Source: Thermococcus sp. LS1 (GTDB taxonomy: Archaea > Methanobacteriota_B > Thermococci > Thermococcales > Thermococcaceae). From it: a stretch of 64,000 nt of DNA. The notes below the pieces were generated by a model. That model saw nothing but the letters and a program-made list of their open reading frames with translations. It searched no databases and had not been told where the DNA came from. Location: assembly GCF_012027395.1 (NCBI RefSeq), contig NZ_SNUJ01000001.1:558001-622000 (forward strand), read 5' to 3'. Below, in pieces: positions 1 to 64,000 of this stretch. The translations under genes were made by a program, and so were the position numbers. Numbering within the stretch: the first letter of the stretch is position 1; each line of letters begins with the position of its first letter.

Positions 1-554
1 TCAAGGCTTACGGCGTCTACGACTTCATACTCATAGATCTTGGCATAGCCAGGGGCTTCGACTACTACACGAGCGTCGTCTTTGAGGCGATAGCGCCGAA
101 CGACCTCGGGATAGGCTCGATAGGTGGCGGCGGCCGCTACGACAACCTCATAGAGGTCTTCGGCGGAAAGCCAACTCCAGCGACGGGCTTTGCCATCGGA
201 ATAGAGCGCCTCATCCCAATCCTTGAGTGGAAGGGCCTAATTCCAGAGCCGAAGCTCAGGCCAGACGTCTACGTGATTCCAATCGGGAAAGAGCTTGAGT
301 TCAGGGCAAAGGCCATTGAAATAGCTCAGAGCCTTAGGAAGAAAGGCATCACGGCCGACTACGACCTCATGGGCAGGAAGCTCAAGAAGGCTCTGGACTA
401 CGCAGGAAGGCTCGGCGTGCCCTACGTCATCTTAGTCGGCAAGAAGGATCTGGCTGAGGGTAAGGTCACGATAAGGGACATGGAGAGTGGTGAACAGATA
501 GCCGTTAAAATTGAAAGGGTCTCGGAAGAGCTCTCGCGGCTTCTTGGGGGGTAA
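1..554 (+). CDS. hisS: Histidyl-tRNA synthetase, C-terminal part (5' end outside window)
   Basis: Class II aminoacyl-tRNA synthetase that charges tRNA-His in the cytoplasm. The reading frame is open from the first bases of the window, so the start codon lies upstream. Visible are the HisRS signature IARGFDYYTS, the glycine-rich GGGGRYDN motif of the active site, and a class IIa anticodon-binding domain beginning around LRPDVYVIPIG and running to the stop. About 184 residues are present of a family that is usually 420-440 long. The gene ends 4 bp before the stop codon of a small convergent gene. Confidence 0.96.
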   Translation, partial: KAYGVYDFILIDLGIARGFDYYTSVVFEAIAPNDLGIGSIGGGGRYDNLIEVFGGKPTPATGFAIGIERLIPILEWKGLIPEPKLRPDVYVIPIGKELEFRAKAIEIAQSLRKKGITADYDLMGRKLKKALDYAGRLGVPYVILVGKKDLAEGKVTIRDMESGEQIAVKIERVSEELSRLLGG

Positions 555-558
555 ACCC

Positions 559-678
559 TCACCTCCTCTTTACCTCGAATTTATTCGCCTTTCTTTTCAT
601 TCTCCACTCTTCGAGCTTTCTGACGAAGGGGCAGCGGGAGCGCCACTTCCAGTAGGCCCTCTTCAGCGACTCCATCAT
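559..678 (-). CDS. Small basic hypothetical protein, 39 aa
   Basis: A 39-codon gene starting ATG ATG at 678 and ending TGA at 559. The product begins MMESLKRAYWKWRSRCP and ends KFEVKRR; it is rich in Arg, Lys and Trp and should be strongly basic. Two signals support it: a GGTG ribosome binding site a few bases before the start, and an A/T-rich TATA-like element (tttaaatt, about 708-716) at the right distance for an archaeal promoter. It is convergent with hisS. No domain is recognised. The charge suggests nucleic-acid binding, but that is inference only. Confidence 0.6.
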   Translation of the reverse strand: MMESLKRAYWKWRSRCPFVRKLEEWRMKRKANKFEVKRR

Positions 679-717
679 CTTCACCACGAAAAATGTTGGG
701 GGAGTGAATTTAAAGCC

Positions 718-1477
718 TTAGCGGATGCTCCAGAAGTAGTTAATCAGGCTCTGGGCGAGATCTTCGGAGACTATCTTGATGCTGACCTCGTGGTTCCAGT
801 AGAGGGCGCTCTCGCTCCAGTTGTGACTCCCGAGGAAGACTATTTTCCCGTCTATCACCACCACCTTAGCGTGAAGCGTCGTTTCGAGCGAGTCAAAAGA
901 AACGTCCACGCCGTTGGCCTTCAGGTAATCGTAGGCGGCCTGATTGATGTCCGGGGAGTCCTCGAGGAGGACATGAACGTTGACTCCCCTCTTTTCGGCC
1001 TCCGCCAGGGCTCTTATGAGGTCGTTTGCCCAGTCGAAGCTGTCCGCGGGGTCGTACTTCATGGAGAACATCATTACGTAGATGCTCTCACCGGCGTTGT
1101 TTATGGCGTTGAGAACCTCATAGTAGTATTCATTATCGAGGAGTATTTCAAAACCTGCCCCGTTTCCAAGAGCCTGCTGAATCAGACAGGTATTTAGCCT
1201 TCAACGAGCTGAGTTCTTCCTCCTTCTCGGCCAGTGTGGAGTTGAGCTCGGAGAGCTTTGAGACGCACAAGCTAAGATTCCCGGTCAGCTCGGTGACGTT
1301 GATTTCAGGCTCTATCACTTTCACCTCGGTATGGGTTTCGGTTACGGTTTCGGTGAGCGTGTGATTCTGGATTTCAGTTACGGTGGTTGTCACGGTTTGA
1401 GTTCCACCCAGACAGCCCGCTGATAGAACAGTTATGATGAGCAGAAATGCCAGAATTTTCTTCACGTGTACCACCAT
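718..1477 (-). pseudogene. Phospholipase D-like (HKD) lipoprotein, disrupted by a frameshift
   Basis: The 5' part, from about 1477 or 1465, encodes a lipoprotein signal with lipobox LSAGCLGG, a Thr/Val-rich stretch and a short coiled coil (LNSTLAEKEEELSSLKAK). That frame runs into a stop near 1148. The PLD domain continues in another frame from about 1203: FEILLDNEYYYEVLNAI, IYVMMFSMKYDP, and the HKD motif HAKVVVIDGK followed by GSHNWSES. The frames would join around 1175-1195 if one base were gained or lost. The expected intact product is a membrane-anchored PLD-family enzyme (nuclease or phosphodiesterase) acting outside the cell. The GTG at 1465 has a GGTGGT site four bases upstream. A sequencing error cannot be excluded. 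Confidence 0.75.
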
Positions 1478-1552
1478 CCGGTATTGTACATCCAATAGGA
1501 ATTTAACCTTAACGCAGGGCAACCGTTAAAACCATGAACGGCCAAAGTTATT

Positions 1553-1608
1553 GGGATGATGAGTCTGGAGCCCCCTGATTGATGAGGAGGTTTCGCGGGG
1601 CTGACCGC
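1553..1608 (+). ncRNA. C/D box sRNA (2'-O-methylation guide)
   Basis: All four boxes are present in order and at standard spacing: C box ATGATGA (1556-1562), D' box CTGA (1575-1578), C' box TGATGA (1580-1585), D box CTGA (1601-1604). The first guide is 12 nt (1563-1574); its complement GGGGCUCCAGAC contains CUCCAGA, the expected anticodon loop of tRNA-Trp(CCA). The second guide (1586-1600) is complementary to GCGAAACCUCC, which from memory lies just after the conserved archaeal 16S site around E. coli 344-363. The element sits in the leader of the gene at 1610, whose ATG begins five bases after the D box. Targets are inferred. Confidence 0.8.
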
Positions 1609-1609
1609 T

Positions 1610-1906
1610 ATGATAAAGCGCTGGCTGTGTAAGGACCTTTACGATGAGATTGAGAGGCTCGAGCGTTCCATTATTGAACTGGAGGAGCAGATAGTCGAGC
1701 TCCGAATGCAGCTCAACATGAAGGTCGATGAGGCTAATAGGCTCGCCATAGAGAACACCAGTCTGAGGCACAAGGTTGAGATGATGGAACGCCGCGAGAA
1801 ACGCCTCAAGGAGTTCCTTGCAAAGCTCAAAGTCCCTCTCGTTATCGTTGATGAGGAGCAGTTTGAGGACGTGGACGTTGACCTCGAGGCTGATTTGAAA
1901 GACTAA
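1610..1906 (+). CDS. Small coiled-coil hypothetical protein, 98 aa
   Basis: Residues 10-75 form an almost uninterrupted heptad-like coiled coil (LYDEIERLERSIIELEEQI and so on), followed by KVPLVIVDEEQF and a very acidic tail. It has no signal peptide or membrane segment, so it is probably cytoplasmic and oligomeric. The leader holds a C/D box sRNA whose D box ends just before the ATG, so the mRNA may be processed or the two may share a promoter. There is no strong ribosome binding site next to the ATG because that space is occupied by the sRNA; a GAGGAGG at 1584-1590 is about 20 nt away. The function is unknown. Confidence 0.75.
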   Translation: MIKRWLCKDLYDEIERLERSIIELEEQIVELRMQLNMKVDEANRLAIENTSLRHKVEMMERREKRLKEFLAKLKVPLVIVDEEQFEDVDVDLEADLKD

Positions 1907-1964
1907 CAAAAACCTTAATTAGGCTCCGACTCTTTTTACTTCAGCTTAAAAAGAGGTGATGCTC

Positions 1965-4694
1965 ATGAGCATGGACATGACCACGCGCATGTTTAAAGAG
2001 GAAGGGTGGATGAGAAAGCAGTGCCCCAAGTGCGGAAAGTTCTTCTGGACGCTCGACCCAGAGAGGAAAACCTGCGGAGACCCGCCGTGTGACGAGTATG
2101 GATTCATCGGTAAGCCCGGCATTCCGAAGAAGTACACCCTCGACGAGATGCGCGAGAAGTTCCTGAGCTTCTTTGAAAAGCACGGTCATGGAAGAGTGAA
2201 GCGCTATCCCGTTCTGCCAAGATGGAGGGACGACGTTCTCCTCGTTGGTGCTTCAATCATGGACTTCCAGCCGTGGGTAATCAGCGGTGAAGCCGATCCT
2301 CCAGCCAATCCGCTCACCATCTCACAGCCCTCGATTCGCTTTACCGACATAGACAACGTTGGAATAACCGGCAGGCACTTCACGATATTTGAGATGATGG
2401 CGCACCACGCCTTCAACTACCCCGGCAAGCCGATATACTGGATGGACGAGACGGTTGAGCTCGCCTTCGAGTTCTTCACCAAAGAGCTCGGTATGAAGGC
2501 CGAGGACATAACCTTCAAGGAGAACCCCTGGGCTGGCGGCGGAAACGCCGGACCTGCCTTCGAGGTCCTTTACAGGGGTCTTGAGGTTGCAACGCTAGTT
2601 TTCATGCAGTACAAGAAAGCTCCTGAAAACGCCGACCCAAGTCAGGTCGTTGAGATAAAGGGCGACAAGTATGTCCCGATGGAAACGATGGTCGTTGATA
2701 CCGGTTACGGCCTTGAAAGGCTTGTCTGGATGAGCCAGGGTACCCCAACAGCCTACGATGCCGTCCTCGGCTACGTCATAGAGCCCCTCAAGCGTGCGGC
2801 TGGAATAGAGAAGATAGACGCGAGAATCCTCATGGAGAACTCTAAACTGGCCGGAATGTTCGACATCGAGGACATGGGAGATTTGAGGGTTCTCCGCCAG
2901 GAAGTTGCCAAACGCGTCGGCATAAGCGTTGAGGAGCTGGAGAAGCTGGTAAGGCCCTACGAGCTTATCTATGCGATAGCCGACCACACCAAGGCCCTAA
3001 CCTTCATGCTCGCCGATGGAGTCATCCCGTCCAACGTCAAGGCGGGCTACCTTGCCAGGCTCCTCATAAGGAAGAGCATAAGGCACCTCCGTGAGCTTGG
3101 TCTGGAAATGCCGCTGGCGGAGATCGTTGCCATGCACATCAAGGAGCTTTCGCCGAGCTTCCCTGAGTTCAAGGAGATGGAGGACGTCATACTCGACATA
3201 ATTAACATCGAAGAAAGGCGCTATGCTGAAACCCTCCGGCGCGGAAGCGACTTGGTGAAGCGCGAGATAGCCAAGCTCAAGAAGAAGGGTGAAAACGAGA
3301 TTCCGCTTGAAAAGCTCATCCTATTCTACGAGAGCCACGGGCTGACGCCGGAGATAGTGGCGGAAATAGCTCAGAAGGAGGGTGTTAAGGTCCACATACC
3401 CGACAACTTCTACACCCTCGTCGCCAAGGAGGCCGAGAAGGAAGAAAAGAAGGAGGCCGCCCAGTACGTCGTTGACTTCGAACTCGTGAAGGGCTTGCCC
3501 GACACGAGGACACTCTACTACGAGGACCCGTTTATGAAGGAGTTCGACGCGGAGGTTCTCAGGGTAATCGATGACTGGGTCGTTCTCGACCAGACTGCAT
3601 TCTACCCCGAGGGCGGCGGTCAGCCCTACGACACGGGCGAGCTGAACGGAGTTAAAGTTACCAACGTCCAGAAGGTCGGAAAGGTTATCCTTCACAGGGT
3701 CGAGGAGCCCGAGAAGTTCAAGGAGGGCATGACCGTCCACGGAAGGATCAACTGGGACAGGAGAATCCAGCACATGCGCCACCACACGGGAACCCACGTC
3801 CTCATGGGTGCCCTGGTTAGGGTTCTCGGAAAGCACGTCTGGCAGGCTGGCTCTCAGCTCCATACCGACTGGGCCAGGCTGGACATATCCCACTACAAGC
3901 GCATAACCGAGGAGGAGCTCAGGGAGATAGAGAGGCTCGCCAACAGGATAGTCATGGAGAACAGAAGGGTAACCTGGGAGTGGCTTCCAAGGACTGAAGC
4001 CGAGATGAAGTACGGCTTCAGGCTCTATCAGGGCGGAGTTGTGCCGGGCAGGATTATCAGGGTGCTCAAGATAGAGGACTGGGACGTTCAGGCCTGTGGT
4101 GGAACCCACCTGCCGAACACCGGCCTTGTAGGCCCGATTAAAATCCTGAGAACCGAGCGCATACAGGACGGTGTTGAGAGGATAATCTTCGCCACGGGAG
4201 AGGCCGCCGTAAACTGGATGCAGGAAACTGAGAGAATCCTCAAGAGGACAAGTGATGTCTTCCGCGTCCCGCCCGAGAAGCTGCCAGAGACTGCTGAGAG
4301 ATTCTTCAACGAGTGGAAGGAGGCAAGGAAGGAAGTTGAGAAGCTCAGGAAGGAGCTGGCGAAGCTCCTCGTTTACGAACTTGAGGACAAAATCGAGAGG
4401 GTCGGGGAAGTCGAGTTCATTGGCGCAGTCGTTGAGGGAACCATGGACGACCTCCGCGAGGCGGCAAACAAGCTCAGGAAGGATAAGAGAGTTGTTGTCC
4501 TTATCAGCAGGGAAGGCCACTTCGTCGTTGCCGTTGGCGATGGCTTCGACCTTAAGGCTGGCGAGCTTGCGAAGGTAATTACCAGCGTCGCCGGCGGTGG
4601 TGGGGGCGGAAGGAAGGAGCTCGCCCAGGGCAGGATAAAGAATCCACTGAAGGCCGAGGAGGCTATAGCCGAGGTGAAGAAGCGCCTCGGCTGA
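1965..4694 (+). CDS. alaS: Alanyl-tRNA synthetase, archaeal type
   Basis: Class II synthetase charging tRNA-Ala. The 909-residue product starts with the archaeal N-terminal Cys motif (CPKCGKFFW, then CGDPPC), followed by the catalytic core and tRNA recognition domains. The second half holds the editing domain with GGGQP near 549, the zinc/active-site motif HHTGTH near 605 and CGGTH near 710. A coiled coil and a terminal Gly-rich C-Ala domain (six glycines near 878) complete it. I chose ATG 1965 because a GAGGTGAT site lies six bases upstream; GTG 1956 and ATG 1959 fall inside that site. The length is normal for Thermococcales. Confidence 0.97.
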
Positions 4695-4712
4695 TTTTTC
4701 AAACTTTTCTTG

Positions 4713-5090
4713 GTGGTCAAAATCAAGGTCAAGACCCTGACGAGGGAAGCCGTTGAGCTTTGTAAAGAGCTCGGACTAACGGCAATCCCCGAATACAAGA
4801 CGGAAGATGGCAGTAGGATAGACATAGCGGTTCTAAACGGCGAGGAAAAGCTGGTCGCAATTGAGCTCGAGGCGTCGTTTAAGTGGATGCGCCAGAGGGT
4901 TCTCTACAACGCCGTGAAGGCGCATCGCGCAGGCTTCCGGGAGCTCTGGATAGTAACACCCTTCAAAAAGCCGAAACTGGGGTGGGTTGAGGGATATGTT
5001 AAGGAACTTGGCCTTCGATTGGAATTTGTGAACGACGGGGAGATGTTGAAAAGGATAGACGAGCTCAAAGTCCAGTTGGCTCGTCTATGA
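4713..5090 (+). CDS. Hypothetical protein, possibly restriction-nuclease-like fold
   Basis: A roughly 125-residue cytoplasmic protein with the pattern RIDIAVL, about 15 residues, then VAIELEAS, and later WIVTPFKKP. The D...E-x-E arrangement on adjacent strands is reminiscent of PD-(D/E)XK nuclease folds, but I cannot prove catalysis. The start is uncertain: TTG 4710 and GTG 4713 are the only usual codons, yet the sequence GGTGGTCAAA directly before an ATC at 4722 matches the ribosome-site-plus-spacer seen before ATG in nearby genes. The 3' end overlaps the convergent Nif3 gene by 26 bp. Confidence 0.65.
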   Translation: MVKIKVKTLTREAVELCKELGLTAIPEYKTEDGSRIDIAVLNGEEKLVAIELEASFKWMRQRVLYNAVKAHRAGFRELWIVTPFKKPKLGWVEGYVKELGLRLEFVNDGEMLKRIDELKVQLARL

Positions 5091-5820
5091 AGAAAACCTC
5101 AACGTCGAACTTCTCCTTAATGAGCGGCATCAGCGCCTTTACGCCTAGCGTTTCTGTCTTGTAGTGGCCAGCAACCGCGACGCTTATCCCAAGATCCAGG
5201 GCGGTTAAATAGTTGGCGTGTGTAAACTCTCCGAGAACGAATAGGTCAATGTTCTTTCTCTTTGCTTCCTCCAGTGCAAAGCCACCGGAGCCCGTTATGG
5301 CTCCAACGCGCCTTATCTCCCTCACCCCGAACTCGTAGGTCTTAACTGTCGTGTCCAGCTTCTCCGCGAGAACCTGTGCCACTTCCTCTACCGGCTTTGC
5401 CTCCTCAAACTCCCCGATGTAGCCTATCGTAACCCCTCCGTACTCGCCGAAGGGTTCCTTCGGTTCAAGCCCGAGAAGTTTGAGGAGCTGGACGTTGTTT
5501 CCGACCTCGGGATGGGCATCTAAAGGCACGTGGGCTACGTAAAGGTTCATGCCAGCATCGAAGAGCGCCTTAAGCCTGCGGTATGTCACTCCGGTCACGT
5601 AGTCTATGCCACCCCATATCATGCCGTGGTGGACTATCATCATGTCGGCTTTGGCCCTGGCGGCCCTCTCTATGGTTTTCAGTGTCGTGTCAACGGCAAA
5701 GGCTATCCTCTCGATCTCCTCCTTCCCTTCCACCTGGAGGCCGTTCTTTGACTTGTCAGGGAAGGCGTTAATGTTGAGGTATTCGTTGAGAAATGCGACT
5801 ATCTCGTCTCGCGCGACCAT
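5065..5820 (-). CDS. Nif3-like dinuclear metal centre protein (DUF34)
   Basis: Member of the Nif3/YbgI/DUF34 family, which binds two metal ions; its biochemical role is still debated, with GTP cyclohydrolase type I-like annotations being common. Motifs include NGLQVEGKEEI near the N-terminus, the metal-binding MMIVHHGMIWGG, AHVPLDAHPEVGNN, GAITGSGGFA, and the late GEFTHANYLTAL followed by GHYKTE. At about 250 residues it is full length. ATG 5820 is chosen because GGTGGTCGAA precedes it directly; GTG codons further upstream overlap that site. A TATA-like TTAAAAG lies about 30 bp upstream of the start. It is divergent from elp3. Confidence 0.92.
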   Translation of the reverse strand: MVARDEIVAFLNEYLNINAFPDKSKNGLQVEGKEEIERIAFAVDTTLKTIERAARAKADMMIVHHGMIWGGIDYVTGVTYRRLKALFDAGMNLYVAHVPLDAHPEVGNNVQLLKLLGLEPKEPFGEYGGVTIGYIGEFEEAKPVEEVAQVLAEKLDTTVKTYEFGVREIRRVGAITGSGGFALEEAKRKNIDLFVLGEFTHANYLTALDLGISVAVAGHYKTETLGVKALMPLIKEKFDVEVFFIDEPTGL

Positions 5821-5951
5821 TTCGACCACCAAACTTAATCCCCGCGAGAGCTTTTAACGTCTCCGTATTCACTAACTGAATATCTCGAGCAACATCTCCG
5901 ACCAGCTAACCTTTTAAAAGGCCTGCCCAACTCGCTCCGAGAGGTGTTGGT

Positions 5952-7730
5952 ATGGGTGAGAGTAACAACTTCCGGCGAGCGGTTGAGGAGCTTGCGAGGG
6001 CAGTTTTGGCGGGCGAGATTAAAACGCGGGACGAGCTTAACCGCTATAAGATAATCGTCTCTAGGAAGTATCATCTGAGCAAGATTCCCGGTAATTCTGA
6101 TATTCTCAAAGCCATTCCCGAGGGGGAGCGCGACCGCTTTAGGGATCTGCTCAAGAGGAAGCCGACCAGAACGATAAGCGGCGTTGCAGTCGTTGCCATG
6201 ATGACCAAGCCCTTTCCCTGCCCCCACGGACGCTGCATCTACTGCCCGGGCGGTCCGAGCGTTGGCTCACCGCAGAGCTACACTGGAAAAGAACCTTCCG
6301 CTCTGAGGGCCGTCCAGAGCGCTTACCACCCCTACATCATCATGATGCGCAGGCTAAAGCAGCTCACTGACATAGGCCACGACGTGGATAAGGTCGAGGT
6401 CATAATCCAGGGTGGAACTTTTCCCGCGGTTGATCTGGATTACCAGGAGTGGTTCATCAAGTGTGCCTTCAAGGCCATGAATGACTTCCCGCACTTCAGG
6501 GACATAGAAAACCTCGAGGAGAAGCTCGTCCGCCTGATAGTCCACGGCGATAAGTCCGTTCTTGATGAGGATCCGAAGTTCAAGGAGGCCTGGGAGAAGA
6601 CCCACAGAAAGCCCTACTATTATCTCGAAGATGAGCAGAGGAAGAACGAGAAGGCTAAGGTGAGGATGGTCGGGTTAACGATAGAGACGAGGCCTGACTG
6701 GGCCTTCGAGAGGCAGATTGACAGGATGCTCAAGCTGGGAACGACGCGCGTTGAGCTCGGTGTTCAGACGATTTTCAACTTCATCCATGAGAGAACCAAG
6801 CGCGGCCACGGTGTCGAGGAGATAGTCAAGGCCACCCAGCTCCTCCGCGACGCTGGATTGAAGATAAACTACCACATAATGCCCGGTCTGCCCGGGAGCA
6901 ACTTCGAGAGGGATTTGTACACCTTCAGAGCAATATTCGAGGATGCTCGCTTCAGGCCGGACATGCTGAAGGTATACCCGACCCTTGTTACTGCCGACGC
7001 TCCTCTCTACCGCTGGTGGAGGGAAGGTAAATACCGGCCATACCGCACGGAGGAAGCCGTTGAGCTTCTCGTCGAGGCCTACAAGCTCTTCCCCAAGTGG
7101 GTTCGTGTCATGAGAATCCAGCGCGACATCCCGGCAAAGCTTATCGTCGACGGTGTCAAGCACTCCAACCTTGGGCAGCTCGTCTTCAACGAGCTGATTA
7201 AGAGAGGAATTCGCCCGAGGGAGATTAGGTTTAGAGAAGTTGGCCATATGATGCAGAAGTTCGGTGTGGAGCCCGAGATGGAGCACATTGAGCTTCTTAG
7301 GGAGGACTACGATGCAGCTGGCGGTAAAGATATATTCCTCAGCTTCGAGGACACGAAGAATGACATCCTCATAGGCTTCCTCCGCCTGAGGATTCCGAGT
7401 GAAAAAGCCCATCGGAAGGAGATAAACTGCTGTCCTTCGGCCATTGTCAGGGAGCTCCATGTCTACGGTCCGCTCGTGCCGATTGGGGGGAGACCGAAGT
7501 ACGAGTGGCAGCATCGCGGCTATGGACGGGAGCTTCTTGCTGAGGCGGAGAGGATTGCCCGCGAGGAGTTTGACGTCAAGAAGATGCTCGTCATAAGCGG
7601 CGTAGGTGTGAGGGAGTATTACCGTAAGTTTGGCTATCGGAAGAACGGTCCGTACGTTGCCAAAAGGCTTGACAAAAGCTATGCAGACTTCGGCAAGAGC
7701 AAAAGCTTCGACGCACACTTAAACACTTGA
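5952..7730 (+). CDS. elp3: Elp3, tRNA U34 carboxymethyl synthase (radical SAM plus acetyltransferase)
   Basis: Archaeal Elp3 uses SAM radical chemistry and acetyl-CoA to build the cm5 group on wobble uridine of tRNAs. In the 592-residue product the [4Fe-4S] cysteines are C90, C95 and C98 (CPHGRCIYC), the radical SAM barrel continues through LGVQTIFNFIHERTKRGH and INYHIMPGLPGSNFERD, and a GNAT acetyltransferase domain with the acetyl-CoA loop (QHRGYGREL) occupies the C-terminus up to YYRKFGYRK. A GAGGTG site precedes ATG 5952, and a TATA box (cttttaaaag, about 5911-5920) lies in the gap from the divergent Nif3 gene. Archaea carry Elp3 without the other Elongator subunits. Confidence 0.96.
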   Translation: MGESNNFRRAVEELARAVLAGEIKTRDELNRYKIIVSRKYHLSKIPGNSDILKAIPEGERDRFRDLLKRKPTRTISGVAVVAMMTKPFPCPHGRCIYCPGGPSVGSPQSYTGKEPSALRAVQSAYHPYIIMMRRLKQLTDIGHDVDKVEVIIQGGTFPAVDLDYQEWFIKCAFKAMNDFPHFRDIENLEEKLVRLIVHGDKSVLDEDPKFKEAWEKTHRKPYYYLEDEQRKNEKAKVRMVGLTIETRPDWAFERQIDRMLKLGTTRVELGVQTIFNFIHERTKRGHGVEEIVKATQLLRDAGLKINYHIMPGLPGSNFERDLYTFRAIFEDARFRPDMLKVYPTLVTADAPLYRWWREGKYRPYRTEEAVELLVEAYKLFPKWVRVMRIQRDIPAKLIVDGVKHSNLGQLVFNELIKRGIRPREIRFREVGHMMQKFGVEPEMEHIELLREDYDAAGGKDIFLSFEDTKNDILIGFLRLRIPSEKAHRKEINCCPSAIVRELHVYGPLVPIGGRPKYEWQHRGYGRELLAEAERIAREEFDVKKMLVISGVGVREYYRKFGYRKNGPYVAKRLDKSYADFGKSKSFDAHLNT

Positions 7731-7739
7731 AGGAACAGA

Positions 7740-7892
7740 TAAAAAGGCTTATGTGGCTTGGGTCTCCCTTCTCTAGGACTTTTATAATACTCTTTTTGAG
7801 CATCATGAACAGCCAGCCGTTCTGAGGGTTGCAAATATCAGCCTAATCTCTAGTATCCACACCCAGTCTCTCTTGACGTTCTCTGGCTCCAT
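7740..7892 (-). pseudogene. Decayed small ORF with its own promoter
   Basis: The 281-bp gap between elp3 and the next gene is not empty. On the minus strand a TATA box (tttaaatac, about 7910-7919) is followed 25 bp later by ATG 7892, giving MEPENVKRDWVWILEIRLIF before a stop near 7805. In another frame the reading continues plausibly as NGWLFMMLKKSIIKVLEKG towards the 3' end of elp3. This is what a small gene with one frameshift and a lost 3' part would look like. No family is recognised, so the call is tentative. The rest of the gap is A+T-rich promoter DNA for the gene at 8012. Confidence 0.35.
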
Positions 7893-8011
7893 TGTATCGT
7901 CTTCATTTGGTATTTAAAATTACTCCAGTGCATTTAAAGACTTTGTCCAAACTTTTTCAAGACCGTAAATCTTTTGAACATTGATAACCTACTTTGGACG
8001 AGGGATTCAGG

Positions 8012-8587
8012 ATGGAGAAGAACAGGAAGATACGCATTCCTTACGAAATCTCTTTCAGGGGAAAAGTGCTCTTCCTAGTCCTGCTGTTTGGAATAGCGAT
8101 ATTCTTCATCGTGTACTACCCGCTTATCTCTCATCAGGTTAATCCATTTGACGTTGCTGCTCCAAAGGGCCAGATAGTCCTTGCTCAAAACTTCACGTTT
8201 GGATCTGTGAACTACACAAACGCCATCGCAATGACGTCCCAGAACAACATTCTGGTCTTAAAGGGAAACGATAACATGGGCGATACGCTTACGATGAAGA
8301 TGGTTACCCCTGACTGGTGCATCGACCTATGGGTCTGGGGAGGCTCCACCAGCGGCTGGCAGCTGAAGTACAACTGTTCTCGGGAAATCCAGATAAGTCA
8401 GTACGCCTTCAGAAGAGTCCCGACCCATGAGGCAAGAGAGATACTTTACTGGTACCTTGAGTCTGGCTATATAATTGTGCTCCACGAGACAGGACCAGTG
8501 CAGAACTACGAGCTGGTGAACTTTACGGTAACATACGGGGAGACGACAGGAAACGGCTTCCTGAAGGTTGCCCTTGGTAAATCCTGA
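8012..8587 (+). CDS. Membrane-anchored hypothetical protein (first of two tandem paralogues)
   Basis: A 191-residue protein with a basic N-terminus, one hydrophobic segment at about residues 17-38 (VLFLVLLFGIAIFFIVYY) and an extracytoplasmic domain carrying several Asn-X-Ser/Thr sites. The domain shares with the next gene the blocks AAPKGQIVL near the membrane and NYELVNFTVTYGE at the end, so the two arose by tandem duplication. The pair DWCIDLWVW and a second Cys (NCS) suggests one disulfide, and the paralogue also has DWCLDI and a later EEC. ATG 8012 follows a GAGGG site. No known domain is recognised. Confidence 0.75.
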   Translation: MEKNRKIRIPYEISFRGKVLFLVLLFGIAIFFIVYYPLISHQVNPFDVAAPKGQIVLAQNFTFGSVNYTNAIAMTSQNNILVLKGNDNMGDTLTMKMVTPDWCIDLWVWGGSTSGWQLKYNCSREIQISQYAFRRVPTHEAREILYWYLESGYIIVLHETGPVQNYELVNFTVTYGETTGNGFLKVALGKS

Positions 8588-8608
8588 TCCATGTTTGGAG
8601 GTGATCCT

Positions 8609-9136
8609 GTGAGGATTTCCTACGAGACCGAGTCGGCCATTAAGATCCTCGCTGCTGTTGCGATCATTGCAGTGGTTGTCCTTTACTATCTCCTTGCTCC
8701 CATAGTTACCCATAAGCCCGTGCCCTACGGTGTCGCTGCCCCGAAGGGTCAGATAATTCTGCTTGAGAACATAACCCTTGGAAAGTACAACTGGGAAAAC
8801 GCCGTTGACCTTCAGAAGTACCTCATCCTCAAGGGCAGCGAGGACTATGGAGACTCCGTAACTCTGAAGCTCCAGAACCCTGATTGGTGCCTTGACATTG
8901 TCATCTGGGAGGGGCAGAAGTACGTGAGGACCGAGGAGTGTATCCGAGAACTTGTCATACCCAAATATCTGTTCGCGATAAGCAGCGCCTTTTACTGGTA
9001 CGTGGAGAGCGGCTACCACATAATAGTCTACAAACGCGAAGGAACTCCGGAAAACTATGAGCTGGTGAACTTCACAGTGACCTACGGCGAAGAAACCGAT
9101 TGGGGTGCCTTTAAGGCCGCCTATCCCAGGGACTAA
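8609..9136 (+). CDS. Membrane-anchored hypothetical protein (second tandem paralogue)
   Basis: Paralogue of the gene just upstream, 22 bp away, so the two are probably co-transcribed. The 175-residue product has a short cytoplasmic head, one transmembrane segment (about residues 11-32, ILAAVAIIAVVVLYYLL) and an outer domain with AAPKGQIILLENIT, DYGDSVTLKL, DWCLDIVIWEG and NYELVNFTVTYGEET. I start at GTG 8609 because GGAGGTGAT lies three bases before it; ATG 8591 overlaps that site. Two cysteines in the outer domain could form a disulfide. The function is unknown; the pair might be subunits of a surface complex. Confidence 0.75.
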   Translation: MRISYETESAIKILAAVAIIAVVVLYYLLAPIVTHKPVPYGVAAPKGQIILLENITLGKYNWENAVDLQKYLILKGSEDYGDSVTLKLQNPDWCLDIVIWEGQKYVRTEECIRELVIPKYLFAISSAFYWYVESGYHIIVYKREGTPENYELVNFTVTYGEETDWGAFKAAYPRD

Positions 9137-9167
9137 ACCCTTTTAAGGGTTCCCCATAACTTTTTTC

Positions 9168-9680
9168 ATGCGCTTCAAACCAAAACCCTTCAAGGAGCCC
9201 GTAAAGTTCAGGTGCCTCTACTGCTTGGACTGCTGCAGGGGGAGGTTCATCTATCTAACCCTTAAGGATATACAGAAAATAGCCGAGGCTGGCTACGACC
9301 CGCAGGACTTCGTTCTTATGGTTCCCAGTGGGGATAAGGTTCGCTTCGTCATGGCCTACCGTGAGTGGGACCTCGGCTGCGTCTTCCACGACCCTGAGAC
9401 GGGCAAATGCAGAATCCATGATAGAAATCCCGTAATCTGCCGCATCTACCCATTCATGGTCTCCAGGAAGCCCCTGGGAGTTGAGGGAGAGGAGCCCTTC
9501 GAGTACAAAGGCGAAAGGTTTTGGCTCTACTACGATGAGAGCTGCCCTGGAATAAACCCGGAGGAACCTGAGAGGGTCATAACTCCTGAGGAGATAGCTG
9601 AGCTCGGCCTCGAGTTTGAACATGAATTAGAGACGACGGATATGGAAGGTTTTCTCAAACTGCTTGAGGAACTCGACTGA
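9168..9680 (+). CDS. YkgJ-type cysteine cluster protein (putative Zn/Fe-S chelating domain)
   Basis: Small cytoplasmic protein of the UPF0153/YkgJ family, annotated as binding zinc or an iron-sulfur cluster. The cluster cysteines are clear: FRCLYCLDCCRG near residue 15, CVFHDPETGKCRIHDRNP near residue 70, and VICRIYPFM. The C-terminal part is acidic and ends in EELD. Its start is close to a TATA box (cttttaagg, about 9140-9148), so the mRNA is probably leaderless at ATG 9168; I see no ribosome binding site. The family often has no defined substrate, and a role in metal handling or protein modification is unproven. Confidence 0.85.
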   Translation: MRFKPKPFKEPVKFRCLYCLDCCRGRFIYLTLKDIQKIAEAGYDPQDFVLMVPSGDKVRFVMAYREWDLGCVFHDPETGKCRIHDRNPVICRIYPFMVSRKPLGVEGEEPFEYKGERFWLYYDESCPGINPEEPERVITPEEIAELGLEFEHELETTDMEGFLKLLEELD

Positions 9681-9721
9681 GAAGATTAACCCTTATAAAC
9701 GGCTTCCCCAACCCATGATTG

Positions 9722-10231
9722 ATGTCGATGAGTGAACTCCGCTACAGGCGAGCCTCCTCATGGGAGTACGACCTGATCCTCCGCGAGGCGGAGAAGTACG
9801 GTGAACTTAAGCACCACACCTTCGCGATAGTCGAAGGAAAATTCCGGGACGTTTATGCGGTAAACGAGAAGGTATGGCAGGAGATAGAGGACCTCAAGAT
9901 CAAGCCCTACGCCTACGGCACCTTCGTTGGCACTATCAAGGTTGACAAAAACCTCGTTGAGAAGTTCTATCCCAATGTCGAGTTCTTCTATTTTGTGGAC
10001 ATTCAAAAGAACTACGCAGTTCTAAGCCCAAAGGCCGGCTTTCTCTTCACAACCGGCAAAGACGTCCCGAGGAGCGGCGTCAGGAAGTACAACTGGCAGG
10101 GGACTAAAAAGCTGGTTGTTTTTGACGAGAACGGGATAATCCTTGGTATAGGAAGGATAAATCCAGACAGCCGGAACAAGTTCATCCTGAACGTCACGGA
10201 CGTGGGCGAGTTCTTGAGGAGGAAGCGCTGA
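9722..10231 (+). CDS. Nip7-like PUA domain protein, ribosome biogenesis
   Basis: About 169 residues with the two-domain pattern of the archaeal Nip7 homologue: an alpha/beta pre-PUA domain ([16 protein letters not shown], then [12 protein letters not shown]) and a C-terminal PUA domain ([35 protein letters not shown]). Nip7 acts in large-subunit rRNA processing in eukaryotes, and the archaeal form binds RNA. A TATA box (cccttataaac, about 9690-9699) lies some 25 bp before the ATG at 9722, suggesting a leaderless mRNA; ATG 9728 is an alternative. The assignment rests on remembered similarity to the Pyrococcus protein. Confidence 0.8.
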
Positions 10232-10251
10232 CTTTTCCTAACCGGCCGTAA

Positions 10252-10298
10252 CTTTTTTAAGACCTATTGCGTAGGCATAATTGGTAACAAAAGGTAAC
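10252..10298 (+). promoter_or_regulatory. Promoter and operator-like repeats before the KaiC-like operon
   Basis: A TATA box (cttttttaag, 10252-10261) is followed by a short inverted repeat CCTA-ttgcg-TAGG (10263-10275) and two GGTAAC direct repeats at 10283-10288 and 10293-10298, ten bases apart, which is one helical turn. The repeats lie where transcription should begin, a place typical for archaeal repressor sites. A regulator is not identified, but the HTH protein at 11084 is an obvious candidate for autoregulation. Confidence 0.45.
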
Positions 10299-10316
10299 TA
10301 AAGGGGGTGACGCCCG

Positions 10317-11063
10317 ATGATTAGGAGGGTAAAGACGGGCATCCCCGGAATGGACGAGGTTCTCCACGGGGGAATTCCCGAGAGGAATGTGGTTCTGCTC
10401 AGCGGCGGCCCTGGAACGGGCAAGTCTATCTTCAGCCAGCAGTTCCTCTGGAACGGCTTACAAAACGGCGAGCCTGGAATATATGTGGCGCTTGAAGAAC
10501 ATCCCGTCCAGGTCAGGCAGAACATGGTCCAGTTTGGCTGGGACGTCAGGAAATACGAGGAGGAAGGCCTTTTTGCCATGGTTGACGCCTTCACAGCTGG
10601 AATCGGTAAGAGCAAGGAGTATGAGAAATACATCGTCCACGACCTTACCGACATCCGCGAGTTTATAGACGTCCTCAGAACGGCCATCAAGGACATCGGT
10701 GCCAGGAGGGTCGTTATAGACTCGGTTACGACTCTCTACATCAACAAGCCGGCCGTCGCGAGAAGCGTAGTCATGCAGCTCAAAAGGGTTTTGGCTGGCC
10801 TTGGGGTTACGAGCATACTCGTCAGTCAGATAAGTGTCGGTGAGCGGGGCTTTGGTGGACCTGGTGTTGAGCACGGTGTTGATGGAATAATCCGCCTTGA
10901 CCTTGACGAGATAGACGGCGAGCTGAAGCGCTCCCTCATTGTCTGGAAAATGCGCGGAACGAGCCACTCCATGAGAAGGCACCCCTTTGAGATAACCGAC
11001 AAGGGAATAGTCGTCTATCCCGACAAGGTTCTGAAGAGGAAGGCCGTTGTTGAGCTCGAGTGA
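10317..11063 (+). CDS. KaiC-like RecA-superfamily ATPase
   Basis: A single-KaiC-domain ATPase of 248 residues. The N-terminus [20 protein letters not shown] is the usual KaiC-family entry, followed by Walker [11 protein letters not shown], the catalytic-glutamate region VALEEHPVQ, and Walker [13 protein letters not shown]. The C-terminal part ([16 protein letters not shown] and GIVVYPDKV) is typical of archaeal KaiC homologues. Archaeal members act as ATP-dependent switches in signalling, for instance controlling motility, but the specific role here is unknown. The gene begins an operon with the HTH/coiled-coil gene 20 bp downstream. A second, more divergent KaiC-like gene lies at 49930. Confidence 0.9.
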
Positions 11064-11083
11064 AAACTGGAGGGGGTGGGAGT

Positions 11084-11692
11084 ATGGAGGTGCCGCTGAA
11101 CCCGCTTGGGAGGGAAGAGATACACAGGCTCGAGAGTGTACTGCTCTTTGCAACCCTCTTCAGGCCCGAAGTGATAGAACTCATCAAGGATCCGGCCGAG
11201 AGGCTCACCTGGGTCGACAGCCTGGCCGTTGCAGCCGGGGCGATAGCCAGAGAGAAAGCCGGCATGACGGTGGGGGAAATTGCCGATGAGCTTGGCAGGA
11301 CAGAGGCAACCGTTAGAAAGCATCTCAAGGGTGAAACTAAAGCCGGCCAGCTTGTCAGAGAGACTTATGAGCTCATCAAGCAGGGCAAGCTCGACGAGCT
11401 TGTGAAGAACGTCGAGGTCTTGGCCAAGGGCGGCCAGCTCATTGCCCTTGAGGAGTACGAGAATCTCAAGAAGGAGAAGGAAAAGCTTGAGGCCAAAGTG
11501 GGTGAACTTGAGAGGGCATTGAGGAATGCTCTGGCTGAGAAGGATGAGCTTGAGAAGGAACTCAGAGAGTTTGAAAGATTAGCTGGGGAGCTCGGAAGGG
11601 AGAACGAAGAGCTTAAGAACAAGCTCGAGAAGGTAAGGGAGATAACAACCACCCTGGAGAAGAAGATAGAGGAGATTAAAAGTCTACTCTGA
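11084..11692 (+). CDS. HTH regulator with long coiled coil, KaiC-linked
   Basis: A 202-residue protein. The N-terminal half holds a helix-turn-helix of the form GMTVGEIADELGRTEATVRK followed by HLKGETKAG, and the C-terminal half from about residue 120 is a continuous charged coiled coil (EEYENLKKEKEKLEAK and on to the stop). The start is ATG 11084, preceded by GGAGGGGGTGGGAG; the reading frame is open further upstream but lacks a better site. It lies 20 bp downstream of a KaiC-like ATPase and is surely co-transcribed, so it probably relays the ATPase state to DNA. The stop is only 3 bp from the speH stop. Confidence 0.82.
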   Translation: MEVPLNPLGREEIHRLESVLLFATLFRPEVIELIKDPAERLTWVDSLAVAAGAIAREKAGMTVGEIADELGRTEATVRKHLKGETKAGQLVRETYELIKQGKLDELVKNVEVLAKGGQLIALEEYENLKKEKEKLEAKVGELERALRNALAEKDELEKELREFERLAGELGRENEELKNKLEKVREITTTLEKKIEEIKSLL

Positions 11693-11695
11693 GGT

Positions 11696-12121
11696 TCAGC
11701 TCTTTTCATCTCCGTTCTTTCTCTCGAGCTTCTCTTCCCAGGTAAGAATCATGTGGGTGAAGGTCTCGTCGTCCTCCTCGATACCTCTCTTGATCTCTGA
11801 AACGTGAGCATACTGGGCCTTTATCTTGTCGAGGATGTAGTCAACGGCTTTTTCCGGATCCGCGGTGGTTCCGCAGGTGTAGACGTCGAGAGCAGCGTAG
11901 CCCTTCTCCGGCCAGGTGTGAATCGAGATGTGGCTCTCGGCAACGATGACCACTCCGCTGACACCGGTTGGTGAGAACTTGAAGAAGTAGCTTGCTTTGA
12001 CCTCCATTTTGCCTACTTTGGCAGCCTCGAGGAATATCTGCCTTATCTTGTCAGCGTTACCGAGGATTTCTGGATCGCAACCTGCAGCCTCAACCACGTA
12101 GTGAAACCCTATCGTCTCCAT
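11696..12121 (-). CDS. speH: S-adenosylmethionine decarboxylase proenzyme
   Basis: Pyruvoyl enzyme that decarboxylates SAM to supply aminopropyl groups for polyamines, which are abundant in hyperthermophiles. The self-cleavage site is E62-S63 in AESHISIHTW, where Ser63 becomes the pyruvoyl group; His68 and Cys83 (VYTCG) are the conserved processing and catalytic residues. At 141 residues it is the normal size for the short prokaryotic class. A TATA box (ctttaaaaag, about 12155-12164, minus strand) and an AGGTGAG site precede the ATG. It is convergent with the KaiC operon, with a 3-bp gap. Confidence 0.96.
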   Translation of the reverse strand: METIGFHYVVEAAGCDPEILGNADKIRQIFLEAAKVGKMEVKASYFFKFSPTGVSGVVIVAESHISIHTWPEKGYAALDVYTCGTTADPEKAVDYILDKIKAQYAHVSEIKRGIEEDDETFTHMILTWEEKLERKNGDEKS

Positions 12122-12164
12122 GGCCTCTCACCTGTTGTTCCAGTAGGACCTACCCTTTTTAAAG

Positions 12165-12428
12165 TTAAGCCCTGAAGCGAAGAGACCTGGGCGGGTCTTT
12201 CGGGCGTTGAACTGTTCAGAACGGGTTTTGAATGCATCAAACTGACAGTTACTTACCGTTTTTGAAGTTTCCCGTTGGTTGCTGCATAAATGAACTTTCT
12301 GCGGTTCATTCGGTACCTTTATCCATTCTGGTGAGCGGTGGCCATTTTTAAGCTTTGAACCACTAATTTTAAAACTCGTCAAGCGAACTAACGACAAGTT
12401 TTGCAAAAACTCAGAACGGGGTGAAGGT
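12165..12428. other. Intergenic region between speH and secF
   Basis: I see no gene in this divergent gap. It holds the speH promoter at its left edge and, at its right edge, secF promoter elements (taattttaaaact, about 12364-12376). Between them lie a small inverted repeat GACC-tgggcg-GGTC (about 12184-12197) and an 11-bp perfect palindrome TGAAC-T-GTTCA (12208-12218). The half-site TGTTCA resembles the arms of the inverted repeat at the glnA promoter, but one shared half-site is weak evidence for a common regulator. Confidence 0.4.
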
Positions 12429-13346
12429 ATGTCGAAGTCTAAAACCAAGGACATTGCCACCGCCGGGGAAGCTGTCCGCGCTAAAAAGCGGCAGAAGCTG
12501 AGCTTCCTCGCAAGAATGGAATACAAAAAAATGATTACCTACCCGCTGGCGGTCTTTATAGTCGCCCTGATTCTCCTCGCGGTTAACTTCCCCACCCTCG
12601 GAATAGACCTTCAGGGTGGTGTGGTGGTTACCGCCTATGGAATAGACGCAAACCCTGACGAGCTGGCTAAGTACATAAGCGACCAGATCGGCGTCGACGT
12701 GAGGGTTGAGAGCTTCACCGGCGTTGATACCAACGGCGTCAGGGTCTACGCTCCGGTTGGAACAGACCCCCTCAAGATAATCAATGTGATGAAAGTCAGA
12801 TATCCAGACGCGGAGTACACACACAGCGAAGTTCAGCCGACCTTTGGTAAGATTTCGCAGCAGCAGGGAATAAAGGCCCTTATCTTTGCGTTCATTGCAA
12901 TGGCCGTTGTTGTGTTCCTGTTCTTCAGGAACCTTGTCCCGTCGCTCACGATAATCTTCTCGGCCCTCTCGGACATGACCATTGCGGTTGCCATGATGGG
13001 ACTCTTCGGGATACAGCTCACCACTGCGACGATAGCTGCACTGCTCATGCTCATCGGTTACACCGTGGACAGCAACATCCTCCTTACCACGAAGCTCCTC
13101 AAAAGGAAGGAGGACACCATAGAGGAAGCATACCTCGCGGCGGTCTCCACTGGATTCACTATGACCACAACGACCCTCGGTGCACTCCTCATCCTCTGGC
13201 TCATATCGACATCCCAGACCATAGATAACATAGCAATAGTCCTCATCTTCGGTCTCCTTGCGGACTTCATGAACACATGGGTGCTCAACGCCGGAGTGCT
13301 GAGGTGGTACCTCGCCAGAAACGCCGTCAGGGGTGGTAACGAATGA
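12429..13346 (+). CDS. secF: Protein translocase subunit SecF
   Basis: Membrane partner of SecD; together they use the ion gradient to assist late steps of protein export through SecYEG. The 305-residue product has a basic cytoplasmic head, TM1 near residues 37-55, an outer domain beginning with the family motif LGIDLQGGVVV, and five more membrane segments in the C-terminal half, including the VGY/IGYTVDSNILL helix that defines the family. secF precedes secD, overlapping it by 4 bp (ATGA), and GGGGTGAAGGT precedes the start ATG. Confidence 0.94.
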   Translation: MSKSKTKDIATAGEAVRAKKRQKLSFLARMEYKKMITYPLAVFIVALILLAVNFPTLGIDLQGGVVVTAYGIDANPDELAKYISDQIGVDVRVESFTGVDTNGVRVYAPVGTDPLKIINVMKVRYPDAEYTHSEVQPTFGKISQQQGIKALIFAFIAMAVVVFLFFRNLVPSLTIIFSALSDMTIAVAMMGLFGIQLTTATIAALLMLIGYTVDSNILLTTKLLKRKEDTIEEAYLAAVSTGFTMTTTTLGALLILWLISTSQTIDNIAIVLIFGLLADFMNTWVLNAGVLRWYLARNAVRGGNE

Positions 13347-14866
13347 AGAGAAGAACCAAAAAGCTCCTCCTTAACTGGAGGATAATCCTCCTCACCCTGG
13401 TTCTCATTGGTTCAATTGCGACGCTCGCGGTCAGGCCGCTCACCTTTGGTATAGACATCGCCGGTGGTGTAGCCATTGTGGCCCAAACTGAACATCCCGT
13501 TGACGCTGACACCATGCAGCTTGTTGTTGATTCCCTCCAGAAGAGGCTGAACACCCTTGGTGTTAAGGACATAACCGTCGAGGCCCAGGGAGACCAGATA
13601 GTGCTCGTCAAAGTCGCCAACGTGACGACTCCTGAGGAGGCCAACCAGATCAAGAACGTCATCGAGAGTCAGGGTGTCTTTTACATGGAGTTTGGGGGTG
13701 TAATCTTCGGAACCGGCCGGGACGTCGAGTACGTGGGTATATACCAGATAAAGTCTGACAACACATGGGCCGTTCCCTTTAGGATATCCAAGAGCGCCGC
13801 TGAAAAGTTTGCCGAGCTGGCCAAGGGTAAGGCCGGCTGGCCCGTCGATATGTTCCTTGACCCGCCCGTTAACTCCCTCATGGTCGTTTCGGAGAGCGTT
13901 TACAAAACCCTGAACAGCTCGGAGTTCAACGCTCAGGCTCCGGAAGCTCCGACCCTTATGGAGAGGATAACGAAGGCTTTCAACATAACCGTCGTCACCT
14001 ACGCCAACCAGAGCGCTGATGAGATTGCCAAGCTCGCCGAGGGTAAGGAGAAGGTCGTTCTCGTGGACGTTCCTCAGGAACTCCAGCCCGAGCTGGAGAA
14101 CATGAACGTTACTGTGAGGTTCGTCCCGAGGAACCCGGGAGAGAGCGACCACTCTCTCATCATCAGGGTTCTCGGTCTTTACGGCCCGTATTCGGTTGGT
14201 GAGGGTCTTGCAACCGGCACTCCCCAGCAGGAGGTCCAGATAACCGGAACCGCCCCGGACAGGCTCACCGCCGAGCAGGAAGCCAGTACCATCTACACCG
14301 TTCTAAAGAGCGGTTCGCTCCCGGTCAAGCTCACCGTTGTTGGCATGGAGTTCATTTCCCCAAGGCTTGGTGAGGGCTTCAAGAACCAGGCCCTCTACGC
14401 TGGAATAGGCGCCCTCATAGCGGTGCTCCTCATAGTCTACTTCCACTACAGGAACTGGAAGATAGCCCTACCAGTTGCCTCGACAAGCCTCTTTGAGGCC
14501 ATAATCATCCTCGGCTTTGCAGCGCTCATCCAGTGGAACCTTGACCTGCCGAGTATAGCCGGTATCATAGCTGCAATTGGTACGGGTGTTGACCAGCAAA
14601 TAGTCATAACCGATGAGCTCCTCGGAGGAGAGAAAACCACGAAGATAACCAGGCGTTCCAGCGTGCTCAAGAGGATGGGCAGGGCGTTCTTCGTCATATT
14701 CGCCTCAGCAGCGACGACCATAGCGGCCATGAGCTTCCTGCTAGTGTACTTCGTTGGCACACTCAAGGGTTTTGCTTTCACGACGATACTTGGTGTGCTC
14801 ATTGGAATCCTCATCACGAGGCCAGCCTATGCTGAAATAGCCAAATACATCCTCGGTGAGGACTGA
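13343..14866 (+). CDS. secD: Protein translocase subunit SecD
   Basis: The 507-residue partner of SecF. It has TM1 near residues 10-28, the D1 motif LTFGIDIAGGVAI, a long extracytoplasmic domain (about residues 45-345), and a C-terminal bundle of five membrane segments containing ALYAGIGALIAVLLIVY and AAIGTGVDQQIVITDELL. The Asp in the latter corresponds to the conserved charged position of SecD TM4. The stop codon TGA overlaps the ATG of trkA by one base. Archaea lack SecA, so how SecDF couples here is still unsettled. Confidence 0.94.
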   Translation: MKRRTKKLLLNWRIILLTLVLIGSIATLAVRPLTFGIDIAGGVAIVAQTEHPVDADTMQLVVDSLQKRLNTLGVKDITVEAQGDQIVLVKVANVTTPEEANQIKNVIESQGVFYMEFGGVIFGTGRDVEYVGIYQIKSDNTWAVPFRISKSAAEKFAELAKGKAGWPVDMFLDPPVNSLMVVSESVYKTLNSSEFNAQAPEAPTLMERITKAFNITVVTYANQSADEIAKLAEGKEKVVLVDVPQELQPELENMNVTVRFVPRNPGESDHSLIIRVLGLYGPYSVGEGLATGTPQQEVQITGTAPDRLTAEQEASTIYTVLKSGSLPVKLTVVGMEFISPRLGEGFKNQALYAGIGALIAVLLIVYFHYRNWKIALPVASTSLFEAIIILGFAALIQWNLDLPSIAGIIAAIGTGVDQQIVITDELLGGEKTTKITRRSSVLKRMGRAFFVIFASAATTIAAMSFLLVYFVGTLKGFAFTTILGVLIGILITRPAYAEIAKYILGED

Positions 14867-15561
14867 TGTTCGTCGTGATAATGGGCGCCGGAAGGGTTGG
14901 CTACCTCGTGGCGAAGATGCTCGAGGAAGAGGGCCATGACGTCACCATAATCGAGATGGACAAGGAGAGGGCCAAGGAGCTCTCCCTTCTTATTAACGGT
15001 CTCGTTATCGAGGGCGATGCAACTGACCCGAAGACGCTCGAGGAGGCCAACATAAAGCAGGCCGATGCATTTGCGGCTCTAACAGGCAAGGATGATGCCA
15101 ATCTGCTGGCGTGCATACTGGCGAAGCACCTTAATCCAAAAATCAAGACCTCCCTCAGGATAGGAAACCCCAAGAACAGGCGCATCTTCGAGGAAGTAAC
15201 TGACCTCAAGAGGTACTTCGACTTCGTCATATCCCCGGAGGAGATAGCGGCTGAGTACATAAGCAGGAACATCGTCACTCCGGGCTTCGACAGGGTGCTC
15301 TTCCCCAAGGAGGGAGCAGAAATAGTGCGCTTCACCATAGACACGGACAGTGAGATATCCGGAAAGCTCGTCAGGGATCTCAAGATACCCAAGGATGCCC
15401 TCATCATAGCCATCTACGATGAGAAGGGCAACCTGCTGATACCCTCCGGCGATACAAAGCTGCCAGAAAGAGGCCAGGTAATTGTCTTTGCCAAGAACAG
15501 TGTTCTCGACGACGTGAAGGAGCTTCTGGAGAAGAAGAAGCCTACAGAAAAGCGGGAGTGA
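14866..15561 (+). CDS. TrkA-family potassium channel/transporter regulatory subunit
   Basis: Cytoplasmic RCK-type regulator that gates a K+ transporter according to the bound nucleotide. The N-terminal Rossmann domain shows GAGRVGYLVAKML and, after the second strand, IIEMDKER, the acidic ribose-binding end; IEGDATDPKTLEEA follows. The TrkA_C domain is residues 140-220 (SEISGKLVRDLKIP, LIPSGDTKLPERGQVIVF). No TrkH/KtrB membrane partner lies nearby, so it must act with a subunit encoded elsewhere. Translation is coupled to secD by a TGATG junction. T-rich DNA after the stop (15562-15590) looks like a terminator. Confidence 0.9.
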   Translation: MFVVIMGAGRVGYLVAKMLEEEGHDVTIIEMDKERAKELSLLINGLVIEGDATDPKTLEEANIKQADAFAALTGKDDANLLACILAKHLNPKIKTSLRIGNPKNRRIFEEVTDLKRYFDFVISPEEIAAEYISRNIVTPGFDRVLFPKEGAEIVRFTIDTDSEISGKLVRDLKIPKDALIIAIYDEKGNLLIPSGDTKLPERGQVIVFAKNSVLDDVKELLEKKKPTEKRE

Positions 15562-15587
15562 AGTTTTTTCCTCCCCTTTTCTTCTAC

Positions 15588-15605
15588 CATAAACTATTTA
15601 AACCA
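15588..15605 (+). promoter_or_regulatory. Promoter of the A1AO ATP synthase operon
   Basis: The sequence cataaactatttaaacca just after the trkA T-rich terminator contains a TATA box (tatttaaa) and upstream purines like a BRE. It is the only evident promoter before the nine-gene ATP synthase operon, whose first ATG lies about 65 bp downstream, leaving a leader of roughly 40 nt. Confidence 0.55.
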
Positions 15606-15666
15606 ATTAGGGAAGCCAAAGTTGGCGTGAGAAACACCTGTTTTCAGGGTCATTGGGGGGCTCATC

Positions 15667-15978
15667 ATGGAGGATGTCATCAAACAGATTGTTGACGCTG
15701 AAAAGCAGGCCGAAGAAAGGATTGAAAAGGCAAAGGAAGATGCTAAGGCTATAGTCCTTAAAGCAAAGGAGGAGGCAAAGCTCATTGAGAGCAAAATAAT
15801 CGAGGAGGCCGAGGAGAAGGCAAAGGCCCTCATTGAAAAGGCCCGCCTCGAGGGTGAGGAAGAGGCCAAGAAAATCCTCGAAGAGGGTGAGGCTGAGGTC
15901 GAGGAGCTCAAGATAAAGGCCACCACAAACTTTGAGAAGGCCATCTCCGCTGGCATAGAGCTCGTAAGAGGGAGCTGA
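15667..15978 (+). CDS. ahaH: A-type ATP synthase subunit H (peripheral stalk)
   Basis: A 103-residue, highly charged, almost wholly alpha-helical protein (repeats such as EKQAEERIEKAKEDAKAI and EEAEEKAKALIEKA) that pairs with subunit E to form the peripheral stalk of the A1AO ATP synthase. The short non-helical tail ends in SAGIELVRGS. It is the first gene of the operon and lies one base before atpI. Heptad and hendecad-like Ala/Ile spacing fits the right-handed coiled coil known for EH stalks. Confidence 0.92.
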   Translation: MEDVIKQIVDAEKQAEERIEKAKEDAKAIVLKAKEEAKLIESKIIEEAEEKAKALIEKARLEGEEEAKKILEEGEAEVEELKIKATTNFEKAISAGIELVRGS

Positions 15979-15979
15979 G

Positions 15980-17959
15980 ATGTTCAGGCCCGAAGAGATG
16001 GTCAAAATCGAGGTAATCACGCTCAACCGTTACAAAGATGCCTTACTGACTTACCTGCATGAGCAGGGTATTGTGGAAATCAGGGAGCTCGAAGTCAAGG
16101 TTGCCCAGAAGGATTCTCCCAACGAGTACCACAGAAAGGCTGCCTCGTACAGCATAACTATTTCCAGACTGGTTGATTTCCTTAAAACCTACAGAAAGGC
16201 CAATGGCGGAGGAATAAAGGAGTTCTTCTTCCCGCCCGAGAGGGCGAAGAAGACTTACAAATATGGAGGAATCGAGAAGCTCATAAAGGATGTTGAGGAC
16301 TTTTTAAGCGTCGTCGAGCCCGAGATAAAGGCCGTCGAAGGTAAAATCACCGCGACTCAGACTGAGATCGAGAGGATAAAGGCGGACATAACGATTCTGG
16401 AGCTTCTTTCGGCGCTTAACCTTGATGTTTCCTATCTCAGGCCCACAGATATGGTCGAAATAGTTGTCGGAACCGTCGACAGGAACAAGTTCAATCCGCT
16501 CATTGAGGAGGTAAAGAAGGCCACCGAGGGCAGGGTTGTCTTTGTCTCCAAGGATTTCAAAGACAAAGTTCTGGTCGTGTTTGCCTTCCTCAAGAGGGAC
16601 TACGAGAAGGCCAATCCAGTCTTAGCTAAGTACTCCCTTGAGAGGATCGAGGTTCCAGAGGGAGAGGGAACTCCACGGGAGCTCATAAAGGTCTACGAGG
16701 AGAAGCTCAGGACCAAGGAGAAGGAGCTTGAGAAGGCCAAGAAGGACGCAGAAATGCTTGCAGAGAAGTACTACGAGGACGTGGTGTTCTACCAGGAGCT
16801 CATGGAGAACGAGAGGGACAAAGCGACGGTCCTTCCAATGCTCGCCAGAACCAACATGACCTTTGCCATGACCGGCTGGCTCCCGAGGAGTGAGGTTCCG
16901 AAAGTTCTGGAGGGCATAAAGAGAGTCACCAAGGGTAAGGCCTACATCAACATTATGGAACCGAGCAAGGAGGAGCTCGATGAGATTCCAATCAAGCTCA
17001 AGAACCCCAGCTGGGCGAGACCCTTCGAGATGCTTACCGAGATGTACGGTGTCCCCAAGTACAACGAGATTGATCCGACGCCGATAATAACCTTCACCTA
17101 CTCGTTCTTCTTCGGTTTCATGCTCACCGACTTTATGTACGGCCTTATAATAGCCATAGTCGCCGCACTGCTCGTCAAGGGCCACAAGAAGTTCAACGAT
17201 GGTGCATACAAGTTTGCCTACACTCTGCTCATTAGCGCGGCCTTCACCATGATTATGGGTGTCCTCTTCGGCAGCTACTTCGGCAACGCCCTTGACTTGG
17301 CGGGCTTCAACGTCTGGCGCAAGTGGGACAGCATGACAGACGCGCTGGTAGTCCTCCAGCTGGCGCTGGCGATAGGCCTGGCTCACCTCTTCACTGGCTA
17401 TACAATAGGCTTCATAGTCAAGGTGAAGAACGGCGAAGTCAAAGACGCAATCCTCGACCAGCTCTCATGGATGTTCATAATACTCGGTGTTGTCTTCCTC
17501 GCGCTCGGAATGACCGGCAAGGAAGCCCTCACCCTTCCGGGCAAGGCTCTCTTCGGAGCTGGCCTAGTGCTCTTCATAATCGGCGAGTTCAGGAACGGTG
17601 CACTGGCTGTGTTGCTGACCATCTCGGACTTCTTCGGCTTTGTCGGCAGCTGGCTCAGCTACGCAAGGCTGATGGCACTGGCCTTAGCTACCGCTGGAAT
17701 AGCGATGGTCATCAACATCCTCGTCCAGATGGTCTGGGGTGTTAGCATAGGCCCAGTTCCGATAGGCATAGTCATTGGTCTCATCCTCTTCGTTGGCGGC
17801 CAGCTGTTTTCGGTCGCCATCAACGCCCTCGGAGCGTTCGTCCACTCGCTCCGTCTCCAGTACGTTGAATTTTTCGGAACGTTCTACTCAGGTGAAGGCA
17901 AGCCCTTCGAGCCTTTCAAGGCCAAAAGGGAGATCTCAAAGTTAGAGTTTGAAGCTTAA
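15980..17959 (+). CDS. atpI: A-type ATP synthase subunit I (a subunit, ion channel)
   Basis: The 659-residue a-subunit forms the ion half-channels. The N-terminal 340 residues are cytoplasmic and include long coiled coils (EEKLRTKEKELEKAKKDAEM) that hold the peripheral stalks. The C-terminal half has seven to eight membrane segments, and the essential arginine of the channel should be the one in SWLSYARLMALALATAGIA. It sits between H and K, 15 bp before K. Length and topology are typical of archaeal I subunits. Confidence 0.95.
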   Translation: MFRPEEMVKIEVITLNRYKDALLTYLHEQGIVEIRELEVKVAQKDSPNEYHRKAASYSITISRLVDFLKTYRKANGGGIKEFFFPPERAKKTYKYGGIEKLIKDVEDFLSVVEPEIKAVEGKITATQTEIERIKADITILELLSALNLDVSYLRPTDMVEIVVGTVDRNKFNPLIEEVKKATEGRVVFVSKDFKDKVLVVFAFLKRDYEKANPVLAKYSLERIEVPEGEGTPRELIKVYEEKLRTKEKELEKAKKDAEMLAEKYYEDVVFYQELMENERDKATVLPMLARTNMTFAMTGWLPRSEVPKVLEGIKRVTKGKAYINIMEPSKEELDEIPIKLKNPSWARPFEMLTEMYGVPKYNEIDPTPIITFTYSFFFGFMLTDFMYGLIIAIVAALLVKGHKKFNDGAYKFAYTLLISAAFTMIMGVLFGSYFGNALDLAGFNVWRKWDSMTDALVVLQLALAIGLAHLFTGYTIGFIVKVKNGEVKDAILDQLSWMFIILGVVFLALGMTGKEALTLPGKALFGAGLVLFIIGEFRNGALAVLLTISDFFGFVGSWLSYARLMALALATAGIAMVINILVQMVWGVSIGPVPIGIVIGLILFVGGQLFSVAINALGAFVHSLRLQYVEFFGTFYSGEGKPFEPFKAKREISKLEFEA

Positions 17960-17971
17960 GGAGGTGTTTGA

Positions 17972-18463
<492 letters not shown>

Positions 18464-18500
18464 CTCCCAAACTTTCTTTATAGCCTAAGGAGGAAGGAGG

Positions 18501-19112
18501 ATGGAAGGAGCAGAGCTGATCATTCAGGAGATAAACAGGGAGGCGGAGCAGAAGATACAGTATATACTCAGCGAGGCTCAAAAGGAAGCGGAGAAGATTA
18601 GGGAGGAAGCGAGAAAGAGGGCCCAAGCCAGAGCCGAGTGGATACTCAGGAAGGCCCAGACCCAGGCCGAGATAGAAAAGCAGCGTATAATAGCCAACGC
18701 CAAGCTTGAGATAAGAAAGAAGAGGCTCGAAGTTCAGGAGGCCCTCATCCAGGAGGTCATAACGGCCCTCCGCGAAAGGCTCGCCGAACTTCCTGAGGAA
18801 GAGTACTTCCCGATGCTCGTCGATTTAACCCTCAAGGCTGTCGAAGAGCTTGGAAGCGACAGCGTCGTCGTGAAGTCCAACGAGAAGACCATTGAGCTGC
18901 TCAGAGGAAGACTCGAAGAGTTCAAGAAGGCCCTCGCTGAAAAGCTCGGAAGGGACGTTGAGGTTACCCTCGGTGAACCGATTACCACAATCGGCGGCAT
19001 CCTCGTCGAGATCCCCGACGGAACCGTTAGGGTAGACAACACCTTCGAGGCCAGGATAGAGAGGTTTGAGGGCGAGCTCAGGGCGGCGATAGCCAAGGCT
19101 CTCTTCGGGTGA
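18501..19112 (+). CDS. atpE: A-type ATP synthase subunit E (peripheral stalk)
   Basis: A 203-residue stalk protein: the N-terminal half is a charged helix (EINREAEQKIQYILSEAQKE and on) that coils with subunit H, and the C-terminal half is a globular alpha/beta head (SVVVKSNEKTIELLRGRLE, TIGGILVEIPDGTVRVDNTF) that binds the A/B crown. Strong site AAGGAGGAAGGAGG precedes ATG 18501. The stop is five bases before the ATG chosen for atpC. Confidence 0.94.
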   Translation: MEGAELIIQEINREAEQKIQYILSEAQKEAEKIREEARKRAQARAEWILRKAQTQAEIEKQRIIANAKLEIRKKRLEVQEALIQEVITALRERLAELPEEEYFPMLVDLTLKAVEELGSDSVVVKSNEKTIELLRGRLEEFKKALAEKLGRDVEVTLGEPITTIGGILVEIPDGTVRVDNTFEARIERFEGELRAAIAKALFG

Positions 19113-19117
19113 GGCTA

Positions 19118-20218
19118 ATGGAGACAGGAGCGGTAACTGGAATCCTCAACACTACTCTGGCGGTGGTGTTTACCTGGGTGGGCTACAAGACGGCGAGGAT
19201 AGTCTGGAAGTATACTCCCTACTCCTATCCGAACGCAAGGATTAAGGCCATGGAAGCGAAGCTCCTCAGCGAGCAGAGGTTCAACGAATTGGCCGAGAGC
19301 AGAACCCTCAACAACTTCGTGGTCAGCCTGGAGGACACCGACTACAAGGACTACCTTGCGAGCGTTTCAAGCTACACCGTTGAGGAGATTGAGAGGGCCT
19401 TGGAGAGAGCTTTGGCAGGCACCTACGAGTTAATGGTCACTATCCTCCCGAAGAGGGTTAACCCATTCTTTAGGCTCCTTCTGGAAGAGTGGGACGTCAG
19501 GAACATAACCAGCGTCATCAAGGCGAAGATGGTAAACGAACCGGCGAGCGACTACGTCGTCGAGATTGGCACAATGCTTCCCAAGGTTAAAGCTATGGCA
19601 GAAGCAAAGACCATGGAGGAGATACTCGTCATACTGGAGGGCACACCCTACGAGGAGCCATACCAGAAGCTCCTGCTCGGCGAGATTTCCCTTAAGGAGT
19701 TTGAGACTGAGCTCTACAGGATGCACTACGCTAAGCTCTTGAACTACGCTCTCTCGAAGAAGGAGGACGAGAGGATTATCCTAGAGGAGTTCATCAGGCT
19801 CAAGATCGACAAAACCAACATACTCACAGTGCTGAGAGCGAAGACTGCGAAGATGGGTGCAGAAGAGATAAAGCCGCTTATAATACCCGGTGGAACGATT
19901 AAGCTCGACTCAATACTCCACGTCGATGACCTGAGCATGGCCTTAGCCGAACTTGACTCCACCAGGTACGGGGCGGTAATCAGGGACGTCAGAGAGGAAG
20001 TCGAGAGGGACTTAAGTGTTCTCGAGAGGGCACTTGATAGGCACATAAGGGAGAGGATGAACGAGCTTACCCGCTTCTACCCGCTCAGCGTGGCGACACC
20101 TCTAAGCTACATCCTTCAGAAGGAGCGGGAGGTCAGGAAGCTCAGGGCTATTGCGAAGCTCATAGATGACGGAGTTGAGCCAGAGAGGATAAAGGAACTC
20201 GTGGGTGATGCCGCATGA
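19118..20218 (+). CDS. atpC: A-type ATP synthase subunit C (central stalk socket, d-like)
   Basis: The 366-residue V-ATPase d/AC39-like subunit forms the funnel between the c-ring and the rotating shaft. It is largely helical, with the family features [19 protein letters not shown] near the start, [17 protein letters not shown] and [15 protein letters not shown]-type repeats. I choose ATG 19118, which follows GGGTGAGG, rather than GTG 19109. Its last codon overlaps the ATG of atpF in an ATGA junction. Confidence 0.93.
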
Positions 20219-20523
20219 AGATAGCGGTGCTCGGAGACAAGGACACGGCTTTGGGCTTCAAGCTCGCCGGCGCTCACGAAGTTTACTCCTTTGAGGACAC
20301 TCCACTCGACATGGAGAGGCTGAAGAACAAGCTCAATGAACTTGTTGAGAGGGAAGATATCGGGATAATCCTGATAACCGAGAGATTCGTCCAGAAGATT
20401 GAGCTTCCCGACGTTACGTTTCCAATCATCCTTCAGGTGCCGGACAAATCCGGCTCCAAGTTCGGGGAAGAGGCAATTAAGGAGATAGTTAGAAGAGCCA
20501 TTGGTGTTGAGCTGAAGAGGTGA
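20215..20523 (+). CDS. atpF: A-type ATP synthase subunit F (central shaft)
   Basis: A 102-residue Rossmann-like protein attached to the central shaft with D. The N-terminus [19 protein letters not shown] and the segment [14 protein letters not shown], then [21 protein letters not shown], are diagnostic. It overlaps atpC by 4 bp and ends six bases before atpA, so translation is likely coupled along the row. Confidence 0.94.
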
Positions 20524-20528
20524 AGGAA

Positions 20529-22286
20529 ATGGGAAGGATAATTCGTGTTACGGGCCCACTCGTCGTGGCTGATGACATGAAGGGCGCTAAGATGTACGAG
20601 GTCGTCAGGGTCGGCGAAATGGGACTCATCGGAGAAATCATTCGTCTTGAGGGAGATAAGGCGGTCATCCAGGTCTACGAGGAAACGGCAGGCATAAGGC
20701 CGGGCGAGCCGGTCGAAGGAACCGGTGCTTCGCTCAGTGTCGAGCTTGGTCCCGGACTGCTCACCGCAATGTACGACGGTATTCAGAGGCCACTCAACGT
20801 TCTGAGGGACCTCAGCGGAGACTTCATAGCGAGAGGCCTTACCGCCCCGGCCCTTCCGAGGGACAAGAAGTGGCATTTCACCCCGAAGGCCAAGGTCGGC
20901 GACAAGGTCGTCGGCGGAGACATCCTCGGTGTAGTGCCGGAAACCAGCATCATCGAGCACAGAATTTTGGTTCCGCCCTGGGTCGAGGGTGAGATTGTCG
21001 AGATTGCTGAAGAGGGCGACTACACCGTCGAGGAAGTCATTGCAAAGGTCAGGAAGCCCGATGGAACCATCGAAGAGCTCAAGATGTACCACCGCTGGCC
21101 GGTCCGTGTCAAGAGGCCCTACAAGAACAAGCTCCCGCCGGAGGTTCCGCTTATCACCGGCCAGAGAACCATCGACACCTTTTTCTCCCAGGCCAAGGGT
21201 GGAACTGCTGCCATTCCCGGTCCGTTCGGTTCAGGAAAGACCGTTACCCAGCACCAGCTTGCCAAGTGGAGTGACGCCCAGGTCGTCGTTTACATAGGCT
21301 GCGGTGAGCGCGGAAACGAGATGACCGACGTCCTTGAGGAGTTCCCGAAGCTCAAGGATCCGAAGACCGGAAAGCCGCTCATGGAGAGAACCGTCCTCAT
21401 AGCCAACACCTCGAACATGCCCGTCGCTGCGCGTGAGGCTTCCATCTACACCGGAATCACCATCGCCGAGTACTTCCGCGACATGGGCTACGACGTCGCT
21501 CTCATGGCCGACTCTACGAGCAGGTGGGCTGAGGCACTCCGTGAGATTTCCGGCCGTCTCGAGGAGATGCCCGGTGAGGAAGGTTATCCGGCCTACCTTG
21601 CCAGTAAGATCGCCGAATTCTACGAGCGTGCCGGTCGTGTCATAACCCTCGGAAGCGACGAGAGGATTGGAAGTGTTTCCGTCATCGGTGCAGTCTCGCC
21701 GCCGGGTGGAGACTTCAGCGAGCCAGTCGTTCAGAACACCCTCCGTGTCGTCAAGGTCTTCTGGGCTCTCGATGCTGACTTGGCCAGGAGGAGGCACTTC
21801 CCGGCAATCAACTGGCTGAGGAGTTACTCGCTCTACATCGACTCCATCCAGGACTGGTGGCACAAGAACGTTGACCCTGAGTGGAGGGCAATGAGGGATA
21901 GGGCCATGGAGCTCCTTCAGAAAGAGGCCGAGCTCCAGGAGATTGTCAGGATTGTCGGTCCGGATGCTCTGCCGGACAGGGAGAAGGCCGTCCTCATAGT
22001 CGCCAGGATGCTTCGTGAGGACTACCTCCAGCAGGATGCCTTCGACGAGGTCGACACCTACTGCCCGCCCAAGAAGCAGGTAACTATGATGAGGGTTATC
22101 CTCAACTTCTACGAGAGGACCATGGAGGCCGTTGACAGGGGCGTTCCAGTCGACGAGATAGCCAAGCTCCCGGTCAGGGAGAAGATAGGTCGTATGAAGT
22201 TCGAGCCAGAGATTGAGAAGGTTGCCGCACTGATAGACGAGACCAACGCTCAGTTTGAGGAGCTCTTTAAGAAGTATGGGGCGTGA
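20529..22286 (+). CDS. atpA: A-type ATP synthase catalytic subunit A
   Basis: Catalytic subunit of the A3B3 crown. The 585-residue product has the beta-barrel, the family-specific insertion (about residues 110-190), the P-loop GPFGSGKTV near residue 235, GCGERGNEM with the catalytic Glu, and the arginine-containing [17 protein letters not shown]. No intein interrupts the P-loop, unlike in some archaea. Start ATG 20529 ([13 protein letters not shown]) follows GAGGTGAAGGA at the end of atpF. It overlaps nothing downstream; atpB begins five bases later. Confidence 0.97.
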
Positions 22287-22291
22287 TGCTC

Positions 22292-23683
22292 ATGCCGGGA
22301 ATGGAGTACTCAACCGTTAGCAAGATTTACGGGCCGCTCATGATAGTACAGGGCGTTAAGGGAGTCGCCTACGGTGAGGTCGTTGAGATAGAGACCGAGA
22401 GTGGCGAGAAGAGGAAGGGACAGGTTCTCGAGGCAAGGCAGGACATGGCTATCGTCCAGGTCTTCGAGGGAACTAGAGACCTCGACATAAAGACAACCCG
22501 CGTAAGGTTCACCGGCGAGACGCTGAAGGTTCCGGTCAGCATGGACATGCTCGGAAGGGTGTTCAACGGTATCGGTAAGCCCATCGACGGCGGCCCTGAA
22601 ATCATTCCTGAGGACAGGCGTGACGTCCACGGTGCTCCCCTTAACCCTGTCGCCCGTGCCTATCCGAGGGACTTCATCCAGACCGGTGTTTCGGCCATCG
22701 ACGGAATGAACACGCTCGTCCGCGGCCAGAAGCTGCCTATCTTCAGCGGCTCAGGTCTTCCCCACAACATGCTGGCTGCACAGATAGCCAGACAGGCAAA
22801 GGTTCTCGGCGAAGAGGAGCAGTTCGCCGTCGTCTTCGCTGCGATGGGTATTACCTACGAGGAGGCCAACTTCTTCAAGAAGAGCTTCGAAGAGACTGGA
22901 GCAATAGAGAGGGCAGTCCTGTTCCTCAATCTCGCCGACGACCCGGCAATCGAGCGTATCATCACCCCGCGTATGGCACTCACCGTTGCCGAGTACCTCG
23001 CCTTCGACTACGACATGCAGGTTCTAGTTATCCTCACGGACATGACCAACTACGCTGAGGCCCTTCGTGAGATCTCCGCCGCCCGTGAGGAGGTTCCGGG
23101 TAGGCGTGGCTATCCAGGTTACATGTACACCGACTTAGCCACCATCTACGAGCGTGCCGGTCGTGTGAGGGGCAAGAAGGGAAGCATTACCCAGATGCCT
23201 ATCCTCACCATGCCCGACGATGATATCACCCACCCGATTCCAGACCTCACCGGTTACATCACCGAGGGCCAGATAGTCCTCAGCAGAGAGCTCTACAGGA
23301 AGGGTATCTATCCACCAATCGATGTCCTTCCGAGCCTCAGCCGTCTGATGAAGGACGGTATCGGTAAGGGCAGGACCAGGGACGACCATCCGCAGCTCAG
23401 CCAGCAGCTCTACGCCGCCTATGCCGAGGGTAGGTCCCTCAGGGATCTCGTCGCAGTCGTTGGTGAGGAAGCCCTTAGCGAGACCGACAGGAAGTACCTC
23501 AAGTTCGCCGACCGCTTTGAGAGAGAGTTTATCGCCCAGCGCTACGACGAAGACAGAAGCATCGAAGAGACCCTTGACCTCGGTTGGGAGCTCCTTGCTG
23601 AGCTTCCGGAGAGCGAGCTGAAGCGTGTCAGGAAGGAGTACATCCTCAAGTACCACCCCAAGTACAGGAAGAGGGAGGGCTGA
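22292..23683 (+). CDS. atpB: A-type ATP synthase regulatory subunit B
   Basis: Non-catalytic nucleotide-binding subunit alternating with A. The 463-residue product has [15 protein letters not shown] at the N-terminus, the degenerate P-loop region [11 protein letters not shown] in place of a Walker A lysine motif, and [34 protein letters not shown], which spans the A/B interface. ATG 22292 is preferred over GTG 22283 and ATG 22286, which overlap the atpA stop. About 27 bp separate it from atpD. Confidence 0.97.
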
Positions 23684-23710
23684 CCTCCCTTCAACCTTTA
23701 GGTGGTCGAG

Positions 23711-24364
23711 ATGGCAGAGCTGCTCAACGTCAAGCCGACCCGTATGGAGCTCCTGAACCTCAAGAGGCGCATTAAGTTAGCCAAGAAGGGCCACAAGCTC
23801 CTCAAGGACAAGCAGGACGCCCTTATCATGGAGTTCTTTACCATCTACGACGAGGCCCTAAGCCTCAGGGAAGAGCTCGGCAGGAAGATGGAGGAGGCCT
23901 TCAAGGCCCTCCAGATGGCGGAGATAGACGTCGGAATGCTCCGCCTTAAGGAGATAAGCCTGAGCGTTGAGCCCAACAAGGAAGTTGACATCAAAAAGAG
24001 GAACGTCATGGGCGTTTCAGTTCCCCTTATAGAGGCGGAATCCTTCAGGAGGAGCACCAGCGAGAGAGGGTACGCCTTTGTCTCCAGCTCGCCGAGGGTT
24101 GACTTGGCCGCGGAGAAGTTCGAGGAAGTGCTTGACCTCGCCGTCCGTCTCGCTGAAGTCGAGGAAACCCTCAAGAGGCTCGCCAGAGAGATTGAGGTCA
24201 CTAAGAGGCGTGTCAATGCGCTCGAATACATCATTATCCCGAGGATGGAAGCTACCGTCAAGTTCATCAAGCAGCGCCTCGACGAGATGGAGCGTGAGAA
24301 CTTCTTCAGGCTCAAGCGCGTTAAGGCCCTCATCGAGGCTAGGGCACAGGCCGAGGGTTCATGA
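23711..24364 (+). CDS. atpD: A-type ATP synthase subunit D (central shaft)
   Basis: The 217-residue gamma-like shaft protein. It forms a long antiparallel coiled coil: N-terminal helix ([32 protein letters not shown]) and C-terminal helix ([18 protein letters not shown]) are the family signatures. ATG 23711 follows GGTGGTCGAG, so the upstream GTG at 23702 is part of the ribosome site. It closes the operon; A+T-rich promoter DNA for the next gene follows at once. Confidence 0.95.
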
Positions 24365-24407
24365 AAACCCTTTTATTTCTCGCCTCCCTTCTTTTAACGG
24401 TGGTGGC

Positions 24408-25631
24408 ATGACAGTTAAGCTGTTCTACGAAAACCCCTATCTCTGGGAGGCTGGAGCTACAGTTCAGAAGGTCGAGACTGACGGAGAGAAAGTCAAGATT
24501 CTCCTCGACAGGACGATATTCTACCCCGAGGGCGGTGGTCAGCCCTCTGACCGGGGCTGGATACTCGGTGAGGACTTTAAGATAGAGGTGACTCACGTTT
24601 CCGGCAAAGATGAGATATGGCACGAGGGCAAGCTCAATGGCAGACTCCCAGAAGTTGGGGAGCCTGTGAGACTCCTCCTCGACGCTGAGTGGCGTTACGA
24701 GAACATGCGCCAGCACACCGGCCAGCACATTCTTTCTGCAGTTTTCAAAGAGCTCTGCGATGCCAACACAACCGGTTTTCAGATATTTGAAGACTATAAC
24801 AAGATTGAGATAGACTACCCCGGCGAACTCACCTGGGAAATGATTTTTGAGGTCGAGAAGAAGGCCAACGCCATTGTCTGGTTCGACCTGCCCGTTGAGG
24901 TCGAAGTTTACGAGGAGCTCCCCGATAAACTGAAGGGTAAACTTAGGAAGGAGCTCTCTGACAAGGTCACGCCTCCCATAAGAATAGTGAGTGTTCCAGG
25001 TGTCGATGTGATTCCCTGTGGTGGCATACATGTAAAAAGCACACGGGAAGTTGGGATAATCAAGGTTGTGAACTTCTACAGAAAGAGCAAGAAACTCTGG
25101 CGCATAGAGTTTGTGGCTGGAAACCGGGCCCTCAAATACCTTAACAAGCTCCTAGCTGACTACTGGGAGAGTCTCGATGAGATGCCCAACAAGAACCGCC
25201 CCCTCGTTGAGCGTGTAAAGGATCTCAAAGCGGAGCTCGATAAACTCGAGGATGAAAAGGATAATCTAAGGAAAGAACTGTGGGAGTGGAAGGCAAAGGC
25301 TTTGCTCGATAGGGCCGAGGAGATTGGTGGGGTGAGGATTGTCTCCCACATTGAGAGTGCCGACATGAAGGACGCTCAGGCCTTCGTGGTTTACCTCGTC
25401 GACAAGAACCCTAGAACAATCGCTCTCGTTGTAGGAAAGAACTACGTAATCTTCGCCAAGAACAGGGACGTGGAAGGGATATCGATGAACGAGCTCCTTA
25501 AGGAAGTCCTCGCCAAAGTTGGCGGTGGCGGAGGTGGGAGCGAGGTGCTGGCAAGGGGAGGTGGATTTAAACTCCCACCAGAGGACGTTCTGAGAACAGC
25601 TCTGAACGTTCTGAAAACTTACCTTTCGTGA
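24408..25631 (+). CDS. alaX: AlaX-type alanyl-tRNA editing protein (long form)
   Basis: A free-standing editing enzyme that hydrolyses Ser-tRNA-Ala (and Gly) mischarged by AlaRS. The 407-residue product has the GGGQPSDRG motif, the zinc/catalytic QHTGQHILSA, and IPCGGIHVKSTREVG, all shared with the editing domain of alaS at 1965. The long C-terminal extension with coiled coil and a five-glycine run (VGGGGGGSEVL) parallels the C-Ala domain, marking this as the long AlaX class. GGTGG precedes ATG 24408, and a TATA-like tttta element lies about 35 bp before. Confidence 0.93.
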   Translation: MTVKLFYENPYLWEAGATVQKVETDGEKVKILLDRTIFYPEGGGQPSDRGWILGEDFKIEVTHVSGKDEIWHEGKLNGRLPEVGEPVRLLLDAEWRYENMRQHTGQHILSAVFKELCDANTTGFQIFEDYNKIEIDYPGELTWEMIFEVEKKANAIVWFDLPVEVEVYEELPDKLKGKLRKELSDKVTPPIRIVSVPGVDVIPCGGIHVKSTREVGIIKVVNFYRKSKKLWRIEFVAGNRALKYLNKLLADYWESLDEMPNKNRPLVERVKDLKAELDKLEDEKDNLRKELWEWKAKALLDRAEEIGGVRIVSHIESADMKDAQAFVVYLVDKNPRTIALVVGKNYVIFAKNRDVEGISMNELLKEVLAKVGGGGGGSEVLARGGGFKLPPEDVLRTALNVLKTYLS

Positions 25632-25770
25632 TGCTATCCCCTCTTTTTCTTCACGACTTGTGGCTACTTTCTCAGGCTTTAGTCTAATGTAAAACTTTAT
25701 AAGCGTTGTTGAGAATTTTTACTTATCGAAGTCACAACTAAATTCGCTCTCTGGTTCCGGAGGTGATTTC

Positions 25771-26790
25771 TTGCCCCTCCGAAGGATGGCCCTCAGGTAT
25801 GTTATAGTCACTCTGCTAGTGGCCATAGTTGTTGGCTATTCAATAAAGAGCATGGTCGAGATGAGGGCTCAATACGAGGCCGTTGGCTTCTTTCAGTACG
25901 ATCCCCGGGCCCAAGTTGTCGTAGAGGAAGCGAAGAAGCTTGGAATGGACCCCATCGATTACTACATGAAGTACATAGCTCCAAAGAATCATCCAGAGTT
26001 GGAGATGTCTATCCTGCGCATTGGGCTTGAATACATGTGGAACTCTATAATCGATACCGGAAAGCTGTCGGGCAGGTTCAGCAGGTGGAACTACCTTTAC
26101 GGGCCGGTTCAGCCTAATTGGGGTTACGTCTACAGGACGCTCATTTTCCTCATTCTGGCCGAGATTGCTGTTGTCATCTCCGCACTTTTTCTGTCGTTTA
26201 GGGCAGTTAAGAGCGAACGCTTCTATGATTTCCTTCAGATGGCGGCGAGAACGTTCAACGGCATACCTGTATGGTTCTTTGTGGTTCTCTTTTTCCTCCT
26301 CATAATATACTCCCCCCTTCCCTCGGATCTCGCCAACGGCATCAGGGGCTCAGGCTGGGACATGCTGGTTTACTTCGTTTTCCCGGTTCTCTCCGTTTTA
26401 CTCGTTGCCTCTTGGGGGCTCGCTGAGGGCATCACGGTGGTCATGAGAGAGGAGTTCGACCAGCCTTACGTTGAGGCCAAGCGGGCCATGGGACTGTCTG
26501 AGAGACGAGTTAAGAAGCACGTTATTCGAGCTTCCATAGTTCCAGTGATGCACGTCTGGCTCCAGAATTTTATCGAGATACAGACTCTCGTTCTGGTCGT
26601 TGACTATCTCTTCAAGCTCGGCGGCCTGGGATTCCTTCTGAGCAATACGCTGATTATAACCCCGGACAACGTGTGGTTCTATTCCATGACCTTTGCATTT
26701 ATAGTAACTGTGCTGGTGCTTCTGAACTTCATCGCCTCTATGGCTGTGGAGCTGTTCTCGATAAAACTGGAGCCGAGGGGGGTGCAATGA
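25771..26790 (+). CDS. ABC transporter permease, peptide-type (DppB-like)
   Basis: Inner-membrane channel subunit of a peptide/nickel-type importer. There is a membrane helix near residues 10-28, an outer loop of about 90 residues, and five further segments. The EAA-like coupling loop is VEAKRAMGLSERRVKKHVIRA. The start is TTG 25771, preceded by GGAGGTGAT with a four-base spacer; no ATG fits. It overlaps the next permease by 4 bp. No binding protein or ATPase gene accompanies the pair here, so this importer looks incomplete. A TATA box (aactttataagc, about 25690-25702) precedes it. Confidence 0.88.
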   Translation: MPLRRMALRYVIVTLLVAIVVGYSIKSMVEMRAQYEAVGFFQYDPRAQVVVEEAKKLGMDPIDYYMKYIAPKNHPELEMSILRIGLEYMWNSIIDTGKLSGRFSRWNYLYGPVQPNWGYVYRTLIFLILAEIAVVISALFLSFRAVKSERFYDFLQMAARTFNGIPVWFFVVLFFLLIIYSPLPSDLANGIRGSGWDMLVYFVFPVLSVLLVASWGLAEGITVVMREEFDQPYVEAKRAMGLSERRVKKHVIRASIVPVMHVWLQNFIEIQTLVLVVDYLFKLGGLGFLLSNTLIITPDNVWFYSMTFAFIVTVLVLLNFIASMAVELFSIKLEPRGVQ

Positions 26791-27971
26791 AGCGGAAGAT
26801 CGGAGCACTTATACTCGTTGCGTTCTTTCTCTTTACCACGGTCTCCTATGCCACCATCGACAGGATGAAGCTTGAGAACTGGGACAACTATCTCTTCTGG
26901 GTGGACTATCCAAGGGGTGCCAAGCCAGTCTGGCTCGGGGATGACCCGAGTACCATCAGCTTCACTGGGCGGGCTGATTACACTGTGAAAGACAAACAAC
27001 CGAGCAACATACTCCTGCGCGGTTACGGCAACGTTACGCTGACCGTATTTCGGCCCGACGGGAGGGTTGTCCGGCTTAGAATGGAGATAAACGGCACCAC
27101 CAGCGTTAACTCGGATACAGACCTCGCCCTCCAGGTCATACGCTTCGCCATTGAGGAGCTCGGCTTCAGGAGGGAGGATCAGGCCTTCTTTACGCCGACG
27201 CAGATGATATTCTCTGACGAAAACAAAAAGCCCCTCCATGGAACCTACACGATTCAGGTCATCCCTGAGAGTGTTGAGGTAACCGTTGTCGGAGACACCT
27301 ATGGATTTCTTGGTACCGATTACAAGGGCAGGGACCTGTGGGTGGGCTTCGTGGGTTCGACTGTCAACACGATAACGCTGGCCATTATAACGACAGTTTT
27401 CGTGATAATCTTTGGACTAGTTTTGGGTCTTACCTCTGGCTATTATGAGAACCGGCTTGGAGACGCGGTGTCTGTGCTCCTGGAGGCCCTTAACTCGATT
27501 CCCTACCTTCCACTGGCGATTATCTTGATCTTCGTGCTTTCCTCCACAGGCTCCCACGGGAAGCTCCAGATAGGCACCATTGAGCTGGCGGTTATACTGG
27601 CCATCCTCCTTGTTGGAAAGTTTGCAAGCTCGGTTAAGGGCATCGTCATGCACGAGAAGGTTCAGGAGTACATAGAATCTGCAAAGGCTCTCGGCGCCAG
27701 TGACCTGGCCATAGTAAGGCGCCACATCATGAGGGCCGTTGTCCCTTACGCACTCTCATACTCCACACTGCTCTTCGCCCAGATGATAGCGGTGATCTCG
27801 ATACTTGGCCTGTTCCAAATAATCCCCGGAGTGAACTGGGGTTCTTTCGTGGCTGAGGCCTTCAGCCAGAGCGCCATCTACACTCTCTGGTGGTGGCCCC
27901 TATCTCCTTCAATCGCGATAGTTATCGTTAGCATAGGGCTGACACTGGTCTCGAATAGCTCATCTGGTTAG
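26787..27971 (+). CDS. ABC transporter permease, peptide-type (DppC-like), 3' end truncated
   Basis: Second permease of the pair. After an N-terminal membrane anchor it has a large extracytoplasmic insertion (about residues 25-170), then FLGTDYKGRDLWVGFVGS, the DppC landmark, and five to six membrane segments with the EAA loop ESAKALGASDLAIVRRHIMR. The protein ends abruptly in GLTLVSNSSSG. DppC relatives, including the one at 36666, continue about 20 residues with an NPKLR-type tail. The truncation coincides with the start of a convergent permease remnant, so the gene was cut by a rearrangement and may be inactive. Confidence 0.85.
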   Translation: MKRKIGALILVAFFLFTTVSYATIDRMKLENWDNYLFWVDYPRGAKPVWLGDDPSTISFTGRADYTVKDKQPSNILLRGYGNVTLTVFRPDGRVVRLRMEINGTTSVNSDTDLALQVIRFAIEELGFRREDQAFFTPTQMIFSDENKKPLHGTYTIQVIPESVEVTVVGDTYGFLGTDYKGRDLWVGFVGSTVNTITLAIITTVFVIIFGLVLGLTSGYYENRLGDAVSVLLEALNSIPYLPLAIILIFVLSSTGSHGKLQIGTIELAVILAILLVGKFASSVKGIVMHEKVQEYIESAKALGASDLAIVRRHIMRAVVPYALSYSTLLFAQMIAVISILGLFQIIPGVNWGSFVAEAFSQSAIYTLWWWPLSPSIAIVIVSIGLTLVSNSSSG

Positions 27972-28134
27972 GAACTCCTCTTCCATGCTCATGTTTATCA
28001 GCACGAATGCCATTGCGAAGAGCGCCAAAGCGGCTCCAATCGGCACTACTATCCACCATGCCATGCTGAAGAGCTGGTTCTCCGTTATCATGTTTCCGAG
28101 CAAGGTTCCCGCTTGCTCTTCAGGGCGGAGAGGA
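27960..28134 (-). pseudogene. C-terminal remnant of another ABC permease
   Basis: Minus-strand reading gives GTLLGNMITENQLFSMAWW, then IVVPIGAALALFAMAFVLIN and MSMEEEFLTR before a TGA at 27960-27962. This is the last extracellular loop and last membrane helix of a DppC-type permease. Nothing upstream belongs to it: reading back in frame one meets the stop codon of the PP-loop gene at 28137. The remnant meets the truncated plus-strand permease head to head and overlaps its last codons. It is therefore a leftover from a second permease gene whose 5' part was lost or moved. Confidence 0.8.
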
Positions 28135-28136
28135 GA

Positions 28137-28955
28137 TCATATATCCAGTCCAAGCTTGGAGTACACGAGCTTCCTCTGCTTCTCAGGCACTTCGGGCTTC
28201 GCCACTTCCCTCTCGGCTTTCTCCCTATCCAGCAGGCCGTAGCGGACAAGGGCAGCTATCCTTCTATGCTCGAAGCTGTGGCCGTGCTTCTCCCAGTAGC
28301 GCTCGAGAGCGGGCCCGAGAACGAGGCAGTTGGTGGTGTATCCTGTCAGGCTTGGGAACTCGAAGGGGAGCTTTTCGAGGATTTTCAATCTCTCTCTTTC
28401 CGGCATCAGGCTCAGCAGTCTTATCTGCATCACACCGCCGCTCATGAGCCTGTAGGGATGATGTCCAAAGGGAAGCTCGTGTCCAGTGATTATGTAGCGG
28501 TAGCCCTTTTTGAGGGCGTATTTTCTGAGCCTCTCCATAGTCCTCTTGGAGCAGCGCCTGCAAGGTGACTCCGCCTTTAACAGAGCCTCCCTGAAGATGT
28601 CGGAATAGTCGTAGCGCAGAATTCTGAAGGGGACGTTGAGGTGCTCGGCTATTCTCTTAGCGTTCTCTATTGCCTCTTCCGCCATGAGTCCGTGGTCTAT
28701 CATGACAGCCTCAAGTTCTGGAACTTTGTAGACTTCTTTAGCAAGATAGAGAGCCACTGTGCTGTCTTTACCGCCTGAGAAGGCGAGAATGGCTTTATCG
28801 ACCTTTTTCATTAAATCATCGAGCTCTTGCCTTATGGCCTCTCTGTTGAAGGGGTGCCTCAGGTAGACCTGACACTCCCTGCATATCGGCTTTCCGTCGA
28901 GGATATCTATCCTCGCTGTTCTCTCGTCGTGGATGCAGAGTGAGCACTTGAGCAT
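28137..28955 (-). CDS. PP-loop ATPase, tRNA thiolation-like
   Basis: A 272-residue N-type ATP pyrophosphatase. It has two CxxC pairs at the N-terminus (CSLCIHDERTA..., CRECQVYL), the PP-loop FSGGKDSTVALYLA near residue 60, and CRRCSKRTMERLRKYALKKG followed by IITGHELPFGHHPYRLMSGG. The CxxC-plus-PP-loop layout is that of TtcA/TtuA-type enzymes that adenylate tRNA bases and insert sulfur, often with an Fe-S cluster bound to the CRRC site, but this is not a clear TtuA or NcsA sequence. It could also be a non-tRNA sulfur transferase. It heads away from a permease remnant at its 3' end. Confidence 0.8.
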   Translation of the reverse strand: MLKCSLCIHDERTARIDILDGKPICRECQVYLRHPFNREAIRQELDDLMKKVDKAILAFSGGKDSTVALYLAKEVYKVPELEAVMIDHGLMAEEAIENAKRIAEHLNVPFRILRYDYSDIFREALLKAESPCRRCSKRTMERLRKYALKKGYRYIITGHELPFGHHPYRLMSGGVMQIRLLSLMPERERLKILEKLPFEFPSLTGYTTNCLVLGPALERYWEKHGHSFEHRRIAALVRYGLLDREKAEREVAKPEVPEKQRKLVYSKLGLDI

Positions 28956-28985
28956 GATGGGAAAAAAGAAGGGCAGTTTAAAAAA

Positions 28986-29675
28986 CTACCTTCTGAAGAA
29001 TTTTCCCTCTTTGAGGAGTTCCTTTCTGGGAAGCTTTGACCGTGCCTTTTCCCCAACCTTTTTGACTTTTTGTCTTCCTGTTCTGCCTGTGAAGAAGCCC
29101 ACAGTTATCATTGCGTTTCTTAGGAGTATTCCCTGGTTGTTTCTAGTTATGAGCCACCCGAAGAGCACTCCAAAAGCCAAGCCCCCCAGCCAGAGGAGTA
29201 TGATGAAGCTGTTGGCACTCATACCGTTGGAGTTGAGCGTCATGGAGAGGGTCTTGTACACCAAAGCGAAAGCTACCACAAAAATAGTTTCGGTGAGAAT
29301 GGACAGCTGGGTAGCCTTTCCAACGAGGACCAGAACTCTACTATCATCGGTGTACTGCTCTATGAGCCGGGTATCGTGGAGGCCATAAACGAGGGTTCTC
29401 GTTATGTTTGCCCCGCTCCTGAAGGCAAGGAAGCCGAATATCGCTGCAATCCAGCTGGCGTTCTTCAGCTGCCAGAAGGCCCAAGCCCCAACCGCTATCC
29501 AGACAATGGTATAAAACTTTTCCAGACCCTTCTTTTCGTTTTCGGGTATCTCAAGCCTGAGCAGCTTTCTCCACGTCATTCTGGCTATGCTACTAAAGAG
29601 CCTGATGAATATGATCATAACATTAATCAGGAGAAATCCCAGCAGGAAAAACCACGCAAGAATCTCATGGAGCAT
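28986..29675 (-). CDS. Hypothetical membrane protein
   Basis: About 229 residues with five predicted membrane segments: one near the N-terminus (ILAWFFLLGFLLINVMIIFI), and others at FYTIVWIAVGAWAFW, ASWIAAIFGFLAF, LSILTETIFVVAFALVYK and FIILLWLGGLAFGVLFGWLI. A basic C-terminal tail of about 40 residues (GRTGRQKVKKVGEKARSK) faces the cytoplasm. ATG 29675 follows GGTGAG five bases upstream. No family is recognised. It lies between the PP-loop gene and a radical SAM gene on the same strand, but the intergenic spacing does not prove co-transcription. Confidence 0.75.
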   Translation of the reverse strand: MLHEILAWFFLLGFLLINVMIIFIRLFSSIARMTWRKLLRLEIPENEKKGLEKFYTIVWIAVGAWAFWQLKNASWIAAIFGFLAFRSGANITRTLVYGLHDTRLIEQYTDDSRVLVLVGKATQLSILTETIFVVAFALVYKTLSMTLNSNGMSANSFIILLWLGGLAFGVLFGWLITRNNQGILLRNAMITVGFFTGRTGRQKVKKVGEKARSKLPRKELLKEGKFFRR

Positions 29676-29732
29676 GGGGCTCACCGAAGGGTGTCTTAGA
29701 AAATAAAGATACTTAAAACTTGCGAGTGGTAA

Positions 29733-30635
29733 CTAAAGAAGCCGCTTCCTCTTCACAAGGGGGGCAACGTCTCTTGCAATCCTTCTCGCGCTGAAGAGCG
29801 TCAGTGGATCCATTGTCCGATATATCGCCAGCTGACAGCCGCTTATGCGGACGTCTATGTATTTCTTCGCCTCCATTGCGGCCTTGAGGTACTCCCGGAT
29901 ACTTTCGGCTCTCTCAAAGTCGAGGCCCGCTTTCCTCAGCCGCTCAACGTTCAGCTCGTGCACCGTCAGCGGTTGGAGCATCATCTCATCCACGCCAAGT
30001 GAAGCTGCTAATTCGGCTATCTTTGGTATGTCCTCGTCGTTTATTCCCGGCATGAATATCGTCCTAACGATGGAGCGGACGGATTTATCTCTCCCAACTA
30101 TTCTGAGCGCGTTGACGACGTTGTCGAAGGTGTCGGCGTTGGTTATCTTGAGGTGCTTCTCTCTGCTCGCCGCATCTAGGCTTATCATCACCAGGTCAAA
30201 GTCCAGCTTTTCCCAGAGCTCTTCGGTCAGAAGCGAGCCATTAGTCTGGAGGTCGAGCCTTGCCTCCGGAAACCTCTCGCGGAGCATTCTGTTGACTTCT
30301 ACGATCCTTGGTGATATCAGCGGCTCACCGTACTGCGAAACCGTTATTGCCTTGGGGTTATCCCAGCCGTAATAGCCTGGTTTAGGAGCTTTCCCGAGTT
30401 TTACGGCTACATTTGAATAACAGAAGATGCAGTCGTGGTTGCACGCTGGAGTTAATTCGTAACTTGGGTGGTGGACAGGGTTTGGATTGCTCAAATCTAG
30501 CCCCTGACAGAACCGACAGTGAGAAGGATAAGCCAAATCGTCCACAAACTTCTTTAAAAGCCTAGCCTCTTCGTTCTCCAGAATCTGAGGCTCAACGCCC
30601 ATTTTTCTCGCGAATTCTTCCCACGAATACTTCAC
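29733..30635 (-). CDS. Radical SAM protein of unknown substrate
   Basis: A 300-residue enzyme with an N-terminal Cys pair (CRFCQGLDLS), the radical SAM cluster motif CNHDCIFCYS near residue 85, the glycine-rich QYGEPLISP, and LQTNGSLLTEELW and LVMISLDAA along the barrel. The layout resembles archaeal proteins related to MoaA/NifB-like or activating enzymes, though I cannot name the substrate. GTG 30635 is chosen because CGGTGAGAACC precedes it. The first CxxC, outside the barrel, may bind a second cluster or a substrate. Confidence 0.85.
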   Translation of the reverse strand: MKYSWEEFARKMGVEPQILENEEARLLKKFVDDLAYPSHCRFCQGLDLSNPNPVHHPSYELTPACNHDCIFCYSNVAVKLGKAPKPGYYGWDNPKAITVSQYGEPLISPRIVEVNRMLRERFPEARLDLQTNGSLLTEELWEKLDFDLVMISLDAASREKHLKITNADTFDNVVNALRIVGRDKSVRSIVRTIFMPGINDEDIPKIAELAASLGVDEMMLQPLTVHELNVERLRKAGLDFERAESIREYLKAAMEAKKYIDVRISGCQLAIYRTMDPLTLFSARRIARDVAPLVKRKRLL

Positions 30636-30683
30636 GGTTCTCACCGAGGGCGGAGGAGAAAAGGAGTTTAAAAATATGATTGG

Positions 30684-31385
30684 TCAAAGAAGTCCCATGA
30701 GCTTGGAACCATCAAAGACTGGACCGTCCCTGCACACTAGATATGGGCCAAGGTTGCAACTGCCGCACACCCCGATGCCGCACTTCATGTATCTCTCCGC
30801 GGAAACTTGGACGTTTCTGTAGTCCATGACACGCAATACTGCTTTTAGCATGGGTTCTGGGCCGCAGGTATAGACCTGGTCAAGCTCCTCCTTCCTTTCG
30901 GCCAGAACATCAGTGGGAAAGCCTCTCCTACCGGCCGAGCCATTGTCAGTGGTTATTATCAGCTCGTCCACGTAGTTCTCGATATCCATAAGTGCGAGCT
31001 CTTCCTTTGTTCTGGCTCCGTAGATAAGGGTGACCTTCTCGAACCTTCCGGCGTTCTGCTTGGCGAAGGCATAGAGCGGTGGAATCCCTATTCCGCCGCC
31101 AATAAGGGCTATATTTCTCCCCTTCGGCTCGAATCCATTCCCGTAGGGTCCGCGGAGCCAGAGATAGTCCCCGGGTTGGAGTTCAAAGAGCCTGTCCGTG
31201 AACGGTCCAACGCGCTTGACTACTATGAGGTCTTCATCGGCCAGGCTGAACGGCTTCTCACCGACTCCCGGAAGCCAGGCCATCACGAACTGGCCAGCTT
31301 TGAAGTCAAATTTTTTCTCGAACCTGAAGGCCTTAACGTCCCTGGCGACGTCCCAAACCTCTCTCAGCTCAACCCGTTCCAGCAT
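30684..31385 (-). CDS. pyrK: Dihydroorotate dehydrogenase electron-transfer subunit
   Basis: Flavin- and 2Fe-2S-containing subunit that passes electrons from dihydroorotate dehydrogenase to NAD+. The 233-residue product has the FAD-binding KPFSLADED region, the NAD-binding GGGIGIPPLYAFA, TCGPEPMLKAV, and the [2Fe-2S] cysteines CGIGVCGSCNLGPYLVC. It overlaps the end of pyrC by 17 bp, so the two are an operon. The catalytic partner pyrD is not in this window. Confidence 0.93.
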   Translation of the reverse strand: MLERVELREVWDVARDVKAFRFEKKFDFKAGQFVMAWLPGVGEKPFSLADEDLIVVKRVGPFTDRLFELQPGDYLWLRGPYGNGFEPKGRNIALIGGGIGIPPLYAFAKQNAGRFEKVTLIYGARTKEELALMDIENYVDELIITTDNGSAGRRGFPTDVLAERKEELDQVYTCGPEPMLKAVLRVMDYRNVQVSAERYMKCGIGVCGSCNLGPYLVCRDGPVFDGSKLMGLL

Positions 31386-32595
31386 CGATTCTAACCCCCT
31401 GCGGTTTTCCTATGATTTCATCTTCCTCCATAACAACGCTCCCGCGGAGAACGGTCATCACGACCTTTCCTCTAAGCTTTCTACCCTCCCAGGGGCTCCA
31501 TTTTGCTTTGGTATAGAACTCCTCGGGCTTAACCACCCACTCGCGCTTCATGTCAACTATCGTGAAGTCCGCGTCTTTGCAAATCTCAAGTCCCTTGTTC
31601 CTTATTCCAAATATTATTATTGGATTGGTGTGCATCTTCTCCACGATGTCTTTGAGCTCTATCATTCCCCTGTTCACGGCGTCGAGGAGGAGAGCAACTT
31701 CTGTCTCAAGTCCTGGAATTCCAGCTGTCCCGTTTTCTTTATCCTCCTGGGTGTGGGGTGCATGGTCGCTTGCTATAATTGGGATCTTGCTGAAGTTCTT
31801 CCACATGAACGCTCTGTCGCTTTCCCCTCTCAGGGGAGGATAAACTTTGAGAAGTGGGTTCCTCTCGTAGTCCTTTCTCATGAGAAAGAGGTGATGGGGT
31901 GTCACCTCAAAACTCACCCACGGAAGGTTTTTCTTCATGATTAGATTCATGCCATCGGCTGTCGAGACGTGGCATATGTTGAGAGGCTTTTTCAGCCTTT
32001 CCGCTGCTTCGAGAGCTTCTTTTATTGCTCTGACTTCAGCCTCCGGTGGTCTCTCTGGTTTTTCCCGAATTATTCTTGCGTCTTCGGCATGAACGCTGAC
32101 TATACCGGGCGCACAGGCGTAGTCATTCTCAAAGTCCTCGGAATATATGCCCCCTGTAGAGGCGCCCATGAATATTTTGTAGAAGTCTGCCTGGACTTTT
32201 TTCGCCTCTTCGCAGTTTCCGGCGATGAGAAAACTTAGGGCATAGTCCACGCGGGATTTTCTCCTGAGCGCAGCCTCGCGGAGCTCAAAGATCTCCGAGT
32301 TAGTTATCGGTGGGTCCGTATTGGGCATGTCAAAAACTGTAGTTATACCGCCGTGTAGGGCTGCCATCGTTCCTGTCCTGATGGTATCTTTTGATTTCTG
32401 CCTGAAGTCCCTGAGATGGACATGAACATCTATCAACCCGGGAAGGATGACCTTTCCTCGGTCAATTTGCAGGACATCTTCTCCCCTCAAGTCACCGCGG
32501 GAAATTCGGGAAATTCTACCATCGAGAATCCCTATGCTTCCTTCTATCAGTTTCCCATCCTTCAGAAGCTTTCCTTTTAGAACTAGGTCATACAT
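31369..32595 (-). CDS. pyrC: Dihydroorotase
   Basis: Metal-dependent amidohydrolase of de novo pyrimidine synthesis, making dihydroorotate from carbamoyl-aspartate. The 408-residue product begins MYDLVLKGKLLKDGKLIEG and has the metal ligands DVHVHLRD, the second-shell IFMGAST loop (with Lys), CHVSTADGM and the catalytic Asp in IASDHAPHT. It belongs to the longer, class I-type dihydroorotases. It is the first gene of the pyrC-pyrK pair. Confidence 0.95.
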   Translation of the reverse strand: MYDLVLKGKLLKDGKLIEGSIGILDGRISRISRGDLRGEDVLQIDRGKVILPGLIDVHVHLRDFRQKSKDTIRTGTMAALHGGITTVFDMPNTDPPITNSEIFELREAALRRKSRVDYALSFLIAGNCEEAKKVQADFYKIFMGASTGGIYSEDFENDYACAPGIVSVHAEDARIIREKPERPPEAEVRAIKEALEAAERLKKPLNICHVSTADGMNLIMKKNLPWVSFEVTPHHLFLMRKDYERNPLLKVYPPLRGESDRAFMWKNFSKIPIIASDHAPHTQEDKENGTAGIPGLETEVALLLDAVNRGMIELKDIVEKMHTNPIIIFGIRNKGLEICKDADFTIVDMKREWVVKPEEFYTKAKWSPWEGRKLRGKVVMTVLRGSVVMEEDEIIGKPQGVRIDAGTG

Positions 32596-32953
32596 AGTGC
32601 CCGCACGGAGATGGAGACCTAAGGATTTTAAGTTTTTTGCCCCTTCGCCTATTTCCCTAACTATCTAAAAGGCAGCTAACGATTTTTTGGGCTTTCCTCA
32701 TAATTGTGAAATCTTTTTATCGTGATTTACCCCATTTTAACTATCTATTTTTAATAAAACTGTCTCTAAGAGACGCAAATCTAAAATTGGACAACAAAAA
32801 CTTTGAAACTGGTGATATCTACTAGGGCTGCTTTTTTTCATTAGGGCTACTTTTACAAGAACGTAACCCTTAAATAGGCTTTCAATGTATATTGTCATGC
32901 CATTATACACCACATATGGCAATATTGCCAAAAAATGAAGGAGGCAGTGGAAT
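32596..32953. promoter_or_regulatory. Intergenic promoter and operator region before the peptide-binding protein
   Basis: This 358-bp, strongly A+T-rich gap carries no convincing gene. Near its right end a TATA box (acccttaaatagg, about 32866-32879) is followed at the expected start site by inverted repeats: TGCCAT (32898-32903) with ATGGCA (32916-32921), and a perfect 14-bp palindrome TGGCAATATTGCCA (32917-32930). A GGAGGCAGTGG ribosome site follows before ATG 32954. The palindrome overlaps or follows the start site, as expected for a repressor operator. The pyrC promoter must also lie here, near 32620-32640. Confidence 0.6.
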
Positions 32954-35425
32954 ATGAAGAAGGCTTTGGGATTGTTTGTTATGGGTTTGATGTTGTTTAG
33001 TTTGTTTTTTGTGCGCCCAGTGAATGCAGTGGACTACACCCCCAAGGACATACCGCTTAACAGCGACGAGGCCAAGGCCAGGTTCAAGGCTGACCTCCAG
33101 TGGTACCTCCAGTACGGCCACTTCGTGATCAGCAACGGTCCGTACATCCTCGTCATGTACTCTCCGGAGAACCTTTACCTCAAGCTTGAGAAGTTCACCG
33201 GTGCGAGGACCGTCTACACCGATACCCTTCCGAAGGATGGATATGCTGATGTTATTGAATACCAGGGTGTCCAGAACCCTGAGAACGTCATCCTCCAGAT
33301 CGCCAAGGGTGAGTACGACCTTGGTATGTTCGCCTTCCCGGCCGGCAGGTACCAGGGTCTTGGTGCTGACATTCTTGCCAACCTCAACCTGTACAAGAGT
33401 GCCAGCTCCTATAACGAGCTGACCTTCAACACCTACCACGACCCGGACAAGGATGCTCCGATCGTCACCGTTGGTGACCAGGTTTACTTCAACCCGTTCG
33501 CCATCAGGGAAGTTAGGTTTGCTATGAACTGGCTCATCGACAGGGACTACATCGTCCAGAACATCTACCAGGGTAGCGGTGCCCCGATGCTCGGCTGTAT
33601 CAGGCCCAGCCACCCGGCCAACAAGTACTTCGAGCCGGTCTACCAGGCCCTTGGAATGACCACCAGTGGCAACGAGGACCTTGCTCTCAAGATGATTGAC
33701 GATGCCATGAACAAGGCTGCCCAGGAGGTTGCCCAGTACGGTTACACCCTTGAGAAGAAGGATGGAATGTGGTACTTCAACGGTGAGCCGGTTACCCTCA
33801 AGTTCATCATCCGTATCGAGGACGAGAGGAAGGAGATTGGTCTCTACGTTGCTGACCTCCTCGAGAAGAAGGTCGGATTCACCGTTGACAGGCTCCTCTG
33901 GGACAGGCAGAAGGCCGGTCAGGTTGTCTTCGCCAAGCCGCCCAGCAACTACGAGTGGAACATCTACACCGGTGGATGGGGTACCAGCGGTATCCCAAGC
34001 GTTTGGATTGACGACTACACTGCCTGGTTCTACGCTGCCTGGTATGGATACGTTCCGGGTGCCGTCGAGCCGAAGCACGTTAACACTGTGACCGTTGAGG
34101 AGGCCCTCAAGTACATCGGCAACGGCGACGTTAACGCCGGCCTCCAGAAGCTCGGTACTGAGTACTACAAGAACGCTGACAGCCTCGGTCCAATGCTCAA
34201 GTGGACTGAGGAGGAGCTTACCTACCTGCTGACCTACTTCACTACTGCAGGTGCTAACGAGACCCCGCACATTAACCCGGACCTCATTCCTGCGGAGCCA
34301 ATCAGGATAACCACCGCCGGCCAGTACTGGGACCTCCAGAAGATAAGCATGCTCATCGGTGTCATGGAGAGCGAGAGGGTCTTCCTCATTGAGACCTGGG
34401 AGTTCTACCCGGCCAACAAGCAGAGGGTCGTCAAGATCACCCCCGAGGCTAGCACCGGTATCGGCCAGCGCTGGAGCATCATGACCGCCGAGACCCCGGA
34501 CAAGCACCTTAAGATTGCCCAGTTCGCTTCAACCGGTGCTATGTTCATGAGCGCCTTCAACCCGGTTGGCGGTCTGAGCGACGTTTACAGCGTCAGGGTC
34601 TGGTACCTCATCAGGGACTTTGGCGGTACTACCAACTTTGACGGTATTTACACCCCGTACAGGTGTACCTGGACCCTTGAGAGGGGTGAATTCACAGTTC
34701 CGGACGATGCAGTCATCTACAACCAGACCCAGGGTTGGATTGCTGCCAACGCTGGCTCCACTGCCAGCGTTAAGGTCACCGTCAAGTGTGACATCGGCGA
34801 ATGGCACAACGGCGTGAAGGGCAGCGTTGACGACATCAAGTACTACGTTGCGTTCCTCTACACCTGGGCTTACAAGGACGGCGCTGACGATCCGTACTAC
34901 GACGAGGGCCTTGGTGGAACTGCCGCTGCACTCCAGAACGTCCTCGGCTTCCAGTGGACCGACGACGGTTACGTTGCCTACGGTACCTACGAGCACCCGC
35001 TCGCCGACGACATGACCGCAGGATTCTACATCTTCTACCCGAGCCTCCCGTGGGAGCTCTACTGGGCCATGGGTGAGCTCGTTGCCAAGAGCAAGGAGTA
35101 CGGCATCGACAAGACCTACTCCTTCAGCAGCGCTGGAGAGGGTATCCTCTGGCTCGACCTCCTCACCAAGGAGCACGTCGACGACCTCGCTACCGTCATG
35201 CTGAAGATCTCTGGTCTCACTTGGGACGATGTTACCAAGACTCCGACCACCACCTCACCGGAGACCACCAGCCCAGAGACCACCAGTCCGGAGACTACGA
35301 CCACCCAGCCTGAGACCACCACGACCACCACTCCGAGCGGAACCAGCACCACCACCTACGTGGTCGTCGGCCTTGTGATAATCATCATCGCCGGCGCGGC
35401 CTGGTACTTCACCAAGAAGAAGTGA
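32954..35425 (+). CDS. dppA: Peptide-type ABC transporter substrate-binding protein, membrane anchored
   Basis: An 823-residue solute-binding protein of family 5, probably binding oligopeptides outside the cell. It has a signal peptide (LGLFVMGLMLFSLFFVRPVNA), a large bilobed domain, a Thr/Pro/Glu stalk near residues 775-795 with three SPETT repeats, and a C-terminal membrane helix (YVVVGLVIIIIAGAAWYF) ending TKKK, so it is anchored by its tail. This architecture is common in Thermococcales binding proteins. Its own operator-bearing promoter precedes it, and the T-rich stretch 35434-35463 is a likely terminator, so it can be expressed above the transporter genes. Confidence 0.92.
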   Translation: MKKALGLFVMGLMLFSLFFVRPVNAVDYTPKDIPLNSDEAKARFKADLQWYLQYGHFVISNGPYILVMYSPENLYLKLEKFTGARTVYTDTLPKDGYADVIEYQGVQNPENVILQIAKGEYDLGMFAFPAGRYQGLGADILANLNLYKSASSYNELTFNTYHDPDKDAPIVTVGDQVYFNPFAIREVRFAMNWLIDRDYIVQNIYQGSGAPMLGCIRPSHPANKYFEPVYQALGMTTSGNEDLALKMIDDAMNKAAQEVAQYGYTLEKKDGMWYFNGEPVTLKFIIRIEDERKEIGLYVADLLEKKVGFTVDRLLWDRQKAGQVVFAKPPSNYEWNIYTGGWGTSGIPSVWIDDYTAWFYAAWYGYVPGAVEPKHVNTVTVEEALKYIGNGDVNAGLQKLGTEYYKNADSLGPMLKWTEEELTYLLTYFTTAGANETPHINPDLIPAEPIRITTAGQYWDLQKISMLIGVMESERVFLIETWEFYPANKQRVVKITPEASTGIGQRWSIMTAETPDKHLKIAQFASTGAMFMSAFNPVGGLSDVYSVRVWYLIRDFGGTTNFDGIYTPYRCTWTLERGEFTVPDDAVIYNQTQGWIAANAGSTASVKVTVKCDIGEWHNGVKGSVDDIKYYVAFLYTWAYKDGADDPYYDEGLGGTAAALQNVLGFQWTDDGYVAYGTYEHPLADDMTAGFYIFYPSLPWELYWAMGELVAKSKEYGIDKTYSFSSAGEGILWLDLLTKEHVDDLATVMLKISGLTWDDVTKTPTTTSPETTSPETTSPETTTTQPETTTTTTPSGTSTTTYVVVGLVIIIIAGAAWYFTKKK

Positions 35426-35598
35426 TTTCGTTATTCCCCTCTTTTTTGAATTTTACTTGTTTTCTGGTTGTTATCATTTAATTCTTGGAGTGCACTTCTA
35501 TGAAAATGTGTACATTTAAGCAGTAAGATATATAAAGTCAGTTTTACAATGCTGAAAAAGATACATCGAACACGAGCAACCTACGTGGGGGTGAAAGG
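35426..35598. promoter_or_regulatory. Terminator of dppA and promoter of dppBCDF
   Basis: The gap contains a T-rich, hairpin-poor archaeal terminator (35436-35463) and, at 35527-35538, a TATA box in gatatataaag. A GGGGGTGAAAGG site precedes the ATG of dppB. The internal promoter suggests that the permease/ATPase block is transcribed separately from the binding protein. Confidence 0.5.
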
Positions 35599-36654
35599 AT
35601 GGGGTATCTCAAGTACCTTGCGTTTAGAATTGTGAACGCAGTTATCGTTCTCTTGATAGTGACATTTATTATCTCGGCGCTCTTCGTTAAGGTCGCCGAG
35701 GAGAGCAACAGGTCAAAAATGTACGAGGAGCTGATGCAGTGGGAAAGGACTGAAGGTGCTAAAATCAAGCAGAGTCAGGGTTTGGAGGCTTTTGAAGCGG
35801 CCAAAGCTGCTAAGCAGGCGTCCCTCGAGGAAAAGTATGAGCTGAACATCCCCTACTGGCAGAAGGTATATAATAAAGCGGTTCGTACGTTGAAACTTGA
35901 CTTCGGAACCACGAGCATGCCCATTTTCGGTACCAACAACGTTTCGGATATCATCAAAGTTGCCGTTCCGAGGAGTGTTCTGCTCTTCACAACTGCGACT
36001 ATAATAGTCATCATCCTTGGTATCTTCCTTGGAGTCAGGGCAGCCAGACACGCTGGTAGTGTTTTCGACAGGGCTCTGTCTGTCTTCGCGTTGCTCACCT
36101 ACAGCTTGCCCATGTGGTGGACGGGAATGATGTTCCTGCTCATCTTTGCCTACAAGCTCGGCTGGTTCCCACTGAGCTCGATGTTCGATCCTCAGCTCAC
36201 TGGCTGGGCCCATGTTAAGGACGTTATTTGGAGGCTCGCCCTTCCGGTCTTCACCTACGTCTTCGTTGTCTTTGGTGGATGGGCTTGGACCACTAGGAAC
36301 ATCATGATTGGTACCCTTCAGGAGGACTTCATCATGGCTGCCAGGGCCAAGGGCATTCCAGAGCGCAAGATCATCTACGGTCACGCTCTCCGTGCTGCTG
36401 CTCCGCCGATAGTAACCATGATTATCTTTGCCCTCCTTGGATCGCTCAGTGGTGCAATCATCAGTGAGCTTGTCTTTAACTACCCTGGAATGGGCAGGCT
36501 CTACTGGGTCGCTCTTCAGCAGAACGAGACCAATCTCCTCATAGGACTCACGTACTTCTTTACAGTGCTCTATCTTGCCAGCGTTGTCCTAGCGGACATG
36601 ATATATGGATTCCTTGACCCGCGTGTTAAGGTTGGTGCTTCCGCCAGGATGTGA
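35599..36654 (+). CDS. dppB: Peptide ABC transporter permease DppB
   Basis: A 351-residue inner-membrane subunit with six membrane segments. TM1 is at residues 10-32, an extracellular loop follows (about 33-120), and the EAA loop is MAARAKGIPERKIIYGHALRAAAP. The sequence FNYPGMGRLYWVALQQ matches the conserved region just before the last helix of DppB proteins. It ends 11 bp before dppC. The pair is more complete than the earlier permease pair at 25771-27971. Confidence 0.92.
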   Translation: MGYLKYLAFRIVNAVIVLLIVTFIISALFVKVAEESNRSKMYEELMQWERTEGAKIKQSQGLEAFEAAKAAKQASLEEKYELNIPYWQKVYNKAVRTLKLDFGTTSMPIFGTNNVSDIIKVAVPRSVLLFTTATIIVIILGIFLGVRAARHAGSVFDRALSVFALLTYSLPMWWTGMMFLLIFAYKLGWFPLSSMFDPQLTGWAHVKDVIWRLALPVFTYVFVVFGGWAWTTRNIMIGTLQEDFIMAARAKGIPERKIIYGHALRAAAPPIVTMIIFALLGSLSGAIISELVFNYPGMGRLYWVALQQNETNLLIGLTYFFTVLYLASVVLADMIYGFLDPRVKVGASARM

Positions 36655-36665
36655 GGTGATTCACA

Positions 36666-38126
36666 ATGAGATGGGTCGACGTCAAAGAGGGGTTTAGGGA
36701 GTTCCTTGATGAGTTCAAGAGGGAGAAGACCGGCATAGCCGGTGTGATTCTCCTCATCCTCCTCGTTATTGTTGCACTTACAGCACCGTACACCACCATG
36801 CCTGACCTTCCGGATAAATGGAGGAACTCTCAGTACTGGGAGGATAATCCCAAGAACGTCCCGCCAACATGGTACAACATGTTCACCTCTCAGAAGCTCG
36901 TTCCTCAGGAGGTTTACTACGTTAACGACCTCAAAATCAGCCACCCAAGTGATACTCTCACTGTAATCGAAACTGAATACGTCCTGCCCAAGGACTACTA
37001 CTTCGGACCCCAGGGTATCATTGTTAAGAACATCAACGTGACTCTGAATGATCCTGTCTCTGTTCCAAAGATAAGCGTTTACCTCCAGAGACCGGACGGA
37101 AAGACCATCCCGCTTCTCATTAACAAGCAGCTTAGTTCTTCAACCACAATTGCCGTGGGTAGGGACAGCGCTATCTCAACCAATGTTTACATCTGGCTTG
37201 TTAACGTAACTGAGGGTAGAGAGATAACGATGTTCGATGTTCCGCTTGAGACAATCCTCATCAGCGACATGGTTGCTCCCCTCTTTGCCAAGGTCGAGCC
37301 GGGAATGAACGTTGATGACATCATCGAGAACCCAGAGCCGCTTCCAGGAACTTATAAGCTCATACTCAAGATAGAGAACCCCGCTCCCGACCAGAACAAG
37401 GTCATATATGACAACATAAAGATCACATTCCTTGGAAGAACCTACGGAACCATGGGAACTGACTACCTCGGCAGGGACCTGTGGGCTGGCATCATCTGGG
37501 GTAGCAGGGTCTCGCTCACAATTGGTATCCTCGTCTCCGTGCTGAGCACAATCATCGGTCTTGTCTACGGAGTTACCAGCGCCTACCTCGGTGGAAACGC
37601 CGACGAGTTCATGATGCGTATCAACGAGATATTCGCCTCCATTCCGAGCCTGCCGATACTTATCCTCATAGGTGCCACCGCCGGACACATTACCCTGTGG
37701 TTCATAGTGGTGCTGTTGGTCATCTTCGGATGGATGGGAATCGCGAGGATTTCGAGGAGTATGGCACTCCAGATCAAAGAGCAGACCTATATCGAGGCAG
37801 CTAAGGCCCTCGGTGCCGGCAACGGCAGGATAATCTTCAAGCACATCCTTCCGCAGCTGCTCCCGTATGCATTCGCCGTCATAGCCCTCAGCGTTCCCGG
37901 TGCGGTTATCGCCGAGGCCTCACTGAGCTTCCTTGGTATCGGTGATCCAACGGCCGTTACCTGGGGACAGATACTCCACGCGGCCCAGAATCAGGCGGCA
38001 ACTACCAAGGGTTACTGGTGGTGGGTTCTTCCACCTGGGCTTGGAATCGCCGTGGTTGGCCTTACCTTCGTGCTTATAGGTACGGCCCTCGATAAGATAC
38101 TCAACCCGAAGCTCAGGAGGCTGTGA
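36666..38126 (+). CDS. dppC: Peptide ABC transporter permease DppC
   Basis: A 486-residue permease. After TM1 (residues 24-41) there is a large extracytoplasmic domain of about 200 residues, larger than in bacteria, then GTDYLGRDLWAGIIWGSRV, the DppC landmark, and five further membrane helices with the EAA loop EAAKALGAGNGRIIFKHILP. The complete C-terminus ends ALDKILNPKLRRL, which shows what is missing from the truncated gene at 26787. It is 10 bp from dppD. Confidence 0.92.
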   Translation: MRWVDVKEGFREFLDEFKREKTGIAGVILLILLVIVALTAPYTTMPDLPDKWRNSQYWEDNPKNVPPTWYNMFTSQKLVPQEVYYVNDLKISHPSDTLTVIETEYVLPKDYYFGPQGIIVKNINVTLNDPVSVPKISVYLQRPDGKTIPLLINKQLSSSTTIAVGRDSAISTNVYIWLVNVTEGREITMFDVPLETILISDMVAPLFAKVEPGMNVDDIIENPEPLPGTYKLILKIENPAPDQNKVIYDNIKITFLGRTYGTMGTDYLGRDLWAGIIWGSRVSLTIGILVSVLSTIIGLVYGVTSAYLGGNADEFMMRINEIFASIPSLPILILIGATAGHITLWFIVVLLVIFGWMGIARISRSMALQIKEQTYIEAAKALGAGNGRIIFKHILPQLLPYAFAVIALSVPGAVIAEASLSFLGIGDPTAVTWGQILHAAQNQAATTKGYWWWVLPPGLGIAVVGLTFVLIGTALDKILNPKLRRL

Positions 38127-38136
38127 GGTGGTATAA

Positions 38137-39096
38137 ATGGCTAAGAACGTGCTCGAAGTTAAAGACCTCAAGATGTATTACTTCACCAGCAAGGGTGTCG
38201 TCAAAGCAGTGGACAACATCACCTTCAACCTCAAGAAAGGTGAGGTGCTGGGACTTGCCGGTGAGAGCGGATGCGGCAAGTCCTCCCTTGGTTTTACTTT
38301 AATGGGAATGCCCACTTCGCCAGGGAAGATAGTCAGTGGCAGCATCAAGATAGACGGCAGAGAGATAGTTGGTCTTCCTGAGGATGTGCTCAGGAAAGAA
38401 ATACGTTGGCAGAAGATATCCATGATATTCCAGGGTGCAATGAACGCTCTCAACCCAGTTTACACCGTTGGTTATCAGATGACCGAGCCCCTTATACTCC
38501 ACAAGGGTATGGACAAAGACGATGCCCTTGACAGGGCCCAGAAGTACCTTGAGCTCGTTGGCCTCCCACCTGACATCGTCTACCGCTATCCTCACGAGCT
38601 TTCGGGTGGTATGAAGCAGCGTGTCATCATCGCCACCGCCCTGCTCCTCGAGCCCGATGTGGTTATAGCCGACGAGCCGACAACGGCACTCGACGTCGTT
38701 GTGCAGGCACAGATCATAAACCTCATGAAGAAGCTCAAAAAGGAGCTCGGACTGTCGATGATATTCATCACTCACGACCTTAGCATTCTCGCTGAGATTA
38801 GCGACCGCGTTGCGATAATGTACGCCGGTAAGATTATTGAGATAGGCGACAGCGAGAAGATTTACTACGAGCCGGCCCACCCGTACACCCAGAAGCTCCT
38901 CGCGGCCATACCGAGGCTTCACGAAGACATTGAGAGGCTCGAGTTCATTCCTGGACAGCCACCCAACCTCATCACCCCGCCAAAAGGGTGCCGCTTCCAC
39001 CCGAGGTGCCCGTACGCAATGCAGGTTTGTAAGGAGCAGGAGCCCGAACTGAAGGAAGTTGATAAGGATCACTATGCCGCATGCTGGTTGCTGTGA
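38137..39096 (+). CDS. dppD: Peptide ABC transporter ATP-binding protein DppD
   Basis: A 319-residue ATPase of the importer. Walker A is GESGCGKSSLGF near residue 45, the ABC signature LSGGMKQRV, Walker B VVIADEPTTALD, and the switch His is in ITHDLSILAE. The C-terminal oligopeptide-transporter extension has PPKGCRFHPRCPYAMQVC, a cysteine set that in relatives binds an Fe-S cluster. It is 10 bp from dppF and works as a heterodimer with it. Confidence 0.95.
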   Translation: MAKNVLEVKDLKMYYFTSKGVVKAVDNITFNLKKGEVLGLAGESGCGKSSLGFTLMGMPTSPGKIVSGSIKIDGREIVGLPEDVLRKEIRWQKISMIFQGAMNALNPVYTVGYQMTEPLILHKGMDKDDALDRAQKYLELVGLPPDIVYRYPHELSGGMKQRVIIATALLLEPDVVIADEPTTALDVVVQAQIINLMKKLKKELGLSMIFITHDLSILAEISDRVAIMYAGKIIEIGDSEKIYYEPAHPYTQKLLAAIPRLHEDIERLEFIPGQPPNLITPPKGCRFHPRCPYAMQVCKEQEPELKEVDKDHYAACWLL

Positions 39097-39106
39097 GGTG
39101 TGAGAG

Positions 39107-40114
39107 ATGGCGGAGCCGGTACTCAAAGTTGAAAACCTTAAGAAGTACTTCCCAATCAAGAGGGGACTCATCAGCGCGCTCAAGGGTGAGCCTCAGAGGT
39201 ACGTGAGGGCTGTCGACGGCATAAGCTTTGAGATCGAAAAGCAGGAGGTCTTTGCCCTCGTTGGTGAGAGTGGCTGTGGTAAGTCAACCACGGGTAAGCT
39301 AATAGTCAAGCTCCTCGAGCCGACGGAGGGTAAGATATACCTTGAGGGCAGGGACGTTACCGACATCAAGACCAAAGAGGAAATCCTGGATTACAGGAGG
39401 CATGTTCAGATAATCTTCCAGGACCCGTTCAGCTCAATGAATCCGCGTTTCAGGATATTTGACATCCTCGAGGAGCCGCTCCTCATACACGGCATTGGCG
39501 AAACCAAGGCCGAGCGTGAGGAGCTCATCTACAAGGCCCTTGAGATGGTCAAGATAACCCCGCCAGAGGACTACGTCGGAAGGTTCCCACACATGCTCTC
39601 TGGCGGTCAGAGACAGCGTGTCGCTATTGCTAGGGCCCTCATATTGAACCCGACGTTCATAGTTGCCGACGAGCCTGTCTCGATGCTTGACGTTTCCATT
39701 AGGGCTGAGATCCTTGAGCTGATGAAGGAGCTCAAGGAGAAGATGGGTGTTACCTACCTTTACATCACCCACGACCTCTCAACGGCCAGATACTTCGCCG
39801 ACTACATTGCAGTCATGTACCTCGGAAGGATCGTGGAGATGGGTCCTGCTGAGAAGGTCATTGACAACCCGCTTCACCCGTACACTAGGGCACTCCTCGC
39901 TGCGGTTCCAGAGCCGAAGCCAGAGAGGAGGAACGTCATCAAGGAGCTTCCAATTAAGGGTGAAGTTCCAAACGCCGCTGAGGTTCCACCGGGATGCAGG
40001 TTCCACCCGAGGTGCATCTACGCCCAGAAGGGACTCTGCGACACCAAGCACCCGCAGCTCGTCGAGTACGAGCACAATCACTTTGCAGAGTGCCACCTGG
40101 TCGGTAAGTACTGA
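39107..40114 (+). CDS. dppF: Peptide ABC transporter ATP-binding protein DppF
   Basis: Second ATPase of the importer, 335 residues. Walker A is GESGCGKSTTGK, signature LSGGQRQRVAIARAL, and Walker B IVADEPVSMLD, and the C-terminal extension carries VPPGCRFHPRCIYAQKGLC. A 12-residue insertion near residue 20 (LISALKGEPQRYVRAV) is usual for DppF. It closes the dpp operon; a 32-bp gap with GGTGAG leads into the small membrane protein gene. Confidence 0.95.
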   Translation: MAEPVLKVENLKKYFPIKRGLISALKGEPQRYVRAVDGISFEIEKQEVFALVGESGCGKSTTGKLIVKLLEPTEGKIYLEGRDVTDIKTKEEILDYRRHVQIIFQDPFSSMNPRFRIFDILEEPLLIHGIGETKAEREELIYKALEMVKITPPEDYVGRFPHMLSGGQRQRVAIARALILNPTFIVADEPVSMLDVSIRAEILELMKELKEKMGVTYLYITHDLSTARYFADYIAVMYLGRIVEMGPAEKVIDNPLHPYTRALLAAVPEPKPERRNVIKELPIKGEVPNAAEVPPGCRFHPRCIYAQKGLCDTKHPQLVEYEHNHFAECHLVGKY

Positions 40115-40146
40115 CCTCCCTTCAACTTTTCTTTTAGGTGAGACCC

Positions 40147-40623
40147 ATGGGAACTCTGAAGGAGGCGCTTGGGTATCCTTTTCTGAGGGCCGGCCTGATA
40201 ATGCTCCTCTTGGCAGTGATAATTTCTGCTATGGGGCTTTATGGGGTTGATAAGTCTTACTCATCCAATGGCACCCTTGGTAAGGGCAGGCATTTTCTTG
40301 GAGATGAGGACTTTGAAAAGAGCTACGTCTATTACAACCGCACTCTTATTATCTCTTCATCCAACGCAACCTTCTCCGTAATCCAAGGAAACGTTACAGA
40401 AAGATACACTCAGTTAAACGGAACCGTGAAGATAATACCCACGACTCGGCCTGCGATAGACGTTTTTAATGGAACTCTCAACTATACATACACCGTCAGT
40501 GCGAAGGACTATCCTTATGCGATTTATTCCCTCATAGCCTTCGTGCTTATGCTCGTGGGAACGGTAATGGCTTTTATAGGTTACACCCAATTCCTTAGGG
40601 ATGTCAAGGAGGGTAAGAGATGA
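40147..40623 (+). CDS. Hypothetical protein with two membrane segments
   Basis: A 158-residue protein with TM1 (residues 14-34, [19 protein letters not shown]), an outer loop of about 85 residues with several Asn-X-Ser/Thr sites ([21 protein letters not shown]), and TM2 ([20 protein letters not shown]), then a basic tail. ATG 40147 follows GGTGAGACCC. It lies 32 bp after dppF and overlaps nadE by 4 bp, so it may be transcribed with both. No known family is recognised. Confidence 0.75.
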
Positions 40624-41381
40624 GGAGTTTGGATTACGATGTTGTGATTGAAAGAATCGTTTCGTTTATCCGAGAGAAGGTCAAGGAGGCAAGGGCAGAT
40701 GGTGTCGTCGTAGGAGTAAGTGGCGGCATAGACAGTGCCACCACCGCTTATCTAGCCGTTAAAGCTCTCGGCAGGGAGAAGGTCCTGGGCCTAATAATGC
40801 CCTACTACGAGAACGGCGACGTTGAAGACGCAGAACTCGTCTGCAAAAACCTAGGAATCGAGTACAAGCTCATAAACATAAGGCCCATCGTGGACGAGTT
40901 TGAAAAAGCCGTTGGAGAGCTCGATGTTAAAAGCAAGGGGAACATCATGGCCAGGACGAGAATGATTCTCCTCTATGCTCACGCCAACTCCATGAACCGT
41001 CTCGTCCTCGGGACAAGCAACAGGAGTGAGCTTTTGGCAGGTTATTTCACCAAGTGGGGTGATGGGGCGAGTGATTATGCACCGCTCATAAACATCTACA
41101 AGACTGAAGTTTGGGAGCTGGCCAAGCGCCTGGGTGTTCCAGAGAAAATTATTCAGAAGAAGCCAACCGCAGGCCTTTGGGAGGGTCAGACCGACGAGGA
41201 CGAGCTGGGAATAAGTTACAAACTGCTCGATGAGATTCTCTGGCGTCTCGTCGACCTCAAGATGCCTAAAGGGGAGATTGCTGAGGAGCTTGGAATTCCG
41301 TTGGAGAAAGTTGAATACGTTGAACTGCTTGTCAAAAGGAGCGAGCACAAGAGACGCCTTCCATCGGGCCCTGAATTCTGA
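40620..41381 (+). CDS. nadE: NH3-dependent NAD+ synthetase
   Basis: Final enzyme of NAD synthesis: converts deamido-NAD, ATP and ammonia to NAD. The 253-residue single-domain product has the PP-loop [15 protein letters not shown] near residue 32, [35 protein letters not shown], and [16 protein letters not shown], all family signatures. It lacks the glutaminase domain, so it uses free ammonia, fitting a glutamine synthetase gene nearby. The ATGA overlap links it to the upstream membrane protein gene. Confidence 0.95.
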
Positions 41382-41390
41382 GGTGAGTCC

Positions 41391-42233
41391 ATGAAGAAAG
41401 GCTACCTTTTCGTTTTTCTTGCTGCCTCAATGTGGGGGACACTGGGTATCTTTGCCAAGTATCTTGATGGCTTTGGGCTCAGCCCGTTTACAATGGTTTT
41501 TTACCGCGTTCTCTTCGCACTTATGTTCCTGGGGGTCTATCTATCCTTTCGAGGTAGCTTCTCCATAGAGCGTTCTCGCCTAAAGTTCTACGCCGCTTAC
41601 GGCTTTTTCAGCATCTTCCTGTTCTATACTCTCTACTTTTATACGGTCACCATTTCCTCCGTTTCTTTTGCAGTTTTGCTCCTCTATACTGCGCCAGTCT
41701 ATTCAATAATCTTGGGCAGTCTGATTTTCAGAGAGCCTCTCAAGAGAGAGAAGGTCATCGCGTTGACAATGGTAATGGCTGGTGTTCTCCTCGTCAACTG
41801 GGGTGATGTCCAGTTCTCTACGAAGGCCCTTATTTTCGGCCTTCTCACAGGCTTCACCTACGCACTCTACGGCGTTCTCGCCAAGTTAGCCGTCAGAAAG
41901 GAAGAGCCTGAAAAGGCACTCTTCTACACTCTGCTTTTTGGTATGATTTACCTTTTACCGTTCGCGGACTTCGGCGTTCCAGCGGGAGCAGTTCCCTACC
42001 TCTTCGCGCTCGCGTTCTTCCCGACTTTCCTTGGATACATACTATACAACCGTGCTCTAAAGGAGATAGAGGTCAGCAAGGCCTCAATAGTAGCTACGAT
42101 AGAGCCAGTCGTTGCCATAATTCTGGCCTTTCTGCTATTTGGGGAAACCCTTACCATAAAACAGCTCGCAGGGGCAGCCCTTATCATAGGCGGCTCGATG
42201 CTCATTCACATGAAAGAGGAAGAAAAAACCTGA
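41391..42233 (+). CDS. EamA/DMT family transporter
   Basis: A 280-residue integral membrane protein with ten predicted helices in two EamA repeats, the first starting MKKGYLFVFLAASMWGTLG (typical SxWG), the second near residue 144. Drug/metabolite transporters of this type export amino acids or small metabolites; the substrate cannot be read from the sequence. GAGGTGAG precedes ATG 41391, 9 bp after nadE, so it may be part of that operon. A second EamA gene is at 46501 on the other strand. Confidence 0.9.
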   Translation: MKKGYLFVFLAASMWGTLGIFAKYLDGFGLSPFTMVFYRVLFALMFLGVYLSFRGSFSIERSRLKFYAAYGFFSIFLFYTLYFYTVTISSVSFAVLLLYTAPVYSIILGSLIFREPLKREKVIALTMVMAGVLLVNWGDVQFSTKALIFGLLTGFTYALYGVLAKLAVRKEEPEKALFYTLLFGMIYLLPFADFGVPAGAVPYLFALAFFPTFLGYILYNRALKEIEVSKASIVATIEPVVAIILAFLLFGETLTIKQLAGAALIIGGSMLIHMKEEEKT

Positions 42234-42257
42234 AGAAGTTGTCCTCGAGGAAGTGCA

Positions 42258-43589
42258 TTAGACGTGGAAGTACCTCTCCAGTTCCCACTCCGTTACCTTT
42301 TTCGTCTCCAGTGGCAGCTCCTTTGATTCGAGGTATTCAACGTAGCGTTCCCACTCGAGCTCTTTGTAGGATATGAAGTTTTCGTAGGCCTTTCCGAGGG
42401 CCTCTTTGACAACCTTGTCCTTCCTGAGCTCTTCGAGGGCTTCACCCAGGCTTCCGGGTAGTGTATCGATGCCGAGTTCCTCTCTTCTGCTTTCACTCAT
42501 CTTGTAGACGTTCTCTTCAACGTATGCATCAGGCTCGATCTTCCGCTTAATGCCATCAAGTCCCGCCATCAATATCGCTGCAAACGCGAAGTATGGGTTT
42601 GCGCTCGGGTCCGGGCAGCGGTATTCAATCCTTGCACCGTCACCCCAGAAGGCCGGAACCCTTACCAGTGCGCTCCTGTTCCTGTAGCCCCAGCTTATGT
42701 AGACTGGAGCTTCATAACCAGGAACCAGACGCTTGTAGCTGTTCACTGTGGGGTTCGTGATTGCAGCTAGAGCCTTTGCGTGCTTGAGTATTCCCCCGAG
42801 GAAGTACAGGGCCGTTTCACTGAGCCCATCCTCACCTTTGAAAGCGTTTTCCCCGTCCTTCCAGAGGCTTATGTGGAGGTGCATTCCGTTGCCAGGCATG
42901 TCGTAGAGTGGTTTGGGCATGAAAGTCGCGTAGAGGCCGCGCATCTCTGCTATTGCTTTGACGACGTACTTGAAGCTCACGATGTTGTCTGCCGTCTTTA
43001 GTGCCTCGTCAAATCTGAAGTCTATCTCGTGCTGAGCCTTCCCAACCTCGTGGTGAAGAACTTCAGGAGTTAGGCCAAAGGATGGCATGTAGAGTGCTAT
43101 TTCCCTCCTTAGGGCTCTTGCCTTATCGAGTGTAACGAGGTCAAAGTAACCTCCGCTGTCTGGTATGTGGAGTTCCCACGAACCGTTCTTTTTGAATAAG
43201 TAGAACTCTGGTTCTGGGCCGATGTAGGCCGTGAACCCCTCCTTTTCGAGCCTTTCCAGGACTTTCCTGAGAACTCCCCTCGGGTCCGCGTGATAGGGCT
43301 TTTCATCCTTGTAGATGTAGCCGTAAACTCTGGCTATGCCCTCCCATGGAATTTCGGCGTAGGTGCTCGGGTCTGCCTTGAAGATGAGGTCGCTGTCCTC
43401 TATTCCCTGAAAGCCTGGGATTGAGGAACCATCAAAGGTTATTCCATCTGTTACTGCTTCCTCGTACCTGCTCGCCGGTATCTCCATCCCCTTTGGAACC
43501 CCATTGATGTCCACGAATATCAGCTGAATGAATCTTGGGGATTTGGTGTAGACTTCATCTGCCCCCTCCACCTTGATAATTTCGTTCAT
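42258..43589 (-). CDS. glnA: Glutamine synthetase, type I
   Basis: Assimilates ammonia by making glutamine from glutamate and ATP. The 443-residue product has the N-terminal beta-grasp with SPRFIQLIFVDINGVPKG, the metal and ATP residues in GPEPEFYLF, the NGMHLHISLW signature, and TNPTVNSYKRLVPGYEAP, the class signature. It is of the short archaeal GSI type and lacks the adenylylation tyrosine motif of enterobacteria, so regulation is by feedback or transcription. ATG 43589 follows GGTGGTAAAA. The promoter bears a clear inverted repeat, described separately. Confidence 0.96.
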   Translation of the reverse strand: MNEIIKVEGADEVYTKSPRFIQLIFVDINGVPKGMEIPASRYEEAVTDGITFDGSSIPGFQGIEDSDLIFKADPSTYAEIPWEGIARVYGYIYKDEKPYHADPRGVLRKVLERLEKEGFTAYIGPEPEFYLFKKNGSWELHIPDSGGYFDLVTLDKARALRREIALYMPSFGLTPEVLHHEVGKAQHEIDFRFDEALKTADNIVSFKYVVKAIAEMRGLYATFMPKPLYDMPGNGMHLHISLWKDGENAFKGEDGLSETALYFLGGILKHAKALAAITNPTVNSYKRLVPGYEAPVYISWGYRNRSALVRVPAFWGDGARIEYRCPDPSANPYFAFAAILMAGLDGIKRKIEPDAYVEENVYKMSESRREELGIDTLPGSLGEALEELRKDKVVKEALGKAYENFISYKELEWERYVEYLESKELPLETKKVTEWELERYFHV

Positions 43590-43614
43590 TTTTACCACCA
43601 TTTACTGTTCTAGT

Positions 43615-43660
43615 GTTCAGTTTTAATGACAATTTACTGAACGATTTATCCAATAAAAGC
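43615..43660 (-). promoter_or_regulatory. glnA promoter with inverted-repeat operator
   Basis: An inverted repeat GTTCAGT (43615-43621) and ACTGAAC (43636-43642), seven perfect base pairs per arm separated by 14 bp, lies between the glnA start codon (43589) and a TATA element near 43645-43660 (minus strand gcttttattgg or ataaatcg). An operator between TATA box and start site is a normal archaeal way of repressing transcription, so this is a likely nitrogen- or metabolite-responsive site. The regulator is unknown. Confidence 0.6.
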
Positions 43661-43808
43661 ATTTTTGTTGAGTTTTTGTCATTATGACGAGGATACGGGG
43701 TGTAGAGAGTCGATTGACAGAATTTTGCAGATTTTGTTCACGGTATTTGGATAGATTTACAAATATATGTTAAACAAAGGTTTTTGGGTGTCAAGCGTAT
43801 GCAAAAAT

Positions 43809-44216
43809 ATGCCCACAGCTGAAGACATTCTCAATAGGGAAATCGCCCGAGTGAACCTCCATCTGCCCGCTGCAAGACCTACACTCAGCCAGCTCATTAA
43901 CGAGGATGAGCCAAAGGTTCGGCTTCGCGATGGCAGCTATCACTACTTCAAACGCTCTGAGCTCGAGTATCTTCGTTCCCTTATAGATGACGGTGAGGAG
44001 GATACCTTGAGAGTCCCAATAGTCTTGGAGATAAGCACGACTTACCGGGGATACTTCCGGGTTAGAGGAAGGGTGGAGGTCAAGGTTATAGACAAAATTC
44101 TCGGCACATACGATATACTGGAGGACAAAAGTGAGGAACTTTACCCAAGATACCTTCTCCCGAAAATCAGAAAAGCCCTTCCGACGACAACGACATACGC
44201 ATTCATAGCGGAGTGA
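43809..44216 (+). CDS. UPF0216/DUF61 family protein
   Basis: A 135-residue archaeal protein of unknown function with the family landmarks MPTAEDILNREIARVNLHLP, RPTLSQLI, VRLRDGSYHYFKRSELEYL and LRVPIVLEIST. It is soluble and cytoplasmic. ATG 43809 is the best start because the family begins at MPTAED; the frame is open further upstream. A TATA-like tacaaatatat (about 43756-43766) is followed by a leader of 20-25 nt. No catalytic residue is known for the family. Confidence 0.88.
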   Translation: MPTAEDILNREIARVNLHLPAARPTLSQLINEDEPKVRLRDGSYHYFKRSELEYLRSLIDDGEEDTLRVPIVLEISTTYRGYFRVRGRVEVKVIDKILGTYDILEDKSEELYPRYLLPKIRKALPTTTTYAFIAE

Positions 44217-44221
44217 TGAGT

Positions 44222-44497
44222 ATGAACGAGGACACTAAGGTTCTTCGGGACTATCTCCTCTTTACAGTTCCCCATGTGACGGTGTTAGCCGGGGCACTGC
44301 TGGGTGTTCTCCTTCTCCTCGGGGTTAAGCTTAACGTGGCCCTCGGAATCTTCACGATCTTTTACGGGTTCATGCTCCTCATCCTCGCCTTGGTAATCAG
44401 GGAACACTTTTCTAAGCTGCTCTGGTACAGGCTTGCGGTGGCTTTTTTTGTTGGTCTGGTTCTTATGGGGCTCCTGCTTCTTTTTTATGGAGAGTAG
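44222..44497 (+). CDS. Small membrane protein, 91 aa
   Basis: A short protein with three hydrophobic stretches (VPHVTVLAGALLGVLLLLGV, VALGIFTIFYGFMLLILALV, LAVAFFVGLVLMGLLLLFYG) and only a brief charged N-terminus. The start at ATG 44222 follows GGAGTGATGAGT; the preceding gene stops at 44216, so the two are close and likely linked. No family is recognised. Confidence 0.7.
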   Translation: MNEDTKVLRDYLLFTVPHVTVLAGALLGVLLLLGVKLNVALGIFTIFYGFMLLILALVIREHFSKLLWYRLAVAFFVGLVLMGLLLLFYGE

Positions 44498-44538
44498 CCT
44501 TTATATGGATAAAGTACAACTACCAATGGTGGGAACGC

Positions 44539-46146
44539 ATGAGGAAGGCAACGGTCACGTTGATTGCCTTACTGCTGGTTATCTCAACCCTACCCGGCTC
44601 CTCCGCTCAGTTCGTGAGCTTCACGACTAACGATACAATATCCGTTCTCAGGGGAGACTACAGCACCGGGACGATTCAGCTTACCAACGCAGGTGGATTC
44701 AGCTTCAAGGTGGTCAGCTACCAGAGCTTCTGGGTTGAAGATTCGGAAGGAAACATTGTCCAGGGATTCAATCTTACAGTGAGCCCGAGGATATTCAGCG
44801 ACTGGTCGCCCCAGAAGACATATTCCCTCTCTTACAACATTTCCTGCAACGGCAGCGTTGAGGGGGGAACTTACACCCTCTACCTCAAGTTCTGGGCATT
44901 CACTGCCGGTGGCTCCATGTACATAGTCCACGCCAAGGTTCCCCTCAACGTTATATCTGAACCGCTCCGCTTTGAAGTAGCTGAGGCCTACGTCAAGGAA
45001 AGGCCCGGCTCCCCATACATCCTGAATGGTGAAACCCTTGTTGTTTTTTCCCACGTTATCAACATTGGCCACTCCGCAGTTACGATTAATGCATCCGTTT
45101 CGTTCACCGGAAACGGAATGGTCTACTTCTTCGAAAATAGGACGCTGGAGATGGCCCCGGGCGATAACCTTGTCAAGTTTGAAATCCCCGTGGGCTATGA
45201 CGTCCCAGAGGGCATCTACCGGCTTGAGTACTCCATTCAATACGATGGTGATAGTTACAGGTATTCCCGGGAGTTCCAGGTTAAGTTTGGAGTTAGGCTC
45301 GTTGGCCTTTCCCTTCAGGCGGATGAAGTAAAGCTCGGGGAGGAGAACAGAGCTTACCTCACCGTCCTCTCGGAAAGGGCGATAGGCGTGAACCTCACAG
45401 TGGAGACGTATCGGGGTGAGAACCTCATATCGAACATGACAACTCCGGTAACCATCCAGGGAGGCACGGATGTTCTGGACGTACCTCTCCTCACGAACGT
45501 TTCGGGCTCCATAACTGCCTTCATAAAGCTGACCTTCAACGGCAGATTAATCGGCGAGGGCAACGTCTCTTATACAGTCCTGGCTCCGGCAGTGATCAGA
45601 AACGTAACCTACGAGCGCCTCTCGGATGAGGAGGTACTGTTCAAGGTCACGGTTCTCAATCCCGGTGAGGATGGTGTTGACGTTATCCTCACGTACAGGA
45701 TAACAAGTGGAGGTAAGGTTCTCTACAAGGATTCTCTGCAGGAAACACTGAAGGCTGGTGTTAATGAAATAGCCCTCAAGTTCAAGCTCCCCCTTGGGGA
45801 GGTTGTTGAATACGAGTTTACGCTCGTTTCAATGGATGAAACCAGCACCTCAAAGGGTGAGCTCTACCTCCAGCCGCCGGCTCCCCCAACCACGACCACA
45901 ACAACGACAACTAGTCCGTCGAACACCACGACGACCTCTGGGGACAACGGTTCCTCAATCTGGTGGATAGTTCTCGTTATAATGGTCTTCCTGCTCTTCA
46001 TAGCAGGTGCTTTCTACTACACGAGAGCTGGAGAAAAATCCAAGAAGCGTGTCAGGCCTAAACCCAAGAGGCGTTCGCCCCTTGGAAGGTTCAGAAGGCC
46101 AAAGGAGCCGAGATTCCCGGAAAACAGGGAGCTTCCGAAGAAGTGA
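44539..46146 (+). CDS. Secreted, tail-anchored surface protein
   Basis: A 535-residue protein with a signal peptide (TVTLIALLLVISTLPGSSA, cleavage near residue 23), a long beta-rich ectodomain with CARDB/NEW3-like repeats (for example LTNAGGFSFKVVSYQSFWV and VLNPGEDGVDVILTYRI) and several Asn-X-Ser/Thr sites. A Thr-rich, short stalk (about residues 450-470) leads to one membrane helix (IWWIVLVIMVFLLFIAGAF) and a basic KKRVRPKPKRRS tail. It is probably an S-layer-associated or cell-surface protein. A TATA box (gcctttatatgg, about 44500-44511) precedes it. The function is unknown. Confidence 0.75.
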   Translation: MRKATVTLIALLLVISTLPGSSAQFVSFTTNDTISVLRGDYSTGTIQLTNAGGFSFKVVSYQSFWVEDSEGNIVQGFNLTVSPRIFSDWSPQKTYSLSYNISCNGSVEGGTYTLYLKFWAFTAGGSMYIVHAKVPLNVISEPLRFEVAEAYVKERPGSPYILNGETLVVFSHVINIGHSAVTINASVSFTGNGMVYFFENRTLEMAPGDNLVKFEIPVGYDVPEGIYRLEYSIQYDGDSYRYSREFQVKFGVRLVGLSLQADEVKLGEENRAYLTVLSERAIGVNLTVETYRGENLISNMTTPVTIQGGTDVLDVPLLTNVSGSITAFIKLTFNGRLIGEGNVSYTVLAPAVIRNVTYERLSDEEVLFKVTVLNPGEDGVDVILTYRITSGGKVLYKDSLQETLKAGVNEIALKFKLPLGEVVEYEFTLVSMDETSTSKGELYLQPPAPPTTTTTTTTSPSNTTTTSGDNGSSIWWIVLVIMVFLLFIAGAFYYTRAGEKSKKRVRPKPKRRSPLGRFRRPKEPRFPENRELPKK

Positions 46147-46162
46147 TCTGGGTGTACCAAAC

Positions 46163-46172
46163 CTTTTTATCC
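46163..46172 (+). promoter_or_regulatory. rnpB promoter TATA box
   Basis: The element ctttttatcc lies 21-30 bp before the first base of the RNase P RNA, as expected for an archaeal TATA box, and follows the stop codon of the surface-protein gene by about 17 bp. Confidence 0.55.
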
Positions 46173-46192
46173 CCTTTTTCATAACTCTTCTT

Positions 46193-46516
46193 GGCGAGGG
46201 GGTCGGGGGCTCTCGGGGCACTCCCGAGGAAGTTCCGCCCACCGCACCGGGGCCGCGGTGCCGTAAGGCACCTCCCGAGAGGGAGGGCAACGGCGCAGAA
46301 ACGACACGCCCTGGCAGGGATGGGAATGAAAGCGGCGAAGGGGCCGGCGACGGCTCCCGAGCTAACCCGCAGACGACCTGTCAGGGAGCGGTGAAACGGC
46401 CGTCCCGCGGGGTGCAAGGCCGAAGAAGGGACGATGAATTCCCGGTGGGAGTCCCGTGGTAGGCCGCTCAGTCGAATGCCCCCTTGACACGGAAGGCGGG
46501 CTACGACCCCCTCGCC
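46193..46516 (+). ncRNA. rnpB: RNase P RNA, archaeal type A
   Basis: The 324-nt RNA begins with GGCGAGGGGGUCG and ends with its perfect complement CGACCCCCUCGCC, closing helix P1 (46193-46205 with 46504-46516). Inside are the conserved RNase P blocks: GAGGAAGUUCCGCCCACC, GGCAACGGCGCAGAAACGAC, GGGGUGCAAGGCC, GGUAGGCCGCUCAGUCGAAU, and AAGGCGGGCUACGAC near the 3' end. The 3' arm of P1 overlaps the convergent transporter gene at 46501. The usual ACAGAA of region CRV reads ACGGAA (see findings). A TATA box (ctttttatcc, about 46163-46172) gives the expected start. Confidence 0.96.
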
Positions 46517-47352
46517 CAAACGTCTAACATCGATGCCAGAAGAATCAGCGCACCGCCTATGACTGTTCTAAGCTCTGGAACTTCACCGAAAATTAGGAAC
46601 GCGTAAACCACGGCGCTCAGCGGGTCTAGATAGCTCAATATGGCCACTTCGTTGACCTCAACATCTTTCAGGCCATCCATGTATAAGAAGAGCGCGAGGG
46701 CAGTATGAATGACGACAAGAATTATGATAGCCCACCAGACCGGGTCTCCAATGCCTGAAACTACCATAAACGGCGCAAGAACCAGTGATGCTATCGCCAG
46801 CTGGAGGAAAGTTAGAACCGAGCCCTCAACGTCCCTCAGGAACCTTCCGAGGTTTGGGATGAGGGCATAGAAAAACGCTGCCGTTAGTGCGAAGATTACC
46901 CCTAGAAAGTCTCTGTCGTTGAAGTTCAGCTCTTCTCCACTCATTATGAGGAGCAAGCCGAGGAAGGCCAAACCTATGAGGGCCCACCTTTTTGGGGTTA
47001 ACCTCTCTCCTAGGAAGCGCCATGATATTATGGTGGCGATGACCGGAGCGAGGTAGTAAACGAGCACGGCCTTCGCTATTGTGGTGTAGTTGAATGCCGT
47101 GAAGAGAAATACCCAGTTGAGGGCCAAGGCAACTCCGAGTGCGATGAGGGGCTTCGTCTTCTCTTTCAGGGACTTCCCGACTTCTCTGAGCCATGCCCTC
47201 TTCCCGGTTCCGAAGGTTAGAAAGAGTAGTAGCGCACCTAGAGAAACTCTGAAGAAGGCCACTCCTAGGCCGGAGAGGTTGGAAAAGCGCGCGAAGATGC
47301 CCACGCTTCCCCATATGAGCATTGAGACGATTATTTTCAGTCTTCCGTTCAC
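46501..47352 (-). CDS. EamA/DMT family transporter (second copy)
   Basis: A 283-residue membrane protein with ten helices in two EamA halves; the N-terminus has IVSMLIWGSVGIFAR, with the SxxWG-like motif. It differs clearly from the gene at 41391, so the two are not recent duplicates. Its stop TAG at 46501-46503 lies inside rnpB: the codons for the last residues VWARGS are the 3' arm of the rnpB P1 helix read on the opposite strand. It overlaps priS by 4 bp (ATGA), which places it in the same transcript as the primase genes. Confidence 0.88.
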   Translation of the reverse strand: MNGRLKIIVSMLIWGSVGIFARFSNLSGLGVAFFRVSLGALLLFLTFGTGKRAWLREVGKSLKEKTKPLIALGVALALNWVFLFTAFNYTTIAKAVLVYYLAPVIATIISWRFLGERLTPKRWALIGLAFLGLLLIMSGEELNFNDRDFLGVIFALTAAFFYALIPNLGRFLRDVEGSVLTFLQLAIASLVLAPFMVVSGIGDPVWWAIIILVVIHTALALFLYMDGLKDVEVNEVAILSYLDPLSAVVYAFLIFGEVPELRTVIGGALILLASMLDVWARGS

Positions 47353-48389
47353 AGCTCATCCCCGTGAAGCTCGAGCCACTCTTCGTAGGCCTCTTTGACT
47401 TCTTCCTCCCTGAACTTTGGAACTGCATCGCGGAAGGGATTGAACTTCTCAAGCTTTCTCTCGTCTGAGCCAATGTATGTCGCTACCAGTCCAACTTTTG
47501 AGTGCAGGCTGGATGGAACGCGGAGGATTCTCTTGACGTCAACCGTGACTCTCCCGTCAAAGTAGGCCTTTGAGAAAGTGCTGGAGAGGGCGAACAGCCT
47601 TGTCAGTGTTTTATATCCTATCCCCTGTGGAAAGGCCGTTAAAAGACCTTTTCTGACGAAGCCCTCGTATATCTCATCGCGGCTCTCGAGTATCTTCTTC
47701 ACCTGCCCTTTTCTCAGCCCGATGTTAAGCAGGTGATTCTCGTTGGCGCGGGCGATGAAGTAGCCGAAGCGAAGGCGAAAGACCCTGAAGTAGCCCGAGG
47801 AGAGCATTATCTTCCTGCTCTGGATGTCTTCGAAAGTTACTTCTTCGGTCGCCGAAATATAGGCTAAAATCTTCTCCCTTGCTTTCGAGTCAAGCTGGAT
47901 GGCCCAGTCATCGAGAACTCTTATGTGATAACCCCTCCCAGAATAGACCACGTGAACATCCTCAAAGCCGAAGTCTTCCTTTAAAATCACCAGAGTGTCC
48001 CTTGCGAGCTCCTTCGCGTCCTCCAAACAAATTGGACACACTTTTCCATGCTCATGAATGTGTCCGCACCTTCTCAGGGGCAAGTCCTTGGCGTCTATGT
48101 CGAACACCAGCTCCGCACCGAGCCAGCCGCTCATCCCTTTTGGATCCTCGTACAGTGCAACGCTCGAGTAAATCGCATAGGGGGCCGTGGCCTTGATGTA
48201 GTCCTCCAGATCTCTGACGTCCATGAAGACGTTTTTCCTATCGCTTGGCCCTTCCCCTGTGTGGTCAAAGCCGAACTCCCTGTTTTCCAGCTTCTCAACT
48301 AGGAACTTCGGCAGCTTCTTTGCGTTCCATTCGGCTTTGTAGTAGAGGGCTCTCTCTTCTTTGGTGACCTCCCTAAAGAGCTCAGCCAC
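47349..48389 (-). CDS. priS: DNA primase small (catalytic) subunit
   Basis: Catalytic subunit of the archaeal/eukaryotic-type primase that makes RNA/DNA primers for replication. The roughly 346-residue product has GFDHTGEGPSDRKN, the catalytic ELVFDIDAKDLP with the metal aspartates, the zinc Cys/His cluster RRCGHIHEHGKVCPICLED, SGRGYHIRV, and a C-terminal PSSLHSKVGL. The start is GTG 48389, which lies inside the end of priL; GTG 48398 is an alternative. It overlaps priL by 8 bp, so the subunits are translated together. Confidence 0.95.
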   Translation of the reverse strand: MAELFREVTKEERALYYKAEWNAKKLPKFLVEKLENREFGFDHTGEGPSDRKNVFMDVRDLEDYIKATAPYAIYSSVALYEDPKGMSGWLGAELVFDIDAKDLPLRRCGHIHEHGKVCPICLEDAKELARDTLVILKEDFGFEDVHVVYSGRGYHIRVLDDWAIQLDSKAREKILAYISATEEVTFEDIQSRKIMLSSGYFRVFRLRFGYFIARANENHLLNIGLRKGQVKKILESRDEIYEGFVRKGLLTAFPQGIGYKTLTRLFALSSTFSKAYFDGRVTVDVKRILRVPSSLHSKVGLVATYIGSDERKLEKFNPFRDAVPKFREEEVKEAYEEWLELHGDEL

Positions 48390-49587
48390 CTTCACCACCC
48401 TCTTCGCGCTTCTCTTTCTTTCTGTTCTCCAAGTAGAGCCGTCTCAGGTAGTACGTCAGTGGGTTCTTGATGTTCCTGCAGTGTCTGTCGGGCTTGCAGA
48501 GCTGGGGAGCGTTGGCCCTTATTTTGGAGCAGTTGGGAGGGAAGTACCATGTAGAGTTCCCGCTGTCCTCGAGAGTTGGTTTGTCTGTTAAGCCGAAGCC
48601 GAGGTGGTACCAGATGTTTTTGATCTCGTGAGGCTGATCTTCGAATAGCGGTGGGCTGCACCTGTTTCCTGCCTCTATGATAATGGGAAGTATCTCCTTC
48701 TCAATTACGCTTAAATCCTGGACGCAGTCCCTGACCCTGACGTCCCTCCGCGGTGGGTTAGGACAGAGCCTCGCATAGCTCAGGAAGCTCGTCAGGAGGA
48801 CGGTTATCGCGTAGTTCCTCAAGCCAGCGGGGACGCCGCCAAGGGCAATTTTAACGCACGGAGGGAACAGCTCAAAGCGAAGCGGCTGGGCCTCTGCAGA
48901 ACCCATCCTCTCGAGTCTTTCCTTGAAGTATTCCCTGGCTATCTCGCTCAGCTTCTCATAGAGCTGCAGGTAGTAGGTTGGCAGCTCGTCTCTTATCTCG
49001 TAGAGGAGATTTACCGCTTTCTCGAAGTTCTTCTCAAAGGACTTCTCCCACAGCTTCAGTGCCTGTTCCCCTGTCAGGTAAGCGTAGCCTTTTCTGATGT
49101 AGACTTCTTTGAGGCTCCCCTCCCAAAGCTCGAGGAACTTTTTGAGCCCGGTCTTGTATCTCAGTCTCAGCTTTTCTCTCTCGCTTGGGGGAAGTTCAGT
49201 GTGGTGGGTTCTTTCGAGTATTGTTCTGTCCCTGTTGGGAATCTCATCCCTTTCAACCATCTTCAAAGGTATTGCCGTCCCTGATATTTTGCTGACTCTC
49301 CTTATCCGCTCGGAGTATATCTTGATATTGGCCTCTCTCACGAGCTCCATCTCGATTCCGTACGGCGAGAAGGCAAGGGCACCAAGAAGGGCATAGAACG
49401 TCAGTAAATCCTGGATGTCGCTTAGCTCAAGGATATCTTCTGGAATCTCTCCAGATTTTATCCACGAGACTCTCTCCAGTGCCTGCTCTATTCCAATGTA
49501 TGAAGGAATTATTGAAAGCAATTCATTTATTCCACCAAATTCTTCCTTGACGAGCCTCTTGGCTTCGCTTCCGAAGGGATCCAGCAT
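48382..49587 (-). CDS. priL: DNA primase large subunit
   Basis: Non-catalytic subunit that guides primer initiation and length. The 401-residue product has a helical N-terminal domain (DPFGSEAKRLVKEEF) and a C-terminal [4Fe-4S] domain whose four cysteines should be those in FPPCVKIAL, GNRCSPPLF, PPNCSKIRA and LCKPDRHC. The tail is highly charged (ENRKKEKREEGGEGG). ATG 49587 follows GAGGTGAAGCC. It heads the priL-priS-transporter operon on the minus strand. Confidence 0.93.
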   Translation of the reverse strand: MLDPFGSEAKRLVKEEFGGINELLSIIPSYIGIEQALERVSWIKSGEIPEDILELSDIQDLLTFYALLGALAFSPYGIEMELVREANIKIYSERIRRVSKISGTAIPLKMVERDEIPNRDRTILERTHHTELPPSEREKLRLRYKTGLKKFLELWEGSLKEVYIRKGYAYLTGEQALKLWEKSFEKNFEKAVNLLYEIRDELPTYYLQLYEKLSEIAREYFKERLERMGSAEAQPLRFELFPPCVKIALGGVPAGLRNYAITVLLTSFLSYARLCPNPPRRDVRVRDCVQDLSVIEKEILPIIIEAGNRCSPPLFEDQPHEIKNIWYHLGFGLTDKPTLEDSGNSTWYFPPNCSKIRANAPQLCKPDRHCRNIKNPLTYYLRRLYLENRKKEKREEGGEGG

Positions 49588-49929
49588 GGCTTCACCTCTC
49601 ATCAATAAGTGCTGGTTGGAACATAAAACGGTTTCCTTCTACAAGAAAGTTTTGTTTGTTGATGGTGTCTAGCATGAAATTATATTTGAGTAAGTTTTAA
49701 ATCTCACCTCAGTTGAAGTCGATAGTTCAAATTTCGTGCAGGGTACCTAAAGTCTTTATTACGGCCTTTGCAGCAGAGAAAGCTACAAACCTCAAAACAC
49801 TTCTCGATTTTTCACCGTTTTGGGTGAAGTGGCTACTTGCATCCCAAAAGTTTTATATCTATTCGACTCCACATGTTATATTAGAAATTAAAAACATGAG
49901 TTCGTAAAGAACTCTTAAAGGTGATTTGA
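49588..49929. promoter_or_regulatory. Intergenic region between priL and the second KaiC-like gene
   Basis: No gene is convincing here. A TATA box (agttttatatct, about 49851-49862) serves the plus-strand gene, and the priL promoter is near 49620-49635 (minus). Two hairpins are seen: TTCACC (49811-49816) with GGTGAA (49823-49828), upstream of the TATA box, and GAGTTC-gtaaa-GAACTC (49898-49914), within the leader between TATA and the ATG at 49930. The latter could be an operator or an RNA hairpin near the GGTGAT site. Confidence 0.5.
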
Positions 49930-50679
49930 ATGGTCACGAAATACACCGTCAAAAGAGTGAAAAGTGGGATTCCTGGTTTTGATGATTTAATTGAGGGGGG
50001 ATTTCCTGTTGGAACTACCGTTCTAGTTACCGGCCCGACTGGAAGCGGTAAGACAACCTTTGGCGTTCAGTTCGTCTATAAAGGTGCTGAGCTGTACAAC
50101 GAGCCAGGGGTCATAGTTACCCTTGAAGAGAGAGCACAGGACCTAAGGAGGGAGATGAGGGCCTTTGGGTGGGATCTCGAGAGGTATGAACGGGAGAGAA
50201 AGATAGCTATAGTTGATGGCGTCAGTGCCGTCGTAGGGCTTCCTTCGGAGGAGCAGTACGTTCTTGAAGGCAACCTCAATGCCGAGGACTTTCTCCGCTA
50301 CATCTACCGTGTGGTTAAGTCCATAAACGCGAAGAGGCTCGTCATTGACTCTATCCCGTCGATAGCCTTCAGGCTCAAAGAGGAGTCCAGGATAAGGGAG
50401 GTTCTCCTGCAGCTCAACACAATACTCCTGGAAATTGGCGTTACTTCGATCTTAACCACTGAGGCTCCCGATCCAAGCAGGGGCAGGATAAGCAGGTACG
50501 GTATGGAGGAGTTCATTGCGAGGGGAGTTATCCTCCTCGACTTTGTTGAGAAGGAGGTCGAGCTCAAGCGCTACCTCCTTATCAGAAAGATGCGTGAGAC
50601 CAAGCACTCTATGAAGAAGTATCCATTCGAAATAAACGAGGAAGGCATCGTTGTTTACCCGAGCGGCGAGGTTTATTAA
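49930..50679 (+). CDS. KaiC-like RecA-superfamily ATPase (second)
   Basis: A 249-residue KaiC-domain ATPase: VKSGIPGFDDLIEGGFP, Walker A TGPTGSGKTTFG, VTLEERAQDLRREM with the catalytic Glu pair, Walker B AKRLVIDSIPSIAF, and KMRETKHSMKKYPFEI near the end. It shares layout with the gene at 10317 but only moderate identity, and no HTH gene follows; the next gene encodes an unrelated membrane-anchored protein 81 bp away. AAAGGTGATTTGA precedes ATG 49930. It is probably a signal-responsive ATPase of unknown target. Confidence 0.88.
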   Translation: MVTKYTVKRVKSGIPGFDDLIEGGFPVGTTVLVTGPTGSGKTTFGVQFVYKGAELYNEPGVIVTLEERAQDLRREMRAFGWDLERYERERKIAIVDGVSAVVGLPSEEQYVLEGNLNAEDFLRYIYRVVKSINAKRLVIDSIPSIAFRLKEESRIREVLLQLNTILLEIGVTSILTTEAPDPSRGRISRYGMEEFIARGVILLDFVEKEVELKRYLLIRKMRETKHSMKKYPFEINEEGIVVYPSGEVY

Positions 50680-50760
50680 CCTCCTACTCTTTTCTGTATC
50701 CCTCTGCATCGCTGCAGGTTTTGGGATAAATTTTTTAAACCTCTGTGATTACTAAAAATC

Positions 50761-51927
50761 ATGGTGAGAAACAAAAGATTAGTAGTTGTTTTAATAGTTG
50801 GATCAATCGTAGTTCTCGGTACCATGGTCCTACTTGGCGAGAGCACTCGGGAGTTCCAGGAGTTCACCGGATTGTGTGTCTACTCTTCGGACTCTTTCTC
50901 TGTGTTGAGCGATGGGGAAACAGTCGTGGGAGTGTACACAGCTCTTGAGGAGGGTAAAGTTTACCGGATAAGGGGGAGGTTATTCAATTCCACTTCTGGG
51001 TTAAGAATGCGCCCAGAAAGAATAGAGTCCGCAGAGCCATCTTTTCATCTTGATGTAATTGAAGGAGCATACTGGCCATCAGACGGTCATTACCTGCTGG
51101 CTCCAGGCAAAATAAAACTGGGAGTCCCAATTGATGCAAGAAAAGGTGAATTAGTTAGGGTTGAGGGCATCTGGTACGGGAAGAAGTTCTATCCTGTGAG
51201 GTACGAGACCCTTGGATTCTCAGAGAAGCCTGAGGATCGTATGCCTTGGAGCGTTGAGGGAATCATTATCTACGCCGGCTCAAAAACAGTACTCTGGAAC
51301 GGCAGCGAGGAAATAGTACTGTATCTCCCCTATAGAACGAAACTCGAGCTCGGCAAGAGGGTTCGCGTTGTGGGAATAGTGCGGTTTTACTCGAAGCTCT
51401 CCCTTATTGTAGATTCTCAGGAGGACGTACAAGTCATTGGAGATGCAGAGCGCAGGGACGTCTTACATGCTGGGATCGGTGAGGTGGCGGTTGGAAGTTG
51501 CACTGTCATTGGGAGTGGGAGCTCTCTCAAGCTGAACTGCACTGATTTGAGGCTCTACGGCTTCTCCGCCCGGGTGGGAGATAGGGTTTACCTCGAGGCC
51601 ATCAGGAGGAAATCCTCCCTCTACTGCATGAATTGCAAGATTGTTACGCCAAGGGAGGAGCTTCCCAATGAAATCTGCTCGTTTGAGGTGGGGGAATTCG
51701 CAAAAGTGAGCGGCTGGGTCGAATGGGTTAAAGTATACAAAAACGGCTTTGGGCTTGCGAACGTTACTGATGGGAAATGCTGGGTTCTCCTAAAGCTCAG
51801 GAAATCCCTTGAAGTCTCACTGGAGGAGAATCAGACGGTCACGGCCTATGGGATCTTCACGACCTACCGCGGCATGCCGGCCTTTGAAATAGCCTCGGGT
51901 GATGACCTTTGTTCTGGGAGATGCTAG
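50761..51927 (+). CDS. Membrane-anchored protein with OB-fold-like repeats
   Basis: A 388-residue protein with an N-terminal membrane anchor or signal (VVVLIVGSIVVLGTMVLLG) and an outer region that looks like three to four OB-fold-type repeats: EGKVYRIRGRLFN, WSVEGIIIYAGSKTVLWNG followed by GKRVRVVGIVRFYSKL, and FAKVSGWVEWVKVYKNGFG then QTVTAYGIFTTYRGM. Two short Cys pairs (YCMNCK, CSGRC) suggest disulfides or metal binding. The gene overlaps the next (TctA-like) by 19 bp. OB folds of this kind can bind nucleic acid or sugars; no binding residue can be assigned. Confidence 0.7.
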   Translation: MVRNKRLVVVLIVGSIVVLGTMVLLGESTREFQEFTGLCVYSSDSFSVLSDGETVVGVYTALEEGKVYRIRGRLFNSTSGLRMRPERIESAEPSFHLDVIEGAYWPSDGHYLLAPGKIKLGVPIDARKGELVRVEGIWYGKKFYPVRYETLGFSEKPEDRMPWSVEGIIIYAGSKTVLWNGSEEIVLYLPYRTKLELGKRVRVVGIVRFYSKLSLIVDSQEDVQVIGDAERRDVLHAGIGEVAVGSCTVIGSGSSLKLNCTDLRLYGFSARVGDRVYLEAIRRKSSLYCMNCKIVTPREELPNEICSFEVGEFAKVSGWVEWVKVYKNGFGLANVTDGKCWVLLKLRKSLEVSLEENQTVTAYGIFTTYRGMPAFEIASGDDLCSGRC

Positions 51928-53036
51928 CCGGGATCCTTGGCGGAACGCTGAGCGGTATCTCCCCCGGAATCCACGTGAACACACTGGCTGCTTTTCTCTC
52001 AAGTGTGGGGGTAGACGGCAACCTGCTCCTCTTTTCCATGGGATTGACCCACACTTTTCTTGACGTCATTCCATCGGCATTCTTCGGCGTTCCGGACGAA
52101 GGAACTTCCCTTGGTGTTCTTCCCGCACACAGACTCGTTCTTCAGGGTAGAGCGATGGAAGTCGTCAGGATCGCTCTCTGGGCCAGTTTTCTTGCCGTGC
52201 TAATGGCGGCTCCCCTAATGACTCTGTATCTCCTTCTGGCTCCCATATACCGCCCGGATTTTGGCAGGCCCTTCGTTTTGCTCCTCGCTTTGATCCTGAT
52301 ACTCACGGAACGCGGCTGGAGAAAGCTCTTCGCACTCTTTGTCTTTCTCCTTTCGGGAATCCTGGGTATCTTTACCTTTAGGCTCTCACTCAGCCAGCCT
52401 TACTACCACCTCTTCACGGGTCTCTTTGGCCTCCCCGTTCTCATTGTGGCGCTTGGCTCAAAGAATCCTCACCTGAGTCCCGGAGACAGGGACATTAAAA
52501 TGAGCACAAAAAGCTTCATTGGCTTTTCCTTCCTTGGGACACTTCTTGGTATGGTTGCTTCACTCGTTCCTGCCTTCACGGCCTCTCAGGCGGCCTTGCT
52601 GGGTTCTTTCTTTTCAAAGGACGAACGCTCTTTCCTTACAATCGTTTTTTCCATCAACACTGCAAACTTCCTTTTCTCCTTTGCGAACTTCTTGGCAACG
52701 GGCAGAATAAGAAACGGCATCGTCGCCCTGATGACGCCCATTGGAGAAGAAGCCCTCCGATTTTATCTTCTTGCAGCCCTTTTTGTCTCGATGGTAGTTC
52801 TGGCCTATGGAGAGGCCCTTGCGGATCTTATTTTGAGTATCATCTCCCAAATACCTTACAGAGCACTCAACATAGCTGTGGTTCTCGTTCTTCTCGCCCT
52901 CTCCTACCTTTTTGACGGCCTTTTTGGTCTCCTCGTCTTAACTGGGGCGACCCTAATCGGTCTTCTAGCCGTAAACCTCGGCGTTAAGAGAACGAGTTGC
53001 ATGGGAGTGTTGATGCTTTCGATAATAATCGGATAA
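51909..53036 (+). CDS. TctA-like membrane transporter (archaeal DUF112 type)
   Basis: A 375-residue protein with ten to twelve membrane segments and the TctA-family glycine motif near the start (ILGGTLSGISPGIHVNTLAA) repeated in a second half (GFSFLGTLLGMVASLVPAF). Bacterial TctA works with TctB and a periplasmic binding protein to import tricarboxylates. Here neither is present, and the partner gene overlapping by 19 bp encodes an OB-like outer protein. The best ribosome site, GGGTGATG, fits TTG 51909; ATG 51921 is an alternative. The substrate is unknown. Confidence 0.78.
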   Translation: MFWEMLAGILGGTLSGISPGIHVNTLAAFLSSVGVDGNLLLFSMGLTHTFLDVIPSAFFGVPDEGTSLGVLPAHRLVLQGRAMEVVRIALWASFLAVLMAAPLMTLYLLLAPIYRPDFGRPFVLLLALILILTERGWRKLFALFVFLLSGILGIFTFRLSLSQPYYHLFTGLFGLPVLIVALGSKNPHLSPGDRDIKMSTKSFIGFSFLGTLLGMVASLVPAFTASQAALLGSFFSKDERSFLTIVFSINTANFLFSFANFLATGRIRNGIVALMTPIGEEALRFYLLAALFVSMVVLAYGEALADLILSIISQIPYRALNIAVVLVLLALSYLFDGLFGLLVLTGATLIGLLAVNLGVKRTSCMGVLMLSIIIG

Positions 53037-53047
53037 GAAGAGAAGAA

Positions 53048-53356
53048 TCAGATGGACTTCTCCTTTAGAATCTTCTGGAGCTCAACGTAGTCTGTGACTA
53101 TCCTCTTGTTGTCGAGGGTAGTGAAGTAAGCTTTTTTGATTTTAACGGTCTTAGCGCTGACGTACTTCTTTTCGGGCGGATTATATGAACCGGGCTCTAC
53201 GACCTCGTACTCTATAACGTACGTCTCGAGGTCAGGCTCTCCCATATATTTCCAGACTTCATAGAAAATTTCGGGGTCGAGGTGAATTTCGCCATCTATT
53301 TCTGTCCAATCCGCCCCGATTTCTTCCAGAAACTCTTTCACCACATCGAAGTTCAT
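53048..53356 (-). CDS. Conserved-looking hypothetical protein, 102 aa
   Basis: A small soluble protein, MNFDVVKEFLEEIGADWTEI through DLETYVIEYEVVEPGSYNP to an Ile/Lys-rich end. It has mixed alpha/beta pattern, no Cys and no signal peptide. The codon use is like that of its neighbours. It is convergent with the TctA-like gene (12-bp gap) and divergent from the methyltransferase at 53428, sharing a 71-bp promoter gap. No function is recognised. Confidence 0.75.
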   Translation of the reverse strand: MNFDVVKEFLEEIGADWTEIDGEIHLDPEIFYEVWKYMGEPDLETYVIEYEVVEPGSYNPPEKKYVSAKTVKIKKAYFTTLDNKRIVTDYVELQKILKEKSI

Positions 53357-53427
53357 AGAACCACCATTAAATATTAGGGACGCTAAGGGTTATATACCTA
53401 TCGCCGAACTTCCCACGGTGGTGAGAG

Positions 53428-54618
53428 ATGGCGAAGGTTTACGTTGACGCTCAGGCCGCGAGAGCTATAGGTAAAGGCGCGATGATAGTCTTTAAAAAGG
53501 GCGTGATCCGCGTTGAGGGTGAGGTTAAGCCGGGAGACATCGTTGAGGTTTACACGCGCGGAAAGAAGTTCCTCGGAAAGGGCTTCGTTAACCCCAACTC
53601 AAACATCATGGTTCGCCTCGTCACGAAGGACAAAGATACTGAGATAAACAAGGAACTCTTTCGGGAGAGGATCAAAAAGGCCAATGAGTATCGGAAGAAG
53701 GTTTTGGGTTATGATAAGGCCTACAGAATGGTCTACGGCGAGGCAGACTACCTGCCGGGTCTCATCGTGGATCGTTTCAACGAGATCGCTTCACTCCAGA
53801 TTTCAAGCGTTGGAATGGAGCGCTTCAAGCTTGATCTGGCCGAGGCTATAATGGAGGCCGAGCCCGAAATAGAGACCGTCTTCGAGAAGAACACCGGCCG
53901 CTCGCGCAGGAGGGAAGGCCTGCCCGAGATAGAGCGCGTCCTCCTTGGCAAGGAGAAGTATCGCACGATAATAGAGGAAGGAAAGGCAAAGTTTATCGTG
54001 GACATGCGCGGGCAGAAGACAGGCTTCTTCCTCGACCAGAGGGAGAACAGGATAGCCCTGGAAAAGTATGTCAAGCCTGGGATGAAGGTTCTGGATGTGT
54101 TTACTTACACGGGCGGCTTCGCTATCCACGCGGCCGTCGCCGGTGCCGAAAAAGTAGTTGCCGTCGACAAGTCACCGAGGGCCATCGAGATGGCCAAAGA
54201 AAATGCAAAGCTCAACGGCGTTGAGGACAGGATGGAGTTCATAGTTGGCTCCGCCTTCCCTGTTATGGAGGAGATGATAAAGCGCGGCGAGAAGTTCGAC
54301 ATAGTGATCCTCGATCCACCCGCCTTCGTCCAGCATGAAAAGGACCTAAAGCGCGGTCTTAGAGCTTACTTCAACGTGAACTACGCAGGTTTACAGCTCG
54401 TCAAGGAGGGGGGAATACTCGTTACTGCCTCGTGCTCCCAGCACGTTGACATGCAGACCTTCAAGGACATGGTGATAGCTGCAGCAGCAAAGGCTGGCAA
54501 GTTCCTCAGGATGCTTGAGCCCTACAGAACCCAGGCGCCAGACCATCCGATACTTATGGCCTCCAAAGATACGGAATACCTCAAGGCGCTCTTCCTCTAT
54601 GTGGAGGACATGAAGTGA
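53428..54618 (+). CDS. PUA-domain SAM-dependent rRNA methyltransferase (RlmI-like)
   Basis: A 396-residue class I methyltransferase with an N-terminal PUA RNA-binding domain (MAKVYVDAQAARAIGKG, GDIVEVYTRGKKFLGKGFVN), the EEHD-like linker (VYGEADYLPGLIVDRF), and the Rossmann core with DMRGQKTGFFLDQRENR, VLDVFTYTGGFAIHAA, and the catalytic DPPAFVQ. TASCSQHVDM holds a conserved Cys used by 5-methylcytosine enzymes. The relatives RlmI/PH1915 methylate cytosine in 23S rRNA, so the same is likely here; the exact base is unknown. It has a GGTGGTGAG ribosome site. Confidence 0.92.
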   Translation: MAKVYVDAQAARAIGKGAMIVFKKGVIRVEGEVKPGDIVEVYTRGKKFLGKGFVNPNSNIMVRLVTKDKDTEINKELFRERIKKANEYRKKVLGYDKAYRMVYGEADYLPGLIVDRFNEIASLQISSVGMERFKLDLAEAIMEAEPEIETVFEKNTGRSRRREGLPEIERVLLGKEKYRTIIEEGKAKFIVDMRGQKTGFFLDQRENRIALEKYVKPGMKVLDVFTYTGGFAIHAAVAGAEKVVAVDKSPRAIEMAKENAKLNGVEDRMEFIVGSAFPVMEEMIKRGEKFDIVILDPPAFVQHEKDLKRGLRAYFNVNYAGLQLVKEGGILVTASCSQHVDMQTFKDMVIAAAAKAGKFLRMLEPYRTQAPDHPILMASKDTEYLKALFLYVEDMK

Positions 54619-54713
54619 GACTCCGCCCAGCGGAGCGTCGAGGGACGATGAGGAGAAAGCACCTCCTCTGATTCCGGCGTGAGTGATGAGACGCCCACGG
54701 GCCCGAGTCCCTC
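54619..54713 (+). ncRNA. GC-rich structured intergenic RNA candidate
   Basis: The 93-bp gap between two convergent genes is unusually G+C-rich for this genome and is almost wholly self-complementary. Helices: CTCCG-cccag-CGGAG (54621-54635); outer stem GAGGGAC (54640-54646) with GTCCCTC (54707-54713); inside it GAGGAG (54650-54655) with CTCCTC (54663-54668), and GGCGT (54676-54680) with ACGCC (54691-54695). Together these form a three-way junction preceded by a hairpin. CTGA (54668-54671) and GTGATGA (54683-54689) look like D' and C' boxes, but the outer C/D boxes are only partial. It may be a variant C/D or H/ACA-type sRNA, or a bidirectional terminator. Confidence 0.4.
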
Positions 54714-55485
54714 ATGTCTCTAAAATCAGGCTGTGCCTCCAGCGGGTTCCGGCTTTGAACCTCACGTCTTTGATTTTATATCCTAGTTCTCTTCCTTTTT
54801 CGGCTATCGCCTCGATGAGAGGTTTCTTATCTGGCAAGAAGAGGGCAACTTTTCCCCTGGGCTTCAGGCAGTCAAGCGCCTCCTCGATGAGCCTCACTGA
54901 AAAGCCTTCCCCATATTTCCCCCCACCGACGCCTTCCGTTTCTGTCAGGACTCCCCTCGTAGGCCTCTCGTAGTAGGGTGGGGCAGAGAAGATAACGTCG
55001 AACTTCTCTCCCTCAGGGATTACACCCCGGATTATCCCGCCGTTGCTTTTGATTAGCCTGACTCTGGCATTGTTCCTCTCGATGTTGGCCTTGGCGTAGG
55101 CGAAAAACTCCTCATCAATCTCCGTCGCGGTAACGTCGCAGTTGAAAAGCTTCGCCGCCATGAGCGCCATCATGGCAGTATGCCCGGTTCCTATCTCCAG
55201 AACTCTCTCGCCGCCGCGGAGGAAGGTTTTCAGAAAGATGTATCGTGAAACGGGGGTAGTAACAAGTCCGCGCGGGTGGTATTCTATGTCGAGACCGAAA
55301 ACGGCCTTCGCGATAGCCCGGTTGTAGAGTATCCTTGCCTCCCTGTTCGAGAAGTCCAGCCTGCCTTTCTTGTCGAGGTGTCTCTCCAGCTCCGGGAAGA
55401 TCTTAACGGCCTCACTGATAGGCAGTCCGAGCTTTCCGTCCTTCCAAGTGGGCATGGGAACATAATCAGCACGGAGGTTTTTCAA
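54712..55485 (-). CDS. RlmF/METTL16-like N6-adenine RNA methyltransferase
   Basis: A 257-residue class I methyltransferase: VLEIGTGHTAMMALMAAKL holds the SAM-binding glycines, VTATEIDEEFFAYA the ribose acidic residue, and SAPPYYERPTRGVL the NPPF-like catalytic loop typical of N6-adenine and RlmF/METTL16-type enzymes. KPRGKVALFLPDKK follows. The start is TTG 55485 with no GGTG site; ATG 55455 is an alternative. The target may be rRNA adenine. It shares a promoter gap (TATA elements 55520-55545 on both strands) with the divergent gene at 55563. Its stop overlaps the 3' side of the structured element. Confidence 0.72.
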   Translation of the reverse strand: MKNLRADYVPMPTWKDGKLGLPISEAVKIFPELERHLDKKGRLDFSNREARILYNRAIAKAVFGLDIEYHPRGLVTTPVSRYIFLKTFLRGGERVLEIGTGHTAMMALMAAKLFNCDVTATEIDEEFFAYAKANIERNNARVRLIKSNGGIIRGVIPEGEKFDVIFSAPPYYERPTRGVLTETEGVGGGKYGEGFSVRLIEEALDCLKPRGKVALFLPDKKPLIEAIAEKGRELGYKIKDVRFKAGTRWRHSLILET

Positions 55486-55562
55486 CTTTATGAGTTATTT
55501 TGTTTAGAAGTCATAGAAAGATTTAAATAATATCGTCATTAAAATACTATTGGTAATCGTTG

Positions 55563-56549
55563 ATGGCAACATTTGGACTGTGGTATTTTAGGTGGAATGG
55601 CGAAGAGAACGTCTCCACGCTGGGCAATGCTGAGAATGAGTTTGGGAGATTCTTTGACTATGCAGTGGCCCTTCCAGCTAGGGAAAGGGTAGATAGTGGT
55701 GTCAAAGAACTTGCTGTATACACTGGAAATGGCTTCAATGATGGGAGAAAATTCGCTGAAGATATCTTCTCGACAATAAAAAGTATCCCGGTATATGTGG
55801 CAATTCCTTACTGGAAGAGCTATATTCCAGAACCACGAGAGAATCCAAAAGGAGGGAACAAGTACTGGCTTGATTGGCTAAACGGTGTACTGAGTGTAAA
55901 TTCTTCCAACCTCAGGGGATTTTATTGGAGTCTTGAAAGTGCTTGGATGTTTATAAATTACTATAAAGATGTTCTTTGCAATCAGGGACAAATGCCTTAC
56001 GTGAACCCCCAAACTATTGACATTTTAAGTGAAGAAATCCACAACAGAGGCCTTGAGTTTATATGGATTCCCTACGCCAGGACATATGCCCTCCAAAATA
56101 CCGATATCTGGCCCCGTGATTATCCAGTGTGCGGAAAGGATTGGTCAATTCCAGGAGGTTCAGAATTTTTTGATCTGGTCTTCGTTCAATCAAATTATTA
56201 TCAATGCAGGGATTGGTATAAAAATGTGCAGTGGACAGATGAGGAAGGAAAAGTGAGGACTGGCCTTTCTTTGGGTGAATGGGTGGATATGCTAACTGAC
56301 ATAAATCGTTCCAAAAATACCAGCAACGTCTTCGTCGAATTTGAATGTGATGGCAGAATTTTGACAGGCGGTGATGATAATTGCAGTGGGATTTGGCATC
56401 CCTCCACTGAATACAAAGATAGGGCATGTAAATACGTCGAGTGTTCTGGGCAGTTTATTAACCGAGCATACTACTTTGATACAAACTTGAATAACATTAG
56501 TTTTATGAATGGATACTGCCAAGAAACGTTAGGTGAAAGGTATGTCTAG
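55563..56549 (+). CDS. DUF4855-like protein, possibly secreted
   Basis: A 328-residue protein with the look of DUF4855: ATFGLWYFRWNGEENVS, RGFYWSLESAWMF, LEFIWIPYARTYA and FFDLVFVQSNYYQ, followed by a GEWVD and VFVEFECDGR segment. It has at least eight cysteines, usual only for extracytoplasmic proteins, yet no signal peptide is visible: the frame is closed by a TAA nine bases before ATG 55563. Either the N-terminus was lost or the protein is exported some other way. The gene is plainly A+T-richer than its neighbours and overlaps the next by 8 bp. DUF4855 proteins are thought to be carbohydrate-active, but this is not shown. Confidence 0.6.
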   Translation: MATFGLWYFRWNGEENVSTLGNAENEFGRFFDYAVALPARERVDSGVKELAVYTGNGFNDGRKFAEDIFSTIKSIPVYVAIPYWKSYIPEPRENPKGGNKYWLDWLNGVLSVNSSNLRGFYWSLESAWMFINYYKDVLCNQGQMPYVNPQTIDILSEEIHNRGLEFIWIPYARTYALQNTDIWPRDYPVCGKDWSIPGGSEFFDLVFVQSNYYQCRDWYKNVQWTDEEGKVRTGLSLGEWVDMLTDINRSKNTSNVFVEFECDGRILTGGDDNCSGIWHPSTEYKDRACKYVECSGQFINRAYYFDTNLNNISFMNGYCQETLGERYV

Positions 56550-57543
56550 CTTCCTTAAAATAATTGCAGTATCCTTGTGTTTCCTTATTTTTACATTTCC
56601 TTTTGTGTCATCTAATGTCAAGATTATAACCCAAGGACTACCTCCAACCAGGGGTATTCACGTGTCCATAGGAACCCTTCCAAATTCGAACATAATATTC
56701 ATCTCCACCGAAGAGATTGATGCATACGATGATGTATGGGTGAATCCCGACACGGAAATTGATTGGTACTACTATGTGGACTCCTCTGGGGTGCGCTTTC
56801 TTGGGGCTGAGTGCTACACAAGGGCATACTCAATGTGCCCCAGACTAAATTTGAACGTTTCGGAAAATCTGGTACGATTTAGGACTAAAACAAAATTCGT
56901 TAAGGGAGTTCCTGTAAATGGCTCCATACTGTTTAATTTTGGGGAGAGTATCTACAAAGTTCCTGTTTCCGAAATATTGCCATATCTCTGGGATAAAAGC
57001 TGGATCCGGCACCTGTGGGGATATAACATGAATGGGAGCTTGATATTTCTTCCAAAAGTAATCATTGAGATAAGGGGGGCTGGGGTTAGGTATCAAGACT
57101 GTTCTATTCAAAACAGCTCTGCATCTGTGCTATACCTTGATCAGCAGTATAACATCACATATTATGTTAAGACCTCTTGGAAAAAGTCAAAAATTAAAAG
57201 TGAGGTAATAGACCAGTACAAACTCCTGCATCTCCTTAAGAAGCCGATCTATATCTTCTTTTACAATGGAACTTTTAAAGCCTTTAAAGTTGGCAGGATT
57301 AATTTTAGATATTCCACTGTTCTTGCTACCGCGAACAACAGCACTTCTGTTTTTGTAAGTCCGAGTTTTTACTATTCTAACATGGCATCTCCTTTCGTTT
57401 CAGCCAATGCCACATATTCACATTCGAAAGGAACTAACGTTACCTCCCCTCGCCAAGATAAACATGAATTCTGGCTGTTAGCTGTGATACTATTTGCTGT
57501 TGCCATCACATGCCTGCTGTGCAGAAACAGAAAGAATATGTAA
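56542..57543 (+). CDS. Secreted/membrane-anchored hypothetical protein, A+T-rich gene
   Basis: A 333-residue protein with a signal peptide (FLKIIAVSLCFLIFTFPFVSS), an outer domain with many Asn-X-Ser/Thr sites (LNVSEN, VNGSIL, FYNGTF) and a few Cys, and a C-terminal membrane helix (FWLLAVILFAVAITCLLC) ending in RNRKNM. It overlaps the DUF4855-like gene by 8 bp and starts at ATG 56542 after GGTGAAAGGT, so the two are one operon. No family is recognised. Codon use is A+T-rich (ATA, AAA, TTT) compared with the serpin gene downstream, as in its partner. Confidence 0.7.
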   Translation: MSSFLKIIAVSLCFLIFTFPFVSSNVKIITQGLPPTRGIHVSIGTLPNSNIIFISTEEIDAYDDVWVNPDTEIDWYYYVDSSGVRFLGAECYTRAYSMCPRLNLNVSENLVRFRTKTKFVKGVPVNGSILFNFGESIYKVPVSEILPYLWDKSWIRHLWGYNMNGSLIFLPKVIIEIRGAGVRYQDCSIQNSSASVLYLDQQYNITYYVKTSWKKSKIKSEVIDQYKLLHLLKKPIYIFFYNGTFKAFKVGRINFRYSTVLATANNSTSVFVSPSFYYSNMASPFVSANATYSHSKGTNVTSPRQDKHEFWLLAVILFAVAITCLLCRNRKNM

Positions 57544-57552
57544 TAGGGTTGG

Positions 57553-58815
57553 TCATTCCCTCGGGTCCACCACCCTCCCCATGAAGAGTATTGCCCCCGT
57601 TTCCCTGTCGTAGATGAGGAAGATGAACGGGTGGTCTGCCCTGAATACTTTCGTGTCTTCCGGTTCTACTGTGGCAGCCAGGGTCATTATGACGGCTGTT
57701 GCCGCTGCCGCCTCGGTTCCGTTCTCGGCAACGCTTATGAAAGTCTTGTGGATGACGTCGCTTATAACCAGGCCACCTCCCGACGAGATTCCCGAGAAGT
57801 CTGGCAAGGTGAAGGCGCTCCTCATGCCCATCTCCATGAGGGTGTCCTTCAGGTGGTACTCCTTCTCGAACCTGAACTTTGGCAGGGTTACCTCCACGCT
57901 CTCCTCCACTGTGCCGTTCAGGATGCCCTCTATGAGCCCGAGGCTCAGGCTCGCCTCGACCTCGTCAAACCTTCCCCTTCTGGGCAGGATTATCAGCATG
58001 CCCAGCCTTCCGCCTTCGTAGGGCAGCTCAAGTGCCTGGAGCTCATTGTTTTCGAAGTATGGGAACTTCCCGGTCTGGTGCATCATCGGAACCGTAACCG
58101 GGCCCGATGGCGAGTAAAACGTCCCGTTCTTTGTCTCGCTCACCTTGAATCTGCTCGACCAGTTCCCCCTGAAGTAAATCGCGTTCGTTATTACGAGCTT
58201 TGTCGCGGGGCTGAGCCTCGAGACGATGTCCTTAATCCTGCCGTTCGTCTGGTTCTCCACCCAGCCGTTTATTTCCCTGGCAGCTCCCTCCGGGTCGTTC
58301 ATGAAGTCGACCTTCTCGACCTCACCCATGTAGAACCCCCTCGTGACCCAGAGGTACTTCTCGTTGATTGGGTAGTCCCTCTGAACCCAGAGCGCGTTCG
58401 CGGTTTTGAGGACGTATGGAGAACCGCCTGGGGTTCCCAGGGAGAGCAACAGGTACCTGAAGCCCGTCCACCTCGTGTCGTTTTCGGGGGGTAGATGGAG
58501 GACCTTTCCCATTTCCTCCCTCGTGCTTCCTCTCGCCCCCTCGTATGTCATTGCTAGCGCCGTTTCAACGCTGTAGGGCGAGAAGAACACGTTGCCGTCT
58601 TCTTCGGCCAGTTTGTGATACAGGTCAATGGCAAAGGCGTTGATTCCCTCAACTACCGGGTCTTCCTGACCCTCTTCCAGCACGTCGTATTTCGTTCCCG
58701 GCGGCGTGAAGGTTGAGCTGCTTGATGTCGTGGAGGGCCTGACATTCTCGGCCTGCCCGAGACAGCCCGCAACGATGACGGTGAGGAGCAAAACCAGTAA
58801 AACGGCCCGGTTCAT
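57553..58815 (-). CDS. Serpin, lipoprotein
   Basis: A 420-residue serine protease inhibitor with an N-terminal lipobox (LLLTVIVAGCLGQ), a Ser/Thr linker, and a complete serpin core: NVFFSPYSVETALAMTYEGA, TNAIYFRGNWSSRF, VTLPKFRFEKEYHLKDTL, the hinge AENGTEAAAATAVIM, and the C-terminal FRADHPFIFLIYD. The reactive-loop hinge (E-x-G-T-E-A-A-A-A-T) fits an inhibitory serpin, with a predicted cut near MTLAATV. Serpins are rare in archaea; a Thermococcus one is known to inhibit subtilisin-like proteases. GGTGATTCC precedes ATG 58815. It should sit on the outer face of the membrane. Confidence 0.94.
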   Translation of the reverse strand: MNRAVLLVLLLTVIVAGCLGQAENVRPSTTSSSSTFTPPGTKYDVLEEGQEDPVVEGINAFAIDLYHKLAEEDGNVFFSPYSVETALAMTYEGARGSTREEMGKVLHLPPENDTRWTGFRYLLLSLGTPGGSPYVLKTANALWVQRDYPINEKYLWVTRGFYMGEVEKVDFMNDPEGAAREINGWVENQTNGRIKDIVSRLSPATKLVITNAIYFRGNWSSRFKVSETKNGTFYSPSGPVTVPMMHQTGKFPYFENNELQALELPYEGGRLGMLIILPRRGRFDEVEASLSLGLIEGILNGTVEESVEVTLPKFRFEKEYHLKDTLMEMGMRSAFTLPDFSGISSGGGLVISDVIHKTFISVAENGTEAAAATAVIMTLAATVEPEDTKVFRADHPFIFLIYDRETGAILFMGRVVDPRE

Positions 58816-58892
58816 GGAATCACCGAAATTACTACCCTGGAGAAGTATAAATACCTGGCGATGGCTTCAAACTGGCTTGAAACGGATAAAAA

Positions 58893-60158
58893 TCAGAGCA
58901 GCGCCAAGGCCGCCATAACCTTGGCGTCTTCAACCATGTTGTCTATCTTTGCGTACTCGTTGGGCTGGTGAGCCATCTCATCAAGTGTTGCCCACACAAC
59001 TGCTGGAATGCCGAGCTTTCTGAAGTAGGCTGCGAAGGTTCCGCCGCCTATTCCGCCGACCGTTGCCTCCTTTCCGCGGAGCTCATTAAGGGCCGTCTGG
59101 AGGAGTTTCACTATCTCGCTGTTCGGATCGGTTGGCTCCGGAGCATCAAGGCGCTGAATAACCTCGATCTTTATCTCTGGGAGAACTTCCCCATCGATTT
59201 TCTTTTTGTACTTGGCCTTAATCTCCTCGGCAAGCTTCTCTGCATCGCTCAGTATCTCATCTAGGCTGTACTTCGGCAGAACTCTGCAGTCGAAGACTAC
59301 CTCGTGTTCTCCGGGGGCAATGTTCGGTGAATCGGCGGGGCCGTTAACCATCGTCGGCTCGAAAGTGCTCTCTGGCGGATCGAAGAGCTCATCCTTCTCG
59401 GAATACTTCTCGTGGAGGAGCTTATCCAAGTGGTAGGCGTAATCAAGGGCAACGCGGTGAGCGTTTAGGCCCTTATCGGGCATGCTAGCGTGAACCTGCT
59501 TGCCTCTGACCTTAACCCTGAACCAGAGGATGCTCTTCTCGGCGACCTCTATGAAGGTTCCATCCTCGTTTCCGCCGTCCGGAACGAGAACGAGGTCATC
59601 CTTACTGAAGAGCTCCGGGTGCTCCTTCATGAGCCACTCGATGCCGTACTTGCTTCCGGTCTCTTCATCGCTGACGAAGGCTAGGATTATCGTTCTCTTC
59701 GGCCTTATTCCGAGGTTCATCATGGCCCTAACTGCATAGAGTGAAGCGACCAGGCTCTGCCCGTTGTCCTCGCTTCCCCTGCCGTAAACTTTGCCGTCTT
59801 TAACGACTGGCTTGAAGGGCTCTGTGACTGTCCACTTGCTTAGGTCTCCGGGCGGGACAACATCGAGGTGGGTGAGTATCCAGAGCCTTGGTGAGTCCTC
59901 TCCTTTCTCGCCGTAATAATAGGCGAGAATGTTCGGTCTCACGCCGTTCTTGGCCCTCTCGTCGGGTGCATTGTAGACCTCAACCTTATCGAAGGGCCAG
60001 TCCTTGATTATCTCGAGAAGCTTCTGGGCCTTGTCGTATTCACCCTCGTAGCCGTAGTTCGGACTTATTGCCTGGATTTTGATGAGCTCCACCAGGGTTT
60101 TCACCATATCATCACGTAGGTTTTCGATTTCTCTCGATACCCTTTCAATATTGACCAT
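58893..60158 (-). CDS. M20 family metallopeptidase/deacylase
   Basis: A 421-residue dinuclear zinc hydrolase related to succinyl-diaminopimelate desuccinylase and carboxypeptidases. It has LWILTHLDVVPPGDLSKW with the first zinc His/Asp, GRGSEDNGQSLVASL with the bridging Asp, SDEETGSKYG with the catalytic Glu, and a C-terminal GIGGGTFAAYFR and WATLDEMAHQPNEY with the last His. It probably cleaves peptides or acylamino acids in the cytoplasm. ATG 60158 follows GGTGGTTGGA. Its promoter lies next to that of the divergent MBL gene. Confidence 0.9.
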   Translation of the reverse strand: MVNIERVSREIENLRDDMVKTLVELIKIQAISPNYGYEGEYDKAQKLLEIIKDWPFDKVEVYNAPDERAKNGVRPNILAYYYGEKGEDSPRLWILTHLDVVPPGDLSKWTVTEPFKPVVKDGKVYGRGSEDNGQSLVASLYAVRAMMNLGIRPKRTIILAFVSDEETGSKYGIEWLMKEHPELFSKDDLVLVPDGGNEDGTFIEVAEKSILWFRVKVRGKQVHASMPDKGLNAHRVALDYAYHLDKLLHEKYSEKDELFDPPESTFEPTMVNGPADSPNIAPGEHEVVFDCRVLPKYSLDEILSDAEKLAEEIKAKYKKKIDGEVLPEIKIEVIQRLDAPEPTDPNSEIVKLLQTALNELRGKEATVGGIGGGTFAAYFRKLGIPAVVWATLDEMAHQPNEYAKIDNMVEDAKVMAALALL

Positions 60159-60274
60159 TCCAACCACCGGATTTGGTAGGGTCTTCGAACTTAAACGGTT
60201 TTCGACGTCCCAAATGTCTTATATACCCTCACGGCGATACTCATACGTCTGCAAAAGAACGCGGGGGTGGAGAG

Positions 60275-61090
60275 TTGATAGAGATAACCTTCCTCGGCAG
60301 CGGCGGCGGCAGATTTATAACCATAACACAGTTTCGCTCCACGGGAGGCTTCCACATCAGGGCCAGCAGGAACATCTACGTTGACCCCGGGCCGGGGGCC
60401 CTGGTTCGTTCGTGGCGCTACAAGCTCGACCCCAGGAAGCTCGACGCTATCTTCGTTTCACACAGGCACGTTGATCACTGCAACGACACCGAAGTCATGA
60501 TTGAAGCCATGACGGGAGGGGCGCTGAAGAAAAGGGGCATGCTTATAGCTTCGAAAAGCGTTGTCTACGGTGACGAGACACACACCCCAGCGGTCAGCAA
60601 ATATCACATGGACGTCCTTGAGAGCATACATACCCCTGAACCGGGCAACAAAATCGCGATAGGAGAGGAGGAGCTCATAATAACCCCCACGAGACACTCA
60701 GACCCGACGACCATAGGCTTTCGAATGAGAACCAGATATGGCGACATCTCATACATACCGGATACCGCGTACTTCGATGAGCTCATTGAGTGGCATGACG
60801 GCTCGAGGCTCATTATAGCCGCCGTAACCCGGCCGAGGGATATGGGGATTCCCTACCATCTCAGCACCGATGACGTCGTCATGATGCTTAAGAAGATGGA
60901 GAAAAAACCTGAAGTCCTCATAATGAGCCACATCGGCATGAAGATGCACTTTGCGAACCCATACAAAGAAGCAAAATACATAGAGACCGTAACGGGCGTG
61001 AAGACCTACGTCGCCAAGGAGGGCTTCAAAGTAATGGTGAATAAAAACGAAATAGCTGTGAGAACTCTCAGGCCGGCACGCTTCGTTTAG
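60275..61090 (+). CDS. Metallo-beta-lactamase fold hydrolase
   Basis: A 271-residue MBL-fold protein with the motif SHRHVDHCNDTEV holding the metal ligands, TRHSDPTTIGFRM, PDTAYFDELIEWHDG and MSHIGMKMHFANP. The fold includes nucleases, phosphodiesterases and UlaG-like lactonases; the substrate is unknown. The start is TTG 60275 with a GGGGGTGG site four bases upstream; ATG codons are not available. A TATA box (cttatatacc, about 60219-60228) precedes it by about 50 bp. It overlaps the convergent mutase gene by 4 bp. Confidence 0.88.
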   Translation: MIEITFLGSGGGRFITITQFRSTGGFHIRASRNIYVDPGPGALVRSWRYKLDPRKLDAIFVSHRHVDHCNDTEVMIEAMTGGALKKRGMLIASKSVVYGDETHTPAVSKYHMDVLESIHTPEPGNKIAIGEEELIITPTRHSDPTTIGFRMRTRYGDISYIPDTAYFDELIEWHDGSRLIIAAVTRPRDMGIPYHLSTDDVVMMLKKMEKKPEVLIMSHIGMKMHFANPYKEAKYIETVTGVKTYVAKEGFKVMVNKNEIAVRTLRPARFV

Positions 61091-62457
61091 GTCCTTTCTT
61101 TTTTCATTGCCTCTTCCACTGCCCTTCTGACAGTGTTGTAGGCCAGCTCGAAGAGCTCGTCGCGCCTCTTTTCGGTTGGGCCTTCCACGACTACCCTTAT
61201 CTTTGGCTCTGTTCCGCTCGGTCTTACGAGAACCCAAGAGCCATCTTTGAGGTTGAAGCGGAAGCCGGAGATCGTCAGGATCTCCTTTATGTCCTCCCTG
61301 AGCTTTTCTTCGAGAACGTGCCTTGCGACTTCGAGGACGGTCTTCTTGTACCTGTCCGGACACTTCACGTTCTTCTTGGTGAGGTAGTAGGTTGGAATCT
61401 CCTCACGGATTATTTCGGATAGGGGTTTTCCGCGCTCGTCGATGAGCTTGATGAGCAGGCCCATCGTAACGAAGCTGTCTATCCATAGGCCGAACCTGGG
61501 GTGGATGAACTTCCAGGGCTCGGCGGCAAAAATAGCGTTGTACTTCTTTATGCCATCGTGGGGCTGGCCGAGTGGGACGCGGTAGACCCTTCCACCAGCG
61601 TTCTCGACGACTTCATCGATGCGCGAGCCGGTGTTTATCGATGTAACGATGACTCCACCCCCGTGCTCCTCGACGTAAAGCTTGGCAAAGAGCGCTATCA
61701 GCGTGTCCTCATCGACGTAGTTGCCCTTTTCATCGAAGACCGCTATTCTGTCGGCGTCGCCGTCTTGGGCTATAGCTAAGTCAACGCCGAGCTCCCTCAC
61801 AAGATTTCCGAGATATGCTATGTTATCGTACCTCGGCTCGGGCTTTCTGCCCGGGAAGTAGCCGTCGATGTGAGCATTGATGCTTATCACCTTCGCCCCC
61901 ATCTCGCGAAGCAGATAGGGAGCAACGACGCTTCCGGCGCCGTTCGCACCATCGTAGAGGACTTTCAGACTCGTTTCATGGTCGACGAAGTCCAAGACTG
62001 CGCCGATGTACTCGTCGACGATGTCCCTCTGACGAACCTTCCTTATCTCGTCCCAGTCCGCTTTCTTATAATCCCCTGAGAAGATTATCCTTTCCAGCTC
62101 CGCCTCCTGCTCGAGGTAGAACTCGGTTCCGTCGCCGTTGAAGACCTTTATTCCGTTGTCCGTGGGCGGGTTGTGGCTGGCTGTTATCATGACTCCAGCG
62201 TCGCCATAGCGGTTGGTACCCCATGCCAATGTTGGCGTTGGTATCAGTCCGAACTGGATTACCTCCATGCCTGAACTCAAAAGCCCAGAAACGAGCGCGT
62301 TCTCGAGCATTATGCTTGAAGTCCTTCCGTCCCTTGCGACAGTCACTTTTCCCTTCCTGATGTACGTTCCGAGGGCTCTCCCAACGTTCAGCGCTAGATC
62401 TGGTGTGACCTTTTCCCATAAAGTGCCCCTAATTCCAGCCGTTCCGAAGAGCTTCAT
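61087..62457 (-). CDS. Phosphohexomutase (phosphomannomutase/phosphoglucomutase type)
   Basis: Alpha-D-phosphohexomutase moving phosphate between C1 and C6 of glucose, mannose or glucosamine phosphates, probably for glycan or nucleotide-sugar synthesis. The 456-residue product has LFGTAGIRGTL, the catalytic serine loop TASHNPPTDNGIK, the metal-binding DGDADRIAVF and the phosphate-binding RPSGTEPKIRV. At this length it is a four-domain enzyme. I cannot choose between PMM, PGM and GlmM by sequence alone. It begins 29 bp from the UPF0146 gene and overlaps the convergent MBL gene by 4 bp. Confidence 0.92.
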   Translation of the reverse strand: MKLFGTAGIRGTLWEKVTPDLALNVGRALGTYIRKGKVTVARDGRTSSIMLENALVSGLLSSGMEVIQFGLIPTPTLAWGTNRYGDAGVMITASHNPPTDNGIKVFNGDGTEFYLEQEAELERIIFSGDYKKADWDEIRKVRQRDIVDEYIGAVLDFVDHETSLKVLYDGANGAGSVVAPYLLREMGAKVISINAHIDGYFPGRKPEPRYDNIAYLGNLVRELGVDLAIAQDGDADRIAVFDEKGNYVDEDTLIALFAKLYVEEHGGGVIVTSINTGSRIDEVVENAGGRVYRVPLGQPHDGIKKYNAIFAAEPWKFIHPRFGLWIDSFVTMGLLIKLIDERGKPLSEIIREEIPTYYLTKKNVKCPDRYKKTVLEVARHVLEEKLREDIKEILTISGFRFNLKDGSWVLVRPSGTEPKIRVVVEGPTEKRRDELFELAYNTVRRAVEEAMKKERT

Positions 62458-62486
62458 AACACCACCATGACTACTTGGGAGCGGCT

Positions 62487-62891
62487 TTAAATAGTTTTAG
62501 CCATGTATATGGCCAACCCCCTGTGGTTGATAAGCTTCAGATTACCTGGCATTGTGTCACCACTGAGGGGAAGGATGTAAACTGGGAGTCCAAGCTTCTT
62601 CCCGAGCTCGAGAATCGGGCGGACTATTTCGGGCGTCGGTCTTACGGAGTACAAGGCTTTGGCATTCCTGTATAGCTCCATCCTTGGGTTGAAGATATCA
62701 TCCCGGACGGCGTTTATTCCAAGCTCCCTTGCTTTTTCAACGGAGGCTGGATTCCAGTCAACTGCAAGAACATCGTAGCCCATCTCTCTCAGCTTTAAGG
62801 CCACTTTGAACTGGAAACCTATACCGAGTTCGACTATTTTCCCTCTTGGAACCCTTTCCGCCAAGAAATCTGCGAAGTCTTCAATCGGCAT
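62487..62891 (-). CDS. UPF0146 family protein, methyltransferase-like fold
   Basis: A 134-residue archaeal protein: VPRGKIVELGIGFQFKVALK, GYDVLAVDWNPASVEKA, GINAVRDDIF, and YSVRPTPEIVRPILELGKK. The pattern is that of a trimmed Rossmann methyltransferase with a SAM-binding GxGxx and acidic residue, though no catalytic DPPY-like loop is seen, and the family has no known function. It lies 33 bp downstream of the malK stop on the same strand, and might be co-transcribed with it. Confidence 0.88.
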   Translation of the reverse strand: MPIEDFADFLAERVPRGKIVELGIGFQFKVALKLREMGYDVLAVDWNPASVEKARELGINAVRDDIFNPRMELYRNAKALYSVRPTPEIVRPILELGKKLGLPVYILPLSGDTMPGNLKLINHRGLAIYMAKTI

Positions 62892-62924
62892 GGTAGAAAA
62901 TGGGAGAGGGGAGTTTAAAAAGCT

Positions 62925-64000
62925 TCAGAAAACGGCCGTTCCGCTTCCCTTGTCAAAGACGTGGACTTTCCTCATGTCGAAGACGACGTCTATCTCCTGG
63001 CCTTCCTTAACCTTGGATTCGGAGCGGAAGGCGCCCAGGAAGGTTACATCTCCGACGCGGAGGTGGACTATCTTCTCGCTTCCGAGGTTTTCGATGATAT
63101 CAACCATTGCCCTGGTCATGTTTTCTCCAGGTATCTTGACCTGCGCGAACATTGCGTCGTAAATGTCTTCTGGGCGAATTCCGAAGATGACCTCCTTTCC
63201 GATCAGATTCTTTTCCCTGAGGACTTCGGCCTGGTCGTCGAGGAGTTTGAGCCTGAACTCCCCGAAGTCGGCCCAGACGCCCCTATCGTCCTCGATTATT
63301 GAAGCATCGATGAAGTTCATCGGTGGGCTGCCTATGAATCCTCCAACGAAGGTGTTTGCTGGCCTGTCATATACCTCGTCTGGCGTGCCGACCTGCTGGA
63401 GAACACCCTGGTTTATGACCGCAATCCTGTCTCCCATGGTCATTGCTTCGACCTGGTCGTGGGTGACGTATATCGTTGTGACTCCAAGCTGTCTCTGGAG
63501 TCTTTTGAGCTCGGCGCGCATTTTCACCCTAAGCTTCGCGTCGAGGTTGCTGAGCGGCTCGTCCATGAGGAAGACCTGGGGCTTTCTCACGATGGCCCTT
63601 CCGAGGGCTACCCTCTGCCTCTGACCGCCGCTTAACTCCCTTGGCTTCCTCTTGAGGAGTTCCGTAAGACCGAGCATCTCGGCGACTTCCCTTACACGCT
63701 GGTCTATCTCCTGCTTTGGAACTTTCCTAAGCTTGAGAGGGAAGGCCATGTTGTCGTAAACAGTCATATGCGGGTAGAGAGCGTAGCTCTGGAAGACCAT
63801 GGCTATATCGCGGTCTTTTGGTGGAACGAAGACTCCTTTTTCCGGGTCGGCTACGAGTTTGTCGCCGATGTAGATTTGTCCCCTTGTGGGCTCCTCAAGG
63901 CCGGCTATCATTCTGAGTGTGGTTGTTTTTCCGCAACCGCTCGGGCCGAGGAGTATCATGAACTCGCCGTGTTTGATCTCCAGGTTCATGTCCTTGACGG
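62925..64000 (-). CDS. Sugar ABC transporter ATP-binding protein (MalK/UgpC type), 5' end outside window
   Basis: ATPase of a CUT1-type sugar importer. Reading continues to the window edge (VKDMNLEIK at the right end), so the first residues are missing. Walker A GPSGCGKTTT, Q-loop MVFQSYALYPHM, signature LSGGQRQRVALGRAI, Walker B VFLMDEPLSNLDAKL, switch VTHDQVEAMTMG, and the C-terminal TOBE/OB domain (IFGIRPEDIYDAMF, EIDVVFDMRKVHVFD) are all present. It resembles MalK of the trehalose/maltose transporter of Thermococcales; the sugar is not certain. The permease and binding-protein genes would lie to the right. Confidence 0.94.
   Translation of the reverse strand, partial: VKDMNLEIKHGEFMILLGPSGCGKTTTLRMIAGLEEPTRGQIYIGDKLVADPEKGVFVPPKDRDIAMVFQSYALYPHMTVYDNMAFPLKLRKVPKQEIDQRVREVAEMLGLTELLKRKPRELSGGQRQRVALGRAIVRKPQVFLMDEPLSNLDAKLRVKMRAELKRLQRQLGVTTIYVTHDQVEAMTMGDRIAVINQGVLQQVGTPDEVYDRPANTFVGGFIGSPPMNFIDASIIEDDRGVWADFGEFRLKLLDDQAEVLREKNLIGKEVIFGIRPEDIYDAMFAQVKIPGENMTRAMVDIIENLGSEKIVHLRVGDVTFLGAFRSESKVKEGQEIDVVFDMRKVHVFDKGSGTAVF

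Follow-up and report, generated by a model that had tools for sequence, protein, structure and literature searches.

A conserved C/D box sRNA gene of family RF01128 between convergent RNA methyltransferase genes in Thermococcus sp. LS1, with predicted targets in 16S rRNA and tRNA-Ser

What is encoded by the GC-rich, self-complementary DNA lying between two convergent RNA methyltransferase genes of Thermococcus sp. LS1? The element was encountered in a 64,000-nucleotide stretch of contig NZ_SNUJ01000001.1 (hereafter the window), and an earlier note, based on the letters alone, had proposed either an undescribed small RNA or a double terminator for both genes. Positions 54619-54713 comprise 95 nt, not 93 bp as noted at the time, and are indeed GC-rich, with 66.3% GC versus 52.0% for the whole window, a level equalled by 0.5% of 95-nt windows within the 64 kb. 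As described before, the element is situated between convergent genes, which are an RlmI-like gene on the forward strand (53428-54618) and a Methyltransf_10 gene on the reverse strand (54712-55485), and it overlaps the stop codon of the latter (54712-54714), as the 3' strand of its outer stem ends at 54713.

In an Rfam scan of the whole window on both strands, three matches were obtained, one of which is family RF01128 at 54643-54708 on the forward strand, scoring 64.6 bits versus a cut-off of 45 and covering the whole model (1-56). RF01128 is sR43 (titled 'Small nucleolar RNA sR42'), an archaeal C/D box sRNA. Moreover, four boxes occur in the order canonical for archaeal C/D sRNAs, namely C, D', C' and D (ATGAGGA, CTGA, GTGATGA and CCGA), and the guides immediately preceding D' and D are complementary to rRNA and tRNA, respectively. 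It is practically certain that 54640-54713 (+) encodes a C/D box guide sRNA belonging to this archaeal family. Hence, the small RNA suggested earlier is there, while 'undescribed' does not apply to it given the RF01128 match; the RNA itself is an ordinary member of a known family, its possible new point being the tRNA-Ser target. Compared with the RF01128 model, the window RNA has the same boxes and both guides but carries a 7-nt insert in the D'-C' loop, and the model reads 'uCuGA' after ACGCCCACGG where the window reads 'gCCCGA', with one base more before box D. Elsewhere in the window, another C/D sRNA (RF01138, sR23; 1554-1606 (+), 74.2 bits) and the archaeal RNase P RNA (46194-46515 (+), 189.6 bits) are found. 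The features of the locus are as follows:

53428-54618 (+): RlmI-like gene, PUA plus SAM methyltransferase (rRNA m5C methyltransferase family; PF17785, PF10672)
54620-54636 (no strand): small hairpin ACTCCGCCCAGCGGAGC, after the RlmI stop codon and ahead of the sRNA
54640-54646 (+): terminal stem, 5' strand GAGGGAC; the inner five pairs covary with 54707-54711
54647-54649 (+): k-turn bulge GAT, 3 nt, whose A and T also open box C
54648-54654 (+): box C, ATGAGGA (consensus RUGAUGA, position 5 U changed to G; Rfam alignment)
54655-54667 (+): D' guide GAAAGCACCTCCT; 54659-54669 pairs with 16S rRNA 986-996
54668-54671 (+): box D', CTGA (CTGA in 85 of 88 parsed relatives)
54672-54682 (+): D'-C' loop (k-loop), variable in length and sequence among relatives
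54683-54689 (+): box C', GTGATGA
54690-54702 (+): D guide GACGCCCACGGGC, 13 nt, one shorter in most relatives; pairs with tRNA-Ser
54703-54706 (+): box D, CCGA
54707-54713 (+): terminal stem, 3' strand GTCCCTC, its last two bases within the convergent gene's stop codon
54712-55485 (-): convergent RNA methyltransferase gene, Methyltransf_10 (RlmF-like; PF05971, 44.8 bits, cut-off 23)

For the RlmI-like gene, the best NCBIfam entry is the 23S rRNA C1962 methyltransferase with 316.5 bits, which is under its cut-off of 575. Farther on, a 329-aa open frame at 55560-56549 (+) is without Pfam or NCBIfam match at E 0.001.

The D'- and C'-like boxes that had been pointed out previously are thus present, whereas the description of the outer boxes as non-standard needs qualification: box C deviates at position 5 and box D at position 2, but both are still C/D boxes. 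Together, these positions make up the third k-turn pair, which is G-C in the window and G-T in 23, G-C in 20, A-T in 12, C-C in 9, C-G in 6 and of other types in 18 of the 88 relatives that were parsed (a set leaving out G049, at a contig end). The pair is therefore free to vary yet often paired, and k-turns tolerate variation at this position. Box D itself reads CTGA in 40, CCGA in 31, CGGA in 11 and CAGA in 6 of the 88, while the bulge reads GAT in 72 and AAT in 13 of them. By sequence, a k-turn is given by the stem adjoining the GAT bulge together with GA/GA of the two boxes, and the stem covaries in exactly that register. The spacers between boxes measure 13 nt each in the window and 13 and 12 nt in most relatives, close to the approximately 12 nt expected of archaeal C/D sRNAs; a D spacer of 10 nt, counted by eye, is found in copies carrying AAACGGGT or AAAAGGGT as D guide. 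Reading box C as xGATGA, with a stem lacking the bulge, was considered and dropped, as the C-D' spacing gives ATGANGA; the stem pairs are the same in both cases.

A perfect 7-bp outer stem (GAGGGAC 54640-54646 with GTCCCTC 54707-54713) had likewise been reported and is real. Perfect 7-bp inverted repeats at this spacing, however, start at 4 of 63,926 window positions, with 63,926/4^7 = 3.9 expected at random. The stem alone is thus at chance level and the evidence for it is its covariation in relatives. Compensatory changes, which the earlier note had asked for, are present: among 60 distinct flank pairs from 87 loci, 94.3% of cells are standard pairs, whereas registers slid along the same flanks are 46-59% paired and 2000 shuffles, which ignore kinship among genomes, give 66%, with a maximum of 75%. 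Each of the five terminal-stem pairs occurs as 3 or 4 Watson-Crick types. For this count, box D was picked regardless of pairing, with G049 and G023 (box D misparsed) left out. Examples are GGGAC/GTCCC in 44 and GCCGC/GCGGC in 5 genomes of genus g1, TGGCA/TGCCA in 3 of g4 and TGGCG/CGCTA in 4 of g5; since stem sequences differ between genera, kinship alone is an unlikely cause of the pairing. The three-way junction proposed together with this stem fares differently. Its inner arms lack conservation: for the arm GAGGAG/CTCCTC to form, position 5 of box C has to be G and D' has to be preceded by T, a combination present in 20 of the 88 parsed relatives, so that the junction was rejected as a functional fold except for its outer stem. 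Folding stability is moderate for the composition: on the forward strand, the complete element has a z of -1.80 and the 74-nt RNA one of -2.15, and the reverse strand has -2.80. The hairpin claimed at 54620-54636 exists as well; its 15-nt core is found in two of 89 loci (those of the window's genome, G000, and of G026), and it is a recent structure outside the sRNA. Sites resembling it are not enriched in the window, with 6 versus 3.0 expected and 9 of 100 shuffles reaching 6.

The sRNA is widespread in the window's taxonomic family. At E of 0.001 or below it was found in 89 of 94 family genomes (73 of the 74 good-quality ones), in 71 of the 94 over the Rfam cut-off, and in none of 21 other genomes of the phylum or 14 controls. 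In 46 of the 89 loci, RlmI is found upstream, on the strand of the sRNA and no more than 130 nt away, and in two more it stands at a greater distance (48/89). In eight loci, all of g4 (L004, L005, L017, L028, L033, L034, L037 and L048), the sRNA lies between the same two genes, with the other methyltransferase gene (MT2) upstream on the sRNA strand and RlmI facing it, and in seven others (L044, L046, L050, L059, L061, L071 and L073) RlmI faces the sRNA with no MT2 in the flank examined. RlmI matches with a query end below 390 (G004, G006, G075, G086, G090 and G092) are cross-matches between methyltransferases and stand outside these classes. On the RlmI tree, six changes of sRNA orientation are needed. 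The g4 copy L013 (G080) shares an identical core with g1 copies and is oriented as they are, suggesting transfer or recombination.

In the window, the sRNA starts 21 nt after the RlmI-like stop codon, and none of seven TATA-like hexamers tried is present in 54501-54640. Given this short distance and the lack of both TATA-like hexamer and terminator, the sRNA is most likely cut from an RlmI read-through transcript, the RlmI-like gene being the probable source of the precursor. Release from read-through transcripts is likewise described for most archaeal C/D sRNAs in the available part of a review (PMC7994747). Visual inspection of other copies shows TTATAA or TTATAT some 22-27 nt ahead of the terminal stem, in g5 (L060, L062-L066) and g4 (e.g. 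L004 and L005), which suggests that these may have a promoter of their own.

A transcript, the other piece of evidence that had been called for, is available from Thermococcus kodakarensis, in whose genome (G024) the orthologue is located at 1593071-1593134 (-). At the published KOD1 C/D sRNA coordinates, a lenient pattern fits 22 of 25 loci in G024, two reading N and one being a misfit; in view of these C/D-like RNAs, G024 is taken as T. kodakarensis KOD1. The orthologue falls inside the interval of ncRNA03 (1593064-1593134, 71 nt; PMC9014305, Table 1, in the part of the paper available). For this RNA, small RNA-seq gave 7,565 aligned and 403 circular reads in the wild type as opposed to 9,633 and 1 in the RNA-ligase knockout, and total RNA-seq gave 149 and 4 (wild type) and 83 and 0 (knockout), respectively (PMC9014305). 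Ligation depends on terminal-stem pairing and not on the boxes according to the same source, in whose available text no alias for ncRNA03 is given. The orthologue is thus transcribed and circularised. Like the window RNA, ncRNA03 is located behind an RlmI-like gene, and its 71-nt junction encloses the same boxes; unlike it, ncRNA03 has a 12-nt D spacer, box D CTGA and a predicted site at U44 instead of G43. T. kodakarensis sR42 (1226948-1227017), judging from the same portion of PMC9014305, is likewise a C/D sRNA with a terminal stem and strongly circularised; its similar name notwithstanding, it is a separate gene whose guides differ. Across the C/D sRNAs listed there as circular (G024 loci L092, L093 and L175-L194), the ratio of circular to aligned reads is higher when box C position 5 is not T (median 0.0158 vs 0.0009, n = 9 and 11; Mann-Whitney p 0.019, a post hoc comparison with boxes assigned by eye and 5 of the 25 listed loci left out).

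With these data at hand, the readings that do without a guide RNA on the forward strand can be weighed. A double terminator serving both convergent genes would suit the position between them, and both strands do fold. No run of T, however, stands in the element or directly after the structure on either strand: on the forward strand, 54601-54900 contains a single run of five T, at 54796, the reverse strand of 54401-54720 contains none, and a terminator scan of 54400-55000 returned no terminator-like site in the element. Conservation, furthermore, concerns boxes, guides and terminal stem, the orthologue is a discrete circularised RNA according to the accessible text of PMC9014305, and the RNA has the opposite orientation in other lineages. 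The terminator proposal, which does not stand, is accordingly considered very improbable. Still harder to credit is a functional RNA on the reverse strand, where it would serve the convergent methyltransferase gene as a structured 3' UTR, even though that strand folds slightly better (z of -2.80 vs -1.80): the Rfam match is on the forward strand only, despite a search of both, and boxes C, D', C' and D as well as the guides are read on the forward strand. The T. kodakarensis junction also brackets these same boxes, although the strand of the reads is unstated in the available text of PMC9014305.

Taking the locus as a C/D sRNA gene, its two guides raise the matter of targets. Archaeal C/D sRNAs are bound by L7Ae, Nop5 and fibrillarin, and riboses opposite the fifth guide nucleotide are methylated. 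Positions 54659-54669, comprising part of the D' guide and the first two bases of box D', form 11 of 11 Watson-Crick pairs with 16S rRNA 986-996 of the same genome, the fifth nucleotide before D' facing G992, which we take to correspond approximately to E. coli 1050. The same target is also present in T. kodakarensis 16S rRNA, and the guide core GCACCTCC is found in 89 of 89 loci. As shuffles of the 9-nt D' guide match rRNA in 5.5% of trials, the 16S assignment rests on adjacency to D' and on conservation. On these grounds, G992 of 16S rRNA is the likely target of the D' guide and thereby a predicted methylation site. An alternative 23S rRNA site at 1699-1707 was rejected, as two box D bases would be needed for pairing.

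The D guide, in turn, forms 12 of 12 Watson-Crick pairs with the genome's own tRNA-Ser(CGA), and 12 Watson-Crick pairs plus one G-U with tRNA-Ser(GGA), these being its two best matches among the 42 tRNAs found. Shuffled guides match one of the 42 tRNAs at a frequency of 0.0008 as 12-mers and 0.0098 as 10-mers, and against the genome's own rRNA no perfect 10-mer match of the guide was obtained. In relatives with the usual 12-nt D spacer, the fifth nucleotide faces U44 of tRNA-Ser; in the window's clade (G000, G026, G029 and G040) one extra base is found before box D, and as a result of this insertion G43 is faced instead. Guide indels that shift target sites have precedent (PMC4644070, in the part available). 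The 13-nt spacer could also weaken D-guide activity in this clade.

Among 66 genomes with the original D guide type and a tRNA-Ser compared, 55 show at least 10 contiguous pairs, a count in which some loci carry flanks, both strands were tried and the short 'other' matches of G050, G055 and G058 are due to chance. In a strict recount restricted to the sense strand and to retrieved tRNAs, 37 of 49 genomes reach at least 10 pairs, 34 of them with the fifth nucleotide facing U44 and three, from the window's clade, with it facing G43. For the 12 genomes below 10 pairs, one or two isoacceptors were compared, and in nine of these genomes one or more tRNA-Ser have the 8-nt site. Of the 89 loci, 73 retain the original guide type, and the 8-nt tRNA-Ser site is found in 69 of these 73 genomes compared with 7 of the 16 with another D guide (Fisher p 9e-6), or in 60 of 62 versus 5 of 12 when genomes at least 90% complete are considered (p 1.4e-5). 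These Fisher tests ignore kinship, and a tree of 61 RlmI 3' segments is poorly resolved: on this 61-genome tree, a phylogeny-aware test yielded three supported independent pairs, with which a sign test is without power. The association across genomes is hence suggestive only. The site is missing from four genomes with the original type, G016, G034, G063 (85% complete) and G081 (79%); G016 and G034 have altered D guides, as do G029 and G078, in which the site is present. On the tRNA side, seven genomes with another D guide, two tRNA-Ser genes being compared in each, all read CCAG rather than CCCG or TCCG before TG. CCAG also occurs in three original-guide genomes, G016 and G034 (both genes compared) and G072 (one gene), while the one tRNA-Ser gene compared from each of four g5 genomes reads CCAC. 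In part of g1 (L075-L080 and L082-L087), the D guide is replaced by AAACGGGT or AAAAGGGT. The former has an 8-nt match to 23S rRNA 2945-2952 of the window's genome (shuffle frequency 0.0175), the latter no 8-nt match; here the target may have changed from tRNA to rRNA.

A tRNA-Ser target of the RF01128 sRNA is not mentioned in the literature searched. No archaeal Um44 was seen in that literature or in the available part of PMC6313347, and the main text of a P. furiosus tRNA mass spectrometry study that included Ser(GGA) is without Um44 (PMC7668247, in part). As far as the latter source was accessible, most database-predicted C/D sites in P. furiosus tRNAs went undetected, and tRNA-Ser is not among the P. 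furiosus tRNA targets quoted there from the Lowe-lab database. In yeast, U44 of tRNA-Ser is methylated by Trm44 (PMC10608323, accessible part). The eukaryotic enzyme, as portrayed there, and the sRNA, as predicted, would have the tRNA family and the modified ribose position in common, but the enzyme is a stand-alone, non-homologous protein, whereas the system in the window is predicted to be RNA-guided.

The main competitor to the tRNA assignment accepts a real C/D sRNA with its D' guide on 16S rRNA, but regards the D guide as an orphan or as directed elsewhere, the tRNA-Ser match being a coincidence between GC-rich sequences. Where the anticodon stem meets the variable arm, the tRNA is rich in GC and under structural constraint, seven of the 16 genomes with another D guide have the tRNA site nonetheless, the phylogeny-aware test is powerless, and the 10-nt core of the D guide also fits 23S rRNA 368-377 apart from one internal mismatch. 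A perfect 12-nt duplex with the genome's own tRNA-Ser(CGA) at a shuffle frequency of 0.0008 is, on the other hand, an argument against this view, as are a guide type retained by 73 of the 89 loci and, with a 12-nt spacer, a fifth nucleotide falling on U44, the very site of Trm44 (PMC10608323, as far as available). An orphan D guide is therefore unlikely, though it is a serious contender, and we consider it rather probable that the D guide targets tRNA-Ser at the anticodon stem/variable arm junction, where methylation would be expected.

Taken as a whole, the preferred account, an RF01128 sRNA with 16S rRNA and tRNA-Ser methylation, release from the RlmI transcript and circularisation, appears highly likely. 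According to this model, the sRNA would be excised from the RlmI read-through transcript; boxes C and D together with the terminal stem would form a k-turn and boxes D' and C' a k-loop, both of which would be bound by L7Ae, Nop5 and fibrillarin, as for C/D sRNAs in general. The D' guide would then direct 2'-O-methylation of 16S rRNA G992 and the D guide methylation of tRNA-Ser, at U44 in most relatives and at G43 in the window's clade, while the ATP-dependent RNA ligase would join the paired ends to give a circle, as reported for the T. kodakarensis copy.

Whether the RNA is a double guide linking the maturation of ribosome and tRNA, by way of 16S rRNA and of tRNA-Ser position 44 as counterpart of the Trm44 mark, is in our view evenly balanced; in that scenario, guide and tRNA anticodon stem would have changed in step within parts of the genus, and in the window's clade a one-base insertion would have moved the mark to G43. 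Were the tRNA-Ser target true, a ribose methylation made in yeast by a dedicated protein would here follow an RNA-guided route, and the C/D sRNA would combine one rRNA guide with one tRNA guide. This would be of interest in light of Pyrobaculum work, for which a 2021 review (PMC7994747, in the part available) states that the second guide of tRNA-targeting sRNAs has no target. Guide-target coevolution would, moreover, become directly testable in culturable Thermococcus species through the D guide replacements, the one-base insertion and the shifts in tRNA sequence.
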